Positions 1-64,000 of a stretch of 64,000 nucleotides of DNA are shown one piece after another (positions within the stretch are counted from its first letter, which is position 1; each line of letters starts with the position of its first letter). This stretch comes from Thalassobaculum sp. OXR-137 (lineage in GTDB: Bacteria > Pseudomonadota > Alphaproteobacteria > Thalassobaculales > Thalassobaculaceae). The stretch covers positions 3,828,001-3,892,000 of the forward strand of contig NZ_CP139715.1 in the NCBI RefSeq assembly GCF_034377285.1. Direction: 5' to 3'. A program made the translations under genes and the position numbers. The notes below the pieces were generated by a model. It was not told the DNA's origin, did no database searches, and was given only the letters and a program-made list of their open reading frames with translations.

Positions 1-1
1 C

Positions 2-355
2 GGCCGCGTCGCAATCGCGGAGAACCTGTCGAAGATCCCGGCGGACAAGATCCTCGTCCTCACCTCGCCGGACGGGATGCTGGCGCGCTTCGCCGCCGCC
101 GATCTGGCCGACAGCGGCCGCGAGGTGGTCACGATCGACGGAGGCACGGCCGCCTGGAAGGTCGCGAACCTGCCGATGCAGAGCGGCATGACGGCCGTAC
201 TGTCGGAGCCGAATGACAGTTACCTGCGGCCCTACGACCGCACCAACAAGGCGGAAATCGAGAAGGCGATGAACGACTACCTGACGTGGGAAGTCGCGCT
301 GGTCGAGCAGATCAAGAAGGCCGGCGGCATCAGCTTCAAGCACTTCCCGGCCTGA
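2..355 (+). CDS. Rhodanese-like sulfurtransferase, C-terminal part (gene enters from the left)
   Basis: The frame is open from base 2 with no start in the window, so only the last 117 codons are present. The residues DKILVLTSPDGMLARFAAAD followed by VVTIDGGTAAW are the end of a rhodanese domain, where the strand after the active-site loop leads to the TIDGG/LxGG-W motif. The tail (LRPYDRTN, NDYLTWEVALVEQI, FKHF) is the kind seen in multi-domain rhodanese-related proteins of proteobacteria. The catalytic cysteine, if there is one, lies upstream of the window. The gene converges on the HD-GYP gene with 21 bp between them. The family call is fairly sure; the exact substrate is not. Confidence 0.75.
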   Translation, partial: GRVAIAENLSKIPADKILVLTSPDGMLARFAAADLADSGREVVTIDGGTAAWKVANLPMQSGMTAVLSEPNDSYLRPYDRTNKAEIEKAMNDYLTWEVALVEQIKKAGGISFKHFPA

Positions 356-376
356 CACCAGCCTGCCGAGGACCGT

Positions 377-1516
377 TCAGACGAGCGGTTCCTCGACCAG
401 TTCGGTGTCCAGCACCAGTTCTCTGAACCGTTTGTACAGTCGGGGTTCAAGATGAGTTCCGACAATCGAGTCCATGATGTCGAATGCCTGGTCCCGCTCC
501 ATCGGCGGCTTGTAGTCCCGCCGGTCCGTGAGCGCGGAGAAGATGTCGACCACGGCGGTGCATAGGGACATTTCGTGGATCTGTCCGCGGGCCTGGCCGT
601 CAGGGTAGCCCGTGCCGTCGAGCTTCTCGTGGTGGTGCCGGACGGCTGCGACCAGAGCCGGCAGGTCGCTGTAGCCGTCCTGGACGAGGTCGGCGCCGAA
701 CACCGGATGCAGGTTCATCACCCGACGTTCGTCCTCTGTGAGGGATCCGGGCTTCGCCAGGATCGCCAGCGGTACCTGCATCTTGCCGATATCGTGAAGC
801 AACCCGGTCTCCGCCATCAGCCGAAGCTGGTCCTGCGGGACGCCGATGGCCCGGCCGAAGGACGCCATCAGGATTCCGACCCGAAGACTATGAGCGAAGG
901 TGTTGTCGTGGTGCCCCCGAAGCTGATGAAGCATGGGCGCCACGCTCGGATCGCCCGCGAGGTCGACCACGCTCGCGGCGGCAGTGGCCACCAGGCGCCG
1001 CCCCTCCAGATCGATCGCACCGCTTTCGGCCATGCCCTCGAGCCGGGTGAAGAGCTGGCGGCTGTCCCGGATCACCCGGGAGGCCGGGGCGGAGAGGGCG
1101 CCGATCGCCTCGTCTTCGGTGGCGGTGCCGTGGGCCCGCCAGAACCGCTCCAGGAACTCGCCCGGCTCCGGCGCCCCGACGATCGCCGCGTCGATCACGC
1201 CCTCCTCGAGCAGGCGTCCCACCTGCAGGGTCTGTTTCGGCGCCACCATGATCAGTGTCCGCCGGCTGTCGCCGCGCAGGGCGTGGGCCTGCTGGGCGAG
1301 CCAGATCCCGTCGCCGCCGACGAGCTGGTCCTCGATGATGACCGCGTCGGGCCGGCTCTCGATCGCGTCCGACGCGGTGGAATCGTTCCCCGTCACCGTG
1401 ATCGCGAACGTCTCCCGCAGCGTGTTGAGCACGGCCGCATAGCGTGCCGGACGGCTGGTGCAGAACACGAGCCGCGGCTTGCGGGGCGGGGAGGCGGGGC
1501 GGTCGGCCAAGGGCAT
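377..1516 (-). CDS. HD-GYP domain protein with receiver-like N-terminus (probable cyclic-di-GMP phosphodiesterase)
   Basis: The protein has 379 aa. Residues 15-130 look like a degenerate receiver domain: the usual phospho-acceptor stretch reads PDAVIIEDQLVGGDG, so phosphorylation is uncertain. The C-terminal half is an HD-GYP domain with the metal-binding HDIGK motif near residue 240, a nearby conserved His/Asp set, and HHEKLDGTGYP near residue 300. The GYP signature is the one tied to hydrolysis of cyclic-di-GMP to GMP. No membrane segment is visible, so it should be cytoplasmic. It stands alone on the minus strand, downstream of metC and in the same direction. An output role in motility or biofilm switching is inferred from the family only. 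Confidence 0.85.
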   Translation of the reverse strand: MPLADRPASPPRKPRLVFCTSRPARYAAVLNTLRETFAITVTGNDSTASDAIESRPDAVIIEDQLVGGDGIWLAQQAHALRGDSRRTLIMVAPKQTLQVGRLLEEGVIDAAIVGAPEPGEFLERFWRAHGTATEDEAIGALSAPASRVIRDSRQLFTRLEGMAESGAIDLEGRRLVATAAASVVDLAGDPSVAPMLHQLRGHHDNTFAHSLRVGILMASFGRAIGVPQDQLRLMAETGLLHDIGKMQVPLAILAKPGSLTEDERRVMNLHPVFGADLVQDGYSDLPALVAAVRHHHEKLDGTGYPDGQARGQIHEMSLCTAVVDIFSALTDRRDYKPPMERDQAFDIMDSIVGTHLEPRLYKRFRELVLDTELVEEPLV

Positions 1517-1598
1517 CTCTACGAGTCGTTTGGCCCAACGCGCTTATCGGGCCCGTGAGGATAGGTACAGCGGTCTTTCGGAGCGGTTAACAGGATAA

Positions 1599-2819
1599 TC
1601 ATCCCGCCGCGGCGGCGACGGCCCGCATCCGGTCCAGGCCGGCTTCGACATCGGCGATCAGGTCGTCCGGATCCTCAAGGCCGGTATAGAACCGGACGAT
1701 CGGTCCCTCATGGGGCCAGGCGGTGGCGCTGCGCTCCAGGGTGATGTCGGTCGGCTTCACCAGGCTTTCGAAACCGCCCCAGCTCGCCCCCATGCCGAAC
1801 AGGGTGAGACCGTCGTAGAAGGCGGCCAGAGCCTGATCTGGCACCGGCTTGAAGACGGCCGAGAACAGCCCGCTGCAGCCGGTGAAATCGCGCTTCCACA
1901 GAGCATGGTCCGGATGGCTTTCCAGCGCCGGATGCAGCACGCACTCGATTTCCGGCCGCTGCTCCATCCAGCGGGCCAGGGCGAGGCCGGTCTCGCCGGT
2001 CTGGCGCAGGCGGATCTCCATGGTGCGCAGGCCGCGCGCCGCCAGAAACAGGTCGTCCGGCGCCACGTAGTGGCCGTGCAGCCGGACGGTGGAGCGGACC
2101 TGCTCGCTGTATTCGCGGGTGCTGGCGATCAGCCCCATGATCACGTCGGAATGGCCGCCGATATACTTGGTCACCGCCTCGTTGACGATGTCGACGCCGA
2201 GGGCGAAGGGATCGCAGAACAGCGGCGTGCCCCAGGTGTTGTCCATCATCACCACCGCGCCGGCCTTGTGGGCGACCTCGGCGATGGCGGGAATGTCCTG
2301 CACCTCGAAGGTCTGCGACCCGGGGCTTTCGGTATAGACGCAGGTAGTGTTCGGGCGCATCAGCTCGGCGATACCGGCCCCAATCCGCGGGTCGTAATAG
2401 GTTGTTTCCACGCCATATTTAGCCAGGACCTGCTCGCAGAACTTCCGGGTCGGGAAGTAGGCGGTGTCGGTCATCAGCAGATGATCTCCGGCTTTCACGA
2501 CCGCCAGCAGGCCGGCGGTGATGGCCGAGAGCCCGGACGAGGTCATCACCACGTCGCCAGCCTTGTAGATCTCACACAGGGCGGCTTCCAGACGGTAGGT
2601 GGTCGGCGTGCCGCTGACCCCGTAGGTCACCGCGGCATCCACCCCTTCCGGATAATTGGGCAGCGGCGCCGCGCGGACTTCCCGCCACGCCGCCAGACTC
2701 GGTGCGAGGACCGTCGAGGCGTGGAACACCGGAGTGTTCACGACTCCTTTGAATTCGTGCGGCGTCCGTCCGGCGTGAATCAGTCGGGTGCGGGTTTTGT
2801 GCTGGCGGTCTTCGGCCAT
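1599..2819 (-). CDS. metC: Cystathionine beta-lyase (PLP-dependent Cys/Met metabolism enzyme)
   Basis: The protein has 406 aa, the usual length for the Cys/Met-metabolism PLP family. Visible signatures are the N-terminal TRLIHAGR, the cofactor-ring region VVMTSSGLSAITAGL, the aspartate of VVMMDNTWGTPLF that pairs with the pyridine nitrogen, and TKYIGGHSDV, whose lysine forms the Schiff base. The length, GGHSD and WGTP fit cystathionine beta-lyase (cystathionine to homocysteine, pyruvate and ammonia), the penultimate step of methionine synthesis. A cystathionine gamma-lyase or cysteine desulfhydrase role cannot be excluded. The start at 2819 has GAGGAT about 6 nt upstream. It is divergent from the aap operon across a 352-bp regulatory gap. 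Confidence 0.85.
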   Translation of the reverse strand: MAEDRQHKTRTRLIHAGRTPHEFKGVVNTPVFHASTVLAPSLAAWREVRAAPLPNYPEGVDAAVTYGVSGTPTTYRLEAALCEIYKAGDVVMTSSGLSAITAGLLAVVKAGDHLLMTDTAYFPTRKFCEQVLAKYGVETTYYDPRIGAGIAELMRPNTTCVYTESPGSQTFEVQDIPAIAEVAHKAGAVVMMDNTWGTPLFCDPFALGVDIVNEAVTKYIGGHSDVIMGLIASTREYSEQVRSTVRLHGHYVAPDDLFLAARGLRTMEIRLRQTGETGLALARWMEQRPEIECVLHPALESHPDHALWKRDFTGCSGLFSAVFKPVPDQALAAFYDGLTLFGMGASWGGFESLVKPTDITLERSATAWPHEGPIVRFYTGLEDPDDLIADVEAGLDRMRAVAAAAG

Positions 2820-3013
2820 CGGATCCTCGGCAGGCTAAGTCGCGGTTGGTCGCGAAATGGGCGGGAGAGCATTCGTGGACACGCAGTCTCGGTTTCTCTG
2901 GCGCCCGGGGCAAGTCCGCTGGCGGCGATGCCTGGAAAGCTTGCTTTTCTTATAAACGCCATGTTGGAATGATCATGTTCCGGGCGGACTGCATCCTTTG
3001 ACGGCATCCGAAC

Positions 3014-3040
3014 GGCAATTGCACGCGTTTTGGGCAATTG
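3014..3040. promoter_or_regulatory. NtrC-like dyad upstream of the aap operon
   Basis: The metC-aapJ intergenic region (2820-3171) contains TGCACGCGTTTTGGGCA at 3020-3036. It matches the NtrC binding pattern TGCAC-N7-GTGCA at all but one arm position. It is framed by a direct repeat of GGCAATTG at 3014 and 3033, 19 bp apart. It sits about 55 bp upstream of the sigma-54 promoter at 3090, a normal enhancer distance. The assignment is by pattern only. The rest of this 352-bp gap shows no gene. Confidence 0.5.
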
Positions 3041-3089
3041 TTGGGGGTGAACGGGGGCGAGAAGTCGCGGAATTCGGTCAATGACGTCC

Positions 3090-3104
3090 TGGCAAGGTCT
3101 TTGC
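3090..3104 (+). promoter_or_regulatory. Sigma-54 (RpoN) promoter of aapJQMP
   Basis: The bases TGGCAAG-GTCT-TTGC match the -24/-12 consensus TGGCACG-N4-TTGC at all positions but one, with exact spacing between the GG and GC elements. Transcription would start near 3116 and give a leader of about 56 nt before aapJ. The aap system of rhizobia is known to respond to nitrogen status, which fits. Confidence 0.65.
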
Positions 3105-3171
3105 GAAGGCTGGAATCCGGGATCGCATCGGTCGATCCAGTTACAACGATAACCTGGGTGGGTTTCACATC

Positions 3172-4212
3172 ATGAAGAAGGTCAGCCTTTTGGCTCTGGG
3201 CGCGGGGTTCCTGGCGAGCCTCGCGTTTACTCCTGAGCCGGTCCTGGCACAGGACAGCACGCTGGACATCGTCAAGAACCGCGGCATGCTCCGTTGTCAG
3301 CTCGGGACTCCGGCGCCGGGCTTCTACGCACTGTCCGACGACGGCAAATGGTCCGGCTTCGACGTCGAGAACTGCCGGGCGGTTTCCGCGGCGATTTTCG
3401 GCGATCCGGACAAGATCGAGTACCAGTCGGTGACGTCCGCCGTCCGGTTCACCGCGATGGCGAACGGCGAGTCCGACATGCTGTCGCGCACCACCACGTG
3501 GACCCTGTTCCGCGATACGCAGCTCGGCCTGGATTTCACCACGGTGAACTTCTATGACGGCCAGGGCTTCATGGTCACCAACGACAGCGGCGTGAACAGC
3601 GCCATGGAGCTCAAGGGTGCGACGGTCTGCGTGCTGACCGGTACCACCACCGAGCTGAACCTGACCGACTACAGCCGGACCAACAGCCTCGACATCACTC
3701 CGGTCGTGTTCGAGGACAGCAACGTGCGTGACAGCACGTTCTTCTCCGGCGGCTGCGACGCCATCACCAACGACAAGTCGAGCCTGGCTTCGACCCGCGC
3801 CAAGGCGCCGGACCAGTCGATCTTCTCGATCCTGCCGGAGACCATCTCCAAGGAGCCGCTCGGCCCCGTCGTTCGTCAGAACGACAGCCAGTGGAAGGAC
3901 ATCGTCCTGTGGTCGCTGTTCGCGATGATCAACGCCGAGGAGATGGGCATCAACTCTGGCAACGTCGACGAGATGAAGGCCAGCAGCACCAACCCGGAAG
4001 TCAAGCGCATGCTTGGCGTCGAGGGCGACCTGAACAAGGGTCTCGGCCTCGAGCCGGAGTGGGCCTACAACATCATCAAGACCGTGGGCAACTACGCGGA
4101 GAACTACGAAGAGTTCATGGGTCCGAAGACCGTCATGAACATCCCGCGCAAGGGCTCGGTCAACGACCTGTGGACCAAGGGCGGCCTGATGTACTCCCCG
4201 CCGTTCCGGTGA
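3172..4212 (+). CDS. aapJ: General L-amino acid ABC transporter, periplasmic binding protein AapJ
   Basis: The protein has 346 aa. It starts MKKVSLLALGAGFLASLAF and has a Sec signal peptide ending near LAQ|DSTLD. The mature part shows the AapJ pattern: VKNRGMLRCQLGTPAPGF, WSGFDVENCRAVSAAIFGD, and a second-lobe segment beginning LKGATVCVLTGTTTELNL. The protein captures L-amino acids in the periplasm and delivers them to AapQ/AapM. It is the first gene of aapJQMP, behind the sigma-54 promoter. The hairpin right after its stop probably lets the binding protein be made in excess over the membrane parts. Length and order match the family. Confidence 0.93.
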   Translation: MKKVSLLALGAGFLASLAFTPEPVLAQDSTLDIVKNRGMLRCQLGTPAPGFYALSDDGKWSGFDVENCRAVSAAIFGDPDKIEYQSVTSAVRFTAMANGESDMLSRTTTWTLFRDTQLGLDFTTVNFYDGQGFMVTNDSGVNSAMELKGATVCVLTGTTTELNLTDYSRTNSLDITPVVFEDSNVRDSTFFSGGCDAITNDKSSLASTRAKAPDQSIFSILPETISKEPLGPVVRQNDSQWKDIVLWSLFAMINAEEMGINSGNVDEMKASSTNPEVKRMLGVEGDLNKGLGLEPEWAYNIIKTVGNYAENYEEFMGPKTVMNIPRKGSVNDLWTKGGLMYSPPFR

Positions 4213-4226
4213 TCGTCTGAACGTTT

Positions 4227-4265
4227 CGGTGCCCGGTCGATTCTTCGATCGGGCACCGTTTCTTT
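4227..4265 (+). terminator. Attenuating terminator between aapJ and aapQ
   Basis: CGGTGCCCG-GTCGATTCTTCGAT-CGGGCACCG forms a long GC-rich stem that can extend through TCGA/TCGA, followed by TTTCTTT. Its place directly after the binding-protein gene of an ABC operon fits partial termination or 3'-end protection that raises aapJ over aapQMP. The start of aapQ lies 37 bp further on. Confidence 0.7.
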
Positions 4266-4302
4266 GGACGGAACGTTTTACGGTTCGGGGGAGGACTGAT
4301 TG

Positions 4303-5499
4303 ATGTCCGTTGTCGACAAGGGTGTTCCGCGAAGGGACGCACGTTCATTTTCAGAGATCGTAAACGATGAAAGATATCGTTCGATCTTCTATCAAATCAT
4401 CGTTGCCGTAGCCGTCATTTGGTCGGCCCAGTTTCTGATATCGAACACCGCCGCGAACCTGCAGGCACGCGGCATGTCCACCGGGTTCGATTTCCTCAAC
4501 AGCACCGCCGGTTTCTCAATTGCGTGGTCGATCATCGACTACGAAGCGGGCGACACCTATTTCCACGTTTTTCTCGTCGGCATCGCGAACACGCTGATCG
4601 TGTCCTTCTTCGCGATCCTCGCCACCACGCTGCTCGGCTTCGTGGTCGGCGTGATGCGCCTGTCGAGCAACTTCGTCATCGCGAAGCTGGCCTCCGCCTA
4701 TGTGGAGGTGATGCGGAACGTCCCGCTGCTGCTCCACATCCTCTTCTGGTTCACGCTGTCGTCGGCCCTGCCGCCGCCGAAGCAGAGCCTTGGCTGGCTG
4801 GACAGCTTCTTCCTGAACAACCGAGGCTTCTATGTACCGGCGCCGGTGCCGGGCGACGGCTTCGACATCGTCATCATCATGGTGCTGCTCGGCATCGTCG
4901 CCGCCTATGGCGTGACGGTCTGGGCAACCAAGCGTCAGTTTGCGACCGGTCAGCGCTTCCCGGCCTTCTGGACCGGCGTCGGCCTGATCTTCGGACTGCC
5001 GCTGCTGGCCTTCCTGGCCCTGGGTGCGCCGCTGACCTTCGACTATCCCGCGCTCAAGGGCTTCAACTTCCAGGGCGGTGCCGACGTTCCGCGGGCCTTC
5101 TGCGCCCTGCTGTTCGCCCTGGTGCTCTACCACACGGTGTTCATGGCGGAGGCGGTGCGCGCCGGCATCCTGTCGGTCAGCCACGGCCAGACCGAGGCGT
5201 CCTATTCCCTCGGGCTGAAGCCATCCTGGACGCTGCGTCTCGTCGTCATCCCGCAGGCCATGCGCGCGGTCGTTCCGCCGATGATCAGCAACTGGATGAA
5301 CGTGGTGAAGAACTCGTCGCTGGCGATTGCCATCGGCTATCCGGATCTCGTGGCGGTCTTCATGCAGACCTCGCTGAACCAGTCCGGCCACGCGATCGAG
5401 ATCGTTGCCATGGTGATGCTGTTCTACATGACGGTCAGCCTGACCATCTCGGCAGCGCTGAACTACTACAACAAACTCGTTCAGATTAAGGAGCGGTGA
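4303..5499 (+). CDS. aapQ: General L-amino acid ABC transporter permease AapQ
   Basis: The protein has 398 aa from the ATG at 4303; a TTG directly before it is in frame, but the ATG is preferred. The N-terminus has the family opening (RYRSIFYQIIVAVAVIWSAQFLISN) and a long periplasmic/membrane insertion before the core. The inner-membrane permease core carries the EAA-loop pattern EASYSLGLKPSW...VIPQAMRAVVPP that docks on the ATPase. AapQ pairs with AapM to form the channel. It ends 2 bp before the aapM ATG, with the aapM Shine-Dalgarno (AAGGAG) inside its last codons. Confidence 0.93.
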   Translation: MSVVDKGVPRRDARSFSEIVNDERYRSIFYQIIVAVAVIWSAQFLISNTAANLQARGMSTGFDFLNSTAGFSIAWSIIDYEAGDTYFHVFLVGIANTLIVSFFAILATTLLGFVVGVMRLSSNFVIAKLASAYVEVMRNVPLLLHILFWFTLSSALPPPKQSLGWLDSFFLNNRGFYVPAPVPGDGFDIVIIMVLLGIVAAYGVTVWATKRQFATGQRFPAFWTGVGLIFGLPLLAFLALGAPLTFDYPALKGFNFQGGADVPRAFCALLFALVLYHTVFMAEAVRAGILSVSHGQTEASYSLGLKPSWTLRLVVIPQAMRAVVPPMISNWMNVVKNSSLAIAIGYPDLVAVFMQTSLNQSGHAIEIVAMVMLFYMTVSLTISAALNYYNKLVQIKER

Positions 5500-5501
5500 T
5501 C

Positions 5502-6851
5502 ATGACGGATGCGACCCAATCCGACACCGCGTTCCGCCCGAAGCCGAGCCTGCCGCCGCCGCCCAACACGGTCGGTGTCATCGGCTGGCTGCGCAAGAAC
5601 CTGTTCGGCGGGCCTGTCGACGCGATCTTGACCCTTCTCGGGATATACGTGGTCTATCTGATCCTGCAGTTCGCGGTGGAGTACGGGATCCTGAATGCGG
5701 TCTGGACGGCCGACACCTATCGCGAGTGCCTCGACATCAACAAGGGCGAGGGGGCCTGCTGGGCCGGCATCGGCGCCTGGTTCAACGGCATGATGTACGG
5801 CCGTTATCCGGACGAGGAGCAGTGGCGGGTCAATCTGGGCGGCATCATCCTGCTGCTCTGGCTGATCCCGTTCTGGCTGCCCAAGGTGACCGGCAAGATC
5901 CAGGTGGGCATGTCCGCCGTCCTGACCTTCCCCTTCCTCGGATCGGCGCTGTTCATCGGCGGCGACCTGGGCATCTTCCTGCACGTGATGGCCGCGATCG
6001 CCCTGACCCTGTTCGTGTCGGTCTGGCTGCACGTCACCCTCTGCTACGTCGCGGGCAAGTCGCTGCCGCAGACCCTGGTCTCGGTCACCGGCTTCGCCGA
6101 CAAGGACGACCGGCTGCACAAATACGTGCTGATGGGGGCCTTCGGCATCGGCTTCGTCCTGGCCATGATCTATATCGGGACCTGGGAACTGCAGGAGGTG
6201 CCGACGACGATCTGGGGCGGGCTGTTCCTGACCCTGGTGATCTCCGGCATCGGTATCGCCTCGGCGCTGCCGAACGGCATCCTCCTGGCCCTCGGCCGGC
6301 GCTCGAAGATGCCGGTGATCCGGGTGTTCTGCACGGCGTTCATCGAGCTGTTCCGCTCGGTGCCGCTGATCACCATCCTGTTCATGGCCGTGACCATGAT
6401 GCCGCTCTTCCTGCCGGTGGAGATCAACCCGCCGAAGCTGGCGATGGTCATCGTGGCGGTCTGCATCTTCGCCGCCGCCTACATGGCGGAGACGGTGCGA
6501 GGCGGTCTGCAGGCGGTGAGCAAGGGACAGTACGAGGCGGCCCAGGCCATGGGCCTGAGCTTCTGGAAGATGATGGCCCTCATCGTCATGCCCCAGGCGC
6601 TGAAGCTGATGATCCCGAACATCGTCGGCAGCTTCATGGGCCTGATGAAGGACACGACGCTGGTCTCCATCATCGGTCTCTACGACATCCTGCTGATGGG
6701 CAAGGCCGCCGGCCAGAACCCGTCCTGGCTTGGCTTCCACACGGAACCGCTGCTGTTTACCGCGGCCATCTTCTTCGTGCTTTGCTTCGCCATGTCGAAA
6801 TACAGCCAGCATCTCGAACGGACGATCGGCGGCGGCTACGGCCGGCGGTGA
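5502..6851 (+). CDS. aapM: General L-amino acid ABC transporter permease AapM
   Basis: The protein has 449 aa. The ATG at 5502 lies 9 nt after AAGGAG; a GTG six bases earlier is in frame but worse placed. After a proline-rich cytoplasmic start come several membrane segments and the permease core, with EAAQAMGLSFWKMMALIVMP as EAA loop and an N-terminal scaffold typical of AapM (LRKNLFGGPVDAILTLLGIY). It is the second channel subunit of the importer. It follows aapQ without a gap and precedes the ATPase by 35 bp. Confidence 0.93.
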   Translation: MTDATQSDTAFRPKPSLPPPPNTVGVIGWLRKNLFGGPVDAILTLLGIYVVYLILQFAVEYGILNAVWTADTYRECLDINKGEGACWAGIGAWFNGMMYGRYPDEEQWRVNLGGIILLLWLIPFWLPKVTGKIQVGMSAVLTFPFLGSALFIGGDLGIFLHVMAAIALTLFVSVWLHVTLCYVAGKSLPQTLVSVTGFADKDDRLHKYVLMGAFGIGFVLAMIYIGTWELQEVPTTIWGGLFLTLVISGIGIASALPNGILLALGRRSKMPVIRVFCTAFIELFRSVPLITILFMAVTMMPLFLPVEINPPKLAMVIVAVCIFAAAYMAETVRGGLQAVSKGQYEAAQAMGLSFWKMMALIVMPQALKLMIPNIVGSFMGLMKDTTLVSIIGLYDILLMGKAAGQNPSWLGFHTEPLLFTAAIFFVLCFAMSKYSQHLERTIGGGYGRR

Positions 6852-6886
6852 CGGACCGATAACGAGCGAGAACAGGGAATGTGCCA

Positions 6887-7681
<795 letters not shown>

Positions 7682-7736
7682 CGGCGTCCGCGACGGGACC
7701 GGAGACGACCAAACCCGCGGGGGGCGGGGGAGGTCC

Positions 7737-7768
7737 GGGGGGCGTACCGGTTCGCCGGTGCGCCCCCC
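7737..7768 (+). terminator. Terminator-like hairpin after aapP
   Basis: GGGGGGCGTACCGG-TTCG-CCGGTGCGCCCCCC is a 14-bp stem with one mismatch and a stable TTCG tetraloop. It is followed only by a weak U-run (ATCTATTTGG). It lies 55 bp after the aapP stop and 49 bp before the next gene, so it separates the aap operon from the reductase gene. Confidence 0.6.
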
Positions 7769-7817
7769 ATCTATTTGGTCCACCATAAAAACCGAGAAAA
7801 TCGATCGGGAGGAAACC

Positions 7818-8879
7818 ATGGCGGAGGAGAAGGGCGTCGCCCTGATCGCCGGCGTGTCCGGAATCGTAGGACGCGGTATCGCCACGCGGCTGCTCGGCGA
7901 GGGGTGGCGGGTGATCGGCCTGTCGCGGACCCCGCCGAAACCGGGCATCGACGGGCTGGAGCATGTCGCGGCCGACCTGACGGACGGCGACGGCCTGACG
8001 GCGGCGCTCGCCGGCAGTGGGGCGGCGGTCACACATATCTTCTACGCCGGCCGCGCACCCGACCCGGACCCAGCGGTCGAGGCGGCGCGCAACACCGCGA
8101 TGCTGGTGAACACCGTCGAAGCGGCCGAGGCGGCCGGTGCCGCCCTGGCCCATGTCCACTCGGTCCACGGCACCAAGTGGTACGGCAGCCACGTGGGCCC
8201 GTTCAAGACGCCGGCGGCGGAAGACGATCCCCGCTGTCCGGTGCCGAACTTCTATTTCGACCAGCAGGACTGGTTGGAGGCCGCGGCTCCGAGGCGGGGC
8301 TTCACCTGGTCGACCACCCGTCCGCATCTGCTGATCGGCTTCTCGCTCGGTTACCCGCACAACATCCTGAGCGTGGTCGCCGTTCATGCGGTGCTGTGCC
8401 GCGAGCAGGGCCGTCCGCTGACCTTCCCGGGCGCCCAGGGCCATTTCGACAGGGTCTCCCAGGTCACCGATATCGAGCTGCTGGTCGATGCGATGCAGTG
8501 GTGCGCGACCAGTCCCTCGGCCGCCAATCAGCCGTTCAACGTGATCAATGCCGACTATTTCCGCTGGAAGGACGTCTGGCCGGACATCGCCGCCTTCTTC
8601 GGCATGGAGGCCGGCGGCGTGAAGACCGAGAGCCTGGCGGCGTCCTTCGCCGCGGCGGAAGGGCCCTGGCGGGAAATGGTGACGCGCGAGGGGCTGAGCG
8701 AACCGGATATCGGCCGGATCGCCAGCGGTCCCTATGGCGATGCCACCTTCTCGGCCACCTGGGACGACATGTCGTCGACGGTGAAGATCCGCCGCGCCGG
8801 CTTCGACAAGGTCTATGCCAGCCGCGACAGTCTGCTCGGCGCCCTAGCGGCGTATCGGCGTCACCGTGTCATTCCCTGA
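7818..8879 (+). CDS. PRISE-type NAD(P)H-dependent reductase (progesterone 5-beta-reductase/iridoid synthase-like SDR)
   Basis: The protein has 353 aa; the ATG at 7818 has GGGAGG 8 nt upstream. It starts with the Rossmann motif GVSGIVGRG. The family motifs are clear: GTKWYGSHVGPFKTPAAEDD contains the catalytic lysine (K120) and NFYFDQQDW the catalytic tyrosine (Y146), the same Lys/Tyr pair used by plant 5-beta-reductases. Bacterial members reduce enones and other activated C=C bonds; the real substrate here is unknown. Its last 36 bases overlap the end of the convergent GNAT gene, and its stop lies in the loop of a bidirectional hairpin. Confidence 0.85.
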   Translation: MAEEKGVALIAGVSGIVGRGIATRLLGEGWRVIGLSRTPPKPGIDGLEHVAADLTDGDGLTAALAGSGAAVTHIFYAGRAPDPDPAVEAARNTAMLVNTVEAAEAAGAALAHVHSVHGTKWYGSHVGPFKTPAAEDDPRCPVPNFYFDQQDWLEAAAPRRGFTWSTTRPHLLIGFSLGYPHNILSVVAVHAVLCREQGRPLTFPGAQGHFDRVSQVTDIELLVDAMQWCATSPSAANQPFNVINADYFRWKDVWPDIAAFFGMEAGGVKTESLAASFAAAEGPWREMVTREGLSEPDIGRIASGPYGDATFSATWDDMSSTVKIRRAGFDKVYASRDSLLGALAAYRRHRVIP

Positions 8880-9887
8880 CACGGTGACCGCATCGGACGG
8901 AACGGGCCGGCGCTGCGGCAGGGGAAGACCGGCGAGACGCGGATCCGGCAGGGTCTCGACATACTGGTCGAACGGCACGAACCCGGCCTTCTGATAGGTG
9001 CCGATGGCCCGGGGGTGGTCCAGGTCGCAGGTGTGCACCCATAGACGCGTGGTCTGTCCCGTCCAGGCGATATCGACGATGGTGTCCAGCAGATACCGCC
9101 CCACACCGCGTCCGATGAAGTCGGGCAGAAGGCCGAAATAGGCGAGTTCCACGTCGCCACCGCCCTGGCGCCGGTCGATCTCGCCGTATCCCGCGGGCGC
9201 GCCATCCACATAGAGCACGTAGATTTCCACCTTCGGGTCGGCGATATGGCCGCGGAGCTCGTCGTCGCCCATCAGGCGGCGGGACACCCAGGTCCAGTCG
9301 CCGCCGACCGTGTTGTAGAGGTAGCGGTAGAACGAGACCGTCGGCGGCTCTGCCCGGATCAGGGCCGTGCGCACGCTCGACGGCGGATGCGGCGAGGGGC
9401 GCGTCGGCCGGTTCAGCATCTCCAGGGCGGTCACGACGGTCTGCACCGTGCCGAGGCCGATCGCCGGTGCATCGGCCATCGGTTTGCTCATGACCACCCG
9501 GGGCTCCTCGTTCCAGCCGAGCTTGGCGTAGAAGTCGCGAACCTGGACGTTGGTGTCTCGGATCAGCAGTTCGGCCTTGGGCACGCCCCGGGCCTTCATC
9601 CAGGCCTCGGCCGCATCCATGACCTGCCGCCCCATGCTGGCCCGGCGCCGGTTCGGATCGACGGCGACGTAGTACACCCAGCCCCGATGGCCGTCATAGC
9701 CGACCATGACCGAGGCCACGACCTTGCCCAGGACGTGGGCGACCAGCACGTCGGCATCGGGCGCCCGGCGGGCGGACTCGATGTCCCGCCGCGGATCGTT
9801 ATGCGGGACGACGAGGCCGCACCGCTCCCACAGATCGACGACGCCGTCGATATCGCCGGTCTCGATCGGCCGGAAGGTCAGGCTCAT
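8844..9887 (-). CDS. Tandem GNAT acetyltransferase (two fused GNAT domains)
   Basis: The protein has 347 aa. Residues 1-140 form a YpeA-like GNAT domain (VYYVAVDPNRRRASMGRQVM as acetyl-CoA-binding motif A, then FYAKLGW). Residues 165-320 form a second GNAT domain (ELAYFGLLPDFIGRGVGRYL, then TYQKAGF). Both keep the R/Q-x-x-G-x-G/A type loop, so both could bind acetyl-CoA. The two halves differ too much to be a recent duplication. It is the last gene of cysK-sseA-GNAT; its ATG overlaps the sseA stop by 4 bases, so the genes are coupled. The substrate is unknown; an acceptor linked to cysteine metabolism is only suggested by the operon. Confidence 0.85.
   Translation of the reverse strand: MSLTFRPIETGDIDGVVDLWERCGLVVPHNDPRRDIESARRAPDADVLVAHVLGKVVASVMVGYDGHRGWVYYVAVDPNRRRASMGRQVMDAAEAWMKARGVPKAELLIRDTNVQVRDFYAKLGWNEEPRVVMSKPMADAPAIGLGTVQTVVTALEMLNRPTRPSPHPPSSVRTALIRAEPPTVSFYRYLYNTVGGDWTWVSRRLMGDDELRGHIADPKVEIYVLYVDGAPAGYGEIDRRQGGGDVELAYFGLLPDFIGRGVGRYLLDTIVDIAWTGQTTRLWVHTCDLDHPRAIGTYQKAGFVPFDQYVETLPDPRLAGLPLPQRRPVPSDAVTVSGNDTVTPIRR
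8860..8888. terminator. Bidirectional hairpin terminator inside the overlapping 3' ends of two convergent genes
   Basis: GTCACCGTGTCA-TTCCC-TGACACGGTGAC is a perfect 12-bp inverted repeat with a 5-nt loop. It lies across the stop of the reductase gene (8877-8879) and within the last codons of the convergent GNAT gene, so the same bases code for two C-termini and for a hairpin. There is no clear U-run on either side. Confidence 0.6.
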
Positions 9888-10744
9888 GGGGCGTCGGCCG
9901 GACCGGTAACCACGGGAGTGTCCTGGCGTGAGCCCCAGTCGGACCAGGAGCCGTCATACACCGCCATGCCGGGATGCCCGAGGCGATAGGCCGACAGGGC
10001 GATGATGCAGGCGGTCACACCGGACCCGCAGGAGGAGATCGTCGGCTTGGACGGGTCGATCCCGGCTGCCTTGAACTTCGTCTCCAGGGTCTGCGTGTCC
10101 ACCATCGTCTTGGTGGCCTTGTCGGTGAACTCGCTGCTCGGCATCGAGCGGGAGCCGGGGATGTGGCCGGAGCGCATGCCCGCACGCGGTTCCGGCTCGT
10201 CGCCGGTGAAGCGGCCGGCCGGCCGGGCGTCGACGATCTGCATGTCGCCGGCCTTCACCGCTGCCAGCACGTCGTCGCGCGACTTGACCAGCTCCGGGCG
10301 GAACGTGGCCTTGAAGTCGGTCGCCGGGCGGGCCTTTGCCGGTCCGGTCTCCATCGGCCGGCCCTCGGCCTGCCATTTCGGCATGCCGCCGTCGAGCACG
10401 GCGACTTTGTCGTGACCGAACAGCCGGAACATCCACCAGGTCCGGGCGGCGGACTGCAGGCCGTAGACGTCATAGGCGACGACCATGGTGTCGCTGTCGA
10501 TACCGAGCGCACTCGCCGCCTTGGCGAAGGTCTCCGCAGCCGGAATCATGTGGGGCAGGGGATCGTCCGGGTCACAGACCTTGTCGATGTCGAAGCGCTG
10601 GGCGCCGGGGATGTGGCCTTCCGGAAACTCCGCGTCGGCGTCGCGCTTGGCCGTCGGCAGGTGATAGGTGCCGTCGAGGACGACCACCTTCGGGTCGTCG
10701 AGATGCGCGGCCAGCCAGTCGGTGGTGACGAGTGCGTCGGTCAT
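9884..10744 (-). CDS. sseA: 3-mercaptopyruvate sulfurtransferase
   Basis: The protein has 286 aa with two rhodanese domains. The inactive N-terminal one covers about residues 1-150 (YDVYGLQSAARTWWMFRLFGH, VAVLDGG); the C-terminal one has the catalytic loop CGSGVTA near residue 237. The CG[S/T]GVTA loop marks mercaptopyruvate sulfurtransferases, as opposed to CRKGVTA in thiosulfate sulfurtransferases. It moves sulfur from 3-mercaptopyruvate to thiol acceptors or cyanide in the cytoplasm. It lies between cysK and the GNAT gene, 18 bp after cysK, consistent with cysteine turnover. Confidence 0.92.
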   Translation of the reverse strand: MTDALVTTDWLAAHLDDPKVVVLDGTYHLPTAKRDADAEFPEGHIPGAQRFDIDKVCDPDDPLPHMIPAAETFAKAASALGIDSDTMVVAYDVYGLQSAARTWWMFRLFGHDKVAVLDGGMPKWQAEGRPMETGPAKARPATDFKATFRPELVKSRDDVLAAVKAGDMQIVDARPAGRFTGDEPEPRAGMRSGHIPGSRSMPSSEFTDKATKTMVDTQTLETKFKAAGIDPSKPTISSCGSGVTACIIALSAYRLGHPGMAVYDGSWSDWGSRQDTPVVTGPADAP

Positions 10745-10762
10745 GGTCTCTATTCCTTCAGA

Positions 10763-11767
10763 TCAATCAGCCAGCCAGGCCGGAACGGGCAGGTTCTTCT
10801 CGCGCAGGAAGGCCGGGTTGAACAGCTTCGACTGGTAGCGCGCGCCGCCGTCGCACAGGATCGTCACGATGGTGTGGCCGGGGCCCATCTCTTCGGCCAG
10901 CTTGATCGCGCCCATCACGTTGATGCCGCTGGAGCCACCGAGACACAGGCCTTCCTCCTTCAGAAGGTCGAACACCACCGGAAGCGCCTCCTCGTCGGTC
11001 ACCTGGAACGGGCGGTCGACGACGATGTCCTCCAGGTTCGCGGTGATGCGGCCCTGGCCGATGCCTTCGGTGATCGAGCCGCCCTCGGCCTTCAGTTCGC
11101 CATGGGCGTAGTAGCCGAAGATCGCGCTGCCCATCGGGTCTGCGAGGCCGATCTGGATGTCCTTGTTGCGCTCCTTGAGCGCCATGCTGATGCCGCCAAG
11201 GGTGCCGCCGCTGCCGACCGAGCAGATGAAGCCGTCGACCTTGCCGTCGGTCTGCTCCCAGATCTCCGGACCTGTGGTCTCGTAGTGGCCTTTGCGGTTG
11301 GCGACGTTGTCGAACTGGTTCGCCCAGATCGCGCCATTCGGCTCCTGCGCTGCAATCTCTTCGGCAAGGCGTCCGGAATAGCGCACGTAGTTGTTCGGGT
11401 CCTTGTACGGCACGGCCGGGACCAGGCGGAGGTCGGCGCCGCACAGGCGCAACATGTCCTTCTTCTCCTGGCTCTGGGTCTCCGGCATGACGATGACGCT
11501 ACGGTAACCTAGCGCGTTGCCGACCAGCGACAGGCCGATGCCGGTATTGCCGGCGGTCCCCTCGACGATGACGCCGCCCGGACGCAGCAGGCCCTTCTCC
11601 TCGGCGTCGCGCACGATGGCCAGGGCGGCGCGGTCTTTCACCGAGCCGCCGGGATTGAGGAATTCGGCCTTGCCCAGGATTGTGCAGCCGGTGCGCTCCG
11701 ACGCCGCCTTGAGCTTGATCAGGGGGGTGTTGCCGATCGCGCCGATGAAACCGTCACGCACGTCCAT
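10763..11767 (-). CDS. cysK: Cysteine synthase A (O-acetylserine sulfhydrylase)
   Basis: The protein has 334 aa from the ATG at 11767, which has GGAG 8 nt upstream and gives the usual start MDVRDGFIGAIGNTPLIKL. An ATG at 11788 is in frame but has no good ribosome site. The PLP lysine is in NPGGSVKDR (K44), the substrate loop is EGTAGNTGIGL and the phosphate-binding loop is GSGGTLGG. It replaces the acetyl group of O-acetylserine with sulfide to make cysteine. First gene of cysK-sseA-GNAT. It is longer than E. coli CysK and closer to the alphaproteobacterial CysK-like subgroup, so cystathionine beta-synthase activity is a lesser possibility. Confidence 0.88.
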   Translation of the reverse strand: MDVRDGFIGAIGNTPLIKLKAASERTGCTILGKAEFLNPGGSVKDRAALAIVRDAEEKGLLRPGGVIVEGTAGNTGIGLSLVGNALGYRSVIVMPETQSQEKKDMLRLCGADLRLVPAVPYKDPNNYVRYSGRLAEEIAAQEPNGAIWANQFDNVANRKGHYETTGPEIWEQTDGKVDGFICSVGSGGTLGGISMALKERNKDIQIGLADPMGSAIFGYYAHGELKAEGGSITEGIGQGRITANLEDIVVDRPFQVTDEEALPVVFDLLKEEGLCLGGSSGINVMGAIKLAEEMGPGHTIVTILCDGGARYQSKLFNPAFLREKNLPVPAWLAD

Positions 11768-11930
11768 GAGGTCGTCTCCGTCCGTCATCCTGTGGCCGGC
11801 GCGGATCGCGCCGAACTCGTTGATGAGAGCCTAGCCGGACGGAAGGCGGGGATAAAGCGCAGGCGAGGGGGAAACCGGCCGCAGGACGGTCAATACAGTG
11901 ATCGCGGATGCGAACGATGGCGGGCGGGCG

Positions 11931-12485
11931 TCAGTCCTCCGCCCGGTCGGCGAGCTTGGCCAGACGGGGCCCGAGCATCCGGTAATACATTTTCTCGCTC
12001 TTCAGCAGCGGCCCCATGGACTCATAGAAGCTGCGCGCCTTGTCGTTCCAGGGATCCGCGGTCCAGTCGAGCTGGGTTACGCCGCGCTCCACGCAGATCT
12101 TGGCCAGCCGGGTCATCAATCGCCGCCCGACGCCGCCGGTCCGCGCCTTGCGGGTGACGAAGAGATCCTGAATGAACACCGCGCTCTGGCAGTTCGCCAG
12201 GGCAAAGGTCTCGTTGAAGGCAAGGAAGCCGACGGCCCGGTCGGATCCGGTAGCGATCAGGATCTCGACACTCGGCGGCTCGCGGAACGCCTTGTCGGCG
12301 ATGACATGCGCCATGTACGAGCGCTGGTAGTGGACGGGCAGCGAGTAGAAGGCGAGGAGTTCCTGGCTTAGGAGGGCGAGCGCGTCAGCATCGGCCGACG
12401 TTGCGAAGCGAATATCGACCGGCGCCGGCTCACGGCCGCCATAGGCTATCGCTTCCCCCTCTATCGCCATGTGGTAGAACCCCAT
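11931..12485 (-). CDS. GNAT family N-acetyltransferase
   Basis: The protein has 184 aa from the ATG at 12485, preceded by GGCGGGG; an ATG at 12470 is also possible. The frame stays open further upstream, but that part overlaps the divergent hydrolase-OsmC gene and is unlikely to be used. The GNAT core is visible: IRFATSADADAL at the start, AVFIQDLFVTRKARTGGVGRRLM as the acetyl-CoA loop and WNDKARSFYESMG near the end. The closing FYE..G motif resembles aminoglycoside or diamine acetyltransferases, but no substrate can be named. It is divergent from the OsmC fusion gene with 28 bp between starts. Confidence 0.8.
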   Translation of the reverse strand: MGFYHMAIEGEAIAYGGREPAPVDIRFATSADADALALLSQELLAFYSLPVHYQRSYMAHVIADKAFREPPSVEILIATGSDRAVGFLAFNETFALANCQSAVFIQDLFVTRKARTGGVGRRLMTRLAKICVERGVTQLDWTADPWNDKARSFYESMGPLLKSEKMYYRMLGPRLAKLADRAED

Positions 12486-12513
12486 CAGTCCCCGCCGACC
12501 AGTGAGATCGACC

Positions 12514-13752
12514 ATGGCTGTGCGTACGGAAAGTGTCAACTTCACCGGGGCTTTGGGCGATACGCTCGCGGCCCGTATCGATCGTCCGTCGGGTCCCATC
12601 CGCGGATACGCGCTCTTCGCGCATTGTTTCACCTGCTCCAAGGACCTGGCCGCCGCCCGGCACATCGCCACCGGCCTGGCAGAGCGGGGACTCGCGGTTC
12701 TCCGATTCGATTTCACCGGATTGGGACACAGCGAGGGCGAGTTCGCCAACACCACGTTCGCGTCCAACGTGGAGGATCTGGTCGCCGCCGCCGACTACAT
12801 GCGGCGCGAGCTTCGGGCCCCCACGATCCTCGTCGGCCACTCGCTCGGCGGAGCGGCCGTTCTGGCCGCCGCCGCGCGAATCGGGGAGGTGCGGGGCGTT
12901 GCGACCATCGGTGCGCCCTCCGATGCGGGCCATGTGCTGCATAACTTCAAGGGCAGCCTGGATGCGATCGAACGGGACGGAGAGGCGGAGGTCGAACTCG
13001 CCGGCCGCCGGTTCCGTATCCGCCGCTCCTTCGTGGAGGACCTGCGCGACCACCGGCTCACCGATCTGGTCTCCACCCTGCGCAAGGATCTCCTGATCTT
13101 CCATGCGCCGCTCGACGAGACCGTCGGGATCTCCAATGCGACCGACCTCTTCGTCGCCGCCAAGCATCCCAAGAGCTTCGTCTCCCTCGACAAGGCGGAC
13201 CATCTGCTGACGCGCCGGGCCGACAGCGCCTATGTCGCCGCCGTCCTTTCCGGTTGGGCCGAGCGCTTCCTGCCGGCCGCGACGCCGGACACCCTGCAGG
13301 CGCGGGAGGGGGAGGTCGTGGTGGCCGATGCCGGCGACGGGCTGTTCCCGCAGTGGATCGCCGCCGGGCCGCATCACCGGATCCGCGCCGACGAGCCAAC
13401 CTCCGTCGGCGGCACCGACAGCGGTCCGAGCCCCTACGACCTTTTGCTGGCCGGGTTGGGGGCGTGCACGAACATGACGTTGAAAATGTATGCCGACCGG
13501 AAGGGCTGGAGCTTCGACCGGCTTGAAACGCATCTGCGCCATTCGAAGATCCACGCGGAGGACTGCGCCGACTGCGAGTCCCAAGACCGCAAGATCGACC
13601 GGATCGAGCGCGTTCTCGTGATCGACGGAGAGTTGGACGCCGATCAACGGGGGAAGCTCCTGGAGATCGCCGACAAATGCCCGGTGCACCGCACCCTTCA
13701 CTCGGAGATCTCCATCGTCACGACCCTGGATCCACAGGGGACCTCGGAATGA
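12514..13752 (+). CDS. Bifunctional alpha/beta hydrolase - OsmC family protein
   Basis: The protein has 412 aa. Residues 1-250 are a serine-hydrolase fold with the nucleophile elbow GHSLGG (S110), an aspartate in FHAPLDETV and a histidine in KADHLL. Residues 265-412 are an OsmC domain with both redox cysteines, in GACTNMTLKMYADRKGW and in KCPVHRTL. OsmC proteins reduce organic hydroperoxides through that cysteine pair, so the fusion may process an acylated or peroxidised lipid-like substrate. This architecture is recurrent in proteobacteria. The start at 12514 is used (a GTG at 12502 is in frame). The sixA ATG overlaps its stop. Confidence 0.9.
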   Translation: MAVRTESVNFTGALGDTLAARIDRPSGPIRGYALFAHCFTCSKDLAAARHIATGLAERGLAVLRFDFTGLGHSEGEFANTTFASNVEDLVAAADYMRRELRAPTILVGHSLGGAAVLAAAARIGEVRGVATIGAPSDAGHVLHNFKGSLDAIERDGEAEVELAGRRFRIRRSFVEDLRDHRLTDLVSTLRKDLLIFHAPLDETVGISNATDLFVAAKHPKSFVSLDKADHLLTRRADSAYVAAVLSGWAERFLPAATPDTLQAREGEVVVADAGDGLFPQWIAAGPHHRIRADEPTSVGGTDSGPSPYDLLLAGLGACTNMTLKMYADRKGWSFDRLETHLRHSKIHAEDCADCESQDRKIDRIERVLVIDGELDADQRGKLLEIADKCPVHRTLHSEISIVTTLDPQGTSE

Positions 13753-14237
13753 TCACGCTGCATCTGCTGCGGCACGCCAAGTCGGACTGGGACGGAGGGG
13801 AGGCCGATCACGACCGGCCGCTTTCCGCCCGCGGAGAGCGGGCCGCAGCGGCGATGGCCGTGTATTTTCGGCAGCAAGGGATCGCACCCGATTTCGTCCT
13901 GTGCTCCAGCGCACGCCGGACCCGCGACACCCTGGCGATCCTGCGAGACGGTCTGCCCGACGATGTCGCGGTAGAGACCACCCGCGACATCTACCTCGCA
14001 ACCGCCGCTCAATTGGTCGCCCGCCTGAAGTCGATCCCGGTGAGGGCTCGGATCGCCCTGGCCATTGGCCACAATCCCGGGATGGAGGATACGGTGCGGG
14101 TTCTGACCGGCGACAGCGCTGGACTCAAGTTCCCGACCTGCGCGCTGGCCACGCTGGACAGCACCTCCGGCTGGGCAACCCTGGGCGCCGGCCGGGCCGA
14201 GCTGCGCCGATTCGTAACCCCCAAGGACCTCGTCTAG
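13749..14237 (+). CDS. sixA: SixA-type phosphohistidine phosphatase
   Basis: The protein has 162 aa. It begins MITLHLLRHAKSDW, with the RHG motif whose His9 is the phospho-acceptor. The second histidine is in GHNPGMED, and RAAAAMAVYF and CSSARRTRDT are standard for the family. SixA proteins remove phosphate from histidine, for example on phosphotransfer domains or nitrogen-PTS proteins. The frame is open upstream, but the ATG at 13749 gives the normal N-terminus and overlaps the OsmC fusion stop (ATGA), which indicates coupled translation. Confidence 0.85.
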   Translation: MITLHLLRHAKSDWDGGEADHDRPLSARGERAAAAMAVYFRQQGIAPDFVLCSSARRTRDTLAILRDGLPDDVAVETTRDIYLATAAQLVARLKSIPVRARIALAIGHNPGMEDTVRVLTGDSAGLKFPTCALATLDSTSGWATLGAGRAELRRFVTPKDLV

Positions 14238-14265
14238 GTCTTCTGGATCCGGTCGTTCGGCATGC

Positions 14266-15042
14266 TCAGGCCCGGGTGGTGACGGTGAGCGTCCGGCCGT
14301 CCGGGCGCGGCAGCCGCAGGGAGTAGTAGCGCCAGACCGTCCGGTTGCCATCGACCTCGACCATCCCGTGGCACAGCTCGAAGAGCGGCTCGCCCGCCTG
14401 CTGGGCCCGCCGCATCCGGCCTTCGACCCAGCGGCCGTATTTCGCGTCCGGGAGTTCCGAGAGCGGCATACCCGCCAGAGCGGCGTTCTTCGGAAAGAGC
14501 TGGATGCCCACCCCTTGCCAGTCCATCACCATCCGAGTGCCGTCGAGCCGCGTCATCGTCGCGCGCCGGGCGACCTCGTTCGGCACCTCGTCCCGACCGG
14601 CCCGGAACAATTCCAGTGCCTGACGCTGTTCCTGCGACCCGTAGCGCTCGAAATCGAGGAGGCTGAGCTCCGTCGCCTCGTAGACATTGGCCAGCGTGTC
14701 CGAGGGGATCGATCCGGACGCCCTGTCGCCGACGGCAGTCCCGATCAGCAGCCCCGGGGCATTGAGCACCTGGCGCCGGGAGACGGTGCGCGGCAACATC
14801 GACTCCTCGATGAACGGGTCGCGGAACCGGACACCAGAGCCGCCCCCATTGCCCCGCATGAACTCGATCCCGGCATTCTCCAACGCCCATTGCAGGCTGC
14901 GGCTGGTGGAGGTGAGGGGAACCCGAATACCGCCTTCGAACTCGATGACCGTGCGTTTGCTGATCCCAGCGAGATCGGCGAGCTGCTGTTGGGTGATACC
15001 GAGCAGCGCCCGCGCGGCGCGACATTGGCTTGGATTGATCAT
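14266..15042 (-). CDS. XRE-family transcriptional regulator with PAS-like C-terminus
   Basis: The protein has 258 aa from the ATG at 15042 (GAAAGG upstream). Residues 5-60 form a helix-turn-helix (CRAARALLGITQQQLADLAG, then SKRTVIEFEGG), ending in the GNGGGSGVRFRDP tail common to this alphaproteobacterial XRE type. The rest (residues 75-258) looks like a sensory domain; its end, VWRYYSLRLPRPDGRTLTV, resembles the last strands of a PAS fold. The ligand is unknown. It converges on sixA and is divergent from the PAS protein at 15303, so the two sensors may share control of the 260-bp gap between them, in which no clear operator is seen. Confidence 0.75.
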   Translation of the reverse strand: MINPSQCRAARALLGITQQQLADLAGISKRTVIEFEGGIRVPLTSTSRSLQWALENAGIEFMRGNGGGSGVRFRDPFIEESMLPRTVSRRQVLNAPGLLIGTAVGDRASGSIPSDTLANVYEATELSLLDFERYGSQEQRQALELFRAGRDEVPNEVARRATMTRLDGTRMVMDWQGVGIQLFPKNAALAGMPLSELPDAKYGRWVEGRMRRAQQAGEPLFELCHGMVEVDGNRTVWRYYSLRLPRPDGRTLTVTTRA

Positions 15043-15302
15043 CGGCCTTTCACTCGTTGTCAGGTCGATCGCCGCACACGGGGTTTTCCCGCAGCGCCGA
15101 AGGCGAGCCGTGCATAGCCGTCTCGAATTTTCCTTTGGCCGATTATGCCTGAAGCGAAACGGCAATAACACCGCGGCGCATCCAGCCGCTCGGAAGGGCC
15201 TCACAAAAGCCAATGACCGCACCGAGTCGCGGGGCTTCGTAAGCAGTCCTTAATTCTTTCTGGCAGATCATGGGAGCCTGGGACAAGCCCGGAGAGGATG
15301 AA

Positions 15303-15836
15303 ATGACGGTGCACATACCGATGAGGTCCGCGGACAAGCCTTCGGACAGCTTCGATATTCGTATCGTCCAGTGGTCCTTCCTGCGCCGCCTGATGAACGA
15401 TCGGCAGCGCCTGCTCTACGACTATTGGCTGGCTGGATCCGCCGACGGCTCCTTCTTCGACCTCTCCGGATTCGACCCGCTCGAGGTCTGGAACTGTGTC
15501 GGGTATCTGCACATCCTGCAGTACGACCGGGCCAGGGATGACCTGTACTACCGTCTGTCCGGCGATATCTCTGCCAAGGCCATGGCCCGGACCCTGCACA
15601 AGCGCTGGGTCAAGGACCACCCCGCACCGGCCCGAGACCGGTTTCGCGCCCATTACTTCGAGGTGATGGAGTCCGGCCGGCCCTGGCTCGGGGAGGTCTA
15701 CGCCATGGACAGCCCCAAGATCGCCCCGTACTGGAACCGCATGGTGCTGCCGCTGTTCGACCCGGAGGACCCGGACGGGTTCGTGTGTCTGGCACTGGCC
15801 GAACCGCAAACCAGCCTGCCTCACTCCACGAACTGA
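15303..15836 (+). CDS. PAS domain-containing protein (PAS_5-like)
   Basis: The protein has 177 aa from the ATG at 15303 (GGAGAGG upstream); an ATG at 15270 is in frame with a poorer site. The pattern FDLSGFDPLEVWNCVGYLHI, YYRLSGD, WLGEVYAMDSPKIAPYWNRM, VLPLF is that of the single-domain PAS proteins common in Rhodospirillales. No output domain is attached. It probably senses a small ligand and acts through a partner, but which one is not visible. Confidence 0.7.
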   Translation: MTVHIPMRSADKPSDSFDIRIVQWSFLRRLMNDRQRLLYDYWLAGSADGSFFDLSGFDPLEVWNCVGYLHILQYDRARDDLYYRLSGDISAKAMARTLHKRWVKDHPAPARDRFRAHYFEVMESGRPWLGEVYAMDSPKIAPYWNRMVLPLFDPEDPDGFVCLALAEPQTSLPHSTN

Positions 15837-15909
15837 ACGCGTCAGCCACGCTGACCGGAAGACGCGGTCGCCGCTACGGAACTCTGTATCTGTTCGGAGC
15901 TTGAAAAGT

Positions 15910-15984
15910 TGGCTCCCGGGGAGGGATTCGAACCCCCGACCAAGCGGTTAACAGCCGCTCGCTCTACCACTGAGCTACCCGGGA
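15910..15984 (-). tRNA. tRNA-Asn (anticodon GTT)
   Basis: On the minus strand the acceptor stem is TCCCGGG/CCCGGGA, the D-arm is AGCTCAGTGGTAGAGC, the anticodon loop is CTGTTAA (GTT), the T-arm is GGGGGTTCGAATCCCTC, and the 3' CCA is encoded. The length is 75 nt. Confidence 0.97.
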
Positions 15985-16053
15985 CCAGAGACCGCGCTGT
16001 ATAGCGTCCTGTCCGATGTCGTTCAAGACGAATGTCGCCTTGTTTTCCCACTC

Positions 16054-16127
16054 TGGAGGCCCCGACCGGAATCGAACCGATGTACAAGGATTTGCAGTCC
16101 TCTGCATAACCACTCTGCCACGGGGCC
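16054..16127 (-). tRNA. tRNA-Cys (anticodon GCA)
   Basis: On the minus strand the gene begins GGCCCCGTGGCAGAGTGG, has the anticodon loop CTGCAAA (GCA), T-arm CGGTTCGATTCCG, acceptor end GGGGCC and an encoded CCA. The length is 74 nt. Confidence 0.97.
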
Positions 16128-16314
16128 GTGTCCGAGCAGGAGGGGCGTGATACCCGAGCCGGCATGCCCGTGCAAGAGGCTTCCGGCGCTCTCGATGCCC
16201 CTCATGGCCGCGGATGACCGACGAACCGGGATTCCGGGCAGCTTTCCGGGTCCCAATTCGATCATGCGCGGCAAGTGAGCAGGTGCAGCATTTCGGATCT
16301 TGCCACGCCTAAAA

Positions 16315-16330
16315 GATATATCATTATATC
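16315..16330. promoter_or_regulatory. Palindromic operator for the GntR regulator (autoregulation)
   Basis: GATATA-TCAT-TATATC is an inverted repeat with perfect 6-bp arms and AT-rich character in GC-rich DNA. It ends 5 bp before the regulator start codon at 16336, where a bound repressor would block its own expression. GntR/HutC proteins commonly use short AT-rich dyads. Confidence 0.55.
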
Positions 16331-16335
16331 ATTTC

Positions 16336-17259
16336 ATGAGATCCCGCTTACCCCGCTCCGGCCGTGACTCCCGCCAGAAACAGGCGGCGGGCTATGCTGC
16401 CGATCGGTCAACCGGCGGCGAGGCCGGGGCGCTCGGTCGATTCCGCTCGCCGCTCTATCACCAGATCTACCTGATCATGCGTCAGCGCATCGTCGACGGT
16501 GAGTTCGGCACCGGCGGCACCCTGCCGAGCGAGCAGGACCTGGCCGAATTCCACGGCGTGTCGCGAATCACCGCAAAACGGGCTCTCGATGAACTCGCCA
16601 ATGACGGCCTGGTCGTGCGGGAGCGCGGGCGCGGCACCCGGGTCGTGGAAGGCCGCGCCGGGGTGAAGATCTCCGGCCAGGGGACCGGCGCCTTCGATGC
16701 GCTGCTCGCCATGGGCGGCGAAACCGAGGTTTCGGTGAAGGAGTTTGGCTACGGCCCGGCGGAGGACGATGTCGCCGCCGCTCTCGACCTGCCGATCGGG
16801 ACCACGGTTCAGCGCTCGGTCCGGGTGCGCTCCATCGGCGGCGACCCGTTCTCCCATCTGACCACCCACGTCCCCGAAGAGATCGGCCGGCAATTCGAGA
16901 AGTCGGATCTGGCGAATACACCGCTGCTGGCGCTGTTCGAGCGCGCCGGGGTGACGCCCGCCACCGCCGATCAGACGGTCTCGGCGACGCTGGCCGACAT
17001 GGTTGTCGCCGACCGACTGGGAATCGGGGTCGGGGCGCCGCTGCTGCGAATCCGCCGGGTGGTGCGCGACGGCGAGGGGCGGGCGATCGAGCTGCTGGTC
17101 GCGTTGTACCGCTCGGACCTCTACCGCCTGACCATGACCCTGAGCCGCGGCGGGGATGCCGAGGCCGGCTGGTCGCCCGAAGCGGTGAACGGGACGCCAT
17201 TCTCCACCGGCGAAACATGGCATGCCGCAGGGCAGGCCGTCGGGGATGCCGGGGAGTAG
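16336..17259 (+). CDS. GntR family (HutC/UTRA) transcriptional regulator of the downstream catabolic operon
   Basis: The protein has 307 aa from the ATG at 16336; a TTG at 16300 is in frame, but it would place the operator inside the gene. Residues 40-105 are the winged helix (SPLYHQIYLIMRQRIVDGEF, LPSEQDLAEFHGVSRITAKR, VRERGRGTRVV). Residues 130-290 are a UTRA ligand-binding domain. It is 97 bp upstream of, and co-directional with, the importer and enzymes running to 29448. It should therefore be the local repressor, released by the imported compound or a breakdown product. The ligand is not known. Confidence 0.85.
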   Translation: MRSRLPRSGRDSRQKQAAGYAADRSTGGEAGALGRFRSPLYHQIYLIMRQRIVDGEFGTGGTLPSEQDLAEFHGVSRITAKRALDELANDGLVVRERGRGTRVVEGRAGVKISGQGTGAFDALLAMGGETEVSVKEFGYGPAEDDVAAALDLPIGTTVQRSVRVRSIGGDPFSHLTTHVPEEIGRQFEKSDLANTPLLALFERAGVTPATADQTVSATLADMVVADRLGIGVGAPLLRIRRVVRDGEGRAIELLVALYRSDLYRLTMTLSRGGDAEAGWSPEAVNGTPFSTGETWHAAGQAVGDAGE

Positions 17260-17356
17260 GGAGAGAGTGACTGACTTGCGGGACCTCGCGGAAAGACGGG
17301 GCCCGTGGCAACGGCGAGATCATCGCCAGAACCTGAACAGGAGACGGAGGTTGCAC

Positions 17357-18193
17357 ATGAACAAGTTCGCAATGTTGGGGGCCGTCGCAGCGCTTGGCGT
17401 GGCGGTCGCCGCCCCGGCTTCGGCCGAAACCATGAAGGTCGCCGCCGATGTGGGCTACGCGCCCCATGTGATGGCGGTGCCGGCCGGTGGGGTTGAAGGC
17501 TACAACATCGATCTCACCGCCGAGGCCGCCAAGCGCCTTGGCGTCGAGTACGAGGTCGTCGACCAGGAATGGTCCGGCATCTTCGCCGGCCTAGCCGCCG
17601 GCAAGTACGTCGCCATCATCGCCCCGACCACGGTCACCCAGGAGCGCGCCGAGAAGATGCTCTTCGGCGAGCCGTATTTCGAGGTGAACTACCAGTTCCT
17701 GGTGAAGCGCGGCGCGCCGCAGGTCGAGAAGCTGGAGGACCTGAAGGGCAAAACCATCGCGGTCAACAAGGGCAACTTCTACGACAAGTACCTGTCCGAG
17801 CGTGAGGCCGAGTACGGCTGGAAGATCGAGCGCTTCGGCAAGAATGCCGATGCCATCGCCGCGGTGGCCTCCGGTCGGGCCGACGCCAACTTCGCCGGCG
17901 ACACGGTGGTCGGCTGGACGGCGAAGAAGAACCCCCTGGTCGTCCCCTCCACGCTGGTCATCAAGTCGGGCAGCGTCGGCGCCTTCGCCTTCGACACCGC
18001 GAATGCCGAGCTGCGGGCCAAGTTCGAGAAGGTCATCGAGTGCATGAAGGCCGATGGCACGGTGGCGGCGATCCACGAGAAGTGGACCGGCCAGAAGCCG
18101 ATCGAAGGTGGTGCGGCCTACAAGGTCGAGCCCGGCATCGGCGTTCCGGGCATGCCCGGCTACGACGAAACCCCGTCCGGCAGCGGCTGCTGA
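17357..18193 (+). CDS. ABC transporter substrate-binding protein, polar amino acid (PAAT) family
   Basis: The protein has 278 aa; the ATG at 17357 follows GGAGACGGAGG. The N-terminal Sec signal [20 protein letters not shown] ends at ASA|ET. The mature protein has the family-3 binding-protein pattern ([44 protein letters not shown]). It binds a small polar or charged solute in the periplasm and passes it to the two permeases encoded at 19045 and 19732. Given the enzymes downstream, the ligand may be an amino-acid-like imide, ureide or amide and not a standard amino acid. Confidence 0.9.
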
Positions 18194-18275
18194 GGATCCA
18201 ACCATCGCCGCCGGCCGCATCGTGGCCGGCGGCTCTCCGTTCCCTCCAGTCGTCCCCGTCCGCGCGAGGTCCCTA

Positions 18276-19037
<762 letters not shown>

Positions 19038-19044
19038 GGCGGAG

Positions 19045-19716
19045 ATGGAGCGCTTCCTCGATCAGTTCTTCAATCTGGAGGTCATGGCCCGTTACCTGCC
19101 GGACGTGGCGGCGGGTTTCGTGGTCACCATCCAGCTCGCCCTGTCGGTGATCGTAACCGGCCTCGCGCTTGGCCTGGTGCTGGCAATGGTCCGGGCGTTC
19201 CAGATCAGGCCGGTCAACTGGCTGATCATCCTGTTCGTGGACCTGTTCCGTGCCCTGCCGCCGCTGGTGATCCTGATCATCTTCTATTTCGGGCTGCCGT
19301 TCGTCGGCATCACCATGTCCGCGTTCGTCATCTCCTGGGTGGTGCTGGCCTCCGTGCTGGCCGCCTTCGCCGAGGAGATCTACTGGGCCGGCATCACCTC
19401 GGTGAACAAGGGCCAGTGGGAGGCGTCGCGCTCCACCGGCCTCGGCTTCACCCAGACCCTGTTCTACGTGGTGATCCCCCAGGCGATCCGGATGACCATC
19501 CCGCCGCTGACCAACCGCACCATCGCCATCACCAAGAACACGGCACTCGCCAGCGTGGTGACGGTGGAGGAGATGCTTACGGTGGCACAGACCTCGCTCG
19601 CCTATGCCGCCAATACGTCGCCCCTGACGATGGCGGCCATCGGCTACCTGCTGATTTTCTTCCCGCTCACCATGGCGTCGCGCTGGGTCGAGACCCGCTA
19701 CGCCTGGAAGCGGTGA
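19045..19716 (+). CDS. Amino acid-type ABC transporter permease (first subunit)
   Basis: The protein has 223 aa and starts 7 bp after the ATPase stop. About five membrane segments are visible, beginning YLPDVAAGFVVTIQLALSVI. The EAA loop WEASRSTGLGFTQ...VIPQAIRMTIPP faces the ATPase. It pairs with the permease encoded at 19732 to make a heterodimeric channel. It is PAAT family, of normal length. Confidence 0.92.
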   Translation: MERFLDQFFNLEVMARYLPDVAAGFVVTIQLALSVIVTGLALGLVLAMVRAFQIRPVNWLIILFVDLFRALPPLVILIIFYFGLPFVGITMSAFVISWVVLASVLAAFAEEIYWAGITSVNKGQWEASRSTGLGFTQTLFYVVIPQAIRMTIPPLTNRTIAITKNTALASVVTVEEMLTVAQTSLAYAANTSPLTMAAIGYLLIFFPLTMASRWVETRYAWKR

Positions 19717-19731
19717 GGGGGAGGGACGATC

Positions 19732-20412
19732 ATGCTCGACTGGGAAGTCATCAAGTTCAGTTTCTTCAACGAGGACAGCCTGCGCGAGGTCTGGCCGCTC
19801 CTGATGAGCGGCTGGTGGATGACCGTCAAGCTCTGCCTCGCCGTGGTGCCGCTGGGCTTCTGCTTCGGCGTGTTCCTGGCCACCGTGCACAGCTTCCATA
19901 TCCGCGCCCTGAATTGGGGGCTGGTGGTGTTCGTCGATTTCTTCCGCTCGATCCCGCCGCTGGTACTGCTGATCTACGTGACCTACGGCCTGCCGTTCTT
20001 CGGCTGGGACGTGCCGCCTTTCGCGGCGGTATTGGTCGCCTTCACCTTCAATTCCGGCAGCTACTACGGCGAGATCGTGCGTGCCGGCATCGAGAGCATA
20101 CCGGCCGGCCAGATGGAGGCGGCGCGCTCCACCGGCCTGACCCGGGTGCAGGCCATGATCTACGTGATCCTGCCCCAGGCCTTGCGCAACGTGGCGCCCG
20201 ACCTGACCTCCAATACGATCGAGCTGATCAAGGCGACGTCGATCGCCAGCGTCGTCGCCTTGCCGGAGCTGCTGCGCATGGGCCGGGTGGCCCAGGGACT
20301 TGTCTACAACGCCACGCCGCTGATGGCGGTGGCGGCGATCTATCTGCTGATGCTGTGGCCGATGGTCCGTCTGCTCTCCCGACTGGAGCGGCGGATGATG
20401 TCGGCGCGTTAA
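19732..20412 (+). CDS. Amino acid-type ABC transporter permease (second subunit)
   Basis: The protein has 226 aa and starts 15 bp after the preceding permease. The opening LMSGWWMTVKLCLAVVPLGF and the loop MEAARSTGLTRVQAMIYVIL followed by PQALRNVAPDL identify it as the partner PAAT permease. The last gene of the transporter, it is followed after 24 bp by the first catabolic enzyme gene, which has GAAGGGAG upstream. Confidence 0.92.
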   Translation: MLDWEVIKFSFFNEDSLREVWPLLMSGWWMTVKLCLAVVPLGFCFGVFLATVHSFHIRALNWGLVVFVDFFRSIPPLVLLIYVTYGLPFFGWDVPPFAAVLVAFTFNSGSYYGEIVRAGIESIPAGQMEAARSTGLTRVQAMIYVILPQALRNVAPDLTSNTIELIKATSIASVVALPELLRMGRVAQGLVYNATPLMAVAAIYLLMLWPMVRLLSRLERRMMSAR

Positions 20413-20436
20413 GAAACCAACCGAAGGGAGACTGAC

Positions 20437-21804
20437 ATGACCGGCTATCTGGATACGGTCTGCGACTTCATCGCCAACACCACGCTCGCGGATATCTCGC
20501 CGGCGGCGGTCGATCGGGGCCATCGTGTTTTCGCAGACACGATGGCCGCGATCGGCGCCGGTGCCCGCGAGCCGGAGGTGCAGGCGCTCAAGGCGAAACT
20601 CGTGCCCACTCCGGGCGGCGAGTCGAGCATCGTCGGCACCGGACAGCGCACCGAGGCGGCCAAGGCCGCGTTCCTCAACGGCACCGCCGGGACATTCCTG
20701 GAGTTGGACGAGGGCAACCAGTACAGCCGCGGCCATCCGGGTATCCACGCCATCCCGGCCGCCCTGGCGTTTGGCGAGGCGAACGGCAAGTCCGGTGCCG
20801 AAGTGCTGACCGCCGCGATCCTCGGCTACGAGATCGGCGCGCGCATCGGCATTTCCGCCAAGATCCTGCCGACCATGCACCCGCACGGCACCTGGGGCAC
20901 CGTGGGTGCGGCCGTCGCCGTCGCCAAGCTGGCCGGCGCGAATGCCGCCCAGGTGCGCGAGACCATCAACGTCGCTTCCAGCCTGGGGCTCGCCACCAGC
21001 CGGCAGACCATGCTGCAAGGCGGCACGGTACGGAACTCCTTCGCCGGTTTCTCGGGGCAGATGGGCATCCTCGCCTGGCAGATGGTGGAGAGCGGTTTCA
21101 CCGGGGAAGCCGACGGCCTGTCCACCATTTGGGGCACGGTGATCTCCACCGAGTGGAAGCCAGAGGAGATGACCCGCGAGCTCGGCTCGCGCTGGGAGAT
21201 CGCCCGTAACTATTTCAAGCGCCACGCCTGCTGCCGCTACAACCACGGCACCCTCGACGCCCTGGCGATGATCGTCGACAAGCGCGGCGGCCTGAACCCG
21301 GACGAGGTGCAAAAGGTGCGGGTGGAGACGTATTCCCTCGCCGCCCAGCTCAGCGACACCTCGCCGAAGAACACGCTGGCCGGCAAGTTCTCCGTGCCCT
21401 TCGCCGTCGCCTCGACCTTGATCAACAAGTCGAGCGGCGTGGAGAGCTTCACCTGGGACAAGGTGCTCGACGAGAAGATCCAGGCCTTCGCCGACAAGGT
21501 CGAGGTCGCCGAGGATCCGGCCCTGACCGCCCTGATGCCGGACTTCCGCCCGGCCCGGGTGATCGTCACCCTGACCGACGGCACCGTGCTGGAAGCGGAG
21601 ACCAAGACCAACCGGGGCGATACCGAGGATCCCTACGACGATGCCGAGCTCGACCGGAAGTATACCGAGCTGACCAGCCTGGTCTGGCCGGACGCCGTCG
21701 CGCGCGGGATCTACGAGGACTGCTTCCGACTGGAAGAGCTGGACGACATCAACGCGCTGACCCGACGGCTGAATGCGGTCGACCTCGCCGAGGCGGGGGA
21801 GTAA
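20437..21804 (+). CDS. MmgE/PrpD family protein
   Basis: The protein has 455 aa. The MmgE/PrpD pattern is clear: the helical N-terminal domain contains ELDEGNQYSRGHPGIHAIPA and HPHGTWGTVGAA, and the second domain starts near residue 265 (KRHACCRYNHGTLDA). Known members are 2-methylcitrate dehydratase, cis-aconitate decarboxylase and iminodisuccinate epimerase, all acting on small carboxylic acids. In this operon it may dehydrate or isomerise a di- or tricarboxylate before the lyase encoded next door. The precise reaction cannot be read from sequence. Confidence 0.85.
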   Translation: MTGYLDTVCDFIANTTLADISPAAVDRGHRVFADTMAAIGAGAREPEVQALKAKLVPTPGGESSIVGTGQRTEAAKAAFLNGTAGTFLELDEGNQYSRGHPGIHAIPAALAFGEANGKSGAEVLTAAILGYEIGARIGISAKILPTMHPHGTWGTVGAAVAVAKLAGANAAQVRETINVASSLGLATSRQTMLQGGTVRNSFAGFSGQMGILAWQMVESGFTGEADGLSTIWGTVISTEWKPEEMTRELGSRWEIARNYFKRHACCRYNHGTLDALAMIVDKRGGLNPDEVQKVRVETYSLAAQLSDTSPKNTLAGKFSVPFAVASTLINKSSGVESFTWDKVLDEKIQAFADKVEVAEDPALTALMPDFRPARVIVTLTDGTVLEAETKTNRGDTEDPYDDAELDRKYTELTSLVWPDAVARGIYEDCFRLEELDDINALTRRLNAVDLAEAGE

Positions 21805-21810
21805 CGACCC

Positions 21811-22731
21811 ATGACCGAAACGACGGAACGGATGCGCGCCCTGCTGAAGGGCGACGGCATCGTGCTGGCACCCGGATGCTGGGACGCGCTGACCGGCCTG
21901 CTGGTCGAGCAGGCCGGATTCGACGCCGCCTATGTCAGCGGGGCAAGCATCGCCTACTCACGGCTCGGCCGCCCGGATATCGGGCTGATGGGCCTGCGCG
22001 AGATCGCCGACACCCTGACCGCGATCCGCGAGCGGATCTCCATCCCGATGATCGTCGACGGCGATAATGGCCACGGCAACGCCCTCAGCGTGCAGCGCAC
22101 GGTGCGCGAATACGAGCGGGCCGGGGCCGACGTCATCCAGCTCGAGGACCAGTCGCTGCCGAAACGCTGCGGCCACCTCAAGGGCAAGGGGCTGGTCAGT
22201 GCCGACGAGATGGTCGGCAAGCTCCACGCCGCACTGGATGCCCGGCGGGACGCGCTGATCATGGCCCGCACCGACGCCATCGCCGTGGAAGGATTCGAGG
22301 CTGCCCTGGACAGAGCCGAGCGCTATGTCGAGGCCGGCGTCGACCTGCTCTTCGTCGAGGCGCCGGAGAACGACGACCAGATCGCCGAGATCTCCCGCCG
22401 CTTCGCCGGCCGTGTGCCGCTGCTCGCCAACATGGTGGAGGGCGGAGCGACACCGATCCGCTCCACCCAGCAGATGGCGGAACACGGCTTCAAGGTTGTG
22501 ATCTTCCCGGGCGGCACCGCTCGGGCGATGGTCCCGACCCTGCAGGGCTATTTCGCCTCGCTCAAAGAGCACGGCACCACCGCGCCCTGGCGCGACCGGA
22601 TGCTCGACCTCACGGGCCTCAACGACGTGCTGGGCACGCCGGAGATGCTCGCAGAGGGCGCCAAATACGACGCCGCCACGGTGGCACAGAATGCAACTCG
22701 CAAAGGAACTGGAACAGATGGGGACGATTGA
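21811..22731 (+). CDS. Isocitrate lyase/PEP mutase superfamily carboxylic acid lyase
   Basis: The protein has 306 aa. The fold's metal and substrate residues are visible: YVSGASIAYSRLGRPD, VDGDNGHGN with the metal-binding aspartates, QLEDQ, and the gating loop LPKRCGHLKGKGL. A cysteine in the K-R-C-G-H loop is the mark of true lyases (2-methylisocitrate, dimethylmalate or related) as opposed to mutases and phosphonate hydrolases. It should split a substituted malate or citrate-like acid into two keto/carboxylic acids. Oxaloacetate decarboxylase is another option. Its last 14 bases overlap the preferred start of the next gene. Confidence 0.85.
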   Translation: MTETTERMRALLKGDGIVLAPGCWDALTGLLVEQAGFDAAYVSGASIAYSRLGRPDIGLMGLREIADTLTAIRERISIPMIVDGDNGHGNALSVQRTVREYERAGADVIQLEDQSLPKRCGHLKGKGLVSADEMVGKLHAALDARRDALIMARTDAIAVEGFEAALDRAERYVEAGVDLLFVEAPENDDQIAEISRRFAGRVPLLANMVEGGATPIRSTQQMAEHGFKVVIFPGGTARAMVPTLQGYFASLKEHGTTAPWRDRMLDLTGLNDVLGTPEMLAEGAKYDAATVAQNATRKGTGTDGDD

Positions 22732-24454
22732 TCCCGTCACGCTGGCGGTCTTGAACGGCCGTCTGGAGCAGATCGCGGACGAAATGGACGCCACGCTGTT
22801 CCGCAGCGCCTTCAACCCGATCATCGCCGAGGCCCACGACGCCTCGCACGGGCTGTATCACGCCGAAACCGGCGAGACCCTGGTGCAGGGCAAGTCCGGC
22901 CTGCCGATCTTCGTCGGCGCCATGGCCTTCGCGGTGAAGACCGTGATCGACAAGGCGGCGCGGGACGGCGGCCTGGAAGAGGGTGACGTCTACATCTTCA
23001 ACGACCCGTATGACGGCGGCACGCACCTGTCCGACTTCCGGCTGGTGCAGCCGATCTTCCGGGACGGCAAGGTGTTCTGCTACTTGGCCTCGGTCGGTCA
23101 TTACCACGATGTCGGCGGCAACGTGCCGGGCAACTACAACCCGGCGGCCACGGAGAGCTTCCAGGAAGGCTTCCTGATGCCGCCGGTGAAGCTCTTCGAG
23201 GCCGGTCGCTTCCGCCAGGACGTGGTCGACATCCTGCAGGCCAACTCGCGCCTGCCGAACAGCCTCTACGGCGACCTGAACGGCCAGATCAACGCCCTCA
23301 AGCTGGGCGAGGGACGGCTGAAGGACCTGCTGGACGAGTATGGCGACGCCACCGTCGCCACCGCCTTCGAGGAGCTGAAGAGCCGGGCCGCCGCCCTGAT
23401 GCGGGCGCAGATCGCGTCCCTGCCGGACGGCACCTACCGGGCCAAGGACTTCCTCGACAATGACGGCATCGTCGACGAGGCATTGCCGCTGGAGTTGGCG
23501 ATCACCGTCTCCGGCGACCGGTTGACCCTGGATTTCACCGGCTCGGCGCCGCCCTGTCTCGGCCCGGTGAACATCGCCCGGTCGACCACGGTCGCGGCCT
23601 GTTACGTGGCGATGAAGCACATCTTTCAGGAAGTGCCGGCCAATGCCGGCGTGCTGGAACCGATCGACTTCGTCATCCCGGAGCATTCCATTCTGGCGGC
23701 CAAGGCGCCGCGCCCTGTCGGCGGCTATACCGAGACCATTCTGCGGCTGATCGATCTCAGCTTTCAGGCCCTGGCCCAGGCCGCACCCGAGCGGGTCAAC
23801 GGCTGCGCCTACGGCACCATCAACGCCCTGTCCCTGGCCGGCTACCGGCGCGAAGACGGGCGTCGCTGGGTCATGTTCAGCTTCTTCGGCGGCGGCCATG
23901 GCGGCCATCCGGAGGGTGACGGCCTGAACCACGGCAACGCGCCGATCTCCACCGCCACCATCCCGCCGCTGGAGATCCTGGAGGCGGCCTATCCGGTGAT
24001 GTTCCGGCAGTGGGCCCTGCGCGAGGATTCCGGCGGGCCGGGCCGCAATCGCGGCGGTCTCGGCGCGGTCTACGAGATCGAGTTGCTGGAGGAGAAGGCG
24101 GAGGCCTTCCTGTTCGGCGAGCGCGGCCGCTACGCCCCGTCCGGCGTCGTCGGCGGCGAGGCGGCGGCGCTGAACCGCTTCACCTATCCGGCAGGCCCGG
24201 AAGGTGGGGAGGCGCATCCACCGATGGCCTCCAAGATGGTCGGCATCAAGCTGATCAAGGGCCAGTCCGTTCTGCTGGAGACGCCGGGCGGCGGCGGTTA
24301 CGGCGCGCCGGGCGAACGGAAACCCGCCCGCGTGGCCGAGGATGTCCGCCTCGGCTATGTCAGCGTGGCCTCCGCCCGCGACCGGTACCGGGTCGTCGTC
24401 TCCGAAGACGGCACCCTCGATGAAAAAGCGACCAGCGAGCTCCGAGCAGCATGA
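22718..24454 (+). CDS. hyuB: Hydantoinase B / 5-oxoprolinase B subunit (HyuB family)
   Basis: The protein has 578 aa from the ATG at 22718 (MGTIDPVTLAVLNGRLEQIA, the usual N-terminus; AAAGGAA about 10 nt upstream). An ATG at 22691 is in frame. Signatures are NPIIAEAHDASHGLY, VYIFNDPYDGGTHLSD, YHDVGGNVPG and the glycine-rich end LLETPGGGGYG. HyuB works with HyuA in ATP-dependent opening of five-membered cyclic amides (N-methylhydantoin, 5-oxoproline) or in related carboxylases. The gene for subunit A starts inside its stop codon, so the pair is co-translated. Confidence 0.9.
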   Translation: MGTIDPVTLAVLNGRLEQIADEMDATLFRSAFNPIIAEAHDASHGLYHAETGETLVQGKSGLPIFVGAMAFAVKTVIDKAARDGGLEEGDVYIFNDPYDGGTHLSDFRLVQPIFRDGKVFCYLASVGHYHDVGGNVPGNYNPAATESFQEGFLMPPVKLFEAGRFRQDVVDILQANSRLPNSLYGDLNGQINALKLGEGRLKDLLDEYGDATVATAFEELKSRAAALMRAQIASLPDGTYRAKDFLDNDGIVDEALPLELAITVSGDRLTLDFTGSAPPCLGPVNIARSTTVAACYVAMKHIFQEVPANAGVLEPIDFVIPEHSILAAKAPRPVGGYTETILRLIDLSFQALAQAAPERVNGCAYGTINALSLAGYRREDGRRWVMFSFFGGGHGGHPEGDGLNHGNAPISTATIPPLEILEAAYPVMFRQWALREDSGGPGRNRGGLGAVYEIELLEEKAEAFLFGERGRYAPSGVVGGEAAALNRFTYPAGPEGGEAHPPMASKMVGIKLIKGQSVLLETPGGGGYGAPGERKPARVAEDVRLGYVSVASARDRYRVVVSEDGTLDEKATSELRAA

Positions 24455-26511
24455 GCACGAACACCCCCCATCTCATTGCCGGCGTCGATGTCGGCGGCAC
24501 CTTCACCGATGTCTTCGTCCTGGACGAGGCGGCGGGCATCGCGCGCGTCGCCAAGGTTCCCTCCACTCCGGCGAACCAGGCGGTCGGTTTCCTGTCGGGC
24601 CTGGAGGCCGGGGCAGGGGATCTGACCGCCCTGTCCACCGTCGTCCACGGCACCACCGTCGGCACCAACGCCCTGCTGGAGCGCAAGGGAGCGGTCACCG
24701 GCGTGATCACCACCGCCGGATTCCGCGACGTCCTGGAAATGCGACGGCGCGACCGGCCGCAGACCTGGGGCCTGTGGGGCCAGTTCGTCCCGGTCGTGCC
24801 GCGCGACCGGCGGCTTGAGGTCGGCGAGCGCACCCTGGCCGACGGCACCGTGCGCCAGGCGGTCGATCCCGAGGAGGTGAAGGCGGCGGCCCAGCGGCTG
24901 CAGGATCTCGGCTGCGAGGCCGTGGCCATCGTCTTCATCAACGCCTATGCCAATGACGCGAACGAGCGCGCCGCCCTGGAGGCGCTGCGCTCGGTCTGGC
25001 CGAACGACTACATTACCGCCAGCCATCAGATCGTGCCCGAGATCCGCGAGTTCGAGCGCAGCTCGACGGCGGCGCTCAACGCCTATCTTCAGCCGCCGGT
25101 CGGCCGCTACCTCGCCCGCCTGGAACAGGCCCTGGGCGAAGCCAGCTCCCCGGCCCAGGTGCTGATCGTGCAGTCGAACGGCGGCGTGATGAGCCTGGAC
25201 ACAGCCCGCAAGGTGCCGGTCCGCACGGCCCTGTCCGGCCCGGCGGCCGGCGTGACGGCGGCGGCGCATATCGGCTCGGTCGCGGGCTATCCCAACCTCA
25301 TCACCTGCGACATGGGCGGCACGTCCTTCGACGTCTCCCTGGTGGTCGAGGGCGAGAGTGCCCTGGCCGCCCAGACCTCCATCGATTTCGGTCTGGTCGT
25401 GCGCTCTCCGATGATCGAGATCATCACCATCGGCGCCGGCGGCGGCTCCATCGCCCGGGTCGATGCCGGCGGCCTGCTGCAGGTCGGTCCGGAAAGTGCC
25501 GGCTCCGACCCGGGTCCGGTCTGCTACGGGCTCGGCAATACCCGGCCGACCGTGACCGATGCCAATCTGGTGCTCGGCCGAATCAACGCCGACCGTCCCA
25601 TCGGCGGCAAGCTGGACAAGCTGGACGTGGCGGCGGCCAGACAGGCGATCACCGACCATGTGGCGATCCCGCTGGGTCTGGAAACGCCAGAAGCGGCGGC
25701 CGAAGCGATCATCCGTGTCGCCAATGCCAAGATGGCCGGCGCCATCCGCGTCGTCTCCATCGAGCGAGGCCACGATCCCAAGGAGTTCGTCGCGGTGCCG
25801 TTCGGCGGTGGCGGCTCGCTCCATGCCGGCGCCCTGATCAGGGAAGTCGGATTGAAGAAGGCCCTGGTCCCGCGCTATCCGGGCGTGACAAGCGCGCTCG
25901 GCTGCACGATCGCCGATCTGCGCCAGGACTTCGTGGAGACCTGGAACGTCCTGCTGGACGAGCTGGACGCAGAGGCCCTGCGGGCGGCCATCGACCGGCT
26001 GGAAGGCGAGGGGACCAAGACCGTCAAGGGCGCGGGCGTGACCCTGGAAGGCATGGAGACGGTGGTCGAACTCGACATGCTCTATGTCGGGCAGACCCAT
26101 ACCGTGGCGGTGCCGATCGACGCCGCCAAGGGCAAGCCCGTCGACAAGCAGGCGGTGGGTGCGGCCTTCGAGGCGGCCTATTCGGCCACCTACGGCCGGC
26201 TGCTCAAGGGCATCCCCATGCGGATCCTGAACTTGCGGGTGGCGGTGGTGGGCAAGCGTCCGCGCTTCGACCTGTCGCTTCTCGCTCCGGAAGCCGGCAC
26301 GACGGTCGAAGGCGCGGTCCGCGGCACCCGTAACGTCTATGTGGACGGCGCCTGGCACGAGGCCACCATCGTCGACCGTCTGGCGCTGCCGGCCGGCGCC
26401 GAGATCAAGGGCCCGGCCGTGCTGGAGCAGAGCGACACCACCATCCTCATCGAGCCGGGACTGGTCGGTGAGGTGGACACCTACGGCAACGTGCTGATCG
26501 GAGAGGCCTAA
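24451..26511 (+). CDS. hyuA: Hydantoinase A / 5-oxoprolinase A subunit (HyuA family)
   Basis: The protein has 686 aa, a typical length. It opens with the ATP-binding motif GVDVGGTFTDVFVLD of the hexokinase/actin-like fold, followed by VVHGTTVGTNALLERKGA, TCDMGGTSFDVSL and the second phosphate loop IGAGGGSIARVD. HyuA phosphorylates the cyclic amide or ureide using ATP; HyuB completes ring opening. Start codon and hyuB stop overlap (ATGA), and its own stop overlaps the next start (TAATG). 5-oxoproline, N-methylhydantoin and acetophenone are all possible substrate types, so only the family is certain. Confidence 0.92.
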   Translation: MSTNTPHLIAGVDVGGTFTDVFVLDEAAGIARVAKVPSTPANQAVGFLSGLEAGAGDLTALSTVVHGTTVGTNALLERKGAVTGVITTAGFRDVLEMRRRDRPQTWGLWGQFVPVVPRDRRLEVGERTLADGTVRQAVDPEEVKAAAQRLQDLGCEAVAIVFINAYANDANERAALEALRSVWPNDYITASHQIVPEIREFERSSTAALNAYLQPPVGRYLARLEQALGEASSPAQVLIVQSNGGVMSLDTARKVPVRTALSGPAAGVTAAAHIGSVAGYPNLITCDMGGTSFDVSLVVEGESALAAQTSIDFGLVVRSPMIEIITIGAGGGSIARVDAGGLLQVGPESAGSDPGPVCYGLGNTRPTVTDANLVLGRINADRPIGGKLDKLDVAAARQAITDHVAIPLGLETPEAAAEAIIRVANAKMAGAIRVVSIERGHDPKEFVAVPFGGGGSLHAGALIREVGLKKALVPRYPGVTSALGCTIADLRQDFVETWNVLLDELDAEALRAAIDRLEGEGTKTVKGAGVTLEGMETVVELDMLYVGQTHTVAVPIDAAKGKPVDKQAVGAAFEAAYSATYGRLLKGIPMRILNLRVAVVGKRPRFDLSLLAPEAGTTVEGAVRGTRNVYVDGAWHEATIVDRLALPAGAEIKGPAVLEQSDTTILIEPGLVGEVDTYGNVLIGEA

Positions 26512-27131
26512 TGAGCGGCGACCTCGCGTTCCCGGATCCGTCGGCCACCGCCCTGGTGCTGGTCGACCTGCAGAACGACTTCATCCACCCGGATGGCGCC
26601 TATGCAAGGGGCGGAGCGAAGGCGGACGAGATCGCGGCCCTGCCGGCCCGTCTGGCACCCCTGGCCGAGGCGGTGCGGGCGAAGGGAGGGTGGATCGTCT
26701 CCACCCACTTCACCCTGGTGCCGGGCAAGGGCGGCGAGCCGATGATCTCGCCGCACCTGAAGGCCATCCGGCCGTTCCTGCGCAAGGGCGACTTCCTGTC
26801 CGGCGGCTGGGGCCACGACGTGGTCGACGCACTACAGCCCATCGATCTCAAGGTAGAGAAGGTCGCGTTTTCAGCCTTCTATATGAGTCGGCTCGAGTGG
26901 GTTCTGAGGAAGGCCGGCATTACCACGCTGATCTTCGGCGGCATCGTGACCAATGGCGGCGTCGCCTCCACGGTGCGCGACGCCCATGTCCGGGACCTCG
27001 AGACGGTGGTGCTGGAGGACGGCTGTGCGGCCTTCTCCGAGCAGGTCCATCGTACCGCCATCGACGCCCTGCGGCCGGTCAGCACCGTGGCGACCATCGC
27101 CGAAGTGGCCGCCGCCTGGGAGGCGGCCTGA
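26511..27131 (+). CDS. Isochorismatase-fold hydrolase lacking the catalytic cysteine
   Basis: The protein has 206 aa. The fold is clear: ALVLVDLQNDF gives the catalytic aspartate (D19) and VEKVAFSAFYMS gives the catalytic lysine (K117). In amidases of this family the nucleophilic cysteine sits in a TN-x-C-V motif before the S/T-x-R-D-A helix. Here the motif is TNGGVASTVRDA, with glycine (G150) at the cysteine position. True isochorismatases such as EntB also have glycine there and hydrolyse a vinyl ether without a nucleophile, so this enzyme is probably not an N-carbamoyl amidase. It lies directly between hyuA and the flavoprotein gene and is coupled to both. Confidence 0.85.
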   Translation: MSGDLAFPDPSATALVLVDLQNDFIHPDGAYARGGAKADEIAALPARLAPLAEAVRAKGGWIVSTHFTLVPGKGGEPMISPHLKAIRPFLRKGDFLSGGWGHDVVDALQPIDLKVEKVAFSAFYMSRLEWVLRKAGITTLIFGGIVTNGGVASTVRDAHVRDLETVVLEDGCAAFSEQVHRTAIDALRPVSTVATIAEVAAAWEAA

Positions 27132-28537
27132 TGGCTATCGTCAGACGCGACACGGGGCCTGAGGCGCATGTGCCGGTGCTGATCATCGGCGCCGGCGCCT
27201 GCGGACTGATCGCGGCCCTTGCCGCCCATGACGCGGGCGCCGAGGTCATGGTGCTGGAGCGCGATCCGGTGCCGGCCGGGTCGACCTCGCTCTCGGCCGG
27301 CTACATCCCGGCCTGCAACACCCGCTGGCAGACGGAGGCGGACGCCGAAGACGGCGTCGACCGCATGCTCGGCGACATCCAGAAGAAGAACCACGGGGAG
27401 GGCGATCCGGTCCTCGGCCGGACGGTATGCGAGGCGTCGGGCCCGGCCCTGGAGTGGCTGGCCGACGCCCATGGCCAGTCCTTCATTCTGGAGACAGCCT
27501 TCCGCTATCCCGGCCACACCGCCTACCGGATGCACTCCCACCCGCAGAAGACCGGGGTGGCTCTGGTCGGCTCCCTGGCCGCGGCGGCGGAGCGGGCCGG
27601 GATCGACATCGTCTGCGAGGCGCCGGTGCGCGACCTGATCGCCGACCGGGCCGGCAAGGTCCTGGGCGTGGTGATCGAGCGGCCGGACGGCTCCACCGAC
27701 GAGATCGGCTGCGATGCCCTGGTCCTGGCCTGCAACGGCTATGGCGGCAACCCGCAGATGCTGCGCACCTACATACCGGAAATGGCCGACGCCCTGTATT
27801 TCGGCCATACCGGCAACCAGGGCGACGCGGTCCGCTGGGGCACCGACCTCGGCGCCGCCACCGCTCAGATGGGCAGCTACCAGGGCCACGGGTCCGACGC
27901 GCACCCCCACGGCGCCCTGATTTCCTGGGCGCTGATGATGGAAGGCGGCGTGCAGGTGAACGCCGAGGGCGCGCGCTTCTCGAACGAGCATGAAGGCTAT
28001 TCCGAGCAGGCCCTCAAGGTCCTGGCCCAACCGGGCGGCATCGCCTGGAACGTCTACGACCGCCGCCTGCACGAGCTGGGCATGCGGCACGAGGACTATC
28101 GCGGCGCCAACGAGATGGGCGCGATCCGCGAACTCCCCGATCTGGCCGCGCTGGCGGGATTGATCGGATGTCCGTTGGACCGGCTGGCGGCGACGCTCGC
28201 CCATGTAGCGGAAGCCGCGGCGGGACGGGTTGACGATCCGTTCGGCCGGGACTTCACCGGCGCCCCGACGCTGGACGCCCCGCCGTACTTCGCCGTGCGG
28301 GTGACCGGGGCCCTGTTCCATACCCAGGGCGGGCTGTCGATCGACACCTCGGCGCGGGTTCTGACCGAAGCGCGAGAGGCCTTGCCGAACCTGTTCGCGG
28401 GTGGCGGAGCCGCTGTGGGTCTGTCCGGCTCCGGCGTGGAGGGCTACCTTTCCGGCAACGGGCTGCTAACGGCTGTGACCCTGGGCCGGATCGCCGGCAC
28501 CGGAGCGGCCCGTCTGGCACAGGAGGCAGCGGCATGA
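27131..28537 (+). CDS. FAD-dependent oxidoreductase, fumarate reductase/3-ketosteroid dehydrogenase-like
   Basis: The protein has 468 aa from the ATG at 27131 (TGATG overlap with the previous stop). The N-terminal FAD-binding motif is VLIIGAGACGLIAALAAHDAG, then LERDPVPAGSTSLSAGYIPA. The cap domain follows, and FAGGGAAVGLSGSGVEGYLS closes the FAD site. This layout belongs to the FAD_binding_2 family, which reduces or oxidises a C=C bond next to a carboxyl or keto group. In the operon it could saturate or desaturate the ring or its opened product. No heme or covalent-FMN domain is attached, so the electron partner is unknown. Confidence 0.88.
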   Translation: MAIVRRDTGPEAHVPVLIIGAGACGLIAALAAHDAGAEVMVLERDPVPAGSTSLSAGYIPACNTRWQTEADAEDGVDRMLGDIQKKNHGEGDPVLGRTVCEASGPALEWLADAHGQSFILETAFRYPGHTAYRMHSHPQKTGVALVGSLAAAAERAGIDIVCEAPVRDLIADRAGKVLGVVIERPDGSTDEIGCDALVLACNGYGGNPQMLRTYIPEMADALYFGHTGNQGDAVRWGTDLGAATAQMGSYQGHGSDAHPHGALISWALMMEGGVQVNAEGARFSNEHEGYSEQALKVLAQPGGIAWNVYDRRLHELGMRHEDYRGANEMGAIRELPDLAALAGLIGCPLDRLAATLAHVAEAAAGRVDDPFGRDFTGAPTLDAPPYFAVRVTGALFHTQGGLSIDTSARVLTEAREALPNLFAGGGAAVGLSGSGVEGYLSGNGLLTAVTLGRIAGTGAARLAQEAAA

Positions 28538-29448
28538 ACGACCAGTATCCCCGGGATCTCATCGGCTACGGCGCCGAGCCGCCCCATGCCGCCTGGCCGG
28601 GCGGGGCGCGGGTTGCCCTGAACTTCGTGCTCAACGTGGAGGAGGGGTCGGAGACCAACATCCTGCATGGCGATGCGAAGAACGAGAGCGGCCTGTCGGA
28701 AGTGGTCGGCGGCCGCCATCCGCCGGGTCAGCGCGATCTGGGCCTGGAGTCGCTCTACGACTACGGGCCGCGTGCCGGCTTCTGGCGGATCCACCGGCTG
28801 TTCAGCGAGCGCAACCTACCGCTGACGGTCTATGCCTGCGCCATGGCGCTGGAGCGCAATCCGGTGGCGACCGAGGCGATGGCCAAGGCGGGCTGGGATT
28901 TCGCCGGCCATGGCTGGCGCTGGATCAACCACTACGAACTCACCGAGGACGAGGAGCGCGAGCATATCGCCCGCGCCATCGAGATCACCCAGCGCCTTAC
29001 CGGACAGCGTCTGAAGGGGTGGTACTGTCGCTACGCGCCCAGCCCGAACACCAGACGCCTGCTGGTAGAGCAGGGCGGTTTTCTTTACGACAGCGACAGT
29101 TACAGCGATGACCTGCCGTACTGGGTGAAGGTCGGAGACACCGACCATCTGGTCATCCCCTACGCGCTGGACACCAACGACGTGAAGTTCGGCGCCCCGG
29201 CCTCCTATGCCTCGGGCGAGGACTTCTTCCGCTATATCACCGACGCTTTCGACCAGCTCTGGGACGAAGGGGCGGAGCGGCCGCGCATGTTGTCGATCGG
29301 CCTGCACCAGCGCCTGGTCGGCCGGCCGGGCCGGGCCAGGGCCCTGGCGAAGTTCCTGGATCACGTCCAGGCCAAGGGGGCGACCTGGATCACCCGGCGC
29401 ATCGAGATCGCCGAGCATTGGCGCCGCGTGCATCCGCCGGTCGGATAA
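28534..29448 (+). CDS. Polysaccharide deacetylase-fold hydrolase, PuuE/allantoinase-like
   Basis: The protein has 304 aa. It follows the PuuE-type pattern: RDLIGYGAEPPHAAWPGGAR, VALNFVLNVEEGSE, LYDYGPRAGFWRIHRLF, WDFAGHGWRWINHYELTEDE, RYAPSPNTRRLLVEQGGFLY. This NodB-fold branch includes a metal-independent allantoinase and cyclic imide hydrolases, which open five-membered C-N rings. With hyuAB it means the operon encodes two unrelated ways to open a cyclic amide or ureide. Its ATG overlaps the flavoprotein stop (ATGA). It is the last gene of the operon and is followed by a strong hairpin. Confidence 0.85.
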   Translation: MNDQYPRDLIGYGAEPPHAAWPGGARVALNFVLNVEEGSETNILHGDAKNESGLSEVVGGRHPPGQRDLGLESLYDYGPRAGFWRIHRLFSERNLPLTVYACAMALERNPVATEAMAKAGWDFAGHGWRWINHYELTEDEEREHIARAIEITQRLTGQRLKGWYCRYAPSPNTRRLLVEQGGFLYDSDSYSDDLPYWVKVGDTDHLVIPYALDTNDVKFGAPASYASGEDFFRYITDAFDQLWDEGAERPRMLSIGLHQRLVGRPGRARALAKFLDHVQAKGATWITRRIEIAEHWRRVHPPVG

Positions 29449-29450
29449 GC

Positions 29451-29489
29451 AATAAAAAAGCCGCGGTCCCTGATCGGGGGCCGCGGCTC
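29451..29489 (-). terminator. Intrinsic terminator of the small minus-strand gene (also faces the catabolic operon)
   Basis: AGCCGCGG-CCC/GGG-CCGCGGCT forms a stem of about 12 bp with one weak pair and a short loop. On the minus strand it is followed by TTTTTTATT, a proper U-run. On the plus strand the same hairpin lies 10 bp after the deacetylase stop but lacks a U-run. It is therefore best read as the terminator of the 17-codon unit at 29513-29566. Confidence 0.85.
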
Positions 29490-29512
29490 AGTTCTGTACC
29501 GACATGGTTACC

Positions 29513-29566
29513 TCAGCGTCTGCGCACTCCGAACCAGCCGGAAGCGAGATAGGGTGATGCAAGCAT
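29513..29566 (-). CDS. 17-codon mini-ORF in its own transcription unit
   Basis: On the minus strand an ATG follows GGAGG with 5 nt spacing and encodes MLASPYLASGWFGVRRR, then TGA. A consensus-like promoter lies about 35 bp upstream and an intrinsic terminator about 25 bp downstream, so the whole unit is about 150 nt and stands alone. There is no minus-strand gene downstream for a leader peptide to control, and only one Trp codon, which argues against trp-type attenuation. The peptide is hydrophobic in the middle and ends with basic residues. It could be a secreted or membrane micro-protein, or a small RNA with a coding part. I do not recognise it. Confidence 0.6.
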   Translation of the reverse strand: MLASPYLASGWFGVRRR

Positions 29567-29599
29567 CGTAGCCTCCGTTGTATCTGTGACGATGACTAA

Positions 29600-29628
29600 A
29601 CTATGGGTAGGCGCACTCAGTGCGTCAA
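29600..29628 (-). promoter_or_regulatory. Sigma-70-type promoter of the 17-codon gene
   Basis: On the minus strand TTGACG (29628-29623), a 17-bp spacer and CATAGT (29605-29600) match the -35/-10 consensus at 5 of 6 and 4 of 6 positions with ideal spacing. The start point would be near 29593, giving a leader of about 27 nt with a good ribosome site. Confidence 0.6.
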
Positions 29629-29661
29629 CGGCCGATTCGCTAGACGAATCTTTAGGTTGTG

Positions 29662-29690
29662 GAGCCTGTCCACAGTTTTTCCACAGGCTC
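29662..29690. repeat. Inverted repeat with DnaA-box-like sequences upstream of the pcm-like gene
   Basis: GAGCCTGT and ACAGGCTC are perfect 8-bp arms around 13 nt. Inside, TTTTCCACA (29677-29685) fits the DnaA-box pattern TTWTNCACA exactly, and CTGTCCACA (29666-29674) fits 7 of 9. The rest of the 387-bp gap between the deacetylase and pcm-like genes holds the mini-gene unit, this repeat and the pcm promoter. Confidence 0.4.
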
Positions 29691-29740
29691 TCCGGCCATG
29701 TTAAGCTGGCGTAAAGAGGGCGGCTGGGGCGTTGACTTCA

Positions 29741-29769
29741 TTGTGTCGTGCCGGTGTCTTGCCTATAAA
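29741..29769 (+). promoter_or_regulatory. Candidate promoter of the pcm-tolC genes
   Basis: TTGTGT, a 17-bp spacer and TATAAA give a weak -35 (3 of 6) and a good -10 (5 of 6). They lie about 66 bp before the start codon at 29836. An alternative -35 (TTGACT at 29732) is too far from this -10. Confidence 0.4.
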
Positions 29770-29835
29770 GCAGGTCTAGGAAATTAGGCGCCGACCATCT
29801 CCAGCGATGGGGCGCGCGTTGCGGTGAGGAATGCG

Positions 29836-30495
29836 ATGGTCGACTACGCCCTGGCACGCCTGAACATGGTCGAGAGCCAGATCCGGACCAACAAGGTCAC
29901 CGACCCTGCCCTGATCGATGCCTTCGACACGATTCCGCGCGAGCTGTTCGTGCCCAAGTCGAAGCGCGGCATTGCGTATGTGGACGAGGCGCTTGAGGTT
30001 GGCGGCGGCCGCTACATGCTCGAGCCGATGGTTCTCGCGCGTCTGCTGCAGGCGGCCCTGCCCAAGCCGGGCGACGTCGCCCTGGATGTGGCCTGCGGCA
30101 CGGGCTACGCGACGGTGGTGCTGTCGAAGCTCGTCTCGGTGGTCGTCGGCGTGGAGGAGGATGCGGATTTGGTCTCGGCCGGCAACGCGAATCTGGAAGC
30201 GCTCGCCATCGACAACGCGGCGATCGTGAACGGACCGCTCGCCCAGGGTTATGGCAAGCAGGCACCCTACGACGTCATCCTGATCGACGGCGGAGTCGAG
30301 ACGGTTCCGCAGAAGCTGTTCGACGAGCTGGCCGATGGCGGTCGTCTCGTCACGGTGGAAGGCGGGTCACCGACCGAACCCGGCGTCGCCGTGATGTACG
30401 AGAAGCTCGGCGCCCATATCGGCCGGCGCATTCTGTTCGATGCGGGCACGCCCATGCTCGCCGGCTTCCGCAAGGAGGCCGGGTTTGTCTTCTGA
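29836..30495 (+). CDS. pcm: Protein-L-isoaspartate O-methyltransferase family protein
   Basis: The protein has 219 aa from the ATG at 29836 (GAGGA 6 nt upstream); a GTG at 29824 is in frame. It opens ARLNMVESQIRTNKVTDPAL, then PRELFVP. The SAM-binding motif is VALDVACGTGYATVVLSKL, and the last motif is GGRLVTVEGG. These are PIMT-family features. In alphaproteobacteria this version regularly stands just upstream of tolC and is shorter than classical PIMT, so repair of isoaspartate in damaged proteins is likely but not certain. It begins the pcm-tolC-popZ-valS block. Confidence 0.85.
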   Translation: MVDYALARLNMVESQIRTNKVTDPALIDAFDTIPRELFVPKSKRGIAYVDEALEVGGGRYMLEPMVLARLLQAALPKPGDVALDVACGTGYATVVLSKLVSVVVGVEEDADLVSAGNANLEALAIDNAAIVNGPLAQGYGKQAPYDVILIDGGVETVPQKLFDELADGGRLVTVEGGSPTEPGVAVMYEKLGAHIGRRILFDAGTPMLAGFRKEAGFVF

Positions 30496-30559
30496 TCTCG
30501 GGACGCCATATACCCGCGATCCCGCTCTCCCAGGGCACTTGCAAGCTGAAAGGAAGCCC

Positions 30560-31960
30560 ATGACCTCGTTCGCGAAGTCACTCCGTTCGTCGGCCGCGGT
30601 CGTGGCCCTCCTGGCAGGCATCGCCGTCTTCGGCGCGCCGACCGCCCAGGGGCAGACCCTCGAAGAGGCGCTGGCGCTGGCGTACGAGACGAATCCTGAG
30701 CTGCTGGCGGCCCGGGCGAACCTGCGCCGGACCGACGAGACCGTCACCCAGGCCAAGGGCGGCTGGCGCCCGAACATCAGCGCGTCCGGCAGCTTCGGCG
30801 TCACCGACGTGAACGCCGAGACCCGCGGGGTGAGAACCACAGACGATCATTCCTTCCCGCTGACCGGCTCGCTGACGGCGACCCAGCCGCTCTATACGTT
30901 CGGCCGCGTGGACGCGCAGGTGGACGAGGCGGATGCCAACGTGGAAGCCGAGCGCGCCGGCCTGTTCCAGGCCGAGCAGAGCACGCTGTTCGATGCGGTG
31001 GTCGCTTACGTAAACGTGATCCGCGACACCTCGATCCTCAATCTGCAGATCAACAACGTCCAGCGCCTCGACAAGCAGCTCGAAGCCACCAACGACCGCT
31101 TTCGCGTCGGTGAGGTGACCCGGACCGACGTCGCCCAGTCCGAGGCGCGGCGCGCCCGGTCGACGGCGGACCGCACCCAGGCGGAGGGCAATCTGATCGC
31201 CTCGCGCGTGGCGTTCGAGCGGGTGATCGGCACCGTGCCGACGACCCTGACCGAGCCGACGATCCCACCGGGCCTCCCGGAGACCCGGGATGCGGCGGTC
31301 GATATCGCGGTGCAGGAGAGCTACACCCTGATCCAGGCGAAGTTCCAGGAGCTCGCCGCCCGGCACGTGGTGTCCCAGGCCGAGGCCAACCTGCTGCCGC
31401 AGATCAACCTGGTCGCCCAGGCGGAGCAGACCTACAACACCAGCGGCGCCGACAACGAGGTGAGCCAGCTCTCCGCGGAAGTTCAGGTCACGGTGCCGAT
31501 CTACCAGCGCGGCGTGGTCTATTCGCAGGTCCGCTCGGCGAAGGAGAACGTCAATCGCGTGCGCCTGCTCGTGGATAACGAGCGCCGCGCCGTGGTCGAG
31601 AGCGCGGCGAGCGCCTACGAGGACTACAAGACCGCCCTGGCGCAGATCGATTCGCTGCGCTCGGAAGTGAATTCCGCCGAGATCGCCCTGGACGGCGTGC
31701 AGCAGGAAGCGACCGTCGGTGCCCGTACTGTGCTCGACGTGCTCGACGCCGAACAGGAGCTGCTCGACGCCCAGGTGAGGCTGGTCACCGCCGACCGCAA
31801 CGCTATCGTCGCGGCCTTCTCCCTCCTGGCTTCCCTGGGTCGGCTCACCGCCCAGGACCTGGCCTTGCCGGTGGAGGTCTACGACTATGACCGTCACTAC
31901 CTCGCGGTCGAGTCGAAGTATTACGGCACCGAGCCTCCGGGACGCATGCCGGGTAACTGA
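30560..31960 (+). CDS. tolC: TolC family outer membrane efflux/secretion channel
   Basis: The protein has 466 aa from the ATG at 30560, with AAAGGA about 7 nt upstream; the longer upstream frame overlaps pcm. The Sec signal peptide ends near AQG|QTLEEAL. Two repeats of the outer-membrane-efflux fold are visible: TLEEALALAYETNPELLAAR, FGRVDAQVDEADANVE and GEVTRTDVAQSEAR in the first, and the second-half counterparts near residues 250-440 (TVGARTVLDVLDAEQELLDA). TolC trimers form the outer-membrane duct for tripartite drug efflux and type I secretion. No membrane-fusion or pump gene is adjacent. Confidence 0.94.
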   Translation: MTSFAKSLRSSAAVVALLAGIAVFGAPTAQGQTLEEALALAYETNPELLAARANLRRTDETVTQAKGGWRPNISASGSFGVTDVNAETRGVRTTDDHSFPLTGSLTATQPLYTFGRVDAQVDEADANVEAERAGLFQAEQSTLFDAVVAYVNVIRDTSILNLQINNVQRLDKQLEATNDRFRVGEVTRTDVAQSEARRARSTADRTQAEGNLIASRVAFERVIGTVPTTLTEPTIPPGLPETRDAAVDIAVQESYTLIQAKFQELAARHVVSQAEANLLPQINLVAQAEQTYNTSGADNEVSQLSAEVQVTVPIYQRGVVYSQVRSAKENVNRVRLLVDNERRAVVESAASAYEDYKTALAQIDSLRSEVNSAEIALDGVQQEATVGARTVLDVLDAEQELLDAQVRLVTADRNAIVAAFSLLASLGRLTAQDLALPVEVYDYDRHYLAVESKYYGTEPPGRMPGN

Positions 31961-32054
31961 CGGCGATTCGCGTGAAGTATTGGCCCGACAGAGGTTTATG
32001 GGCTAGTCTTCAGATTCGAATGGACCGGACAGCCAGGGTCGCCGGGGCGAAAGC

Positions 32055-32735
32055 ATGAGCGATACACAAGAACCATCCATGGAAGAGATCCTGGCGTCGA
32101 TTCGCCGGATCATTTCCGAGGATGGGGACGACGAGGAAGAGGCACCGGCGGAAGAAGAAGCCGTCGAGGAAGCGGAGCCGGATCCAGAGCCGGAACCCGA
32201 ACCTGAACCTCTTCCCGAGCCCGACCTGGAACCTGAAGAGGAAGAAGAAGAGGAAGAGGACGTCCTCGACCTGTCGGATATGGAAGCCGACGAGGAAGAG
32301 GAGGCCGAGCCTCTCTTCGATGAACAGCGGTATTCCCAACCGCAGCCGGAGCCCGATCCGGAACCCGAGCCCGAGCCGGAGCCGCTTCCGGAACCAGAGC
32401 CCGAGCCCGAACCGGAGCCCGCGCCTCAGCCGGTCTACGCACCGCCGCCTCCGCCGGCACCCCGTCCGGCTCCGCAGCCTCAGGGGCTGGTGTCGCCGTC
32501 CCAGGCGCAGGAGACGGTGCATTCCTTCTCCGAGCTGCAGGCAAAGCTCAACGAGGACTATCAGGAGCTGCCGCTCGGCAACGGCGCGGTCACCCTGGAA
32601 CGTCTGACCCGCGAGCTGATGCGGCCGATGCTGAAGGACTGGCTGGATCAGCACCTGCCGTCGATGGTTGAGCGTCTGGTGCGCGAGGAAATCGAGCGCC
32701 TGGTGATGCTGTCCCAACGCCGGGACCGCTGGTAG
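32055..32735 (+). CDS. popZ: PopZ polar organizing protein (DUF2497 family)
   Basis: The protein has 226 aa. The N-terminal helix PSMEEILASIRRIISED and the C-terminal oligomerisation region (TLERLTRELMRPMLKDWLDQ, then HLPSMVERLVREEIERLV) are those of PopZ, the alphaproteobacterial pole scaffold that anchors the chromosome origin through ParB and recruits cell-cycle regulators. The middle, about residues 25-155, is almost wholly Pro/Glu/Asp: acidic runs followed by repeated PEPEP units. It is longer than the acidic linker of the well-studied Caulobacter protein. Position between tolC and valS is the usual one. Confidence 0.9.
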   Translation: MSDTQEPSMEEILASIRRIISEDGDDEEEAPAEEEAVEEAEPDPEPEPEPEPLPEPDLEPEEEEEEEEDVLDLSDMEADEEEEAEPLFDEQRYSQPQPEPDPEPEPEPEPLPEPEPEPEPEPAPQPVYAPPPPPAPRPAPQPQGLVSPSQAQETVHSFSELQAKLNEDYQELPLGNGAVTLERLTRELMRPMLKDWLDQHLPSMVERLVREEIERLVMLSQRRDRW

Positions 32736-32743
32736 CGCCGATA

Positions 32744-32773
32744 TCCGCCCCGAGCCGCGCGGCGAGGGGCGGA
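32744..32773 (+). terminator. Possible hairpin terminator after popZ
   Basis: TCCGCCCC and GGGGCGGA form an 8-bp stem around a 14-nt loop that itself contains GCCGCGCGGC. It lies 8 bp after the popZ stop and has no U-run, so a transcript-end role is tentative. Confidence 0.3.
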
Positions 32774-32915
32774 GACCCTCCCGAAATCTGCCGGCCGGGT
32801 GTGGCATTTCGCGCCCGCTTGGCCTATGAACGGCCTCCGTCGTCATTGAAGCACGTGGACGGCCCCGGATCCTGTCCGGACGGCACCGTCCCTGCGCCGG
32901 TCAAGGACCCGACAG

Positions 32916-35579
32916 ATGCTTGAGAAGACCTACTCCCCCGCCGATGTCGAGGCCCGGCTGTACGGCCGCTGGGAGCAATCCGGCGCCTTCGCCTGCGACC
33001 CGGCCTCCAACGCGGCGCCCTACACCATCATGATGCCGCCGCCGAACGTCACCGGCAGCCTGCATATGGGCCATGCGCTGACCATGACGGTGCAGGACAT
33101 CCTGACCCGCTACCACCGTATGGCCGGCCGCGACGCCCTTTGGCAGCCCGGCACAGACCACGCCGGCATCGCCACCCAGATGGTGGTCGAGCGCAATCTC
33201 GGCGCGAAAGGCATCGACCGGCGCGACATCGGCCGCGAGGCGTTCGTCGAGAAGGTCTGGGAATGGAAGGCGCAGTCCGGCGGCACCATCGTCAACCAGC
33301 TCCGCCGGCTGGGCGCCAGCCCGGACTGGGAGCGGGAGCGCTTCACCATGGACGAGGGGCTGTCGAAGGCCGTCCTCAAGGTCTTCGTGCAGCTCTACAA
33401 GGAAGGCCTGATCTACCGCGACAAGCGGCTGGTGAACTGGGACCCGAAGATGGTCACGGCGATTTCCGATCTGGAGGTCGAGCCGAAGGAGGTCGACGGT
33501 AATCTCTGGCATTTCCGCTATCCGCTGGAGAGCGACCCGAGCAAGTTCATCATCGTCGCCACCACGCGCCCGGAAACCATGCTGGGCGACACGGCCATCG
33601 CCGTGCATCCCGAGGACGAGCGCTACAAGGACCTGATCGGCACCTACGCGATCCTGCCGCTGGTCGGCCGGCGCATTCCGATCGTCGGCGACGAGTATGC
33701 CGACCCGGAGCAGGGGTCCGGTGCAGTGAAGATCACCCCGGCCCATGACTTCAACGACTTCGAGGTGGGCAAGCGCCACAGCCTCGAGATGATCAACATC
33801 ATGGACGCCCGGGCGCATCTCAACGACGAGGTGCCCGAGAAGTACCGCGGCATGGAGCGCTTCGCCGCCCGCAAGGCCGTCGTCGCCGACATGGAAGAGG
33901 CGGGGCTGCTGGAGAAGATCGAGCCGCACCGTCACATGGTCCCGCACGGCGACCGCGGCGGAGTGCCGCTGGAGCCCTGGCTGACCGACCAGTGGTACTG
34001 CGACGCCGCCACCCTGGCGAAGCCGGCCATCGAGGCGGTGGAGACCGGCAAGACCGTCTTCGTCCCGAAGAACTGGGAGAAGACCTATTTCGAATGGATG
34101 CGCAACATCCAGCCCTGGTGCATCTCGCGCCAGCTCTGGTGGGGCCATCAGATCCCGGCCTGGTACGGCCCTGACGGTGAGGTCTTCGTCGCCGAGAGCG
34201 CCGAAGAGGCCGCTGCCGCCGCCGAGACCCATTACGGCAAGGCCGTGGAGCTGACCCGCGACGAGGACGTGCTCGACACCTGGTTCTCGTCGGCCCTGTG
34301 GCCGTTCTCGACCCTCGGCTGGCCGGACAAGACGCCGGAGCTGGACCGCTACTATCCCGGCGACGTTCTGGTCACCGGCTTCGACATCATCTTCTTCTGG
34401 GTCGCCCGGATGATGATGATGGGGCTGCACTTCATGAAGGAGGTGCCGTTCCACACCGTCTACATCCATGCCCTGGTGCGCGACGCCAAGGGCCAGAAGA
34501 TGTCGAAGTCGAAGAACAACATCATCGACCCCCTGGACCTGATCGGCCAGTACGGCACCGACGCCCTACGCTTCACCCTGGCCGCCATGGCCGCCCAGGG
34601 CCGCGACATCAAGCTGGCCGAGGGCCGGGTCGAAGGCTACCGCAACTTCGCCACCAAGATCTGGAACGCCGCCCGCTTCTGCGAGATGAACGGCTGCAAG
34701 GTCGACCCGGATTTCGATCCGGCGTCCTGCACCGAGACGGTGAACCGCTGGATCGTCGGCGAGGTGGCCAAGACCGCCGAGGCGGTCGCAGGATCGCTCG
34801 ACGCCTACAAGTTCAACGAGGCGGCCGCGGCCCTCTACCAGTTCTTCTGGGGCACGTTCTGCGACTGGTACCTGGAGTTCACCAAGCCGATCCTGCAGAC
34901 CCCCGAAGGCGGCACCGAGCACCCGAGTGCCGCCGAGACCCGGGCGACCACGGCCTGGGCGCTGAACCGGGCGCTGCACCTGCTGCACCCGATCATGCCG
35001 TACATCACCGAGGAGCTCTGGGCGAGCTTCGGCGAGGAGAGCGAGCAGCTTCTCGTCTCGCGCCCCTGGCCGGCGCTATCGGCCGATGTGATCGACGCCA
35101 CGGCCTCGGCCGAGATGGACTGGGTCGTGCGGCTGATCTCGGAGGTGCGGTCGATCCGCGCCGAGATGAACGTACCGCCCTCGGCGCAGATCCCGCTGCT
35201 GCTGATCGGCGCCAGTGCCGAGACCGCCGCCCGTGCGGAGAAGTACGGCGACCTGCTCACCCGTCTGGCCCGGCTGTCCTCCATCGAGACCGGCGGCACC
35301 GCTCCGGCCGGTGCGGTGCAGGGGGTGCTGGACGAGGCCACCCTGGTGCTGCCGATCGCCGACGTGATCGACATCGCCCAGGAGCGGGCGCGCCTGTCGA
35401 AGGAGATCGCCAAGGCGGAAGGCGAAATGGCCAAGATCGACAAGAAGCTGTCGAACCAGGGCTTCCTCGCCAAGGCGCCGGAAGAGGTGGTCGAGGAGAA
35501 CAAGGACCGGCTCGCCGAGGAGACCGAGCGCCGCGACCGGCTGGCCGCCGCGCTGAGCCGCCTGGAGCAGGTCGGCTAG
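32916..35579 (+). CDS. valS: Valyl-tRNA synthetase
   Basis: The protein has 887 aa, full length for a bacterial class Ia ValRS. The HIGH-type motif is in [17 protein letters not shown] and the KMSKS loop is [11 protein letters not shown] near residue 530. The editing domain ([19 protein letters not shown]) and the tRNA-binding WISRQLWWG-like segment ([15 protein letters not shown]) are present. A C-terminal coiled coil runs from about residue 825 to the end ([20 protein letters not shown] onward). It charges tRNA-Val and edits mischarged threonine. The 180-bp leader (32736-32915) shows no T-box. Confidence 0.97.
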
Positions 35580-35584
35580 GCGCC

Positions 35585-36237
35585 ATGGCGCCGGCGGAGG
35601 ATGCGCCGATCGTCGTGATCCTCCACGGCATCGGCGAGTCCCGATGGAACATGCTCGGCATCGCCCGGGCACTAAGGAAGGCGGGCTTCGAGGCCCGCCT
35701 TTTTGCATACCCCTCCCTGCGTTACGACACCTCAGCGCTGGCCGACCGGCTGTCCGCCCATCTGCAACGGATCGGGGTTTGGGCCTCAGGCCGGACGGTC
35801 CATTTCGTCACCCATTCCATGCGCGGATTGGTGCTCAGGGACTACCTCGCGTCCGGTGCGATGTCGCCAGGATGGACGGGGCGCGCCGTCATGATCGGCC
35901 CGCCGAACCGGGGTAGCGAAGTTACGGATTTAATGTTCACTTTCAGCCCGTACCACTGGTTTTACGGCCCGGCCGGCCGTCAGCTCACCACCGTTTGGCA
36001 GGACGCGAATGTCGACCGATCCGGCTACCCGGTAGGGATCATCGCCGGGATGCGGGGTGGCTCTATCCGGTGGCCCGATTCCTGTTCTCCGGCCCCCATG
36101 ACGGCCGGGTAGCGGTGGATCGTACCCGGCTCGACGGCATGGCCGATCACATCGTTCTGCGCCCGTCACTCACGCCATGCTGCCGTGGCGCCGAGAGGTC
36201 CACCGGCAGATCGTCGCCTTCCTGCGAACCGGCCGAT
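35585..36237 (+). pseudogene. Alpha/beta hydrolase pseudogene (two frameshifts)
   Basis: The first frame, from the ATG at 35585, reads as an alpha/beta hydrolase: VVILHGIGESRWNM, then VHFVTHSMRGLVLRDYL, then MIGPPNRGSEVTD. Near 36050 the homologous reading moves to another frame (GWLYPVARFLFSGPHDGRVA, DHIVLRP) and near 36168 to the third frame (HAMLPWRREVHRQIVAFLRT). All three frames of the same strand are used in order, which indicates two indels. The nucleophile elbow is also altered: G-H-S-M-G-G is expected and H-S-M-R-G is seen. An intrinsic terminator lies within its first 40 codons. Sequencing error could mimic the shifts but not the Gly-to-Arg change. Confidence 0.75.
35679..35704 (+). 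terminator. Intrinsic terminator of valS, inside the decayed hydrolase frame
   Basis: AGGCGGGC-TTCGAG-GCCCGCCT followed by TTTT is a textbook rho-independent terminator: 8-bp GC stem, 6-nt loop, U-run. It lies 100 bp after the valS stop. It also lies within the coding frame of the hydrolase pseudogene, near its codons 32-40. Confidence 0.8.
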
Positions 36238-37161
36238 TCACGCGTGGATCGGCTCTTTCCGCCGGGCCGCGCGGAGCCGGGAGGCAACCGCGATCAGAGT
36301 TCCGGCGATCACCCCGGCGGTCAGCAGCACCGTCTCCGGGCGAAAACGGGTAACGTCAATCAGACCCAGGTGAAACGCGGCCTGTTCCAGGGCCATACCG
36401 ATTACCGGTAGCAGGGTGCAGCAGGCGACGTAGTTCTGCGATCCGACCAGCCGGGTGGACCAGAAGGTGAGGAACATCGACGGGCCGCGCAGGAACACGC
36501 CCACCAGAACGGCCGAGACGATGAGCGGGGCGCTCCACTCCACATCGCCCACGCCGCCGACCTCCAGGACCCGCAGGGCCAGGAACAGGCCGGCGGTCAC
36601 CAGCAGGACCGCACCGGTAAACCGGGCGCGGCTGCCGGGCTCGGTGCCCGTATTGTCGGGATGACGCTCGGCCATCAGGGTACCGGCAACCAGGACGATC
36701 TCGTTCAGAATCATGAGGATAACCGCCGGATTGGCGATCCCGCCCTCCAGGCTGACGACCAGCGGGGCGATGGCGGCGAGGATGACCGCATGGCCGAGCC
36801 ATTCCAGGCGGGCGGGGCGGCGGCCGAAGACGAGCCAGACGGCGACCGCCACCATCGGCATGTTGATCGCGCCGAGGACGCCCGCCTCCATGGCGCTGAC
36901 ATGGACCAGCACGGCGGTGAAGAGGGCGGCGGAGAGGACCCGTAAAACCCCGAGAATCCAGGTACTTGGCCGCGCGAAGCTGCCCAGCGACACCCGGCCG
37001 TACCCGCCGATCGCCAGCAGACTGACCCCGCCGGCGCAGAGCTGGATGAAGGTATAGGCCCAGGGATCAAAATCGTATCGAACCAACAGGATACGGCTGA
37101 TTGCTATCAAAGCGGACCAGGACAGGATGGCAGCGGCGGTGACGAGAACAGCGGGACGCAT
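36238..37161 (-). CDS. EamA/DMT superfamily transporter
   Basis: The protein has 307 aa from the ATG at 37161, preceded by GAGGTG; an ATG at 37173 is in frame but lacks a site. About ten hydrophobic segments are arranged as two EamA repeats (LVTAAAILSWSALIAISRIL to about residue 135, then AVILMILNEIVLVAGTLMA to the end). Such carriers export amino acids, nucleobases or related metabolites; the substrate is unknown. It is divergent from the LysR regulator at 37257 with a 19-bp dyad between the starts, the usual picture of a LysR-controlled exporter. Confidence 0.8.
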   Translation of the reverse strand: MRPAVLVTAAAILSWSALIAISRILLVRYDFDPWAYTFIQLCAGGVSLLAIGGYGRVSLGSFARPSTWILGVLRVLSAALFTAVLVHVSAMEAGVLGAINMPMVAVAVWLVFGRRPARLEWLGHAVILAAIAPLVVSLEGGIANPAVILMILNEIVLVAGTLMAERHPDNTGTEPGSRARFTGAVLLVTAGLFLALRVLEVGGVGDVEWSAPLIVSAVLVGVFLRGPSMFLTFWSTRLVGSQNYVACCTLLPVIGMALEQAAFHLGLIDVTRFRPETVLLTAGVIAGTLIAVASRLRAARRKEPIHA

Positions 37162-37173
37162 CGGACACCTCAT

Positions 37174-37192
37174 CGGGAGCTCGATGCTCCCG
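37174..37192. promoter_or_regulatory. LysR operator dyad between the divergent EamA and LysR genes
   Basis: CGGGAGC-TCGAT-GCTCCCG is a perfect 7-bp inverted repeat with 5-nt centre. A second, wider dyad (ACGAATT at 37224-37230 and AATTCGT at 37247-37253) lies closer to the LysR start. Either or both could be the regulator's sites in this 95-bp gap. Confidence 0.5.
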
Positions 37193-37256
37193 TATAGGAC
37201 ACCCGGACGTCGGTTTTCGTTCCACGAATTCGGTTCTGGCGTTACAAATTCGTTTC

Positions 37257-38129
37257 ATGAACTGGGACGATCTTCAGGCCTTTCTCGCCGTGGCCCGCAC
37301 CGGAAGCCTCCGCCGGGCGTCGATCGAGCTCGTGGTCAGCCAACCGACCGTCGCCCGGCGCCTCCGGGCGCTGGAGGAGGATCTCGGCCTGCAACTCTTC
37401 GAGCGGGACCGCGACGGCCACCGGCTCACCGAGGAGGGGGCGGAACTGCTGCCGGAGGTGCGGGCGGTGGAGACCTCCGCCCTGCGGGTCGAGCGCCGCG
37501 CCCGCGACAAGATTCGCGGCCTGGCCGAGACGGTCCGGGTCGAGGCGATGGAATGGCCCGCCGCCCTTCTGGCCCGCGGGCTCGGCACGCTGCCGGACGG
37601 GCCGCGCGTGGAACTGGTGCTGTCCGGCGATACCGTCGCCGTCGCCGCCCGGGCGCCGGAGGTGGTCGTGCGCCACGGCATGCCGACGATCGGCGAGGGT
37701 CTGACCTGGCGGATCGGCGCGATCGCCTGCGCCGTCTACGGGCGGGCATCCTTCGCCGAGGGCCGCTCCCGGCCATTGGATCGGTCGGATCTCGCCGCCC
37801 TGCCATGGCTGACCTTCATCGCCGAGCAGCAGCATTACTCGGCCATGCAGTGGATCATGGCGCTGACCGGCGACCGGCCGGCGGCGGCGCGGCTGTCGCG
37901 CACCGACCAGATGGCCGCCGCCGTGGCCGCAGGGGTCGGGGTCGCGGTCCTGCCGTGCTTCATCGGCAACACGCTGCCCGGTGTAGTGCGGCTGTCGGCG
38001 GAGATCGCCGAACTGAAGGCCGATTACTGGGTCGTCGCCCGCCCGGAGCTGTCCAATAACCCGTCGGTGCGCAGCGTCGCCGGCTGGATCGCGAGCTGCT
38101 TTCACGCCGCCCAGTTCGAGAAGAGCTAG
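37257..38129 (+). CDS. LysR family transcriptional regulator
   Basis: The protein has 290 aa. The N-terminal winged helix-turn-helix is standard (WDDLQAFLAVARTGSLRRAS, SQPTVARRLRALEEDLGLQL, FERDRDGHRLTEEG). Residues 90-285 are the inducer-binding domain. It is divergent from the EamA transporter gene at 36238-37161 and probably activates it. Its stop overlaps the stop of the next LysR gene, which runs the other way. Confidence 0.9.
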   Translation: MNWDDLQAFLAVARTGSLRRASIELVVSQPTVARRLRALEEDLGLQLFERDRDGHRLTEEGAELLPEVRAVETSALRVERRARDKIRGLAETVRVEAMEWPAALLARGLGTLPDGPRVELVLSGDTVAVAARAPEVVVRHGMPTIGEGLTWRIGAIACAVYGRASFAEGRSRPLDRSDLAALPWLTFIAEQQHYSAMQWIMALTGDRPAAARLSRTDQMAAAVAAGVGVAVLPCFIGNTLPGVVRLSAEIAELKADYWVVARPELSNNPSVRSVAGWIASCFHAAQFEKS

Positions 38130-38962
38130 AGCCGGGTCACCGCATCCCGGAAATCGCCCCAGCCCTGCGGCGCATCGTCGCGGGCGACCAGTTCGACCTC
38201 CACGTCAGGCAGCGGCGCGAACCCGTCCTCCGCACCGAGCGCCCGCATGTCCGGGGTGAGGGTGCTCTGGGCCAGGATCGCCACCGCCATGTCGCCGGTC
38301 ACCGCGATCTGCAGTGCCGACAGGGCCGGGCTGGAACAGACCAGCCGGGTCGACCGGCCCAGCCGCTCCGCCGCCTCGGCCGCGAAACGCCGGAACAGGC
38401 AGCCGGACGGAAAGGCGGCCACGGGCAGGGGCGTGCGGGTATGCGCGCTGCCGTCCCGGGCGCCGGCCCAGACGATCCGCTCGCGCCGGACCAGGGTGCC
38501 CCGGGCGCCGTGCTGCGGATCGCGGGTCACCAGGGCGACGTCGATCCGGCCTGCGGCCAGCTTCTCCAGCAGGATGTGGCTGAGATCGCACTCCACCTCC
38601 AGGTCGATCTGCGGATGGGTGCGCCCGAAACTCGGCAGAATGCCGGCGAGGAAGCTGGTGGCGTAATCCGCCGGGGTGCCGATCCGCAGCAGGCTCCGCT
38701 TGCGCGCCGGGGTGAGGGCGCCCATGGCCTCGTCATGCAGGTCCACCATCCGCCGGGCATAGCGGGCCAGGGTCTCGCCGGCGGCGGTCGGGCGCAGGTT
38801 CTGCCGCTCTCGAATCAGCACCGGCGATCCGACCGTCTCCTCCAGCCGGCGGATCTGCATGCTGACGGTGGATTGCGGCTTCCCGGTCAGGGTCGCAGCC
38901 GCATTGAACCCGCCCTGATCGAGGACGGTGAGAAAGGTGCGCAGGGCGGTGACATCGAGCAT
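38126..38962 (-). CDS. LysR family transcriptional regulator
   Basis: The protein has 278 aa. The N-terminal helix-turn-helix is MLDVTALRTFLTVLDQGGFN, then GKPQSTVSMQIRRLEETVG. The effector domain opens LLRIGTPADYATSFLAGILP. It resembles the LysR subgroup that controls amino-acid or arginine-type exporters. It is divergent from the EamA gene at 39059 with a small dyad between, and overlaps the convergent LysR gene by 4 bp. Sequence divergence from the neighbouring LysR is large, so the pair is not a recent duplication. Confidence 0.9.
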   Translation of the reverse strand: MLDVTALRTFLTVLDQGGFNAAATLTGKPQSTVSMQIRRLEETVGSPVLIRERQNLRPTAAGETLARYARRMVDLHDEAMGALTPARKRSLLRIGTPADYATSFLAGILPSFGRTHPQIDLEVECDLSHILLEKLAAGRIDVALVTRDPQHGARGTLVRRERIVWAGARDGSAHTRTPLPVAAFPSGCLFRRFAAEAAERLGRSTRLVCSSPALSALQIAVTGDMAVAILAQSTLTPDMRALGAEDGFAPLPDVEVELVARDDAPQGWGDFRDAVTRL

Positions 38963-38975
38963 GCATCCAAATTAG

Positions 38976-38990
38976 TGATCATCGAGATCA
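38976..38990. promoter_or_regulatory. LysR operator-like dyad between the divergent LysR and EamA genes
   Basis: TGATC-ATCGA-GATCA is a perfect 5-bp inverted repeat, 14 bp upstream of the LysR start and 68 bp upstream of the EamA start. It lies in the AT-richest part of the 96-bp gap, where a LysR site would be expected. Confidence 0.45.
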
Positions 38991-39058
38991 AAACAACTCG
39001 TTTGATTGATTGATAGCCGCCGCATACCTGCCAAGGCCGACACCAAGAGGAGTTGGCC

Positions 39059-39988
39059 ATGGGCTTCGTTGCCGTCGAAATCATCTTCGTTCTGATCTGG
39101 GCCTTCGGGTTCATCTCGGTCGAGCTCGCGCTGGTGGATGGCGGGCCGTTCATCACACTGACCATCCGGCTGTGGATCGCCGCCGCGCTGCTGCTGCCGT
39201 TCTTTGTCCGCGCCCGGCACCGGTTCGACCGGAGCCGGTTGAGCGATGCGGTGATCCAGGGGCTGACCGCCCAGGCGTTCTGGCTGATCTGCATCTTCCA
39301 GAGCCAGGCGCTCGGCGCCCGCCCCGGGGAGGTGGCGCTGATCGCCGCGCTGCAGCCCCTGGCGACGGCGGCCCTGGCCGGTTGGGTGGTCCGGGAGCCC
39401 ACCGAACCGCGTCACTGGCTCGGCCTGGCGCTCGGGCTCGCAGGGACCGTGCTGGTGATTGCGCCCGGAGCGGAGGGCAGCCGTGGCATGGCCCTCGGGC
39501 ATCTGGTGGCGGCGGGGGCGGCGATCACCATGACGGTCGCCGTCCTGCACCGACGGCGCCGTGGCGAGGCCGGGGAATCCTCGCCCCAGGGCGCGTCGGA
39601 CGGGTTCGCCCAGCTCGCCATGCAGTTCGGGGTGGCCGCCATGGTGATCACGCCGATCGCGGTGTTCCTGGAAGGTTGGCAGGCGACCTGGACGCCGCTC
39701 TATGCCGCTAACATGGTCTGGCAGGTCACCGGACAGTCGATCGCCAGTTTCGGACTGCTCTGGTGGCTGCTCGACCGGGCCAGTGCCGTGCGGGTCTCCA
39801 GCCTGTTCTACTTTACCCCTCCGGTAACCATGGTGCTCGGCTATCTGGCCTTCGGCGACCGCATTGGATGGCTTGACGGGGCCGGGATGGCGCTGGCCCT
39901 GATCGGGTTGATCGTGGTGCGGATGCCGATTTCCAGGCGTTCTCGCGCGCGCTTCCCTCGTCTAAGCTCGGTTTGCGAGAAAACCTGA
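39059..39988 (+). CDS. EamA/DMT superfamily transporter
   Basis: The protein has 309 aa from the ATG at 39059 (AGAGGAG 6 nt upstream; a TTG at 39053 is in frame). Ten hydrophobic segments in two EamA halves are visible (VEIIFVLIWAFGFISVELAL, and LFYFTPPVTMVLGYLAFGD near the end, a well-conserved EamA motif). It is an inner-membrane exporter of unknown metabolite, controlled probably by the divergent LysR at 38126-38962. It is followed after 14 bp by the M81 peptidase gene, which could be co-transcribed. Confidence 0.85.
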   Translation: MGFVAVEIIFVLIWAFGFISVELALVDGGPFITLTIRLWIAAALLLPFFVRARHRFDRSRLSDAVIQGLTAQAFWLICIFQSQALGARPGEVALIAALQPLATAALAGWVVREPTEPRHWLGLALGLAGTVLVIAPGAEGSRGMALGHLVAAGAAITMTVAVLHRRRRGEAGESSPQGASDGFAQLAMQFGVAAMVITPIAVFLEGWQATWTPLYAANMVWQVTGQSIASFGLLWWLLDRASAVRVSSLFYFTPPVTMVLGYLAFGDRIGWLDGAGMALALIGLIVVRMPISRRSRARFPRLSSVCEKT

Positions 39989-40002
39989 GAACGGGGAAGA
40001 CC

Positions 40003-41499
40003 ATGGCGCGGATCGCGATCGGCGGATTTCAGCACGAGACCAACACCTTCGCGCCGACCAAGGCGGGCTGGGACGCCTTCAACATCGGCGGCGGCTGGCC
40101 GCCGGTGACCACCGGCAACGAGCTGTTCGCCGCCATGGAAGGCCGCAACATCTCCTGCGCCGGCTTCATCGAGGGGGCGCAGGCGCTGGGCCATGAGCTG
40201 GTCGCCACCACCTGGGCCGCCGCCTCGCCCTCGGCCGAGGTCACCGACGAGGCCTTCGACCGGATCACCGGCATGATCTGCGACGGCATCCGGGAGGCCG
40301 GTGAGATCGACGCCGTCTATCTCTGCCTGCACGGTGCCATGGTGACCGAGAGCCACGAGGACGGGGAGGGCGAGACCGTCGCCCGGGTCCGCGAGGTGGT
40401 CGGCCCTGACCTGCCGATCATCGTGTCGCTCGACCTGCACGGCAACATGACAAGGCGATTCCACGAGCTGGTCACCGCCTGCGTTGCCTACAAGACCTAT
40501 CCCCATGTGGACATGGCCGATACCGGCAAGCGGACCGCCGCCGTGCTGGAGCGCATCCTGAAAGAGGGCAAGCCGGCCAAGGCCTATCGCCAGATCGACT
40601 TCCTCATCCCGCTGTCCTGGCAGTGCACGATGATGGCGCCGTCGGGACCGGTCTACGACCGGATGACCGCCATGGAGACCGGCGGCGTGTGGACCACGTC
40701 CTATCTGCCCGGCTTCCCGGCGGCCGATATCGCCGATTGCGGGCCGAGCATCTTCGCCTATGGCGGCACCCAGGAGGATGCCGACCGGGCGGCCGACACC
40801 ATCGCCGCCGATATCCACCGCCTGGAGCCGGAATTCGCCGGCAAGATCTACGACCCGGACGAGGCGGTGGCCGAGGCGGTGCGACTGTCCCAGGGAGCGT
40901 CTAAGCCGGTGGTCATCGCCGATACCCAGGACAACCCCGGCGCGGGCGGCAACGGCGACACGGCCGGCATGCTGAAGGCGCTGGTAAACGCGGGTGTGGA
41001 GAATGCGGCGATCGGCCTGATGATCGACCCGGAAGCCGCCAAGGCGGCCCATGCGGCGGGCGTCGGGGCGGAGATCACCATCCCGCTCGGCGGCTGTTCC
41101 GGCATTCCCGGCGACACGCCGCTGGAGGCGACCTATACCGTGGAAGCGCTGCATGACGGACAGACCACCGGCACGGGACCGTTCTACAAGAACGCCAAGA
41201 TGCGGCTCGGCCTGTCCGCCTGCCTGCGGATCGGCGGGGTGCGGATCGCGCTGGCGACCCACAAGGTGCAGATGGCGGACCAGAACCTGTACCGCTATGT
41301 CGGCATCGAGCCGACCGAACAGGCGATCCTGGTCAACAAGTCCTCCGTGCATTTCCGCGCCGATTTCGCCCCCATCGCCCACGAGATCCTGGTGGCGGCG
41401 GCTCCGGGCCCGATGATCGCCGATCCGGCCAAGCTGCCCTGGAAGAAGCTGCGCCGGGGCATGCGCCTGTCGCCGCTGGGTCCGGTCTGGAACGGGTGA
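40003..41499 (+). CDS. M81 family metallopeptidase (MlrC/microcystinase C-like)
   Basis: The protein has 498 aa from the ATG at 40003; the upstream extension lacks a ribosome site. MlrC-type motifs are clear: ARIAIGGFQHETNTFAP at the start, YLCLHGAMVTESHEDGEGE, VSLDLHGNMT and YKTYPHVDMADTG. The histidines and aspartates in these motifs are those of the zinc site in MlrC, the enzyme that finishes linear microcystin breakdown in sphingomonads. Most bacterial members sit outside mlr clusters and probably cleave other small peptides or amides; no mlrABD genes are seen here. Confidence 0.88.
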   Translation: MARIAIGGFQHETNTFAPTKAGWDAFNIGGGWPPVTTGNELFAAMEGRNISCAGFIEGAQALGHELVATTWAAASPSAEVTDEAFDRITGMICDGIREAGEIDAVYLCLHGAMVTESHEDGEGETVARVREVVGPDLPIIVSLDLHGNMTRRFHELVTACVAYKTYPHVDMADTGKRTAAVLERILKEGKPAKAYRQIDFLIPLSWQCTMMAPSGPVYDRMTAMETGGVWTTSYLPGFPAADIADCGPSIFAYGGTQEDADRAADTIAADIHRLEPEFAGKIYDPDEAVAEAVRLSQGASKPVVIADTQDNPGAGGNGDTAGMLKALVNAGVENAAIGLMIDPEAAKAAHAAGVGAEITIPLGGCSGIPGDTPLEATYTVEALHDGQTTGTGPFYKNAKMRLGLSACLRIGGVRIALATHKVQMADQNLYRYVGIEPTEQAILVNKSSVHFRADFAPIAHEILVAAAPGPMIADPAKLPWKKLRRGMRLSPLGPVWNG

Positions 41500-41504
41500 G
41501 GGCG

Positions 41505-41524
41505 GGGCGCCGGTTCAGGCGCCC
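41505..41524. terminator. Hairpin between convergent M81 peptidase and small repeat-protein genes
   Basis: GGGCGCC-GGTTCA-GGCGCCC is a 7-bp stem with a 6-nt loop. The stop codon of the minus-strand repeat protein lies in the loop and arm, and the peptidase stop lies 5 bp to the left, so it can serve both genes. There is no U-run. Confidence 0.45.
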
Positions 41525-41727
41525 GTCGCCTCCGGGCTCCCGGGTTCCTCCGGGACGCGCCCCAGCTCGCCCAGCTTGCCGAGGCGGCCGACCCGTCCCA
41601 CGCGGCCGATCCGGCCCATGCGCCCTTCGGTCTCGGCCCCGGGATCCTCCGCACCCTCCGACCCGCTCGCCGTCGGGGGGAGCGGCGTTCCCTTGGGTGC
41701 TTCATCCTGCGTTCCGTCATCCGCCAT
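41515..41727 (-). CDS. Small protein with Gly-basic-hydrophobic triplet repeats
   Basis: The protein has 70 aa from the ATG at 41727, which is preceded by GGAAGGAACGG. The first part is acidic (MADDGTQDEAPKG). The middle contains eight consecutive triplets of the type G-R-x with x hydrophobic (GRM, GRI, GRV, GRV, GRL, then GKL, GEL, GRV). The end is EEPGSPEATGA. There is no signal peptide or membrane segment. The triplets have the glycine periodicity of collagen-like repeats but without proline, and could also act as a nucleic-acid-binding tract. I do not recognise the family. Confidence 0.6.
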   Translation of the reverse strand: MADDGTQDEAPKGTPLPPTASGSEGAEDPGAETEGRMGRIGRVGRVGRLGKLGELGRVPEEPGSPEATGA

Positions 41728-41759
41728 TTTCCGTTCCTTCCCTCGATCGGTCGCCGGTG

Positions 41760-42188
41760 TCACTTGGCGGGGGTCGCGCTCAACTTGTCGGCGAAGCCCT
41801 GAGCCAGGACCTGGGCGGCGTTGCCGGTGGCGAAGAACTTCGCCAGCCCGGCCGACAGAACCGTGTCGCTGCCGGTTTCCACCTCGAACTGGCCAATGGT
41901 CGACAGCGCGTCGGACAGGCCGCCGGCCGACTCGCCCCTGTCGTCGAGGGTCTTGGTCTCGCCCTTGACGACGATGTTCCCGCTCGCGGTCTCGATCACC
42001 ACCGGCACGATGGCGATATCCAGGCTGGAATAGCCCAGGGTCAGCCCGCCGCCCTGCTGCGGGGCCGACGCGGAAATCGACAGGCCCATGGATTCCTGCT
42101 GGCCGAAAATCAGGTCCGCGCCGCTCATATTGCCGCAGCCCGTCAGGCCGAACCCGGCCAGAACCACCGTCACGATCGTCGATTTCAT
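41760..42188 (-). CDS. Putative lipoprotein, unknown family
   Basis: The protein has 142 aa from the ATG at 42188; an upstream ATG at 42200 is in frame. A lipoprotein signal is clear: MKSTIVTVVLAGFGLTGCGN, with lipobox LTGC. The mature part contains GGGLTLGYSSLDIAIVPVVI, then a region rich in small residues and LAKFFATGNAAQVLAQGFAD. The segment GG-L-TLGY-S-x-x-IA-x-x-PV is shared with the neighbour at 42208, which suggests an old duplication. The likely location is the outer membrane or periplasm; function is unknown. Confidence 0.75.
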   Translation of the reverse strand: MKSTIVTVVLAGFGLTGCGNMSGADLIFGQQESMGLSISASAPQQGGGLTLGYSSLDIAIVPVVIETASGNIVVKGETKTLDDRGESAGGLSDALSTIGQFEVETGSDTVLSAGLAKFFATGNAAQVLAQGFADKLSATPAK

Positions 42189-42207
42189 CGTCCCCTCCAT
42201 TGCGCTG

Positions 42208-42762
42208 TCAGTCCGCCGCGGCGGACAGGGTGAAAGCCGTGTCGTTGCCCCAATCAGTGACGCCCGGACTCATGATGTGCGGGGCCGCTCCGATGCCGGC
42301 GGCGGGTCCGACCGCGCAGACATCCGGACGGGTGGCGAGCAGGTTCCGCAGGGGCGCGGGCAGGGTCCCGTCGAGCAGGGTGTCCGGGTCGATCCAGACG
42401 ACGATCCGGCAGTCGTCGACCGGCAGCACGGCCATGGTCGACGACAGATAGCCGAGGGTGATGCCGCCGTTCTGGCCGATCAGTCCGACGCCGCGCAGCT
42501 CGACGATCTGCGGCAGCCTGCCCGGCGCGGTCTCGATGGAGACAATGCCGAACCTTGTGGCCTGGGAGACGCTGCCGTCACCCGACTGGATCGTGACTTG
42601 GGCGCAGGCGGTCGCCGCGATCAGCGTGAGAGGGGCGCCGAGGGCGCGAGGGAAAAAGCCCCGTGGAGGGAGGGGACGATCGGGGCGCGGATCCGCGCCG
42701 CGGGGTCGAGCGCCGGCGCGTCCGGAAGATCTCTCCCGTGAAACCGACCGCTCCGACCCCAT
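42208..42762 (-). CDS. Putative exported protein related to the neighbouring lipoprotein
   Basis: The protein has 184 aa from the ATG at 42762, with GGAGG 5 nt upstream. After about 40 basic, proline-rich residues comes a hydrophobic stretch ending in a cysteine (LGAPLTLIAATAC|AQ), a possible lipobox. The mature part has VELRGVGLIGQNGGITLGYL, then SSTMAVLPV, matching the TLGY motif of the next gene. A hairpin (42772-42793) lies just before its ribosome site. It is 19 bp upstream of the lipoprotein gene, so the two form an operon. Function is unknown; the long basic N-terminus could mean the true start is internal. Confidence 0.6.
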   Translation of the reverse strand: MGSERSVSRERSSGRAGARPRGADPRPDRPLPPRGFFPRALGAPLTLIAATACAQVTIQSGDGSVSQATRFGIVSIETAPGRLPQIVELRGVGLIGQNGGITLGYLSSTMAVLPVDDCRIVVWIDPDTLLDGTLPAPLRNLLATRPDVCAVGPAAGIGAAPHIMSPGVTDWGNDTAFTLSAAAD

Positions 42763-42771
42763 CACCGCCTC

Positions 42772-42793
42772 CGATCCGAAAGGAACCGGATCG
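42772..42793. terminator. Hairpin between exonuclease III and the exported-protein gene
   Basis: CGATCCG-AAAGGAAC-CGGATCG is a perfect 7-bp inverted repeat. On the minus strand it lies 40 bp after the exonuclease stop and touches the ribosome site of the next gene. It may end the exonuclease transcript or shield that ribosome site. Confidence 0.3.
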
Positions 42794-42832
42794 AAGGTTA
42801 GTGTGAGTAATATGTTATGTCGAGGTTAAAAA

Positions 42833-43618
42833 CTACTTTGACGTGTTTTTATCAGCGATCTCGCACCACACCGGCGTATGGTCGCTGGCCTTCTCCTTGC
42901 CGCGCGGCTTGGAATCGATACCGGCATCGACCAGCCGGTCGGCGGCCTGGGGCGACAGCAGCAGATGGTCGATGCGGATGCCGTGATCCTTCTGCCAGGC
43001 GCCGCCCTGGTAGTCCCAGAAGCTGTATCGATGCGGGGTGGGGTCCTTGGCGCGGAACGCGTCGGTGTAGCCGAGATACAGGATCTCGCGGAATGCGGCC
43101 CGCGTTTCCGGCTTGATCAGCGCATCGCCCTGCCAGGCGACCGGGTCGTGCACGTCGTCGTCGGTCGGGATGACGTTGTAGTCGCCGCCCAGCACCACCG
43201 GCCGCTCCTCGGCGAGCAGCTCTGCCGCCCGCGCCTTCAGCCGCTTCATCCAGCCGAGCTTGTACGGGTATTTCTCGGTGTCGACGGGATTGCCGTTGGG
43301 CAGGTAGATGGTCGCGACCCGCACGCCGTCGACGGTCGCCTCCAGATAGCGCGCCTGCTCGTCCGCGTCGTCGCCGGCGAGCCGGGCGGAGACGTCCTCC
43401 AGCCCGCGCTTGGAGAGAATCGCAACACCGTTATAGCTCTTCTGGCCGTGCACGGCGCATTCGTAGCCGAGCGCCTCGATCTCCAGGCGGGGGAACCCGT
43501 CGTCGACGGTTTTGATCTCCTGCATGAGCACCACGTCCGGATCGGCCGATTTCAGCCAGTCCAGGACGTTCGGCAGACGCGCCTTGATGGAGTTGACGTT
43601 CCAGGTGGCGATCTTCAT
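42833..43618 (-). CDS. xthA: Exodeoxyribonuclease III (AP endonuclease)
   Basis: The protein has 261 aa. The exonuclease III motifs are all present: MKIATWNVNSIKARLPNVLD, LMQEIK (metal-binding Glu), YNGVAILSK, GGDYNVIPTDDDVHDP (Asp/Asn), RIDHLLLS and SDHTPVW (catalytic His). It cuts DNA at abasic sites and trims 3' blocked ends in base excision repair. It is on its own on the minus strand, 109 bp after erpA. Confidence 0.94.
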   Translation of the reverse strand: MKIATWNVNSIKARLPNVLDWLKSADPDVVLMQEIKTVDDGFPRLEIEALGYECAVHGQKSYNGVAILSKRGLEDVSARLAGDDADEQARYLEATVDGVRVATIYLPNGNPVDTEKYPYKLGWMKRLKARAAELLAEERPVVLGGDYNVIPTDDDVHDPVAWQGDALIKPETRAAFREILYLGYTDAFRAKDPTPHRYSFWDYQGGAWQKDHGIRIDHLLLSPQAADRLVDAGIDSKPRGKEKASDHTPVWCEIADKNTSK

Positions 43619-43727
43619 GGATTTGGCTTCATCGACGGGGGCCTTCTCGCTCGCTTGTGCGCGGAAGGCGACAGGTCAGCGCAAACCCCTGCGGATCGCA
43701 AGTGCGCAGGCCGGGACGGCCGGAGGG

Positions 43728-44084
43728 TCAGCCGATCGCGAAGCTGGTGCCGCAGCCGCACGACGAGGTGGCGTTCGGATTCTCCACCGCGAAATAGGCG
43801 CCGATCAGCTCGTCCTTGTAGTCGAGCTGCGCGCCGGACAGCAGGTCGAGCGACACGTCGTCCACCAGCACCTCGACGCCGTTGCGTTCGAACACGTGGT
43901 CGTCGTCGTTGCGGGTGCGGTCGAAATCGAAGACATACTGGAAGCCGGAACAGCCGCCGCCGAGCACGGAGACCCGCATCCGCAGGGCGTCGCCGTCCTG
44001 TTCCTGGGTTTTCAGGAAGGCGATCCGCTTGGCTGCGCTCTCGGTGATGCCGAAGCTCCGGTCCTGAACTGCGCCGTCGGGCAT
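43728..44084 (-). CDS. erpA: Iron-sulfur cluster insertion protein ErpA (HesB/IscA family)
   Basis: The protein has 118 aa from the ATG at 44084, preceded by AAAAGGA; an upstream ATG lacks such a site. The three cluster-binding cysteines are in GGGCSGFQY and in SSCGCGTSF. The opening FGITESAAKRIAFLK and the acidic linker VFERNGVEVLVDDVSLDLL fit the A-type carrier family, ErpA branch. It passes Fe-S clusters to apo-enzymes. The pairing with xthA downstream is common in alphaproteobacteria. Confidence 0.9.
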   Translation of the reverse strand: MPDGAVQDRSFGITESAAKRIAFLKTQEQDGDALRMRVSVLGGGCSGFQYVFDFDRTRNDDDHVFERNGVEVLVDDVSLDLLSGAQLDYKDELIGAYFAVENPNATSSCGCGTSFAIG

Positions 44085-44291
44085 GTTTGCGTTCCTTTTA
44101 AACTCTGCCCACAAGATAAGGCGCGCGGCCTCCGGCTTCAACGGGTGGATGCGCGGGCCTCGGGCGGCCTCTGGCGGAAAGCGCCGCTAGGACGGCGGGG
44201 AGGGGGACGGTATCCTGTGCCCCGTCGGACGCCCCGACGCCTTGGCAGCACGAATCAGGTCCCGGCGGCAACCGGGCCGGAAGCATGGGAT

Positions 44292-44687
44292 ATGAGTCGC
44301 CACACGGTCACGTTCAACGCCGAGAGAGACCTCGTCGAGATCGACTTCCGCGACAGGTTCGTGACGGAAAACATCCTGGCGATCATCCACGCGCTGAAAG
44401 CCTTGCCCGATGCCGACCGCTTCCGGGGCGTGCTCTGGGACCTGCGCGAGGCGGATCTGAGCGGCCTGACCATCGGCACCCTGCGCGACGTCTTCCGCAT
44501 GAAGAACGAGGGAGAGCCGCGCCAGCGGCTGCGCGTCGCCTGCGTGGTCTCCAGCCCGACCGACGCGCATATCCTGAAGCTCTGGGCGGAAGGGTTCGAC
44601 GACGCGCGGCCCTATTGGCGGCGCTGGTTCTTCTGCCGGCAGGAGGCGCTGGACTGGCTGCGGGCGGAGGAGGGAACGGCGCCGTAA
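44292..44687 (+). CDS. Hypothetical STAS/SpoIIAA-like protein
   Basis: The protein has 131 aa from the ATG at 44292. The alternation of strands and helices (TVTFNAERDLVEIDFRDRFV, ILAIIHALKALPDADRFRGV, LWDLREADLSGLT) and the closing FCRQEALDWLRAEE suggest a single STAS/SpoIIAA-type domain, as found in small proteins that bind phosphatases or lipids. No kinase or phosphatase partner is adjacent. The family call is tentative. It converges on the gene at 44722. Confidence 0.55.
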   Translation: MSRHTVTFNAERDLVEIDFRDRFVTENILAIIHALKALPDADRFRGVLWDLREADLSGLTIGTLRDVFRMKNEGEPRQRLRVACVVSSPTDAHILKLWAEGFDDARPYWRRWFFCRQEALDWLRAEEGTAP

Positions 44688-44721
44688 CCGCCGCCGCCTC
44701 TATCTGTGCGCCTACCTGCCG

Positions 44722-45177
44722 CTACCCGTCGACCCGCGTCACCACGAGCTGCGGTACCCCGTTGCCGGTCCTGGCGAAGGAGGTTCCGCCCGGCGAGATC
44801 GTTGCCGTCACCCGGCTGCGGAAGGCGGAGAAGCTGTCGAAGGTCACCACGTCGACCGGCGCGTCGAACTCCAGGGTGATCTCCAGCCCCTGGCCCTGGC
44901 CGAGACTGCGCACCGCCAGCACGCTCGCGGCGAAGGCTTGGCCGAGATACCGGCCGGCCACCCGGTCGCCGACCTGCAGGGCGATCTCCGGCGCGTTGGA
45001 GAGCCGGGCAGACATGGCGTTCCAGGTCCCATAGCCCTGGTCGCGGGCGACCCGTTCCAGGGCGGCGGAATGGCTCATCGCGTGTCCGGCGGCCGCCTGG
45101 TCGGCGCGCAGGGCCTTCGCCAGGGCCTTGGCCTGGTCGGCGGTATGGACAGGGGGAGTGTGAAGGGGGGCGGTCAT
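44722..45177 (-). CDS. Glyoxalase-superfamily-associated protein (N-terminal Glyoxalase_8-type domain)
   Basis: The protein has 151 aa. Residues 12-60 (ADQAKALAKALRADQAAAGH, MSHSAALERVARDQGYGTWN) match the short helical domain often found before glyoxalase/bleomycin-resistance folds or alone. The remaining 85 residues (QVGDRVAGRYLGQAFAASVL, EFDAPVDVVTFDSFSAFRSR) form a small beta-rich domain that I cannot name. There is no signal peptide. Both flanking genes run independently. The role is unknown. Confidence 0.6.
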   Translation of the reverse strand: MTAPLHTPPVHTADQAKALAKALRADQAAAGHAMSHSAALERVARDQGYGTWNAMSARLSNAPEIALQVGDRVAGRYLGQAFAASVLAVRSLGQGQGLEITLEFDAPVDVVTFDSFSAFRSRVTATISPGGTSFARTGNGVPQLVVTRVDG

Positions 45178-45377
45178 GACGGACTCCGATCCTCGTGTCC
45201 GGTCTCGCTGAGCGGGGCTCGCCTTGCCGCCGGACCGGGAGGAGGGGTCGCGTGTCGGACAGTCGTCGCGGCCGCATCGGCCGGGAGATCTTCACCATCG
45301 GGACAGTCCCGGCGAGCGGCGGGCGTCTCTCACCCGATGCCGGTGCTAAGGCGATGCCGGGCTGCTGTCAATCCTCG

Positions 45378-45833
45378 TCAGCCGCCCTCCTCGGCACTGT
45401 CGCGCGGCAGCAGGGCCACCTCCAGCCAGTATTCGCGCAGCGTTTTCAGCACGACAAAGAACCCTTCCAGCGTCACCGGCTTCTTGATGTAGGTGTTGGC
45501 GCCGGCCTCGTAGCAGCGGGTGATGTCCCAGTCGTCGTCGGACGTGGTCAGGATGACGACCGGGATGCGCGCCGTCCGCGGGTCTCCCTTGATCCGCGTG
45601 AGCACCTCGCGCCCGTCGATGCCCGGCAGGTTGAGGTCCAGCAGCACCAGGCCGGGTCGCGGTCGCTCGTCCGTGCCCATCGCGGCGAAATAGTCCAGCG
45701 CCTCCCGGCCGGTCTCGCAGCGCAGGATCGGATTGGCCAGCGGTCCTTCCCGCTTGAGCGCCCGCAGCGTCGCCTCGTAGTCGTCGTCGCTGTCCTCGAT
45801 GATCAGGATCGGCTGGCCGTGTGAGGGTCTCAT
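45378..45833 (-). CDS. Response regulator, single receiver domain (Rcp1-like)
   Basis: The protein has 151 aa. The receiver has the acidic pair in ILIIEDSDDDYEA, the phospho-acceptor aspartate in PGLVLLDLNLPG, the threonine in VVILTTSDDD and the lysine in TYIKKPV. The absence of an output domain and the tail YWLEVALLP resemble Rcp1-type receivers that pair with phytochrome-like kinases. Its start overlaps the kinase stop (ATGA), so kinase and receiver are made together. A gap of 200 bp follows, with nothing recognised. Confidence 0.9.
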   Translation of the reverse strand: MRPSHGQPILIIEDSDDDYEATLRALKREGPLANPILRCETGREALDYFAAMGTDERPRPGLVLLDLNLPGIDGREVLTRIKGDPRTARIPVVILTTSDDDWDITRCYEAGANTYIKKPVTLEGFFVVLKTLREYWLEVALLPRDSAEEGG

Positions 45834-48112
45834 GTCCCTGTCCTTTGCAGATCGAAGAAGAAGATTGTGCCGGAACCTGGAGTGGAGTCGAACGTCAGCC
45901 GGCCGCCATGCCGCTCGACGATCTTGCGCGCGAAGCTCAGGCCCACGCCCGAGCCGGCGCCATAAGCCTTCTCGCTGTGCAGCCGCTTGAAGATCTTGAA
46001 CACGCTGTCGCGGAACTCCGGCGCGATGCCGATGCCGTTGTCGCGCACGAACACAATGACGCGGTCGCGATTCCGGCCCTCCCGTACGCCGATCTCGACG
46101 TACCGCGCCCCCTGGTCATTATATTTCAAGCCGTTGACGACGAGGTTGTAGATCAGGCTGGTCAGCCGGCTGCGGTCGCCGCGTACGATCGGCAGTTCCC
46201 CAACGGTTCGGATTTCCCCATTGCGTTCCTTCAGGTAGTCGACCAGACCGGCACGCACCGCCTCGACGACTCCGCCGATATCGACCGCGTCGATCCGCAG
46301 CTCGTCGCGGCCCAGGCGGGAGAAGTGCAACAGGTCGGTGATCAGCCGATCGGCCCGCACGCAGAGCTCTTTCAGCCGGGCGATGCGCCGGTGGCCGTCC
46401 TCGTCCAGCTTGTCGCCTTGATCCTCCGCCAGGAACTGGGTGTGGTTGCTGATCGCCCGCAGCGGCTCCTTCAGGTCGTGGGAGGCGATATAGGCGAACT
46501 CCTCCAGCTCCGCGTTACTGCGTTCCAGCGCGTCGGCATGGGCGCGGACCGCCGCCTCCAGGCGCTTGCGCTCGCCGATCGCGCGGACGATGCAGCTGAA
46601 GAACTTGCCCTCGGCGGTCTGCACCTCGCTGACGGAAAGTTCCACCGGGATCTTTCGTCCGTCGGCGGTCCGCACCTCCTGTTCGCTCACCGCGCCGACC
46701 GCGGCACGGGACGTGTCGAGCAGCAGCAGATCGGCGCCGTGGCCGATGATGTCGTCGGCCTCGTAGCCGAAGATCCGGGTGGCGGCGCGGTTGAAGCTCT
46801 GCACCGTGCCCGTGGCGTCGACGGTGACGATGGCATCCACCGTCCGGTCGAGGATCGACTGCAGCCGGGCGAGGGTGGAGGCCTGGATCGCCTCGATCCG
46901 CCGGCGCCGGGCGATCAGCACGTCAATGGCTCGGGCGACCTCGCCGACCTCGTCGCCCCGATCGACCGGCAGATCGATCTCGCTGCGCCCCGGATCGCTG
47001 GTCCGCAGGTCGGTCGCCAGGCGGAGCAGGGGGCCGGTAAGCCGGCGCGAAATGAAAAAGCCGGGAACCGCGACGAGCAGGATCAGGCCGAGGGCTAGGA
47101 CGATGGCCTTGCGCCGGGTCTCGAACACCTCGGCCAGCAGGTCCTCGCGGGTCTGGCTGAGGGCGACGGCCAGGGTCGGGGCGATGGCCACGTCCGGAGC
47201 GAAACGCACGGTGGCGACCACCCGGTCGTCATAGATCTTGGCCGTCGGACCGTGCGGATCGGTGCCGTCCTCGCGGATGGCGCGGCCGAAGGCACCCGGA
47301 AGCCGGTCGCTCCCCTGCGCCAGCACCAGGGGATCGACCACGCCGGCGGCACTGCGGTGAACGAAGTCGCCGGCATCGGTCACGATGAACAGGTCCGGAG
47401 AGGGCGGGATCTGGGCCAGAATACCCTGGATCAGGGCACCGAAATGGGCGTTGATCAGGACGAAACCGAACGGCACGCCGCTGGAATCGACGACCGGGGT
47501 GACCGCCCGCAGCATCGGGTTTTCGAATTCCGTCCGGTCGAAATCCACATTCGGCGTGATGTCGGAGAAGTACACCTCGCCGGGCGCCAGGGTCAGGCTC
47601 TCCTGGAAATACGGCTGCGAGGCCTTGGTTTGAAGGTCCTCCTCCTCGGTGGTCCGCAGGTGGCCGTCCTTGTCCCGATCGACCCGCACCAGTTCCAGCC
47701 CGTCGCCCGCCAGCCCGATATAGCGCATCTGCACGTAGTCGACCCGCTTGGTCATGGTCGAGGTGAAGATGGCCTCCAGCCGGTTGCGCCATTGCGCGTC
47801 GGTGGAGCCGTCCGCCGGATCGATCCCGCCGTTGCGGCCGCTGCGGATGATCCCCTGCACCGGCGGCATGCGGGACACCGTGAGCACGTCGTTGCGAAGC
47901 TGCTCGACATTCAGCTTCACCTGGGTCGCCACGAGCTGGGTCTGGAACATCAGGCTGTCTGTGGCCTTGGCGACGGTCAGCCGTTCGATCCACACGAAAT
48001 AGCTGATGCCGGAGACGGCCGTGGCAACCACCACGGCAGCACATACCAGCAGTAGATATTTCGCTCGAAGGGTCAGGGACAGGGTTCCCGCCGGCGACGT
48101 TCTCACGACCAC
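45830..48112 (-). CDS. Membrane sensor histidine kinase (Cache-HAMP-PAS-HisKA-HATPase)
   Basis: The protein has 760 aa with a GTG start at 48112, 6 nt after GGAGG. A first membrane segment (YLLLVCAAVVVATAVSGISY) precedes a periplasmic double-Cache-like sensor of about 300 residues. The second membrane segment is AIVLALGLILLVAVPGFFIS. Then come HAMP, a PAS domain (TVDAIVTVDATGTVQSFNRA), a HisKA with YIASHDLKEPLRAISNH and an HATPase with NLVVNGLKYN, DNGIGI and GSGVGLSFARKI. It senses an external small molecule and phosphorylates the coupled receiver. The phosphoacceptor box is of the phytochrome-kinase type. The ligand is unknown. Confidence 0.92.
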   Translation of the reverse strand: MVVRTSPAGTLSLTLRAKYLLLVCAAVVVATAVSGISYFVWIERLTVAKATDSLMFQTQLVATQVKLNVEQLRNDVLTVSRMPPVQGIIRSGRNGGIDPADGSTDAQWRNRLEAIFTSTMTKRVDYVQMRYIGLAGDGLELVRVDRDKDGHLRTTEEEDLQTKASQPYFQESLTLAPGEVYFSDITPNVDFDRTEFENPMLRAVTPVVDSSGVPFGFVLINAHFGALIQGILAQIPPSPDLFIVTDAGDFVHRSAAGVVDPLVLAQGSDRLPGAFGRAIREDGTDPHGPTAKIYDDRVVATVRFAPDVAIAPTLAVALSQTREDLLAEVFETRRKAIVLALGLILLVAVPGFFISRRLTGPLLRLATDLRTSDPGRSEIDLPVDRGDEVGEVARAIDVLIARRRRIEAIQASTLARLQSILDRTVDAIVTVDATGTVQSFNRAATRIFGYEADDIIGHGADLLLLDTSRAAVGAVSEQEVRTADGRKIPVELSVSEVQTAEGKFFSCIVRAIGERKRLEAAVRAHADALERSNAELEEFAYIASHDLKEPLRAISNHTQFLAEDQGDKLDEDGHRRIARLKELCVRADRLITDLLHFSRLGRDELRIDAVDIGGVVEAVRAGLVDYLKERNGEIRTVGELPIVRGDRSRLTSLIYNLVVNGLKYNDQGARYVEIGVREGRNRDRVIVFVRDNGIGIAPEFRDSVFKIFKRLHSEKAYGAGSGVGLSFARKIVERHGGRLTFDSTPGSGTIFFFDLQRTGT

Positions 48113-48318
48113 GTGGCACCTCCAAGGTTCCAGTCATGCTACATCACGCGCCGGCCGGATACCGAACAACTTGTTGAAATCACCATTATTTTTTTGTAAT
48201 TATTGACCGTCGCAGGAGGGGCGCGAAGCGCCGGATTAAGGTTTAATTAGATATTCACCGATAATTTCGGTTGCAGCACGGTCGCCGTCGACCATCGAGC
48301 ATCATCGGAGTCGGGACA

Positions 48319-48714
48319 ATGACCCTGATCACTCGGGCCCCGGTACGAAGGATCGTCATCATCGACGACTCGGAGAGCGACGCCGAGGCCCTGATCCGGG
48401 CGCTGAAGGGCCGCGGCGTGGACGACGTTCTCTGGTTCGATGAACCGCCGGCGCTGGAGACACTGGATCTGGACGAGACCAGCCTGGTGGTCCTGGACCT
48501 GATCCTCCGCAAAGAGATCGACGGCCTCAAAGTGCTGGAGCAGATGGCGCAGCTCGGCCTCACCAAACCGCAGATCTTCCTGGTCAGCGGCTTGATGAGC
48601 GACCTTCTGGACGTGGCGGAATCCTACGGCCGCGCCAAAGGTTTGAACATCATCGGCTCGGTGGAGAAGCCGGTCTGCCCCCAGGGGATCGCGAAGATGC
48701 TGCCCTTGGGATGA
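48319..48714 (+). CDS. Response regulator receiver protein
   Basis: The protein has 131 aa from the ATG at 48319. RRIVIIDDSESDAEALIRAL carries the acidic pair, SLVVLDLIL the acceptor aspartate, FLVSG the serine and GSVEKP the lysine. It is a single receiver domain, divergent from the kinase operon across 206 bp. That gap includes an AT-rich stretch (TTTAATTAGATATTC) with GATAAT as candidate -10. It is probably a second target or a competitor of the kinase at 45830-48112. Confidence 0.85.
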   Translation: MTLITRAPVRRIVIIDDSESDAEALIRALKGRGVDDVLWFDEPPALETLDLDETSLVVLDLILRKEIDGLKVLEQMAQLGLTKPQIFLVSGLMSDLLDVAESYGRAKGLNIIGSVEKPVCPQGIAKMLPLG

Positions 48715-48754
48715 GCGGCGCCGGAGCCAGGAGGGGCCGGCGGCCGACGGGCCG

Positions 48755-49780
48755 TTATGGTCGTTCCGAGCCGAGCGCCTGAAACGCCGCAATCCAGTGC
48801 CGACCGATCTCCGCCGCGCTGTAGCGCTCCGCCACCACCCGCTGCCCGGCGCCGATCCGCGCCTCCAGATCCGCCGCCGGCATGGCCAGTGCATCGCGGA
48901 TACCGTCGGCCAGGCAGTCGCGGATCAGCGCGAAATCGGCGAAGGGCAGGTAGGACGGGATCGGCGAGGCGACCGCCAGCCGGCCGGCGGCGATGGTGTT
49001 GATCAGCCGGTTCGGGCTCTTCTGCGCGGAATCCTTCGCCAGATCGCCGGGGATCAGGACGATGTCCGTCGCATCGAGGGCCGCCGCCTGGACCTGGGGC
49101 GTCCATTCCTCGAAGCGGATCTTGAACAGACCCTGGTCCTGCTCGGCCGCCGCGGCACAGAGCTGCTGCGCCACGACGTTCTCGTGACAGACCAGCGTGA
49201 TCCGGAACGGCCGGTCCTCTGCGAGGGCGGCGATCTCCGAGAGGTGCGGGACGAGGTAGACGATGTTCCTGCTGGTGCCGAACCACAGCAGCTCGAGGAT
49301 GCCGTCTCCACCGAGCTGGGCCTTGGGCGCGCGGATCGCCTCTTCCGCCGGTTCCTCGATGCAGAACCGCCGGCAGTCGGCCGGAACCCAGGCCGCCGCC
49401 ATCTCCGTCAACCGCGCGCTCGAGCAGAACACCGCGTCGGCACATGCCGCGACGCGGCCCAGCTCGTCGAAGTCGCCGGTCGATCCCAACCCGTCGGCGA
49501 TATCCACCAGGACCCGCTTGCCGGCCTGCTTCGCCGCCAGGGCCGTCGCGCTGTGGTCTTCGAACGTCTTGCCAAAGAGGACAGTATCGGCGTCCCGGAA
49601 TGCATCGGAGCCGATCAGGTCCGCCGGCTTATGGCGCACCGCGAGCCACGCGGTGAACCCGGCCGACCGGGCGGCATGATAGGCGACCAGCAGCCGAAGC
49701 CGCGTGGTGGCGAGCTGCGCGGTCAGCCGCCCGTCCGGCCGTTGCCCGACCTTGTCGTCGGTGATGATCAGCAGTTTCAT
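48755..49780 (-). CDS. Glycosyltransferase-like protein (GT-B fold)
   Basis: The protein has 341 aa. The start MKLLIITDDKVGQRPDGRLT, the helix RLRLLVAYHAARSAGF, the domain-linking LELLWFGTSRNIVYLVPHLS and the C-terminal sugar-nucleotide region (DIVLIPGDLAKDSAQKSPNR, then LINTIAAGRLAVASPIPSYL) have the layout of a GT-B glycosyltransferase, family 4-like. The acceptor and donor are unknown. No polysaccharide genes surround it. It is the last chromosomal gene before tRNA-Ser and the prophage. Confidence 0.65.
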   Translation of the reverse strand: MKLLIITDDKVGQRPDGRLTAQLATTRLRLLVAYHAARSAGFTAWLAVRHKPADLIGSDAFRDADTVLFGKTFEDHSATALAAKQAGKRVLVDIADGLGSTGDFDELGRVAACADAVFCSSARLTEMAAAWVPADCRRFCIEEPAEEAIRAPKAQLGGDGILELLWFGTSRNIVYLVPHLSEIAALAEDRPFRITLVCHENVVAQQLCAAAAEQDQGLFKIRFEEWTPQVQAAALDATDIVLIPGDLAKDSAQKSPNRLINTIAAGRLAVASPIPSYLPFADFALIRDCLADGIRDALAMPAADLEARIGAGQRVVAERYSAAEIGRHWIAAFQALGSERP

Positions 49781-49909
49781 GGAGGCTCACCGGGTTGGCG
49801 TGGCACAGAGGCCGGTAGATATCGGCCCACGCACACGGTACCGCGTGAGGCGTCAAGGATGAACCGGACAGGGCGCGGCGGACCAGATGTGAAAGCCTTC
49901 ACAGGAATA

Positions 49910-49999
49910 TGGCGGACGGGGTGGGATTCGAACCCACGAGGGGCTTGCACCCCTGGCGGTTTTCAAGACCGCTGCCTTCAACCACTCGGCCACCCGTCC
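49910..49999 (-). tRNA. tRNA-Ser (anticodon TGA)
   Basis: On the minus strand the acceptor stem is GGACGGG/CCCGTCC, the anticodon loop is CTTGAAA (TGA), there is a long variable arm (GGGGTGCAAGCCCC), the T-arm is GTGGGTTCGAATCCCAC, and CCA is encoded. It is 90 nt. It directly borders the integrase side of the prophage and is the likely integration target. Confidence 0.97.
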
Positions 50000-50037
50000 T
50001 ATAAGGCGTTTCAACGAGTTAGAAGATGGGCCGGCGC

Positions 50038-50059
50038 GGTGGCATGTCCATCTGCCACC
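50038..50059. terminator. Hairpin after the integrase gene, next to tRNA-Ser
   Basis: GGTGGCA-TGTCCATC-TGCCACC is a perfect 7-bp inverted repeat 12 bp beyond the integrase stop, and TTGCCACCC is repeated once more beside it. It may end the integrase transcript or form part of the attachment region. There is no U-run. Confidence 0.4.
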
Positions 50060-50070
50060 CGATTGCCACC

Positions 50071-51225
50071 CTAGTTCCCGAGGACGCCTCGCAGGGCCGC
50101 ATCGATACGCGAGGCAGCATCCTCCTGCAAGCCTGGAACGGCGTGGCTGTAGACGTCCAGCGTGATCGCCACCGAGGCGTGGCCAAGCCGTTCGCTGACG
50201 ATCTTCGGATGGACGTTGACGCGGAGCATGTCGCTCGCGTGCGTGTGCCGCAGAGTGTGGAGCGTGACCCTGGGCAGGCCCGCCCGCTTGGCCATGGCGA
50301 CGAATTCCTTGCTCATCCCGTCCGGCTGGACCGGTTCGCCGTCGATCTTCGTGAAGACCAGCATGGCCGGATCCTTCCCCAGACCGAGCTGCAGCCGCTC
50401 TTTCGCCTGCCGGGCGCGGTGCTCCTTCAGTTCCTCGACCACGGACGCCGACAGCGCGATTGTCCGCCGTCCCCGCTTGGTCTTCGGTTCCTTGAAGCGC
50501 AGACCCGTCTTCGTGGTCTCCAGCGACTGGGCCACGGTGAGGGAGGAGCGGGGAAGGTCGATATCGGACCAGCGCAGCCCCAGGATCTCTCCACGGCGCA
50601 GGCCAGTTCCGAGAGCCAGGAACACCGGAGCGAACAGCCGGGTAGGGCGGGCGATGGCGAGGAGGGCGCGAGCCTCGTCCGGTGAAAGGATGCGCATATC
50701 GCCCCGCTCCACCTTCGGCTTGGCGACATCCTCAACGGGGTTGCGCGCGATCAGCCCAAGGGCCCGGGCGCGCTTCAGCGCCACGTTCAACACGCGATCG
50801 AAATGCCGGACGGTCTGAGGGGACAGGCCGCCCTTGCCATCCCGCCGGCCGGACTCCAATGCCTTGGCATAGAACTGCTGGATCGCCGCGGCCGACAGTT
50901 GGTTGAGGGTAACGGCGCCGAGACCTGGCACCAGATGATGGTTCACGATCTCGGTGTATCGCTCCCAGGTCTTCGCGCTGGTCCCGTGCTTCGCCTGGGC
51001 AAGCCAGTCGCTGAGCCACTGCGCGACCGTCAACTTGCCAGCGTTCGCATAGGTCCCGTGGTCGATCGTGGTAAGCCGGTCCCGGAGAACTTTCTGCGCC
51101 TCGCGTTTGGAGCCGCGGACGGTCTCAAACTTGGTGCGGCGCTTCCCAGTCAATGGGTCTCGACCGATGTCGTACTTGACCTCCCAAGATCCTGCGCCGC
51201 GTTGGCGGATGCTGCCGTTAGCCAT
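50071..51225 (-). CDS. int: Tyrosine site-specific integrase
   Basis: The protein has 384 aa. The N-terminal arm-binding part (GSIRQRGAGSWEVKYDIGRD) and SAM-like core (TVAQWLSDWLAQAKHGTSAK) precede the catalytic domain. The active-site residues are visible: first Arg in GTGLRRGEILGLRW, Lys in the KTKRGRRTIAL hairpin, His and Arg in HTLRHTHAS, a further His in ERLGHASVAITLD, and the nucleophile Tyr in DVYSHAV. It inserts and, with an excisionase, excises the element. It reads toward tRNA-Ser, 72 bp from it, on the 5' side of the tRNA gene, which is unusual. Confidence 0.95.
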   Translation of the reverse strand: MANGSIRQRGAGSWEVKYDIGRDPLTGKRRTKFETVRGSKREAQKVLRDRLTTIDHGTYANAGKLTVAQWLSDWLAQAKHGTSAKTWERYTEIVNHHLVPGLGAVTLNQLSAAAIQQFYAKALESGRRDGKGGLSPQTVRHFDRVLNVALKRARALGLIARNPVEDVAKPKVERGDMRILSPDEARALLAIARPTRLFAPVFLALGTGLRRGEILGLRWSDIDLPRSSLTVAQSLETTKTGLRFKEPKTKRGRRTIALSASVVEELKEHRARQAKERLQLGLGKDPAMLVFTKIDGEPVQPDGMSKEFVAMAKRAGLPRVTLHTLRHTHASDMLRVNVHPKIVSERLGHASVAITLDVYSHAVPGLQEDAASRIDAALRGVLGN

Positions 51226-51229
51226 TTCC

Positions 51230-51691
51230 CTACTCCTTGATTAGGCCGCCCTTGGCCAGACCCTCGAAATGCTCAGCCAGTTCACTTACGAGTTGGTCAC
51301 AGTCTGCCTTGGTCGTTCCTAGATCAGCGGTCATGAGGGCTGCGACGGTTGCGACGATCGCAGGCCGAAGACAATCCTGATCCCGCACCCATGCGCCGGA
51401 TTGGATGTCTGGTCGGTTCTTACTGAGCGCCTTCATCTTTCCCGTATGGGCGAAGTACCTCGTAAACAGATCCAGAAGTTCGACGAGCTCATTGCTGGCC
51501 TCTGCAAGTGGCTCGCGAAAAGAGCGCTCTAACCTCATCTCGGCTTCTTGACTTTGCGATCTGCCGGACAATTCCGCCGCGGCGTCGAGACGACGCTTGA
51601 CGTCTGGCGTCACGCGGAGACCTAGGGATACCCGTCCCTCCCGGCCTGGCTCTTTGGTTGGCCGACCCCGCCGCTTCCGTTCTTCGGTCAT
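51230..51691 (-). CDS. Ribbon-helix-helix DNA-binding protein
   Basis: The protein has 153 aa. A basic lead (MTEERKRRGRPTKE) is followed by a ribbon-helix-helix of Arc type: GRVSLGLRVTPDVKRRLDAA, AELSGRSQSQEAEMRLERSF. The C-terminal 90 residues have no clear family. It is transcribed with int (4 bp between them) and is divergent from the excisionase-like gene, with two matched 14-bp palindromes between the starts. It is therefore probably the local regulator of integration and early genes, perhaps in place of a cI-type repressor. That role is inferred. Confidence 0.7.
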   Translation of the reverse strand: MTEERKRRGRPTKEPGREGRVSLGLRVTPDVKRRLDAAAELSGRSQSQEAEMRLERSFREPLAEASNELVELLDLFTRYFAHTGKMKALSKNRPDIQSGAWVRDQDCLRPAIVATVAALMTADLGTTKADCDQLVSELAEHFEGLAKGGLIKE

Positions 51692-51725
51692 TTCGTACCC
51701 TCGCGTCCCTATTGGTGTTTATATT

Positions 51726-51739
51726 CTATACCGGTACAG
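51726..51739. promoter_or_regulatory. Operator copy 1 in the divergent int / early control region
   Basis: CTATA-CCGG-TACAG has the same 5-4-5 dyad as the copy at 51775 with one arm mismatch. On the minus strand TAGAAT and TATAAA (candidate -10 boxes of the regulator-int transcript) overlap or touch it, so binding would block that promoter. Confidence 0.55.
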
Positions 51740-51774
51740 AAAAATATTGCAAGAGACCTCCGAGGATCGTATTT

Positions 51775-51788
51775 CTGTATCAGTACAG
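51775..51788. promoter_or_regulatory. Operator copy 2 in the divergent int / early control region
   Basis: CTGTA-TCAG-TACAG is a perfect 5-bp dyad. Its centre is 49 bp from that of the copy at 51726. It lies 30 bp before the excisionase-like start, near a candidate rightward promoter (TTGCAA, 17 bp, TATTTC). Confidence 0.55.
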
Positions 51789-51818
51789 CAAACCACATCT
51801 AGCTAATAGGAGGCCAAT

Positions 51819-52031
51819 ATGCACAACGCTAATCCCACCGACAGAACGCGCGCTGCCAAACCGCAACGTCAGACGTACACGCTGGACGAGTTCGGGGCGA
51901 TGCTGGGAGTGGGTCGAAATCAGGTCTATGCCGCCGCGCGGGAAGGCCAAATTCCCACCATCAGGATTGGCAAGCGCATACTGGTTCCTAAGGTCGCCGG
52001 CGATCGCATGCTGAGCGGGGAGGCGGCCTGA
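51819..52031 (+). CDS. Excisionase/AlpA-like helix-turn-helix protein
   Basis: The protein has 70 aa, with an ATG 6 nt after AGGAGG. The MerR-like short DNA-binding fold is visible: YTLDEFGAMLGVGRNQVYAA, then AREGQIPTIRIGKRILVPK. This is the common form of phage excisionases and AlpA-type activators. It lies opposite the integrase operon, as expected for a recombination directionality factor or an early activator. Confidence 0.75.
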   Translation: MHNANPTDRTRAAKPQRQTYTLDEFGAMLGVGRNQVYAAAREGQIPTIRIGKRILVPKVAGDRMLSGEAA

Positions 52032-52034
52032 TCT

Positions 52035-52190
52035 ATGTCCCGCCCGAAAGCGCGAAGCCCCGCCGTCCGGGTGGATCGCGGGGCCTCGAAATTCGTCCAG
52101 CTTGCCGGCCAGGACGGTTTTAAAAGTAGCCCAAACCCCGCAGAAACGCAAGCATTCTGCCCTGACACCACCCGGCGGAGGTGGACGTGA
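52035..52190 (+). CDS. Possible small phage protein, translationally coupled
   Basis: An ATG 3 bp after the excisionase-like stop opens 51 codons (MSRPKARSPAVRVDRGASKF at the start). It ends in TGATG, overlapping the start of the initiator gene. GGGAGG lies 11 nt upstream. The product is basic and matches nothing I know. The coding region also contains a GCCCCGC/GCGGGGC stem, so a non-coding leader is the alternative. Confidence 0.4.
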   Translation: MSRPKARSPAVRVDRGASKFVQLAGQDGFKSSPNPAETQAFCPDTTRRRWT

Positions 52191-53008
52191 TGAGCCTTCG
52201 CGCGATCACATGGGCTTGGTCGATTTCCGGGGTATCGGCGCCTCAAAAGCTCGTCTTGCTTCGCTTGGCAGACACCGCCAACGACGACGGGTCCGAGGCC
52301 TGGCGAACCACCGCACGGATGGTCGAAGAGACGGGCTTGTCGCGCCGGGCGGTGCAGGGTGCGTTGCGAGGTCTTGAAGCCGCTGGACTGATCGCCGTCG
52401 CGCGAGCCGCAAACGCTGGCCGGAAACTCACGACGGTCTATCAACTACCCGTGGCCGATCGTCATCTCCAGAATGAGGTTGAGGAACGCCCGACGGGCGC
52501 AGGAGATGCGCCCCTACAGGCGCAGGAGGTGCGCCCCTCGGGTCTTACGGGCGCAGGATATGCGCCCGTAGGGGCGCAGGAGATGCGCAGGACGGGCGCA
52601 GGAGATGCGCCCTCTCCATACTATCTCCATCCAATATCTCCGATAGAGAGAGAACGCGCGCAAGCTTCGTTGCTGGAAGAGGGTGGTAGCCCGAAGCCAA
52701 CCCGGCCGGTGCGGGCAACAAGAATCAGTTCCGACTGGTGGCCTAGCCAGGCCGACTGGGAATTCGCTGCCCGGGAGGGGATGAGCGACAACGCCATCGA
52801 CCGGGAGGCCGCCCGGTTCCGGGACCATTGGCTCGCCAAGAGCGGGCGCGACGCGGCCAAGGCCGACTGGTCAGCGACGTGGCGCAACTGGATCCGGCGG
52901 GCTCACGAGTTCAGGCCGGGCGGACATGGCTCGAAACCAGCCAGCCATATCGACCAAGTCGGGGAGGTGTTCGAACACATCCGGCGAGGGCAGGAGGTGC
53001 AATCGTGA
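52190..53008 (+). CDS. Phage replication initiator, lambda O-like (N-terminal winged helix)
   Basis: The protein has 272 aa from the ATG at 52190 (GGAGG 8 nt upstream). Residues 1-95 are a winged helix typical of phage initiators (RAITWAWSISGVSAPQKLVL, WRTTARMVEETGLSRRAVQG, TTVYQLPV). Residues 100-145 are a repeated Gly/Ala/Pro linker with TGAGDAP units; its DNA holds five palindromic iterons. Residues 180-272 (SSDWWPSQADWEFAAREGMS, ...RFRDHW, ...WSATWRNWIRRA) match the C-terminal domain common in such proteins, which contacts the helicase loader. The architecture, including origin within the gene, is that of lambda O. The next gene starts in its stop codon. Confidence 0.85.
   Translation: MSLRAITWAWSISGVSAPQKLVLLRLADTANDDGSEAWRTTARMVEETGLSRRAVQGALRGLEAAGLIAVARAANAGRKLTTVYQLPVADRHLQNEVEERPTGAGDAPLQAQEVRPSGLTGAGYAPVGAQEMRRTGAGDAPSPYYLHPISPIERERAQASLLEEGGSPKPTRPVRATRISSDWWPSQADWEFAAREGMSDNAIDREAARFRDHWLAKSGRDAAKADWSATWRNWIRRAHEFRPGGHGSKPASHIDQVGEVFEHIRRGQEVQS
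52495..52612 (+). repeat. Five palindromic iterons: candidate phage replication origin inside the initiator gene
   Basis: Five 19-bp copies of GGGCGCAGGAGATGCGCCC lie at 52495, 52518, 52549, 52572 and 52594. Copies 1 and 5 are identical; copy 2 starts with A and has GGAGG; copy 3 has GGATA; copy 4 ends in AG. Each has 7-bp palindromic arms (GGGCGCA/TGCGCCC) around 5 nt. Spacings are 23, 31, 23 and 22 bp, about two helical turns (three for one gap). An AT-richer, pyrimidine-rich tract with ATACTATC and CAATATCTCC (52613-52660) follows directly, as a duplex-unwinding region would. Confidence 0.8.
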
Positions 53009-53679
53009 GCCGTCTTCCGGCGACAGTGGCCCGGGAAACGGGCCTGTCGACTATCCGCCTGGACCTGGAGCGTGGCCCGTACGGATGGCTCGCGTACTCC
53101 ATGCCCGACCGATACAGCCGTCTCCCGACGCTAGCCGAGGAAGACGAGATCCGCCGAGATCTTGTCGCGGCCACTGAACCGGTTGAAGTGAGCGAACTGG
53201 AGCGGGCAATCGCCCGGCTTGTCGCAGCGTATCCACAGCGCGGCGCAGCAGATATCCGCGGCTATGTGATCGGCCTGGCCGAACACCTCGCCGGATTTCC
53301 TGCGGATGTGGTCGCCCGGGCCTGCTGGGAAATCGTCCACGCGAAGGCGTTCTTGCCCGCCGTAGCCGAGGTTGTCGCCCTGGCCGAAAGTTACGCGGGT
53401 CCGCGCCGGCATGCCCTACGCGCGCTGGACGCGGTCGACGTGGAGCGCGAGCGCCGGCGGAAAGTCGAAGCCGAGCAGGCACGGCAGGAAGACTCCCGCC
53501 AGCGGTGGCGTGCGGCCGAGACTCAGGTGCTCGACGCCATCGCCGCGGCAAAGCCGGGCCACGATGCTGCCGAGATCTTCGACCGGCTGGGCATTAACCA
53601 CCGCATCCGCCTCAAGCTTGCGGCGATCGGGTCGGATGACGACCTGGTCGCCCTTGTGGACGCGCTGGAGGTCGGCTGA
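53005..53679 (+). CDS. Phage protein, possible helicase loader (lambda P-like position)
   Basis: The protein has 224 aa with a GTG start at 53005, 8 nt after AGGAGG and overlapping the initiator stop. A conserved helical block is visible (ERAIARLVAAYPQRGAADIR, LAEHLAGFPADVVARACWEI, KAFLPAVAEVVALAE), followed by a coiled-coil region rich in Arg/Glu/Gln. This block occurs in phage genes next to O-like initiators. The position suggests a helicase loader or primosome part, but no Walker motif is seen, so the role is inferred from context. Confidence 0.6.
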   Translation: MSRLPATVARETGLSTIRLDLERGPYGWLAYSMPDRYSRLPTLAEEDEIRRDLVAATEPVEVSELERAIARLVAAYPQRGAADIRGYVIGLAEHLAGFPADVVARACWEIVHAKAFLPAVAEVVALAESYAGPRRHALRALDAVDVERERRRKVEAEQARQEDSRQRWRAAETQVLDAIAAAKPGHDAAEIFDRLGINHRIRLKLAAIGSDDDLVALVDALEVG

Positions 53680-53939
53680 TGACCCGCCCCCGCACTGACA
53701 ATCCCAAGCCCGCCACCCTCCGCACCCGCAAGTGGCGGGCACTTCAGAAGGCCGGCAAGGGCACGTTTTTCTATCGCCAAGAAGCCGACGACCGAATTGT
53801 CGGATTACTTATAGATCACGGAATAATCGAGGCGAATGTCAGCGAGGATCACAAGGTACTGAGCGATACGGTCTACCGGCTAGTTTTCGAAACCCTCACT
53901 ACCAAAAGGAACGCGTTCGATACGTCGCGCTCGGATTAG
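53679..53939 (+). CDS. Hypothetical phage protein
   Basis: The protein has 86 aa; its ATG overlaps the preceding stop (TGATG). It is basic and opens MTRPRTDNPKPATLRTRKWR, with ADDRIVGLLIDHGIIEANVS in the middle, a likely helix-turn-helix-like or helical fold. The second half is AT-richer than its neighbours. No family is recognised. Confidence 0.6.
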   Translation: MTRPRTDNPKPATLRTRKWRALQKAGKGTFFYRQEADDRIVGLLIDHGIIEANVSEDHKVLSDTVYRLVFETLTTKRNAFDTSRSD

Positions 53940-53981
53940 GGCAAATTTCTTGGCGAATCACCGAACCAGAGGCTGAACACA

Positions 53982-54551
53982 ATGGCGACAAAGACGAAAC
54001 AGCCCGACGACGATTACGTTGCCCTGCTGGCCGTGCCGCCGAAGCCGGCGACGCTGGTCGCCGCCGAGCAAGCCCTGCACGACGCGGTTTCGGCCCGTGA
54101 GGCCGGGCAGGTGAAGCACGTCGAGGCGTCGAGGGTTCTGGCTCGGCAGGTGCCAGGCCAGCCGCAGACGATTACCACCTGCGAAGTCGATGAGATCGGC
54201 AAGAGCCTCGCCGCACTCTATGCCGCCGAGGACGACGCTCAAGCCGCCCTGGACGCCGAGAAAAAGGCCTTTGAGGACGCGACGGTCTCCCGGCTCCTCG
54301 ACGGTCTCGAGATTCTCGCTGACACGGTCGGAGAGCGGTTGAACGATCTGGACCGCCTGATCGACCCCGCCGTTATCGCCGCCGTCGAGGTTCGGCAGCG
54401 CGGCTTTTTCCTGCCGAACAGCCTCATGCCCCGCTTGCGGGACCTGCGCGGCGGGATTGAAAGCATGCGGCGGGTCCTCAACGCCAGCCGCCGGCACGCG
54501 AAGGCGAGCGACGGACCGATGCCTCAGGCCGCATGGAGGCAGGAACGATGA
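53982..54551 (+). CDS. Hypothetical phage protein with long helices
   Basis: The protein has 189 aa. It is mostly alpha-helical with heptad-like stretches (LVAAEQALHDAVSAREAGQV, LAALYAAEDDAQAALDAEKK) and a C-terminal part RLRDLRGGIESMRRVLNASR. No enzyme motif is seen. It is the first of a run of small genes joined by 4-base overlaps. Confidence 0.6.
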   Translation: MATKTKQPDDDYVALLAVPPKPATLVAAEQALHDAVSAREAGQVKHVEASRVLARQVPGQPQTITTCEVDEIGKSLAALYAAEDDAQAALDAEKKAFEDATVSRLLDGLEILADTVGERLNDLDRLIDPAVIAAVEVRQRGFFLPNSLMPRLRDLRGGIESMRRVLNASRRHAKASDGPMPQAAWRQER

Positions 54552-54994
54552 CCGAGACCACGACCAGCCCCGCCGACTACAGCCGCGAGACCCGCGTGCT
54601 GGCCCGTGCCGCTGAGACCCTGGCCCGTGTAGCACGCTCGCCGGAAGCGGATCCTGCCGCTGAGTGGTCCCGCTCGGTGGTCGATGTCGCCCTGGTGCGC
54701 GCAGTCGATCTGTGTCGAAAGGCCTGGAATGCACCCTACGTCCGCGAGGGATGCGGGCGCGGTATCCCGTCAATCCAGGGAAATTGCGAAAACAAAAGTC
54801 TCTGGCTTCAAAGCCGCCTGGGCGGCGTCGTCCTCTCTGGATGGAAGCCGAAACAGGAGCATCACGCGGTCCTGTTATTCGCCTGCGAGGGCGACCTTTT
54901 CATCGCGGATCATGGGCGCGTGGTCCCGGTCGGGGACTACCGCGAGTTCTTCGTTGATGGCTTCTATCACCGTGGCGGAGCGCATACGTCATGA
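54548..54994 (+). CDS. Phage protein with transglutaminase-like (BTLCP-type) Cys-His-Asp pattern
   Basis: The protein has 148 aa from the ATG at 54548, overlapping the preceding stop. Residues 75-140 resemble the bacterial transglutaminase-like cysteine proteinase core: GNCENKSLWLQSRL (candidate nucleophile Cys at a helix start), EHHAVLLFACEGDLFIADHG (His then Asp). Such enzymes have GDCEDYA, GHAVL and LDN at these places. The match is partial and from pattern memory only, so an inactive or unrelated protein is possible. Confidence 0.5.
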   Translation: MTETTTSPADYSRETRVLARAAETLARVARSPEADPAAEWSRSVVDVALVRAVDLCRKAWNAPYVREGCGRGIPSIQGNCENKSLWLQSRLGGVVLSGWKPKQEHHAVLLFACEGDLFIADHGRVVPVGDYREFFVDGFYHRGGAHTS

Positions 54995-55380
54995 GCATCG
55001 ACCAGACATCGCCGCTCGACGCTATAGCCCAACTTCTGTCGCGTTCTCGCGCCACACCGAAAGAACAGGCAACGCTCGCCGACGTGGAAGACGCGGTTGG
55101 CGACATCGGCGCGATCTTCGGCGAAGCGCTCAGCGAAGTACGCGCAACCACCACGGTCCTGTCGGAGCGTATCGCCGCCCTTGAGGTCGCTGCGACCCGT
55201 AGCGAACCGCCGGCAAAGCCCCGTGTTCGCGTACCGGCCCGCTCACTGCGTCAACCAAACCCGGACTCAACCGCACCGGCGAGCATGCCGAACCACGCGG
55301 ACGAGGAGCGCGCGGCGCCTTTAGGCGAGCATGCAGTGGAGGCGCCGCGCAGCATCCCAGACACGGAGACAGGCCAGTGA
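54991..55380 (+). CDS. Hypothetical phage protein
   Basis: The protein has 129 aa and overlaps both neighbours by 4 bases. Residues 1-65 are helical (ATLADVEDAVGDIGAIFGEA, LSEVRATTTVLSERIAALEV), possibly a coiled coil. The rest is proline-rich and disordered. No family is recognised. Confidence 0.55.
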   Translation: MSIDQTSPLDAIAQLLSRSRATPKEQATLADVEDAVGDIGAIFGEALSEVRATTTVLSERIAALEVAATRSEPPAKPRVRVPARSLRQPNPDSTAPASMPNHADEERAAPLGEHAVEAPRSIPDTETGQ

Positions 55381-55574
55381 CCGACTCCAGCGACGGCGGC
55401 GACGACTTCAAAACTAGCTTTTGGGACGCCCTGCGCGGCGCGATCGAGGCCGCAGTCGAGGAGGCCGTCGAACCGCTGCACGCCAGGCTCGATGCAATTG
55501 AAATCAGGCTCGGCGCAGTCAATGGCGCCATCGCCGCGTTTGAGGCCGTCTGCGCCAGGAAGGCTGGCCGATAA
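55377..55574 (+). CDS. Small hypothetical phage protein
   Basis: The protein has 65 aa with a GTG start at 55377, overlapping the previous stop. It is acidic and helical (FWDALRGAIEAAVEEAVEPL, HARLDAIEIRLGAVNGAIAA), probably a short coiled coil. No family is recognised. Confidence 0.5.
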   Translation: MTDSSDGGDDFKTSFWDALRGAIEAAVEEAVEPLHARLDAIEIRLGAVNGAIAAFEAVCARKAGR

Positions 55575-55969
55575 TGCCCAAGCGCCCACCACTCGCTGTT
55601 AGGCAAGCCGATGCCAAGCCGGCTGGCCGGTGGCGCGAGATCGACGCCCGGCGCGGCACTGCCGCTCAGCGAGGCTACAACGCGCGATGGCAGCGGATGC
55701 GGCGGCGGTTCCTATCCCGCCCTGAGAACGCGCTGTGCGTCATGTGCCGGACCGAGGGGCTGACCACCGAGGCGACGGTGGTTGACCACATCGTGCCGCA
55801 CCGAGGCGACCCAGCTCTGATGTGGGACGAGACCAACCTGCAGCCGCTCTGTGCATCGCACCACGGCCGCGAGAAACAGCAGATGGAATCCACCGGTCGG
55901 GTGAAGGGTGCGGACCTATCCGGCCGGCCGGTCGACCCTGGCCACCCCTGGAACCGGAGCGACCAATGA
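55574..55969 (+). CDS. HNH endonuclease (phage)
   Basis: The protein has 131 aa. The motif set RGYNARWQRMRRRFLSR, LCVMCRTEGL, VVDHIVPHRGD, NLQPLCASHHGREK is a classical HNH fold with two zinc-binding CxxC-type pairs and the catalytic His of VDHI. Such enzymes stand next to the terminase genes in many siphophages and help DNA packaging. Here a second HNH gene follows at 56202, but no terminase does. Confidence 0.9.
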   Translation: MPKRPPLAVRQADAKPAGRWREIDARRGTAAQRGYNARWQRMRRRFLSRPENALCVMCRTEGLTTEATVVDHIVPHRGDPALMWDETNLQPLCASHHGREKQQMESTGRVKGADLSGRPVDPGHPWNRSDQ

Positions 55970-56202
55970 GCGACACGACTGCCCAGGTGCGGGCGATCAT
56001 TGAAGGGGCGATCACAGACCTGATGCGCCTCGGCATGGAACGGGAAAGCGCAGCCCGCCTGCTGGCGATCCAGGGCTTGATCCGCATGGCATCGGATGCG
56101 GCCCGGAAGGAGCTGCTCTACCTCGTGGATCCTGAAAACCACGCCAGCCCGGAAGAGATCGCGGCTTGTGGTGATGAAGACGACGATGAGGGCATCGACT
56201 GA
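55966..56202 (+). CDS. Small hypothetical phage protein
   Basis: The protein has 78 aa from the ATG at 55966 (ATGA overlap with the HNH stop). It is helical (VRAIIEGAITDLMRLGMERE, SAARLLAIQGLIRMASDAAR) with an acidic tail (EEIAACGDEDDDEGID). Its stop overlaps the next start. No family is recognised. Confidence 0.55.
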   Translation: MSDTTAQVRAIIEGAITDLMRLGMERESAARLLAIQGLIRMASDAARKELLYLVDPENHASPEEIAACGDEDDDEGID

Positions 56203-56624
56203 TGCCGAGCCGCCCGCCAGTACACCGCGCCCCCCGATCGGCAACCCGCCAGCAGCAGCGCCGCAGCACCGACGCGCGCCGCTATCGGGAGAACGGGGAA
56301 CTGCGCCGCTGGTACATGCGCGCCGCGTGGCGCAAGCGGGTGCGGCCGGACCATCTCTCATCGGAGCCGCTCTGTCGCATCTGCCGTGTGGTGTTTGATC
56401 GGGTCGAGCTTGCCACGGACGTGCACCATACGGAGCCGCCGACGAGCTGGGAGAAGTTCCTGGCCGGTCCTTTCGCCTCGCTGTGCGCTGACCATCACCG
56501 CGAGATCACCGCCGCAATCAGCCACGGCCGGCGGCCCTTCCACCTCATGCGGAACGCTGACGGACAGCCGGTCGCACCACTCCACGACGCCCTGTGGCGC
56601 GAGCTCGGGGCGCCGACGCCATGA
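56202..56624 (+). CDS. HNH endonuclease (phage, second copy)
   Basis: The protein has 140 aa. It is very basic at the start, then WYMRAAWRKRVRPDHLSSEP, LCRICRVV, ATDVHHTEPP and FASLCADHHREIT give an HNH fold with its own zinc-binding cysteines. The two HNH proteins are different in sequence and not a fresh duplication. It is the last early-region gene before the 133-bp junction that precedes the tape measure. Confidence 0.85.
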   Translation: MPSRPPVHRAPRSATRQQQRRSTDARRYRENGELRRWYMRAAWRKRVRPDHLSSEPLCRICRVVFDRVELATDVHHTEPPTSWEKFLAGPFASLCADHHREITAAISHGRRPFHLMRNADGQPVAPLHDALWRELGAPTP

Positions 56625-56757
56625 GGAGGGGGGAGGGGTCGAAAACCCTGACGGGGACCGGTCGCATGCCGGTCGGTTGGTCAAATTTCTGCGCGTGCAT
56701 TTGAAAATTTGGGGCGAATTAAAAATCGCGAACCTGGTCATGGAGGCCTTGTGATCG
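56625..56757. other. Non-coding junction where packaging and capsid genes would be expected
   Basis: This gap begins with a G-rich, purine-rich stretch (GAGGAGGGGGGAGGGGTC) and then turns AT-rich (CATTTGAAAATTTGGGG, AATTAAAAATCGCG). A layout of this kind often precedes the small terminase gene after an HNH gene. Here it runs straight to the tape-measure start, and the last bases before it (AACCTGGTCATGGAGGCCTTG, then TGA) read like the end of a missing gene. A deletion is inferred. Confidence 0.45.
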
Positions 56758-58575
56758 ATGGCGACTGCAACTGAAGAGCTCCTCCTCCGTCTCGACGCCA
56801 CCGCCGAAGGATTGCGGCGCGAGCTGCGCAAAGCGGACGATACCGTCGGCGACTTCGCCCGGAAGACCGACCGGCGCATGAAAGAAGTCGACGAAGCGAT
56901 GAGCAGGGTCAACCGGGCGGGCAACCTGGTGACGAAAGGTCTCGGCGCGCTCGGCGTGGCGCTGTCGGTGGGGGCCGTCGTCAACTTCACGAAGTCGAAC
57001 ATTGCCAGCGCCGATTCACTCGTCAAAATGGCCGACGCCCTCGGCCTGACGATCGAAAGCCTGCAGGAGTACAGGTTCGGTGCCGCGCGATCGGGTGTGG
57101 CGACGGAGGCGCTCGACAAATCGCTCGAGCAGTGGATCCGCCGGCTGGGCCAGGCGCAGGCGGGGACCGGCAACCTTCTCCCGATCCTCAAACAGTACTC
57201 CATCGCTTTGCGGGATAACGATGGGCGCCTGCGCTCAACCGAGGCAGTGCTTGGCGACTACGCGGACGCCCTGGCCAGCGCTGTCAGCCCCCAGGAGCGC
57301 ATGCGGCTGGCCACCGAGGCGTTCGGTAAGTCCGGTGGGCCGATGGTCAACCTGCTCAAGAATGGCTCCGCCGGCCTCGCTGATCTCGCGACCCAGGCCA
57401 ACGATGCGGGTGTCGTCCTCGGTGGCGACCTGGCCCGCCGATCTGAGGAACTGAACGACCGCCTCGGTATCCTATCCGAGCGGGCGGACACGGCCGCGCA
57501 GACCTTCGTGCTCTCCATGGCGCCGGCGATCGAAGCTGCGATCGGGGTTTTCGAGCGGCTGTCCGTGGCTGTGGCCGATGCGGTCGGTGGGCTTGGCCCG
57601 CAGACATTCATGTTCGGCGACGAGCTCGACGCCGCCCGGGCGCAGGCGGAAGCGCTTCGCGGCGAACTGGAAGCACTGGCCGATGTGGACGGGCGGTCGG
57701 CCACCCGGCAGAGCATCGCCTTGCGCGCCCGCCTCGGCGCCCTGGAGGCGGTGGACCCCTACAAGGAACTTGCGCGGGTCCAGGGCGAGATTGTCGACCT
57801 CCAGGACAAGATCGCCAATGGTGGCCGCGCCCGCGGCAAGAGCGCTCAGAATACGGCCGCACAGGAGCGCCTCGCCGAGCTGGAGAAAGAGTCCGTCGCG
57901 ATCCAGGGCTTCATCGACCGAGCCGAGCGTGGTGGGAAGGCAGCCGCCGACGTGGTCGCCTCGACCAGCATGAAGGCGTCCGCAGCGGTCAATGACAACC
58001 TCACCAGCCTGGACACCCAGCTTGCCCGGTCGCGGAAGGCGTATGAGGCGCTGGCCGGATCCGGGCTCGCCGCGTTCGAGAAGATCTCCGCCGGCTTCGA
58101 TCTGGACCAGAAAGCGGCCGATGCCGCCGAGGCTTTCAACAGCGCGAACAAGGCGCTTATCGAGTCCGGTCAACTCCAGTCCCGCACCGCCGCCGACTAC
58201 CGCGACACCCTCGGCGAGATCGCCGAGCTGCAGGAACGCACCGCCGATCGCCAGGCGCTGGACCAGTACATCGCCGGCCTAGGCGAGGAGTACGATCTGG
58301 CGAAGCTTCGGCTGCAGGTGGGTGAGGACGAAGCGAAGATCCGGACAGATATCGCCAAGCTGCGCAAGGCAGGCGTCCAGATCTCCGACACCGAGGAAGC
58401 GGCCATCCTGAAGACCGCCGCCGCGACCAAGAAGCTGTCCGACCAGTGGGACACGCAGACCGAGGCGCAGAGGAAAGCGGCCCGGGCTGCGGAGGACGCG
58501 GCTAAGAGCCTGGACACCATCCCCGATGAACACGCCGAGGCATTCGGCGCCCTGGTCATGGAGGCCCTTCGATGA
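56758..58575 (+). CDS. Phage tail tape-measure protein
   Basis: The protein has 605 aa. The N-terminus (EELLLRLDATAEGLRRELRK, ADDTVGDFARKTDRRMKEVD) and the following MADALGLTIESLQEYRFGAA, LNDRLGILSERADTAAQTFV blocks are the usual tape-measure opening of long-tailed phages. The rest is repetitive helix with Ala/Glu/Arg heptads. It sets tail length inside the tail tube. It is on the short side for the family. The ATG at 56758 has only a distant GGAGG (15 nt). Confidence 0.8.
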   Translation: MATATEELLLRLDATAEGLRRELRKADDTVGDFARKTDRRMKEVDEAMSRVNRAGNLVTKGLGALGVALSVGAVVNFTKSNIASADSLVKMADALGLTIESLQEYRFGAARSGVATEALDKSLEQWIRRLGQAQAGTGNLLPILKQYSIALRDNDGRLRSTEAVLGDYADALASAVSPQERMRLATEAFGKSGGPMVNLLKNGSAGLADLATQANDAGVVLGGDLARRSEELNDRLGILSERADTAAQTFVLSMAPAIEAAIGVFERLSVAVADAVGGLGPQTFMFGDELDAARAQAEALRGELEALADVDGRSATRQSIALRARLGALEAVDPYKELARVQGEIVDLQDKIANGGRARGKSAQNTAAQERLAELEKESVAIQGFIDRAERGGKAAADVVASTSMKASAAVNDNLTSLDTQLARSRKAYEALAGSGLAAFEKISAGFDLDQKAADAAEAFNSANKALIESGQLQSRTAADYRDTLGEIAELQERTADRQALDQYIAGLGEEYDLAKLRLQVGEDEAKIRTDIAKLRKAGVQISDTEEAAILKTAAATKKLSDQWDTQTEAQRKAARAAEDAAKSLDTIPDEHAEAFGALVMEALR

Positions 58576-59225
58576 GCGTTCTCAACATCAATTTCGCCCC
58601 CGGTCGGATCGACCTGCTTTCGGACACGCTCTGCTATTCCGGAGGGGAGCCGCACTCGCTGTGCGAGACGAAGACGCATGTTGCTCCGTCCGGCCGCTTC
58701 GCCTGGACGACCCGCGGCTATGTCTCGCTGGGCGAGCGCTTCGATGAAATGGCGGCAGGCCTCGCGGACGCCGATGGTGCGATCCTGGCCGCCCGGGTCT
58801 TTGCCGAAACGCTGGCCGATGACGCCGTAGGGAAGGGACTCGAGATCACCGTCGCCGGCTGGAGCGACCGTCTGGGAGCCTTGGCCGTCCAGATGGTCAC
58901 CAAGGCGCCGAGGGAACCGGTGCAGGCCGAAACCTTCACCGAGGGCGTCCACCTGCTGCCCCGGCCGGCGACGCTGCCTCCCATGCCCTCGACGGTGTCG
59001 GAGGCGCAGTTCATCCGCCTGGCCCTCGCACAGTGGAAGGTGCGGGACCAGTTCATGGGCCAGCTCTGCATCGGCGGCGTGATGCACCTGACGACCGTTA
59101 CGGCGGCCGGGGCGGATCAGCGCATCGTCGGGCTCTATCCCGACCACGCGCAGCACGCCGAAGCCTTCAGCGATCCGAACGCCGCCGCCGTAGCCGCCTT
59201 CCTGGCACAGCAGGCCGCGGCATGA
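58572..59225 (+). CDS. Phage protein, possibly proteasome-like (Ntn-hydrolase) fold
   Basis: The protein has 217 aa and overlaps the tape-measure stop by 4 bases. The opening DLLSDTLCYSGGEPHSLCET, KTHVAPSGRFAWTTRGYVSL recalls small phage proteins with a proteasome-beta-like fold, in which a D-T/S pair opens the domain. The resemblance is weak. The C-terminus ends in an alanine-rich helix. A tail-associated role is suggested by position only. Confidence 0.45.
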   Translation: MSVLNINFAPGRIDLLSDTLCYSGGEPHSLCETKTHVAPSGRFAWTTRGYVSLGERFDEMAAGLADADGAILAARVFAETLADDAVGKGLEITVAGWSDRLGALAVQMVTKAPREPVQAETFTEGVHLLPRPATLPPMPSTVSEAQFIRLALAQWKVRDQFMGQLCIGGVMHLTTVTAAGADQRIVGLYPDHAQHAEAFSDPNAAAVAAFLAQQAAA

Positions 59226-59614
59226 TCAGCCGCGCAACCTTGGGCGCAGTCGCCCGTGGCGTGGCCAAGCGCTTCGCACCGGAGCGCGCGGCACTGCTGA
59301 CCGATCTGACCGAGGCCCGATCGTCCGACGCCTTCGACGCCGCCGCCTTCGCCGAGCGCATGGAGGACGCCGCCGACCGGCACGCCGACGCGGTGGTCAA
59401 GGCCGTCCGCCCGCTCCTGACCCGAGTGCGACTGACGCCGGCCGGCCGGGAAGTGGTCGACATCGCCCTGGCCCAGATCCGCACCGAAACCCGCAATCGC
59501 CTGCTGCCGGCCGGAATGACCGCAGCCGACGTGCGCGCGAACCTGGCCGACGCCGAGGCGAAGGACGGCGAGATTTTCGACCTGTTCGCCGCTGCCCTGG
59601 AGGACGACACATGA
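59222..59614 (+). CDS. Hypothetical phage protein
   Basis: The protein has 130 aa from the ATG at 59222 (4-base overlap with the preceding gene). It is helical and basic in the first half (RGVAKRFAPERAALLTDLTE), with VRLTPAGREVVDIALAQIRT in the middle and an acidic end. No family is recognised. It is coupled to the next gene through another ATGA. Confidence 0.5.
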   Translation: MISRATLGAVARGVAKRFAPERAALLTDLTEARSSDAFDAAAFAERMEDAADRHADAVVKAVRPLLTRVRLTPAGREVVDIALAQIRTETRNRLLPAGMTAADVRANLADAEAKDGEIFDLFAAALEDDT

Positions 59615-60174
59615 CCGCCGAGACCGTGGAAGACCTGCGCGTCGCCCGCCGGGGCGACATGATCGAGCGCCTGCTGGCCACGCAGGAGGAACTGGCCCGC
59701 TACCTCGGCGCCGAGACGCCCCGGCAGACCTGGCGGACCTTGGCCAGCCGGATCGCGGGTGACCTGTCGGCCCTGTATCTGCACATGGCGGGCGAGGAAC
59801 TGTCGTTCGACCCGCCGCGCCTGCGCAGCGTGATCACGGCCCGCCGCAAGCTGAAGGAAGCCGGGATCGAGGAACCGCCCGTCATGGCGCAGCTCGTCCG
59901 CTCTGCCGAGGCTGCAGCCGGCGCCGCCGTCGACCGTGGGGAGGCCTGGCCGAAGCAGCGCGACCGGTGGCGGTTCACGCTCCTGGTGGGGATGCATGTC
60001 GATTACGCAGCCGCCCTCGCGCAGCTCTGGGAAGATCCGGCCGTGCATGCCAGCACTGTGGACCTTGGCCACCGCGTCCAAGAGATCGCCGCCACCCTGG
60101 AAGGCCAGTTCGACCCCGGCCGCACCCCAGCCAACGATTCAGCCGAAAAGGAACCGAGCCATGAACCAGCCTGA
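59611..60174 (+). CDS. Hypothetical phage protein
   Basis: The protein has 187 aa. It is helical (MIERLLATQEELARYLGAET, PRQTWRTLASRIAGDLSALY) and has a Trp-rich central block (EAWPKQRDRWRFTLLVGMHV). No signal peptide or enzyme motif is seen. The next gene starts inside its last codons. Confidence 0.5.
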   Translation: MTAETVEDLRVARRGDMIERLLATQEELARYLGAETPRQTWRTLASRIAGDLSALYLHMAGEELSFDPPRLRSVITARRKLKEAGIEEPPVMAQLVRSAEAAAGAAVDRGEAWPKQRDRWRFTLLVGMHVDYAAALAQLWEDPAVHASTVDLGHRVQEIAATLEGQFDPGRTPANDSAEKEPSHEPA

Positions 60175-60526
60175 AGCCACACAGACCCCGGACGCCGGAG
60201 CCGCTGCACCGGTGCCGCCCCCCGCGCAGGCGGAAGGGGACTCCTTCGAGTTGACCCTGGCAGGGGAGGCCGTGGCGCTGACGCCGAGCGCAGACGGCAT
60301 GATCCGGATTTCCCGGGCGTTCGGTGGGCTGCTGCCGGTCATCGATCGCGTGAAGGCCGTCGACCTGGACGCCCTCGGGGTGGTGGTCCATGTCGGTCTT
60401 GGCCGGCCGGACGGCAGCACGGTGAAGAAGACCATCACCGCCGTCGCGAAGTCCGACCTGGCCGAAGTCACCGGGGCCTGCCTGGGCTACGTGACGCGCC
60501 TGCTCAATGGCCCGGGGAAGGGGTAG
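60161..60526 (+). CDS. Hypothetical phage protein (tail-assembly-like position)
   Basis: The protein has 121 aa from the ATG at 60161 (AAAAGGA 9 nt upstream). After a proline/alanine-rich lead comes a compact domain (DSFELTLAGEAVALTPSADG, MIRISRAFGGLLPVIDRVKA, AEVTGACLGYVTRLLNG). It resembles small gene-transfer-agent or tail-assembly proteins, but the link is weak. Confidence 0.45.
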   Translation: MNQPEATQTPDAGAAAPVPPPAQAEGDSFELTLAGEAVALTPSADGMIRISRAFGGLLPVIDRVKAVDLDALGVVVHVGLGRPDGSTVKKTITAVAKSDLAEVTGACLGYVTRLLNGPGKG

Positions 60527-60575
60527 GGCTGCGGCAGATCAAGTCGCCAAACAGGTTGCAACGGAGAATTGCACA

Positions 60576-61010
60576 ATGAACCATATCGCTTCGGCCGTGG
60601 ATGACTGCTCGGGAGCGAAGCGCGTGCGACGGGACATGGATGTGGTCCGCGAGATCCTGCTTCATGTCGAAGCGCGTGAAGATCTTAGGGCGCAGGCGAT
60701 CGTGATCGAAGGGCGCGATCCGCTCATTGTAGGCCGACATATCGAAATGCTTCACCAAGAGGGGCTCCTAGACGGCACGCCCTTGCGCAGCAGCTCAGAG
60801 CCGAATTACGCCCGCGTTCTGGTGAGAGACCTCACTTGGGAGGGCCACGACCTTCTGGCCGCCATAAAAAATGATACCGTTTGGGGACAGATCAAAAAGA
60901 CGTTCTCGCCGTCAGACTTGGCGTCCATGCCGCTGAAGGTGATCAAAGAAGTGGGAGTCGAAGCTCTCAAACGGTGGGCTCTGGGACAGATCGGTGGCGC
61001 CGGAAATTGA
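60576..61010 (+). CDS. DUF2513 domain protein
   Basis: The protein has 144 aa from the ATG at 60576. The pattern KRVRRDMDVVREILLHVEAR, HIEMLHQEGLLDG, VRDLTWEGHDLLAAIKNDTV, PLKVIKEVGVEALK is characteristic of DUF2513, a small winged-helix-like family common in mobile elements and near anti-phage genes. Its activity is unknown. It stands beside the HEPN-like/XRE pair on the other strand, at the start of what looks like a cargo region. Confidence 0.8.
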   Translation: MNHIASAVDDCSGAKRVRRDMDVVREILLHVEAREDLRAQAIVIEGRDPLIVGRHIEMLHQEGLLDGTPLRSSSEPNYARVLVRDLTWEGHDLLAAIKNDTVWGQIKKTFSPSDLASMPLKVIKEVGVEALKRWALGQIGGAGN

Positions 61011-61043
61011 GTCCTGCTCCAGAACGGTGGCATAGAGGGACGG

Positions 61044-61919
61044 TCATTCTTCGTCCGGCGCCAATCGCCGTCGGGCCTCTTCAACCGCCTCACGAATTTG
61101 CCTCTCCACTCCTCTTGAGAGCCTGACGTTGGTCAGCAGCCAATCGGCGGTATCGACGCCGTCCAGAGCCCATTCTCTGTTCGGGCTCCGCATAGGCTCT
61201 AGAATTTGCCGGACGATTGCGGAGCTAGACGACCCGGATCCGCCAACAGCACCGGCATGCGGATAGTCGGCCGGAGCGAGTGAGAAATTTCGATTTAGCA
61301 GGGCTCTCGAAGCCTCGGCATTTGTGTCGGGGCGCTGCGTCAATTCCTCCAACAGCCTCGCGCCATGGATCGGATGATAGGCAGGCGAGCGCAAAGCCTC
61401 GCGCAGCGTCGGTAGGTCGGATTCATCCGGATTGATTGGCTCATCCAGACGCCCGATGAGTCGTCGTATACAAAGCACCATATGATCTAGGAAAAATAAA
61501 TCCTGCTCGAAATAAATATAGCCGAACACTAAATATCTATTGTCGGAGTGTCCAAATTCCGCAAGGCGTTCTATGAACTGTTCAATCGTCTGATCATGCC
61601 AGTATTCGTCTTCAACCCAATCTGGCCGTTGCATGCTTTCAGGCAAAAGCTCTCCAGCCAAGTCGTTGACCTCGTTATATAGCCTTACGATATCGTGCCC
61701 CTGCGTCCGGGCACTGTGGCCGTTCATCAACAGCACAGCCTTGAAGTACTTCTCGAGGCAATGGGCGCTGAGCCAAAAGAAGGTCGACATCATGCGGGTG
61801 CTCATTGCCCAGCGCGCGGTGACGTAATCCTCGTCTGCGGTGCGCACGAACATGTCGTAGATAATCTGCGCTCTCATAGCCAACTGGTAGAGAGATCGAT
61901 GGTCAGCCTGGTCCGTCAT
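61044..61919 (-). CDS. HEPN-like domain protein, partner of the upstream XRE regulator
   Basis: The protein has 291 aa from the ATG at 61919 (AGGAAGG upstream), starting inside the end of the XRE gene. Residues 30-110 carry the HEPN-type helical pattern (FFWLSAHCLEKYFKAVLLMN, then GHDIVRLYNEVNDLAG). No certain RX4-6H ribonuclease motif is seen (RSPAYH is a weak candidate). The C-terminal 150 residues are unknown. The middle of the gene is much more AT-rich than its surroundings, a sign of foreign origin. With the XRE gene it has the layout of a toxin-antitoxin or defence module. That reading is inference. Confidence 0.6.
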   Translation of the reverse strand: MTDQADHRSLYQLAMRAQIIYDMFVRTADEDYVTARWAMSTRMMSTFFWLSAHCLEKYFKAVLLMNGHSARTQGHDIVRLYNEVNDLAGELLPESMQRPDWVEDEYWHDQTIEQFIERLAEFGHSDNRYLVFGYIYFEQDLFFLDHMVLCIRRLIGRLDEPINPDESDLPTLREALRSPAYHPIHGARLLEELTQRPDTNAEASRALLNRNFSLAPADYPHAGAVGGSGSSSSAIVRQILEPMRSPNREWALDGVDTADWLLTNVRLSRGVERQIREAVEEARRRLAPDEE

Positions 61920-62157
61920 GGCCCTTCCTAAGCCGTACCCCGGCGCCGCCGCCATTCTCCGGTATTAACTCGACGCCGGCTTCCTCGATTGCTCGAATGA
62001 CAGCGGCGACGTTGTTGGCCAGCCCTGCCGCATTTCCGTCGCTCGCCTCCATTCGTCTCAGGGTCGCGACGGAGACGTTGGCCGCGGCTGCCAGGGTCTT
62101 CTGATCAAGCCCAGCCATGACGCGGGCTGCGGCGATCTGCCGACCGGAAACGTTCAT
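61903..62157 (-). CDS. XRE-family regulator (antitoxin-like)
   Basis: The protein has 84 aa from the ATG at 62157 (AGGAA 8 nt upstream); an ATG at 62184 is in frame but has no site. The helix-turn-helix reads VSGRQIAAARVMAGLDQKTL, AAAANVSVATLRRMEASDGN. It ends with IPENGGGAGVRLRKG, the tail common to alphaproteobacterial XRE proteins. It overlaps the HEPN-like gene by 17 bp and faces an operator dyad, so it probably represses its own operon. Confidence 0.8.
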   Translation of the reverse strand: MNVSGRQIAAARVMAGLDQKTLAAAANVSVATLRRMEASDGNAAGLANNVAAVIRAIEEAGVELIPENGGGAGVRLRKGHDGPG

Positions 62158-62197
62158 TGAGCGATTCCTATCATTTTGATCCATAGATATTGACTAA

Positions 62198-62212
62198 CGC
62201 TCACTTTGAGCG
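62198..62212. promoter_or_regulatory. Operator dyad of the XRE regulator, inside the divergent promoter
   Basis: CGCTCA-CTT-TGAGCG is a perfect 6-bp inverted repeat with 3-nt centre. It fills the spacer of a candidate rightward promoter, TTGACT at 62190-62195 and AT-rich AAATATATC from 62213. Bound protein would shut both directions. Confidence 0.6.
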
Positions 62213-62254
62213 AAATATATCACTCCGCGTGAAATCATCCAACGGGAGTGAAGC

Positions 62255-62809
62255 ATGATTAATCGCACATCGCCCACCATCACCCGCCGCCAGGCTCTTG
62301 CCGGTCTCGCGGTTCCCGCGATCGCCGGCAGCACCGGAGCCGCGGCGGCCCTGTCTCATCCGGACGCGGAGCTGCTCGCGCTCTGCGAAACGGCCCATGC
62401 CGAACGGAAGGCCTGCAACGACGCTCCGTCCGACGAAGCCGGCGACCCGCACTACGACCGCGCCTGCGAGGCGACGGACGCCCTGATGGAGATCACACCT
62501 CAAACCTCGGCCGGCTTTGCCGCCAAGCTGCGCGCCCTCGGTGAGGATGAGAAAGCGGCGGACGCCGCCGTGATGCGCCGGCTGATCCACGACGCATATG
62601 CAGTCGCTGGCGGTGTGGTCCCGGAGCCGCTGACCCCCAACCTCGACGGCGCCATCGAATTCGCCAAGCAACTTGCCGAAGAGATCCGCGTTGCGGCGGC
62701 ACAGCGTAAGGCAGAACGGCAGGCCCAGGAACAGGAACGGCTGGCCCTGGCTCAGGAATCCTCGGAGGACCGGATCCGGCGCTTCCTTGCCGAGGCGGTG
62801 CGGTCATGA
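62255..62809 (+). CDS. Hypothetical protein with Tat-like signal
   Basis: The protein has 184 aa; GGGAG lies 8 nt before the ATG. The N-terminus TITRRQALAGLAVPAIAGST has a twin-arginine pattern (R-R-Q-A-L) and an alanine-rich hydrophobic stretch with AAA at its end. The mature part is helical, ending in a Lys/Gln/Glu-rich coil. This is an odd feature for a phage-region gene. No family is recognised. It is coupled to the next gene by ATGA. Confidence 0.55.
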   Translation: MINRTSPTITRRQALAGLAVPAIAGSTGAAAALSHPDAELLALCETAHAERKACNDAPSDEAGDPHYDRACEATDALMEITPQTSAGFAAKLRALGEDEKAADAAVMRRLIHDAYAVAGGVVPEPLTPNLDGAIEFAKQLAEEIRVAAAQRKAERQAQEQERLALAQESSEDRIRRFLAEAVRS

Positions 62810-63276
62810 GCGCGCGGAAGCCGCCGGCCGGCACACTCACGCCCTGGATCTGGCCCACGGCGGAAATCATCGCCCGGTCGGACCATGAGTCCCAAGGCGA
62901 GGGCGTCGACGGCTGGATGGTCGACGCCATGACCGAGGCCCGGCTGGCACTGATGGACGCTCTGCGCCACGGCGTGCCCGCTGACGGCCGGGAGGCCGCT
63001 ATCCTGGCCCTCGCCCTGCTGCCGATCACCACGGCGCTGCACAAGCGCCTGATGGACGCCAAGGCGCCATCGCCCGACCTGGGGCTGGTGGCGACGCTGC
63101 GCGACGGGCTGGAGCGGATTGCCTTGCGGATCGCCCCCACTGACCCGGAAGAGCGGAAGGTCTTCGACGCCCTGCACGCGGTCGCCGGCGGGGAGCAGGA
63201 GGGCCCTACGGTCTTGCGCTTCGACTATGCCACCGGTGAGGCCGTCATCGGTGGCCAGCGATCACTCGCGCCGTGA
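62806..63276 (+). CDS. Hypothetical protein
   Basis: The protein has 156 aa. The opening PAGTLTPWIWPTAEIIARSD and the helical middle (EARLALMDALRHGVPADGRE) show no enzyme motif or signal peptide. It is translationally coupled to the Tat-like protein gene. It is probably element cargo of unknown role. Confidence 0.5.
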   Translation: MSARKPPAGTLTPWIWPTAEIIARSDHESQGEGVDGWMVDAMTEARLALMDALRHGVPADGREAAILALALLPITTALHKRLMDAKAPSPDLGLVATLRDGLERIALRIAPTDPEERKVFDALHAVAGGEQEGPTVLRFDYATGEAVIGGQRSLAP

Positions 63277-63332
63277 CCAAGCGTCAAGCCCGTGCGATGC
63301 TCGCACACGGAGTTTCGTGAAAGGACGTGACC

Positions 63333-63899
63333 ATGACGATGAGCGATGCGGAACCTCCCGCAGCCCTGTACACAGCCCTTTCGCTGCCGGTGCTGTCGAT
63401 CGACGGGCGCGTGTTCAATGGCCACACCGTGCGATGGCACGTGATCGAGCGCCCGCGCCCGTTCGATCCAGCTCCATTCACGGAAATCGACGATGAACTC
63501 CTGGCCGATTTCGAGGCGAACGAAGAATATGCGGTAGAGTTGGTCCACAATACCCGCGAGGTGATCGCCGAATCCTTCACGGCAGAGGAAGTGGCCGCCC
63601 TGCGTTCGTACCTGTCGGAGGCGCATGATACCGCTCTGTTCGCCTCGCCGGTGGCTGTGCCGCTGGCCCCGTTTCAGGACGGCGACCTGCGTGCGACGGG
63701 TCGCTGGTGGGCCGATCGACCACGTGTTGACGGAAGCGGGCACCAGATGATCTGGCTACATCGCAGTTACGGTTACTCGCTGCCGTTCAAGGTGATTGGG
63801 CACACCATCAGCCCGCCGTCTGTCGTCGACCACGCCTCGGCCAGGAGCGGCGCAATCGAGGCGGTTTCAGCAGGCATGACCGGCTTGGGATTGTCGTAA
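63333..63899 (+). CDS. Hypothetical protein
   Basis: The protein has 188 aa from the ATG at 63333 (AAGGA 7 nt upstream; in-frame GTG at 63327). The first part (LPVLSIDGRVFNGHTVRWHV) and the later RATGRWWADRPRVDGSGHQM look like small beta-rich domains. No family is recognised. The last 101 bases of the window (63900-64000) hold a G-run and no gene that can be seen. Confidence 0.5.
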   Translation: MTMSDAEPPAALYTALSLPVLSIDGRVFNGHTVRWHVIERPRPFDPAPFTEIDDELLADFEANEEYAVELVHNTREVIAESFTAEEVAALRSYLSEAHDTALFASPVAVPLAPFQDGDLRATGRWWADRPRVDGSGHQMIWLHRSYGYSLPFKVIGHTISPPSVVDHASARSGAIEAVSAGMTGLGLS

Positions 63900-64000
63900 C
63901 CACATCCGGGACCTGGTACCGCCCCAGGGGGGGGCGCCCTCGAAACCCTATCGTGGCGCTCTCTTAGACCAGTGCGGTAGTTCCATTTTCACTGAGAGTG

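Follow-up and report, generated by a model that had tools for sequence, protein, structure and literature searches.

A probable iteron origin within an HTH_36 initiator gene of an integrated phage-like element, and a recognition helix linked to its iteron across relatives

Five repeats that lie inside a winged-helix initiator gene very probably form the replication origin of a 15.1-kb integrated phage-like element, at which the initiator would bind the iterons, an AT-richer tract would open and DnaB would be recruited. The element lies in the 64-kb stretch of DNA analyzed here (the window), and its features are listed in Table 1. The N-terminal winged helix of the initiator would bind the five near-palindromic iterons, probably as dimers whose R-x-x-Q recognition helices read GCA-N5-TGC half-sites. 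The iterons sit in the initiator's own gene, in the part that codes for a floppy linker. Initiators stacked at a pitch of about 22–23 bp could then strain the neighboring AT-richer tract until it opens, the DnaT-like C-domain would hold the single strand, and this domain together with the coupled G39P/P-like protein would bring in the host DnaB helicase; the element may still replicate. We also lean toward a broader reading, in which the winged helix and the iterons of the adjoining linker are one portable cassette, a binder with its own origin, that follows an R-x-x-Q/CGCAGnAnnTGC rule in phages and plasmids from several groups of bacteria and has been joined in the course of evolution to unrelated helicase-recruiting C-domains, of the DnaT-like kind in the present element and a Massilia plasmid and of the lambda-O-like kind in Pseudomonas-type phages and a Vibrio phage.

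Table 1. Coordinates of the element's features, numbered from the first base of the window.
Feature	Position	Strand	Remarks
attL	49957..49999	.	Same 43 bp as attR (65015-65057, beyond the window's end); lies in tRNA-Ser(UGA)
Tyrosine integrase gene	50071..51225	-	PF00589, E 7.5e-25; open
Small HTH_17 regulator gene, upstream of initiator	51819..52031	+	Pfam HTH_17 E 3.7e-8, PHROG 6401 E 2e-6
Initiator gene	52181..53008	+	PHROG 1032, Pfam HTH_36, AlphaFold model
Predicted recognition helix, R56-x-x-Q59 (SRRAVQGAL...)	52340..52381 (codons 54-67)	+	Model helix 55-67; alignments
Iteron 1	52495..52513	+	0 mismatches to GGGCGCAGGAGATGCGCCC
Iteron 2	52518..52536	+	2 mismatches to GGGCGCAGGAGATGCGCCC; other reading frame
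Iteron 3	52549..52567	+	1 mismatch to GGGCGCAGGAGATGCGCCC
Iteron 4	52572..52590	+	2 mismatches to GGGCGCAGGAGATGCGCCC; other reading frame
Iteron 5	52594..52612	+	0 mismatches to GGGCGCAGGAGATGCGCCC
AT-richer tract, candidate unwinding element	52613..52680	.	GC 0.50 over 52620-52679
Putative helicase loader gene (called G39P/P-like from its position and a weak profile match)	53005..53679	+	Start overlaps initiator stop

The repeats are genuine. Five 19-bp near-palindromes with the consensus GGGCGCAGGAGATGCGCCC, all on the plus strand, span 52495–52612, where the original prediction had placed five palindromic iterons. A mean of 0.13 matches is expected by chance, and when the dinucleotides of the 64-kb window were shuffled 100 times, five were never reached. 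The start-to-start spacing is 23, 31, 23, and 22 bp; the predicted spacing of about 23 bp thus holds for three of the intervals but not for the single 31-bp gap. The arms are inverted repeats (GCGCA-N5-TGCGC), with the final two bases of the right arm altered in iteron 4. The centers are similar and asymmetric (GGAGA, GGAGG, GGATA), and because this asymmetry is alike in the copies, all five iterons have the same orientation. In the host genome (5.65 Mb) the exact 17-bp form GGCGCAGGANATGCGCC has three occurrences, each within the array. Viral contigs searched for exact copies of GGCGCAGGANATGCGCC yielded 110 stretches; among the 80 listed, one has two matches, 482 bp apart, and the others have single matches. 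None of the 110 fetched loci has three or more loose matches inside 300 bp, and four have two (L104, L113, L120, L123). DnaA boxes are close to expectation in the 64-kb window, with nine near-matches against 7.7 expected.

As predicted, the array falls in the linker-coding part of the initiator gene: the iterons cover codons 105–144, inside a linker that is modeled with low confidence (pLDDT 49–56 over residues 101–150). The reading that these are protein repeats of a flexible linker, with the DNA likeness a side effect of TGAGDAP peptides, is scarcely credible. Three of the five copies (1, 3, and 5) do encode TGAG(D/Y)AP, but copies 2 and 4 are in another frame and encode QAQEVRP and GAQEMRR. 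When synonymous codons were shuffled 500 times with the protein held fixed, the maximum was four copies, reached three times, and five were never obtained. Homologous genes, described below, also stand against a peptide origin, since the copies use more than one frame in 35 of 36 clusters and their pitch of 22–23 bp mostly avoids 21 and 24. The iterons are repeats at the DNA level, and the peptides are a by-product, as had been proposed. The original prediction named one outcome that would count against it, homologs that keep the protein repeat while losing the DNA arms; the homologs display the reverse.

The initiator protein matches PHROG 1032 (replication initiation; E 2.1e-30), PHROG 391 (E 2.4e-18), and Pfam HTH_36 (E 9e-8), and through the two PHROGs it belongs with O-like phage initiators in the broad sense of that database. 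The start codon is either GTG 52181 or ATG 52190; the latter is the start in relatives and is likely to be the true one. An N-terminal winged helix (residues ~4–90) is followed by the linker (~91–150) and by a C-terminal DnaT-like domain (~178–246). AlphaFold predicts the winged helix and the C-domain confidently, the latter over residues ~181–240. The alignment obtained with VIA-align covers little beyond the winged helix (residues 4–92) and gives an identity no finer than winged helix. The C-domain weakly resembles DnaT: its match to Pfam PF17948 (E 0.0042, 17.2 bits) is below the cut-off of 25, and all five PDB matches of the C-domain profile A5 up to E 1 are DnaT (primosomal protein 1; E 0.058–0.37). 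Its consensus, FRDYW.AK.G...K.DWSATWRNW, is found behind several other N-terminal halves.

By its sequence the initiator is not a member of the lambda O family. It has no match to the Phage_rep_O models PF04492 and TIGR01610, both of which lambda O matches (E 5.7e-36 and 5.4e-39), and no significant alignment to lambda O itself (E 0.24; profile probability 0.3%). It does not score with an HMM of the lambda O C-domain, built in this analysis from five sequences, and scores as DnaT-like instead. PHROG 391 bridges both proteins, with initiator residues 4–196 corresponding to its positions 1–193 and lambda O residues 140–292 to its positions 133–288.

The iterons are adjoined by the AT-richer tract, which had been predicted to follow them. 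Its GC of 0.50 compares with 0.65 for the initiator gene from the winged helix onward; 52620–52679 is the lowest-GC 60-bp window (20-bp steps) in the two genes, and within the lowest 1.6% in the initiator gene. Several repeats of 11–20 bp inside the initiator coding region and such a neighboring tract are features of in-gene iteron origins of the lambda, P22, and SPP1 plan, and both are present here. Binding of the initiator to the iterons and a replication start at that place, which also belong to such origins, are suggested indirectly by the covariation of helix and iteron described below.

The gene that overlaps the end of the initiator gene had been called P-like. The overlap stands, but a lambda P assignment does not: a Pfam search up to E 1 gave nothing for the protein, PF06992 (lambda P) included, it does not belong to PHROG 109, and its profile aligns with lambda P with a probability of 2.8% (E 0.016 over 20 columns). 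The family nearest to it is PHROG 9804, of unknown function (E 0.0073). The best PDB match of profile A3, made from the coupled protein and six positional relatives, is SPP1 G39P (1no1; E 0.011), which weakly suggests a protein closer to G39P than to lambda P. Among the genes scanned in the same position behind ten other initiators, one is of the lambda P family (L341) and one just reaches the cut-off of PF11417 (G39P; L247). The AlphaFold model is poor (mean pLDDT 65), and a fold search with this low-confidence model gave no matches at E 0.001 and nothing interpretable. Relatives were absent from phage records at E 0.01 and from viral contigs, and one weak relative besides the protein's own genome was found among the 385 genomes of the class sample. 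The gene beside this weak relative has a marginal winged-helix score (E 0.0094). We regard the coupled protein as a probable helicase loader, with low confidence.

Could the palindromes be operators for autorepression of the operon by the winged-helix protein, or hairpins, rather than an origin? The winged helix resembles MarR/CodY regulators, and the array as single-stranded DNA folds better than all of 200 shuffles (z −6.6). The array is, however, about 300 bp inside the gene, and a consensus scan of 51600–53800 gave one promoter-like site, at 51752–51723 on the minus strand, and none near the array. The AT-richer tract follows the array, as it does in lambda O by the same analysis. The family is annotated as replication initiation, and the C-domains of its iteron-positive clusters are DnaT-like in 11/37 and lambda-O-like in 6/37. 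We therefore consider the operator or hairpin reading improbable, while autoregulation could coexist with the function as an origin.

Iteron origins inside the initiator gene, of the lambda O, P22 18, and SPP1 38 kind, are already known. Passages of the literature describe the plan for lambda, Stx phages, P22, L, and SPP1 (PMC7466680, PMC5043065, PMC8022706, PMC6316719), and the layout of the element thus belongs to a known kind; as the plan is textbook, the element is one more case of it. In lambda, inverted-repeat iterons are described in the middle of the initiator gene with an adjoining AT-rich tract and an overlapping loader gene (passages of PMC5043065 and PMC7466680). The original prediction of a lambda oriO/O/P plan therefore holds for the layout: the window likewise has 19-bp inverted-repeat iterons in mid-gene (lambda pitch 20–24 bp), an AT-rich neighbor, and an overlapping downstream gene. 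It does not extend to the proteins. The winged helix of the window's initiator matches HTH_36 and not Phage_rep_O, and its C-domain is DnaT-like, unlike that of lambda O; the second protein, without a PF06992 match, also differs from lambda P. The iteron sequences differ as well, and the window has five iterons with one 31-bp gap. In P22 and phage L, each gene 18 is described as holding its own distinct repeats in the coding region, with a DnaB-type helicase as the partner gene 12 (passages of PMC8022706); the repeats lie inside the initiator gene as in the window, and their sequences differ. In the description of SPP1 (gene 38/oriL/gene 39; passages of PMC6316719), the origin repeats fall within the initiator gene, an AT-rich element serves for unwinding, and the helicase loader is a protein of its own. 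This plan is that of the window, but the host group and iteron sequence differ, and the coupled protein is weakly homologous to G39P. SPP1 also has a second origin. RepA_N plasmid initiators and PLE RepA are described with an N-domain that binds semi-palindromic iterons and a host-specific C-domain (passages of PMC7145576). They appear in weak Foldseek rows for the window's initiator (5kbj, 4pql, 4pt7; E 0.02–0.09), and family searches gave no sequence match.

The search of other phages for initiators with repeats in the same place, suggested with the original prediction, showed that the plan recurs. Single proteins served as queries for collecting loci. A winged-helix HMM iterated over the ORFs of 281 loci found 174 ORFs, which form 61 clusters at 70% identity, one of them that of the window's gene; the set omits loci L088–L197 (pattern matches) and L001–L003 and L239 (repeats of the window's gene). 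Arrays were sought as 16-mers with up to three mismatches, against 40 synonymous shuffles per cluster. With lambda O as a positive control, this finder gave four copies at 20, 24, and 23 bp, which are its annotated iteron spacings. Thirty-seven of the 61 clusters, the window's included, have at least three iterons with 0/40 shuffles equal. Among clusters whose winged helix is followed by at least 100 residues, arrays are present in 36/49 (window included), and the same finder gave none in the other 13. Without the window's gene there are 129 spacings, most often of 22 (n = 40) or 23 bp (n = 27); 67 of the 79 spacings of 20–25 bp are 22 or 23 bp, and nine are multiples of three. GC in the 60 bp 3′ of the last iteron is below that of the gene in 36/36 scorable clusters (mean difference −0.11, Wilcoxon 1.5e-11), a comparison that includes the window and leaves out the one positive cluster with less than 60 bp after its array. 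On the 5′ side of the first iteron there is little effect, with lower GC in 21/36 clusters.

The clusters are mutually dependent, and one group, from a Pseudomonas phage query, makes up 11 of the 37. Single linkage reduces them to 24 lineages at 50% identity and 15 at 40%. Counted with one vote per lineage, a pitch of 22–23 bp accounts for 48/56 (50%) and 30/37 (40%) of the spacings of 20–25 bp, and more than one frame is used in 22/23 and 14/14 of the other lineages, respectively. A further 15 loci hand-picked from GenBank and plasmids include 11 with at least three iterons and 0/40 shuffles equal. The C-domains of the 37 iteron-positive clusters are DnaT-like in 11, lambda-O-like in 6, and neither in 20; none is both.

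Recognition helix and iteron are linked across these relatives at the level of sequence. Winged-helix identity correlates with iteron similarity (Spearman rho 0.42, 666 pairs; 0.25 below 50% identity), and in each test 0/500 permutations were as high. The 13 listed clusters closest to the window's iteron have winged helices 34–43% identical to the window's; 12 carry R-x-x-Q, and one (L316) has R-x-x-R despite its close iteron. They include a Vibrio phage (L273), an Aeromonas phage (L274), a Massilia plasmid (L275), and contigs that a Pseudomonas phage protein had retrieved as query. Pseudomonas phage PotUPM1 (L540) shares the iteron, and that of L302 equals PotUPM1's. The iteron core CGCAGnAnnTGC is common to the window, the Pseudomonas, Vibrio, and Aeromonas phages, and the Massilia plasmid, all with R-x-x-Q in their recognition helices. 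The GC-rich iteron had been described as unlike lambda's; it does differ from lambda's, but its core is shared with these other phages. The HTH_36 initiators of PotUPM1, the Vibrio phage L273, the Aeromonas phages L274 and L538, and the Massilia plasmid L275 have an R-x-x-Q helix with the core CGCAG....(T/C)GC, and their iterons have CCCC as the left flank in place of the window's GGG. Their C-domains vary: those of L273 and L302 are lambda-O-like, that of L275 is DnaT-like, and that of L274 is neither.

The strict core CGCAG....(T/C)GC is found in 11/16 R-x-x-Q clusters and 0/21 others (Fisher 5e-6), a post hoc test, as the core was defined on the same data and the clusters are related; at 50% linkage the R-x-x-Q clusters are only a handful of lineages. 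Among the five R-x-x-Q clusters that miss the strict core, L332 and L341 by eye look to have the same core, L327 is a variant, and L271 and L277 are real exceptions. A pairing of R-x-x-R with GGCA/TGCC arms (L543) was considered and dropped, as the R-x-x-R helices of L316, L221, L276, and L005 have other iterons.

Because the strict-core test was post hoc and its clusters related, we made a search with DNA only, for CGCAGNANNTGC occurring twice with a 9–12 bp gap in viral contigs. It returned at least 120 stretches, and the fractions given here refer to the 120 listed. The scan supported the link: fifty-one of these fall inside a winged-helix ORF or at most 60 bp past its end, although winged-helix ORFs are only 53 of the 6274 ORFs on the listed stretches. 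The arginine is present in all 51 of these winged helices, and R-x-x-Q in 46. Fifteen of the 51 are at least 70% identical to winged helices previously collected. Among listed-scan clusters below 70% identity to the earlier set, 15/18 have R-x-x-Q, against 20/61 of the earlier clusters. The other 69 listed stretches lie outside winged-helix ORFs; 58 have two or fewer strict cores and look like chance matches, and 11 have three or more. Four of the hand-picked loci have R-x-x-Q helices: L538 and L540 have the strict core, L531 has a GAA/TTC variant, and L533 has no array. L538 and L540 seem to be close relatives of L274 and L302 and add little.

The R-x-x-Q class is joined both to DnaT-like C-domains (L084, L275) and to lambda-O-like ones (L273, L293, L302, L314, L315). 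The shared link between helix and iteron, together with this coupling to different C-domains, is the less expected part of the analysis. Among the open-access papers listed by our literature searches, no title or opening of an abstract names a helix-iteron rule or surveys HTH_36 initiators for origins inside their genes.

The element that carries the module is an insertion of ~15.06 kb in tRNA-Ser(UGA), a size that follows from the att repeats and the empty site. In three genomes of the same genus (L402–L404) the tRNA is uninterrupted, its 3′ half directly joining its 5′ half, and is followed by the sequence beyond 65057 (75–85% identical over 1.4–1.6 kb). The chromosome to the left of the tRNA has no match in L402–L404, and the evidence for the empty site thus comes from the tRNA and from the sequence to the right of the element. 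The element encodes the integrase, the HTH_17 regulator, the replication module, two HNH genes, a tape-measure-like gene, a DUF2513 gene, and a HEPN gene. Terminase, portal, and capsid proteins were absent among the 23 proteins scanned with PHROGs, and the element may be a satellite or a reduced prophage. Phage-inducible chromosomal islands have an integrase, an AlpA-type regulator, and their own replication module, and depend on a helper phage. The present element, which might be such an island, has att sites, an integrase, an HTH_17 regulator, which may be of the excisionase/AlpA type, and replication genes, with a tape-measure-like gene in addition. The original prediction allowed that the element may be a remnant, on which its features point both ways. 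A decaying prophage, in which the origin is now dead and the repeats persist by history, would fit the size of 15 kb, the lack of the three structural and packaging functions among the scanned proteins, and the changed arm of iteron 4. This is unlikely, though a stronger alternative than the operators: the reading frames of the integrase and of the two replication proteins are open, the att repeats do not differ at any of their 43 bp, and iterons 1 and 5 have no mismatch to the consensus.

Beyond the single element, a rule across cases comes into view: dozens of diverse phage initiators appear to carry the origin in their own linker at a pitch of 22–23 bp, and within one class the iteron can largely be predicted from the recognition helix. 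If this is true, the sequence by itself could reveal the replication origins of uncultured phages, and the specificity of initiators for their iterons, which is usually studied phage by phage, would be open to helix and site swaps. The position of the origin at the domain junction suggests that the helicase-recruiting half could be swapped while the binder stays with its site.

Some winged-helix initiators carry more than one iteron spacing: beside the 22-23 bp pitch, two homologous initiator clusters (L302 and L315) and the Pseudomonas phage PotUPM1 locus (L540) show a second class of 17 bp, located on the array's upstream side. Phage and prophage proteins (L007, L010, L012, L206 and other loci) carry the DnaT-like domain (WSATWRNW) behind several distinct N-terminal halves, and the domain thus looks like a mobile helicase-recruiting module.

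Outside the replication module, the element encodes a HEPN-domain protein; its gene, possibly one for cargo or defence, runs in the opposite direction to the replication genes. A tape-measure-like protein is encoded, although none of the 23 proteins scanned was recognised as a portal, capsid or terminase. Two adjacent HNH endonuclease genes of a single PHROG are found in this small element that lacks a recognised terminase.

Features of the element (L396 is the locus that extends past the window end)
Feature	Window scale	L396	Strand	Details
att repeat, left	49957-49999			43 bp, identical to right copy
HNH endonuclease gene	55574-55969			PHROG 2323
HNH endonuclease gene	56202-56624			PHROG 2323
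Tape-measure-like protein	56758-58575			PHROG 9483, E 8e-32
HEPN-domain protein	61044-61955	13044-13955	minus	PF05168, E 1.7e-5
att repeat, right	65015-65057	17015-17057		43 bp, identical to left copy

The tRNA-Ser 5′ half is also repeated in another genus of the family (L405, 1103-1192 and 2631-2674), the second occurrence lying ~1.5 kb away and matching at 93% over 44 bp. It looks as if the same att site had been used by a small or reduced element. In OXR-137, the att repeats span the 5′ half of tRNA-Ser(UGA), anticodon included, and the element is situated on the 5′ side. Thus, the host's original 5′ half would now be at the far end of the element, and we infer that transcription of the whole tRNA-Ser(UGA) must start within the element.
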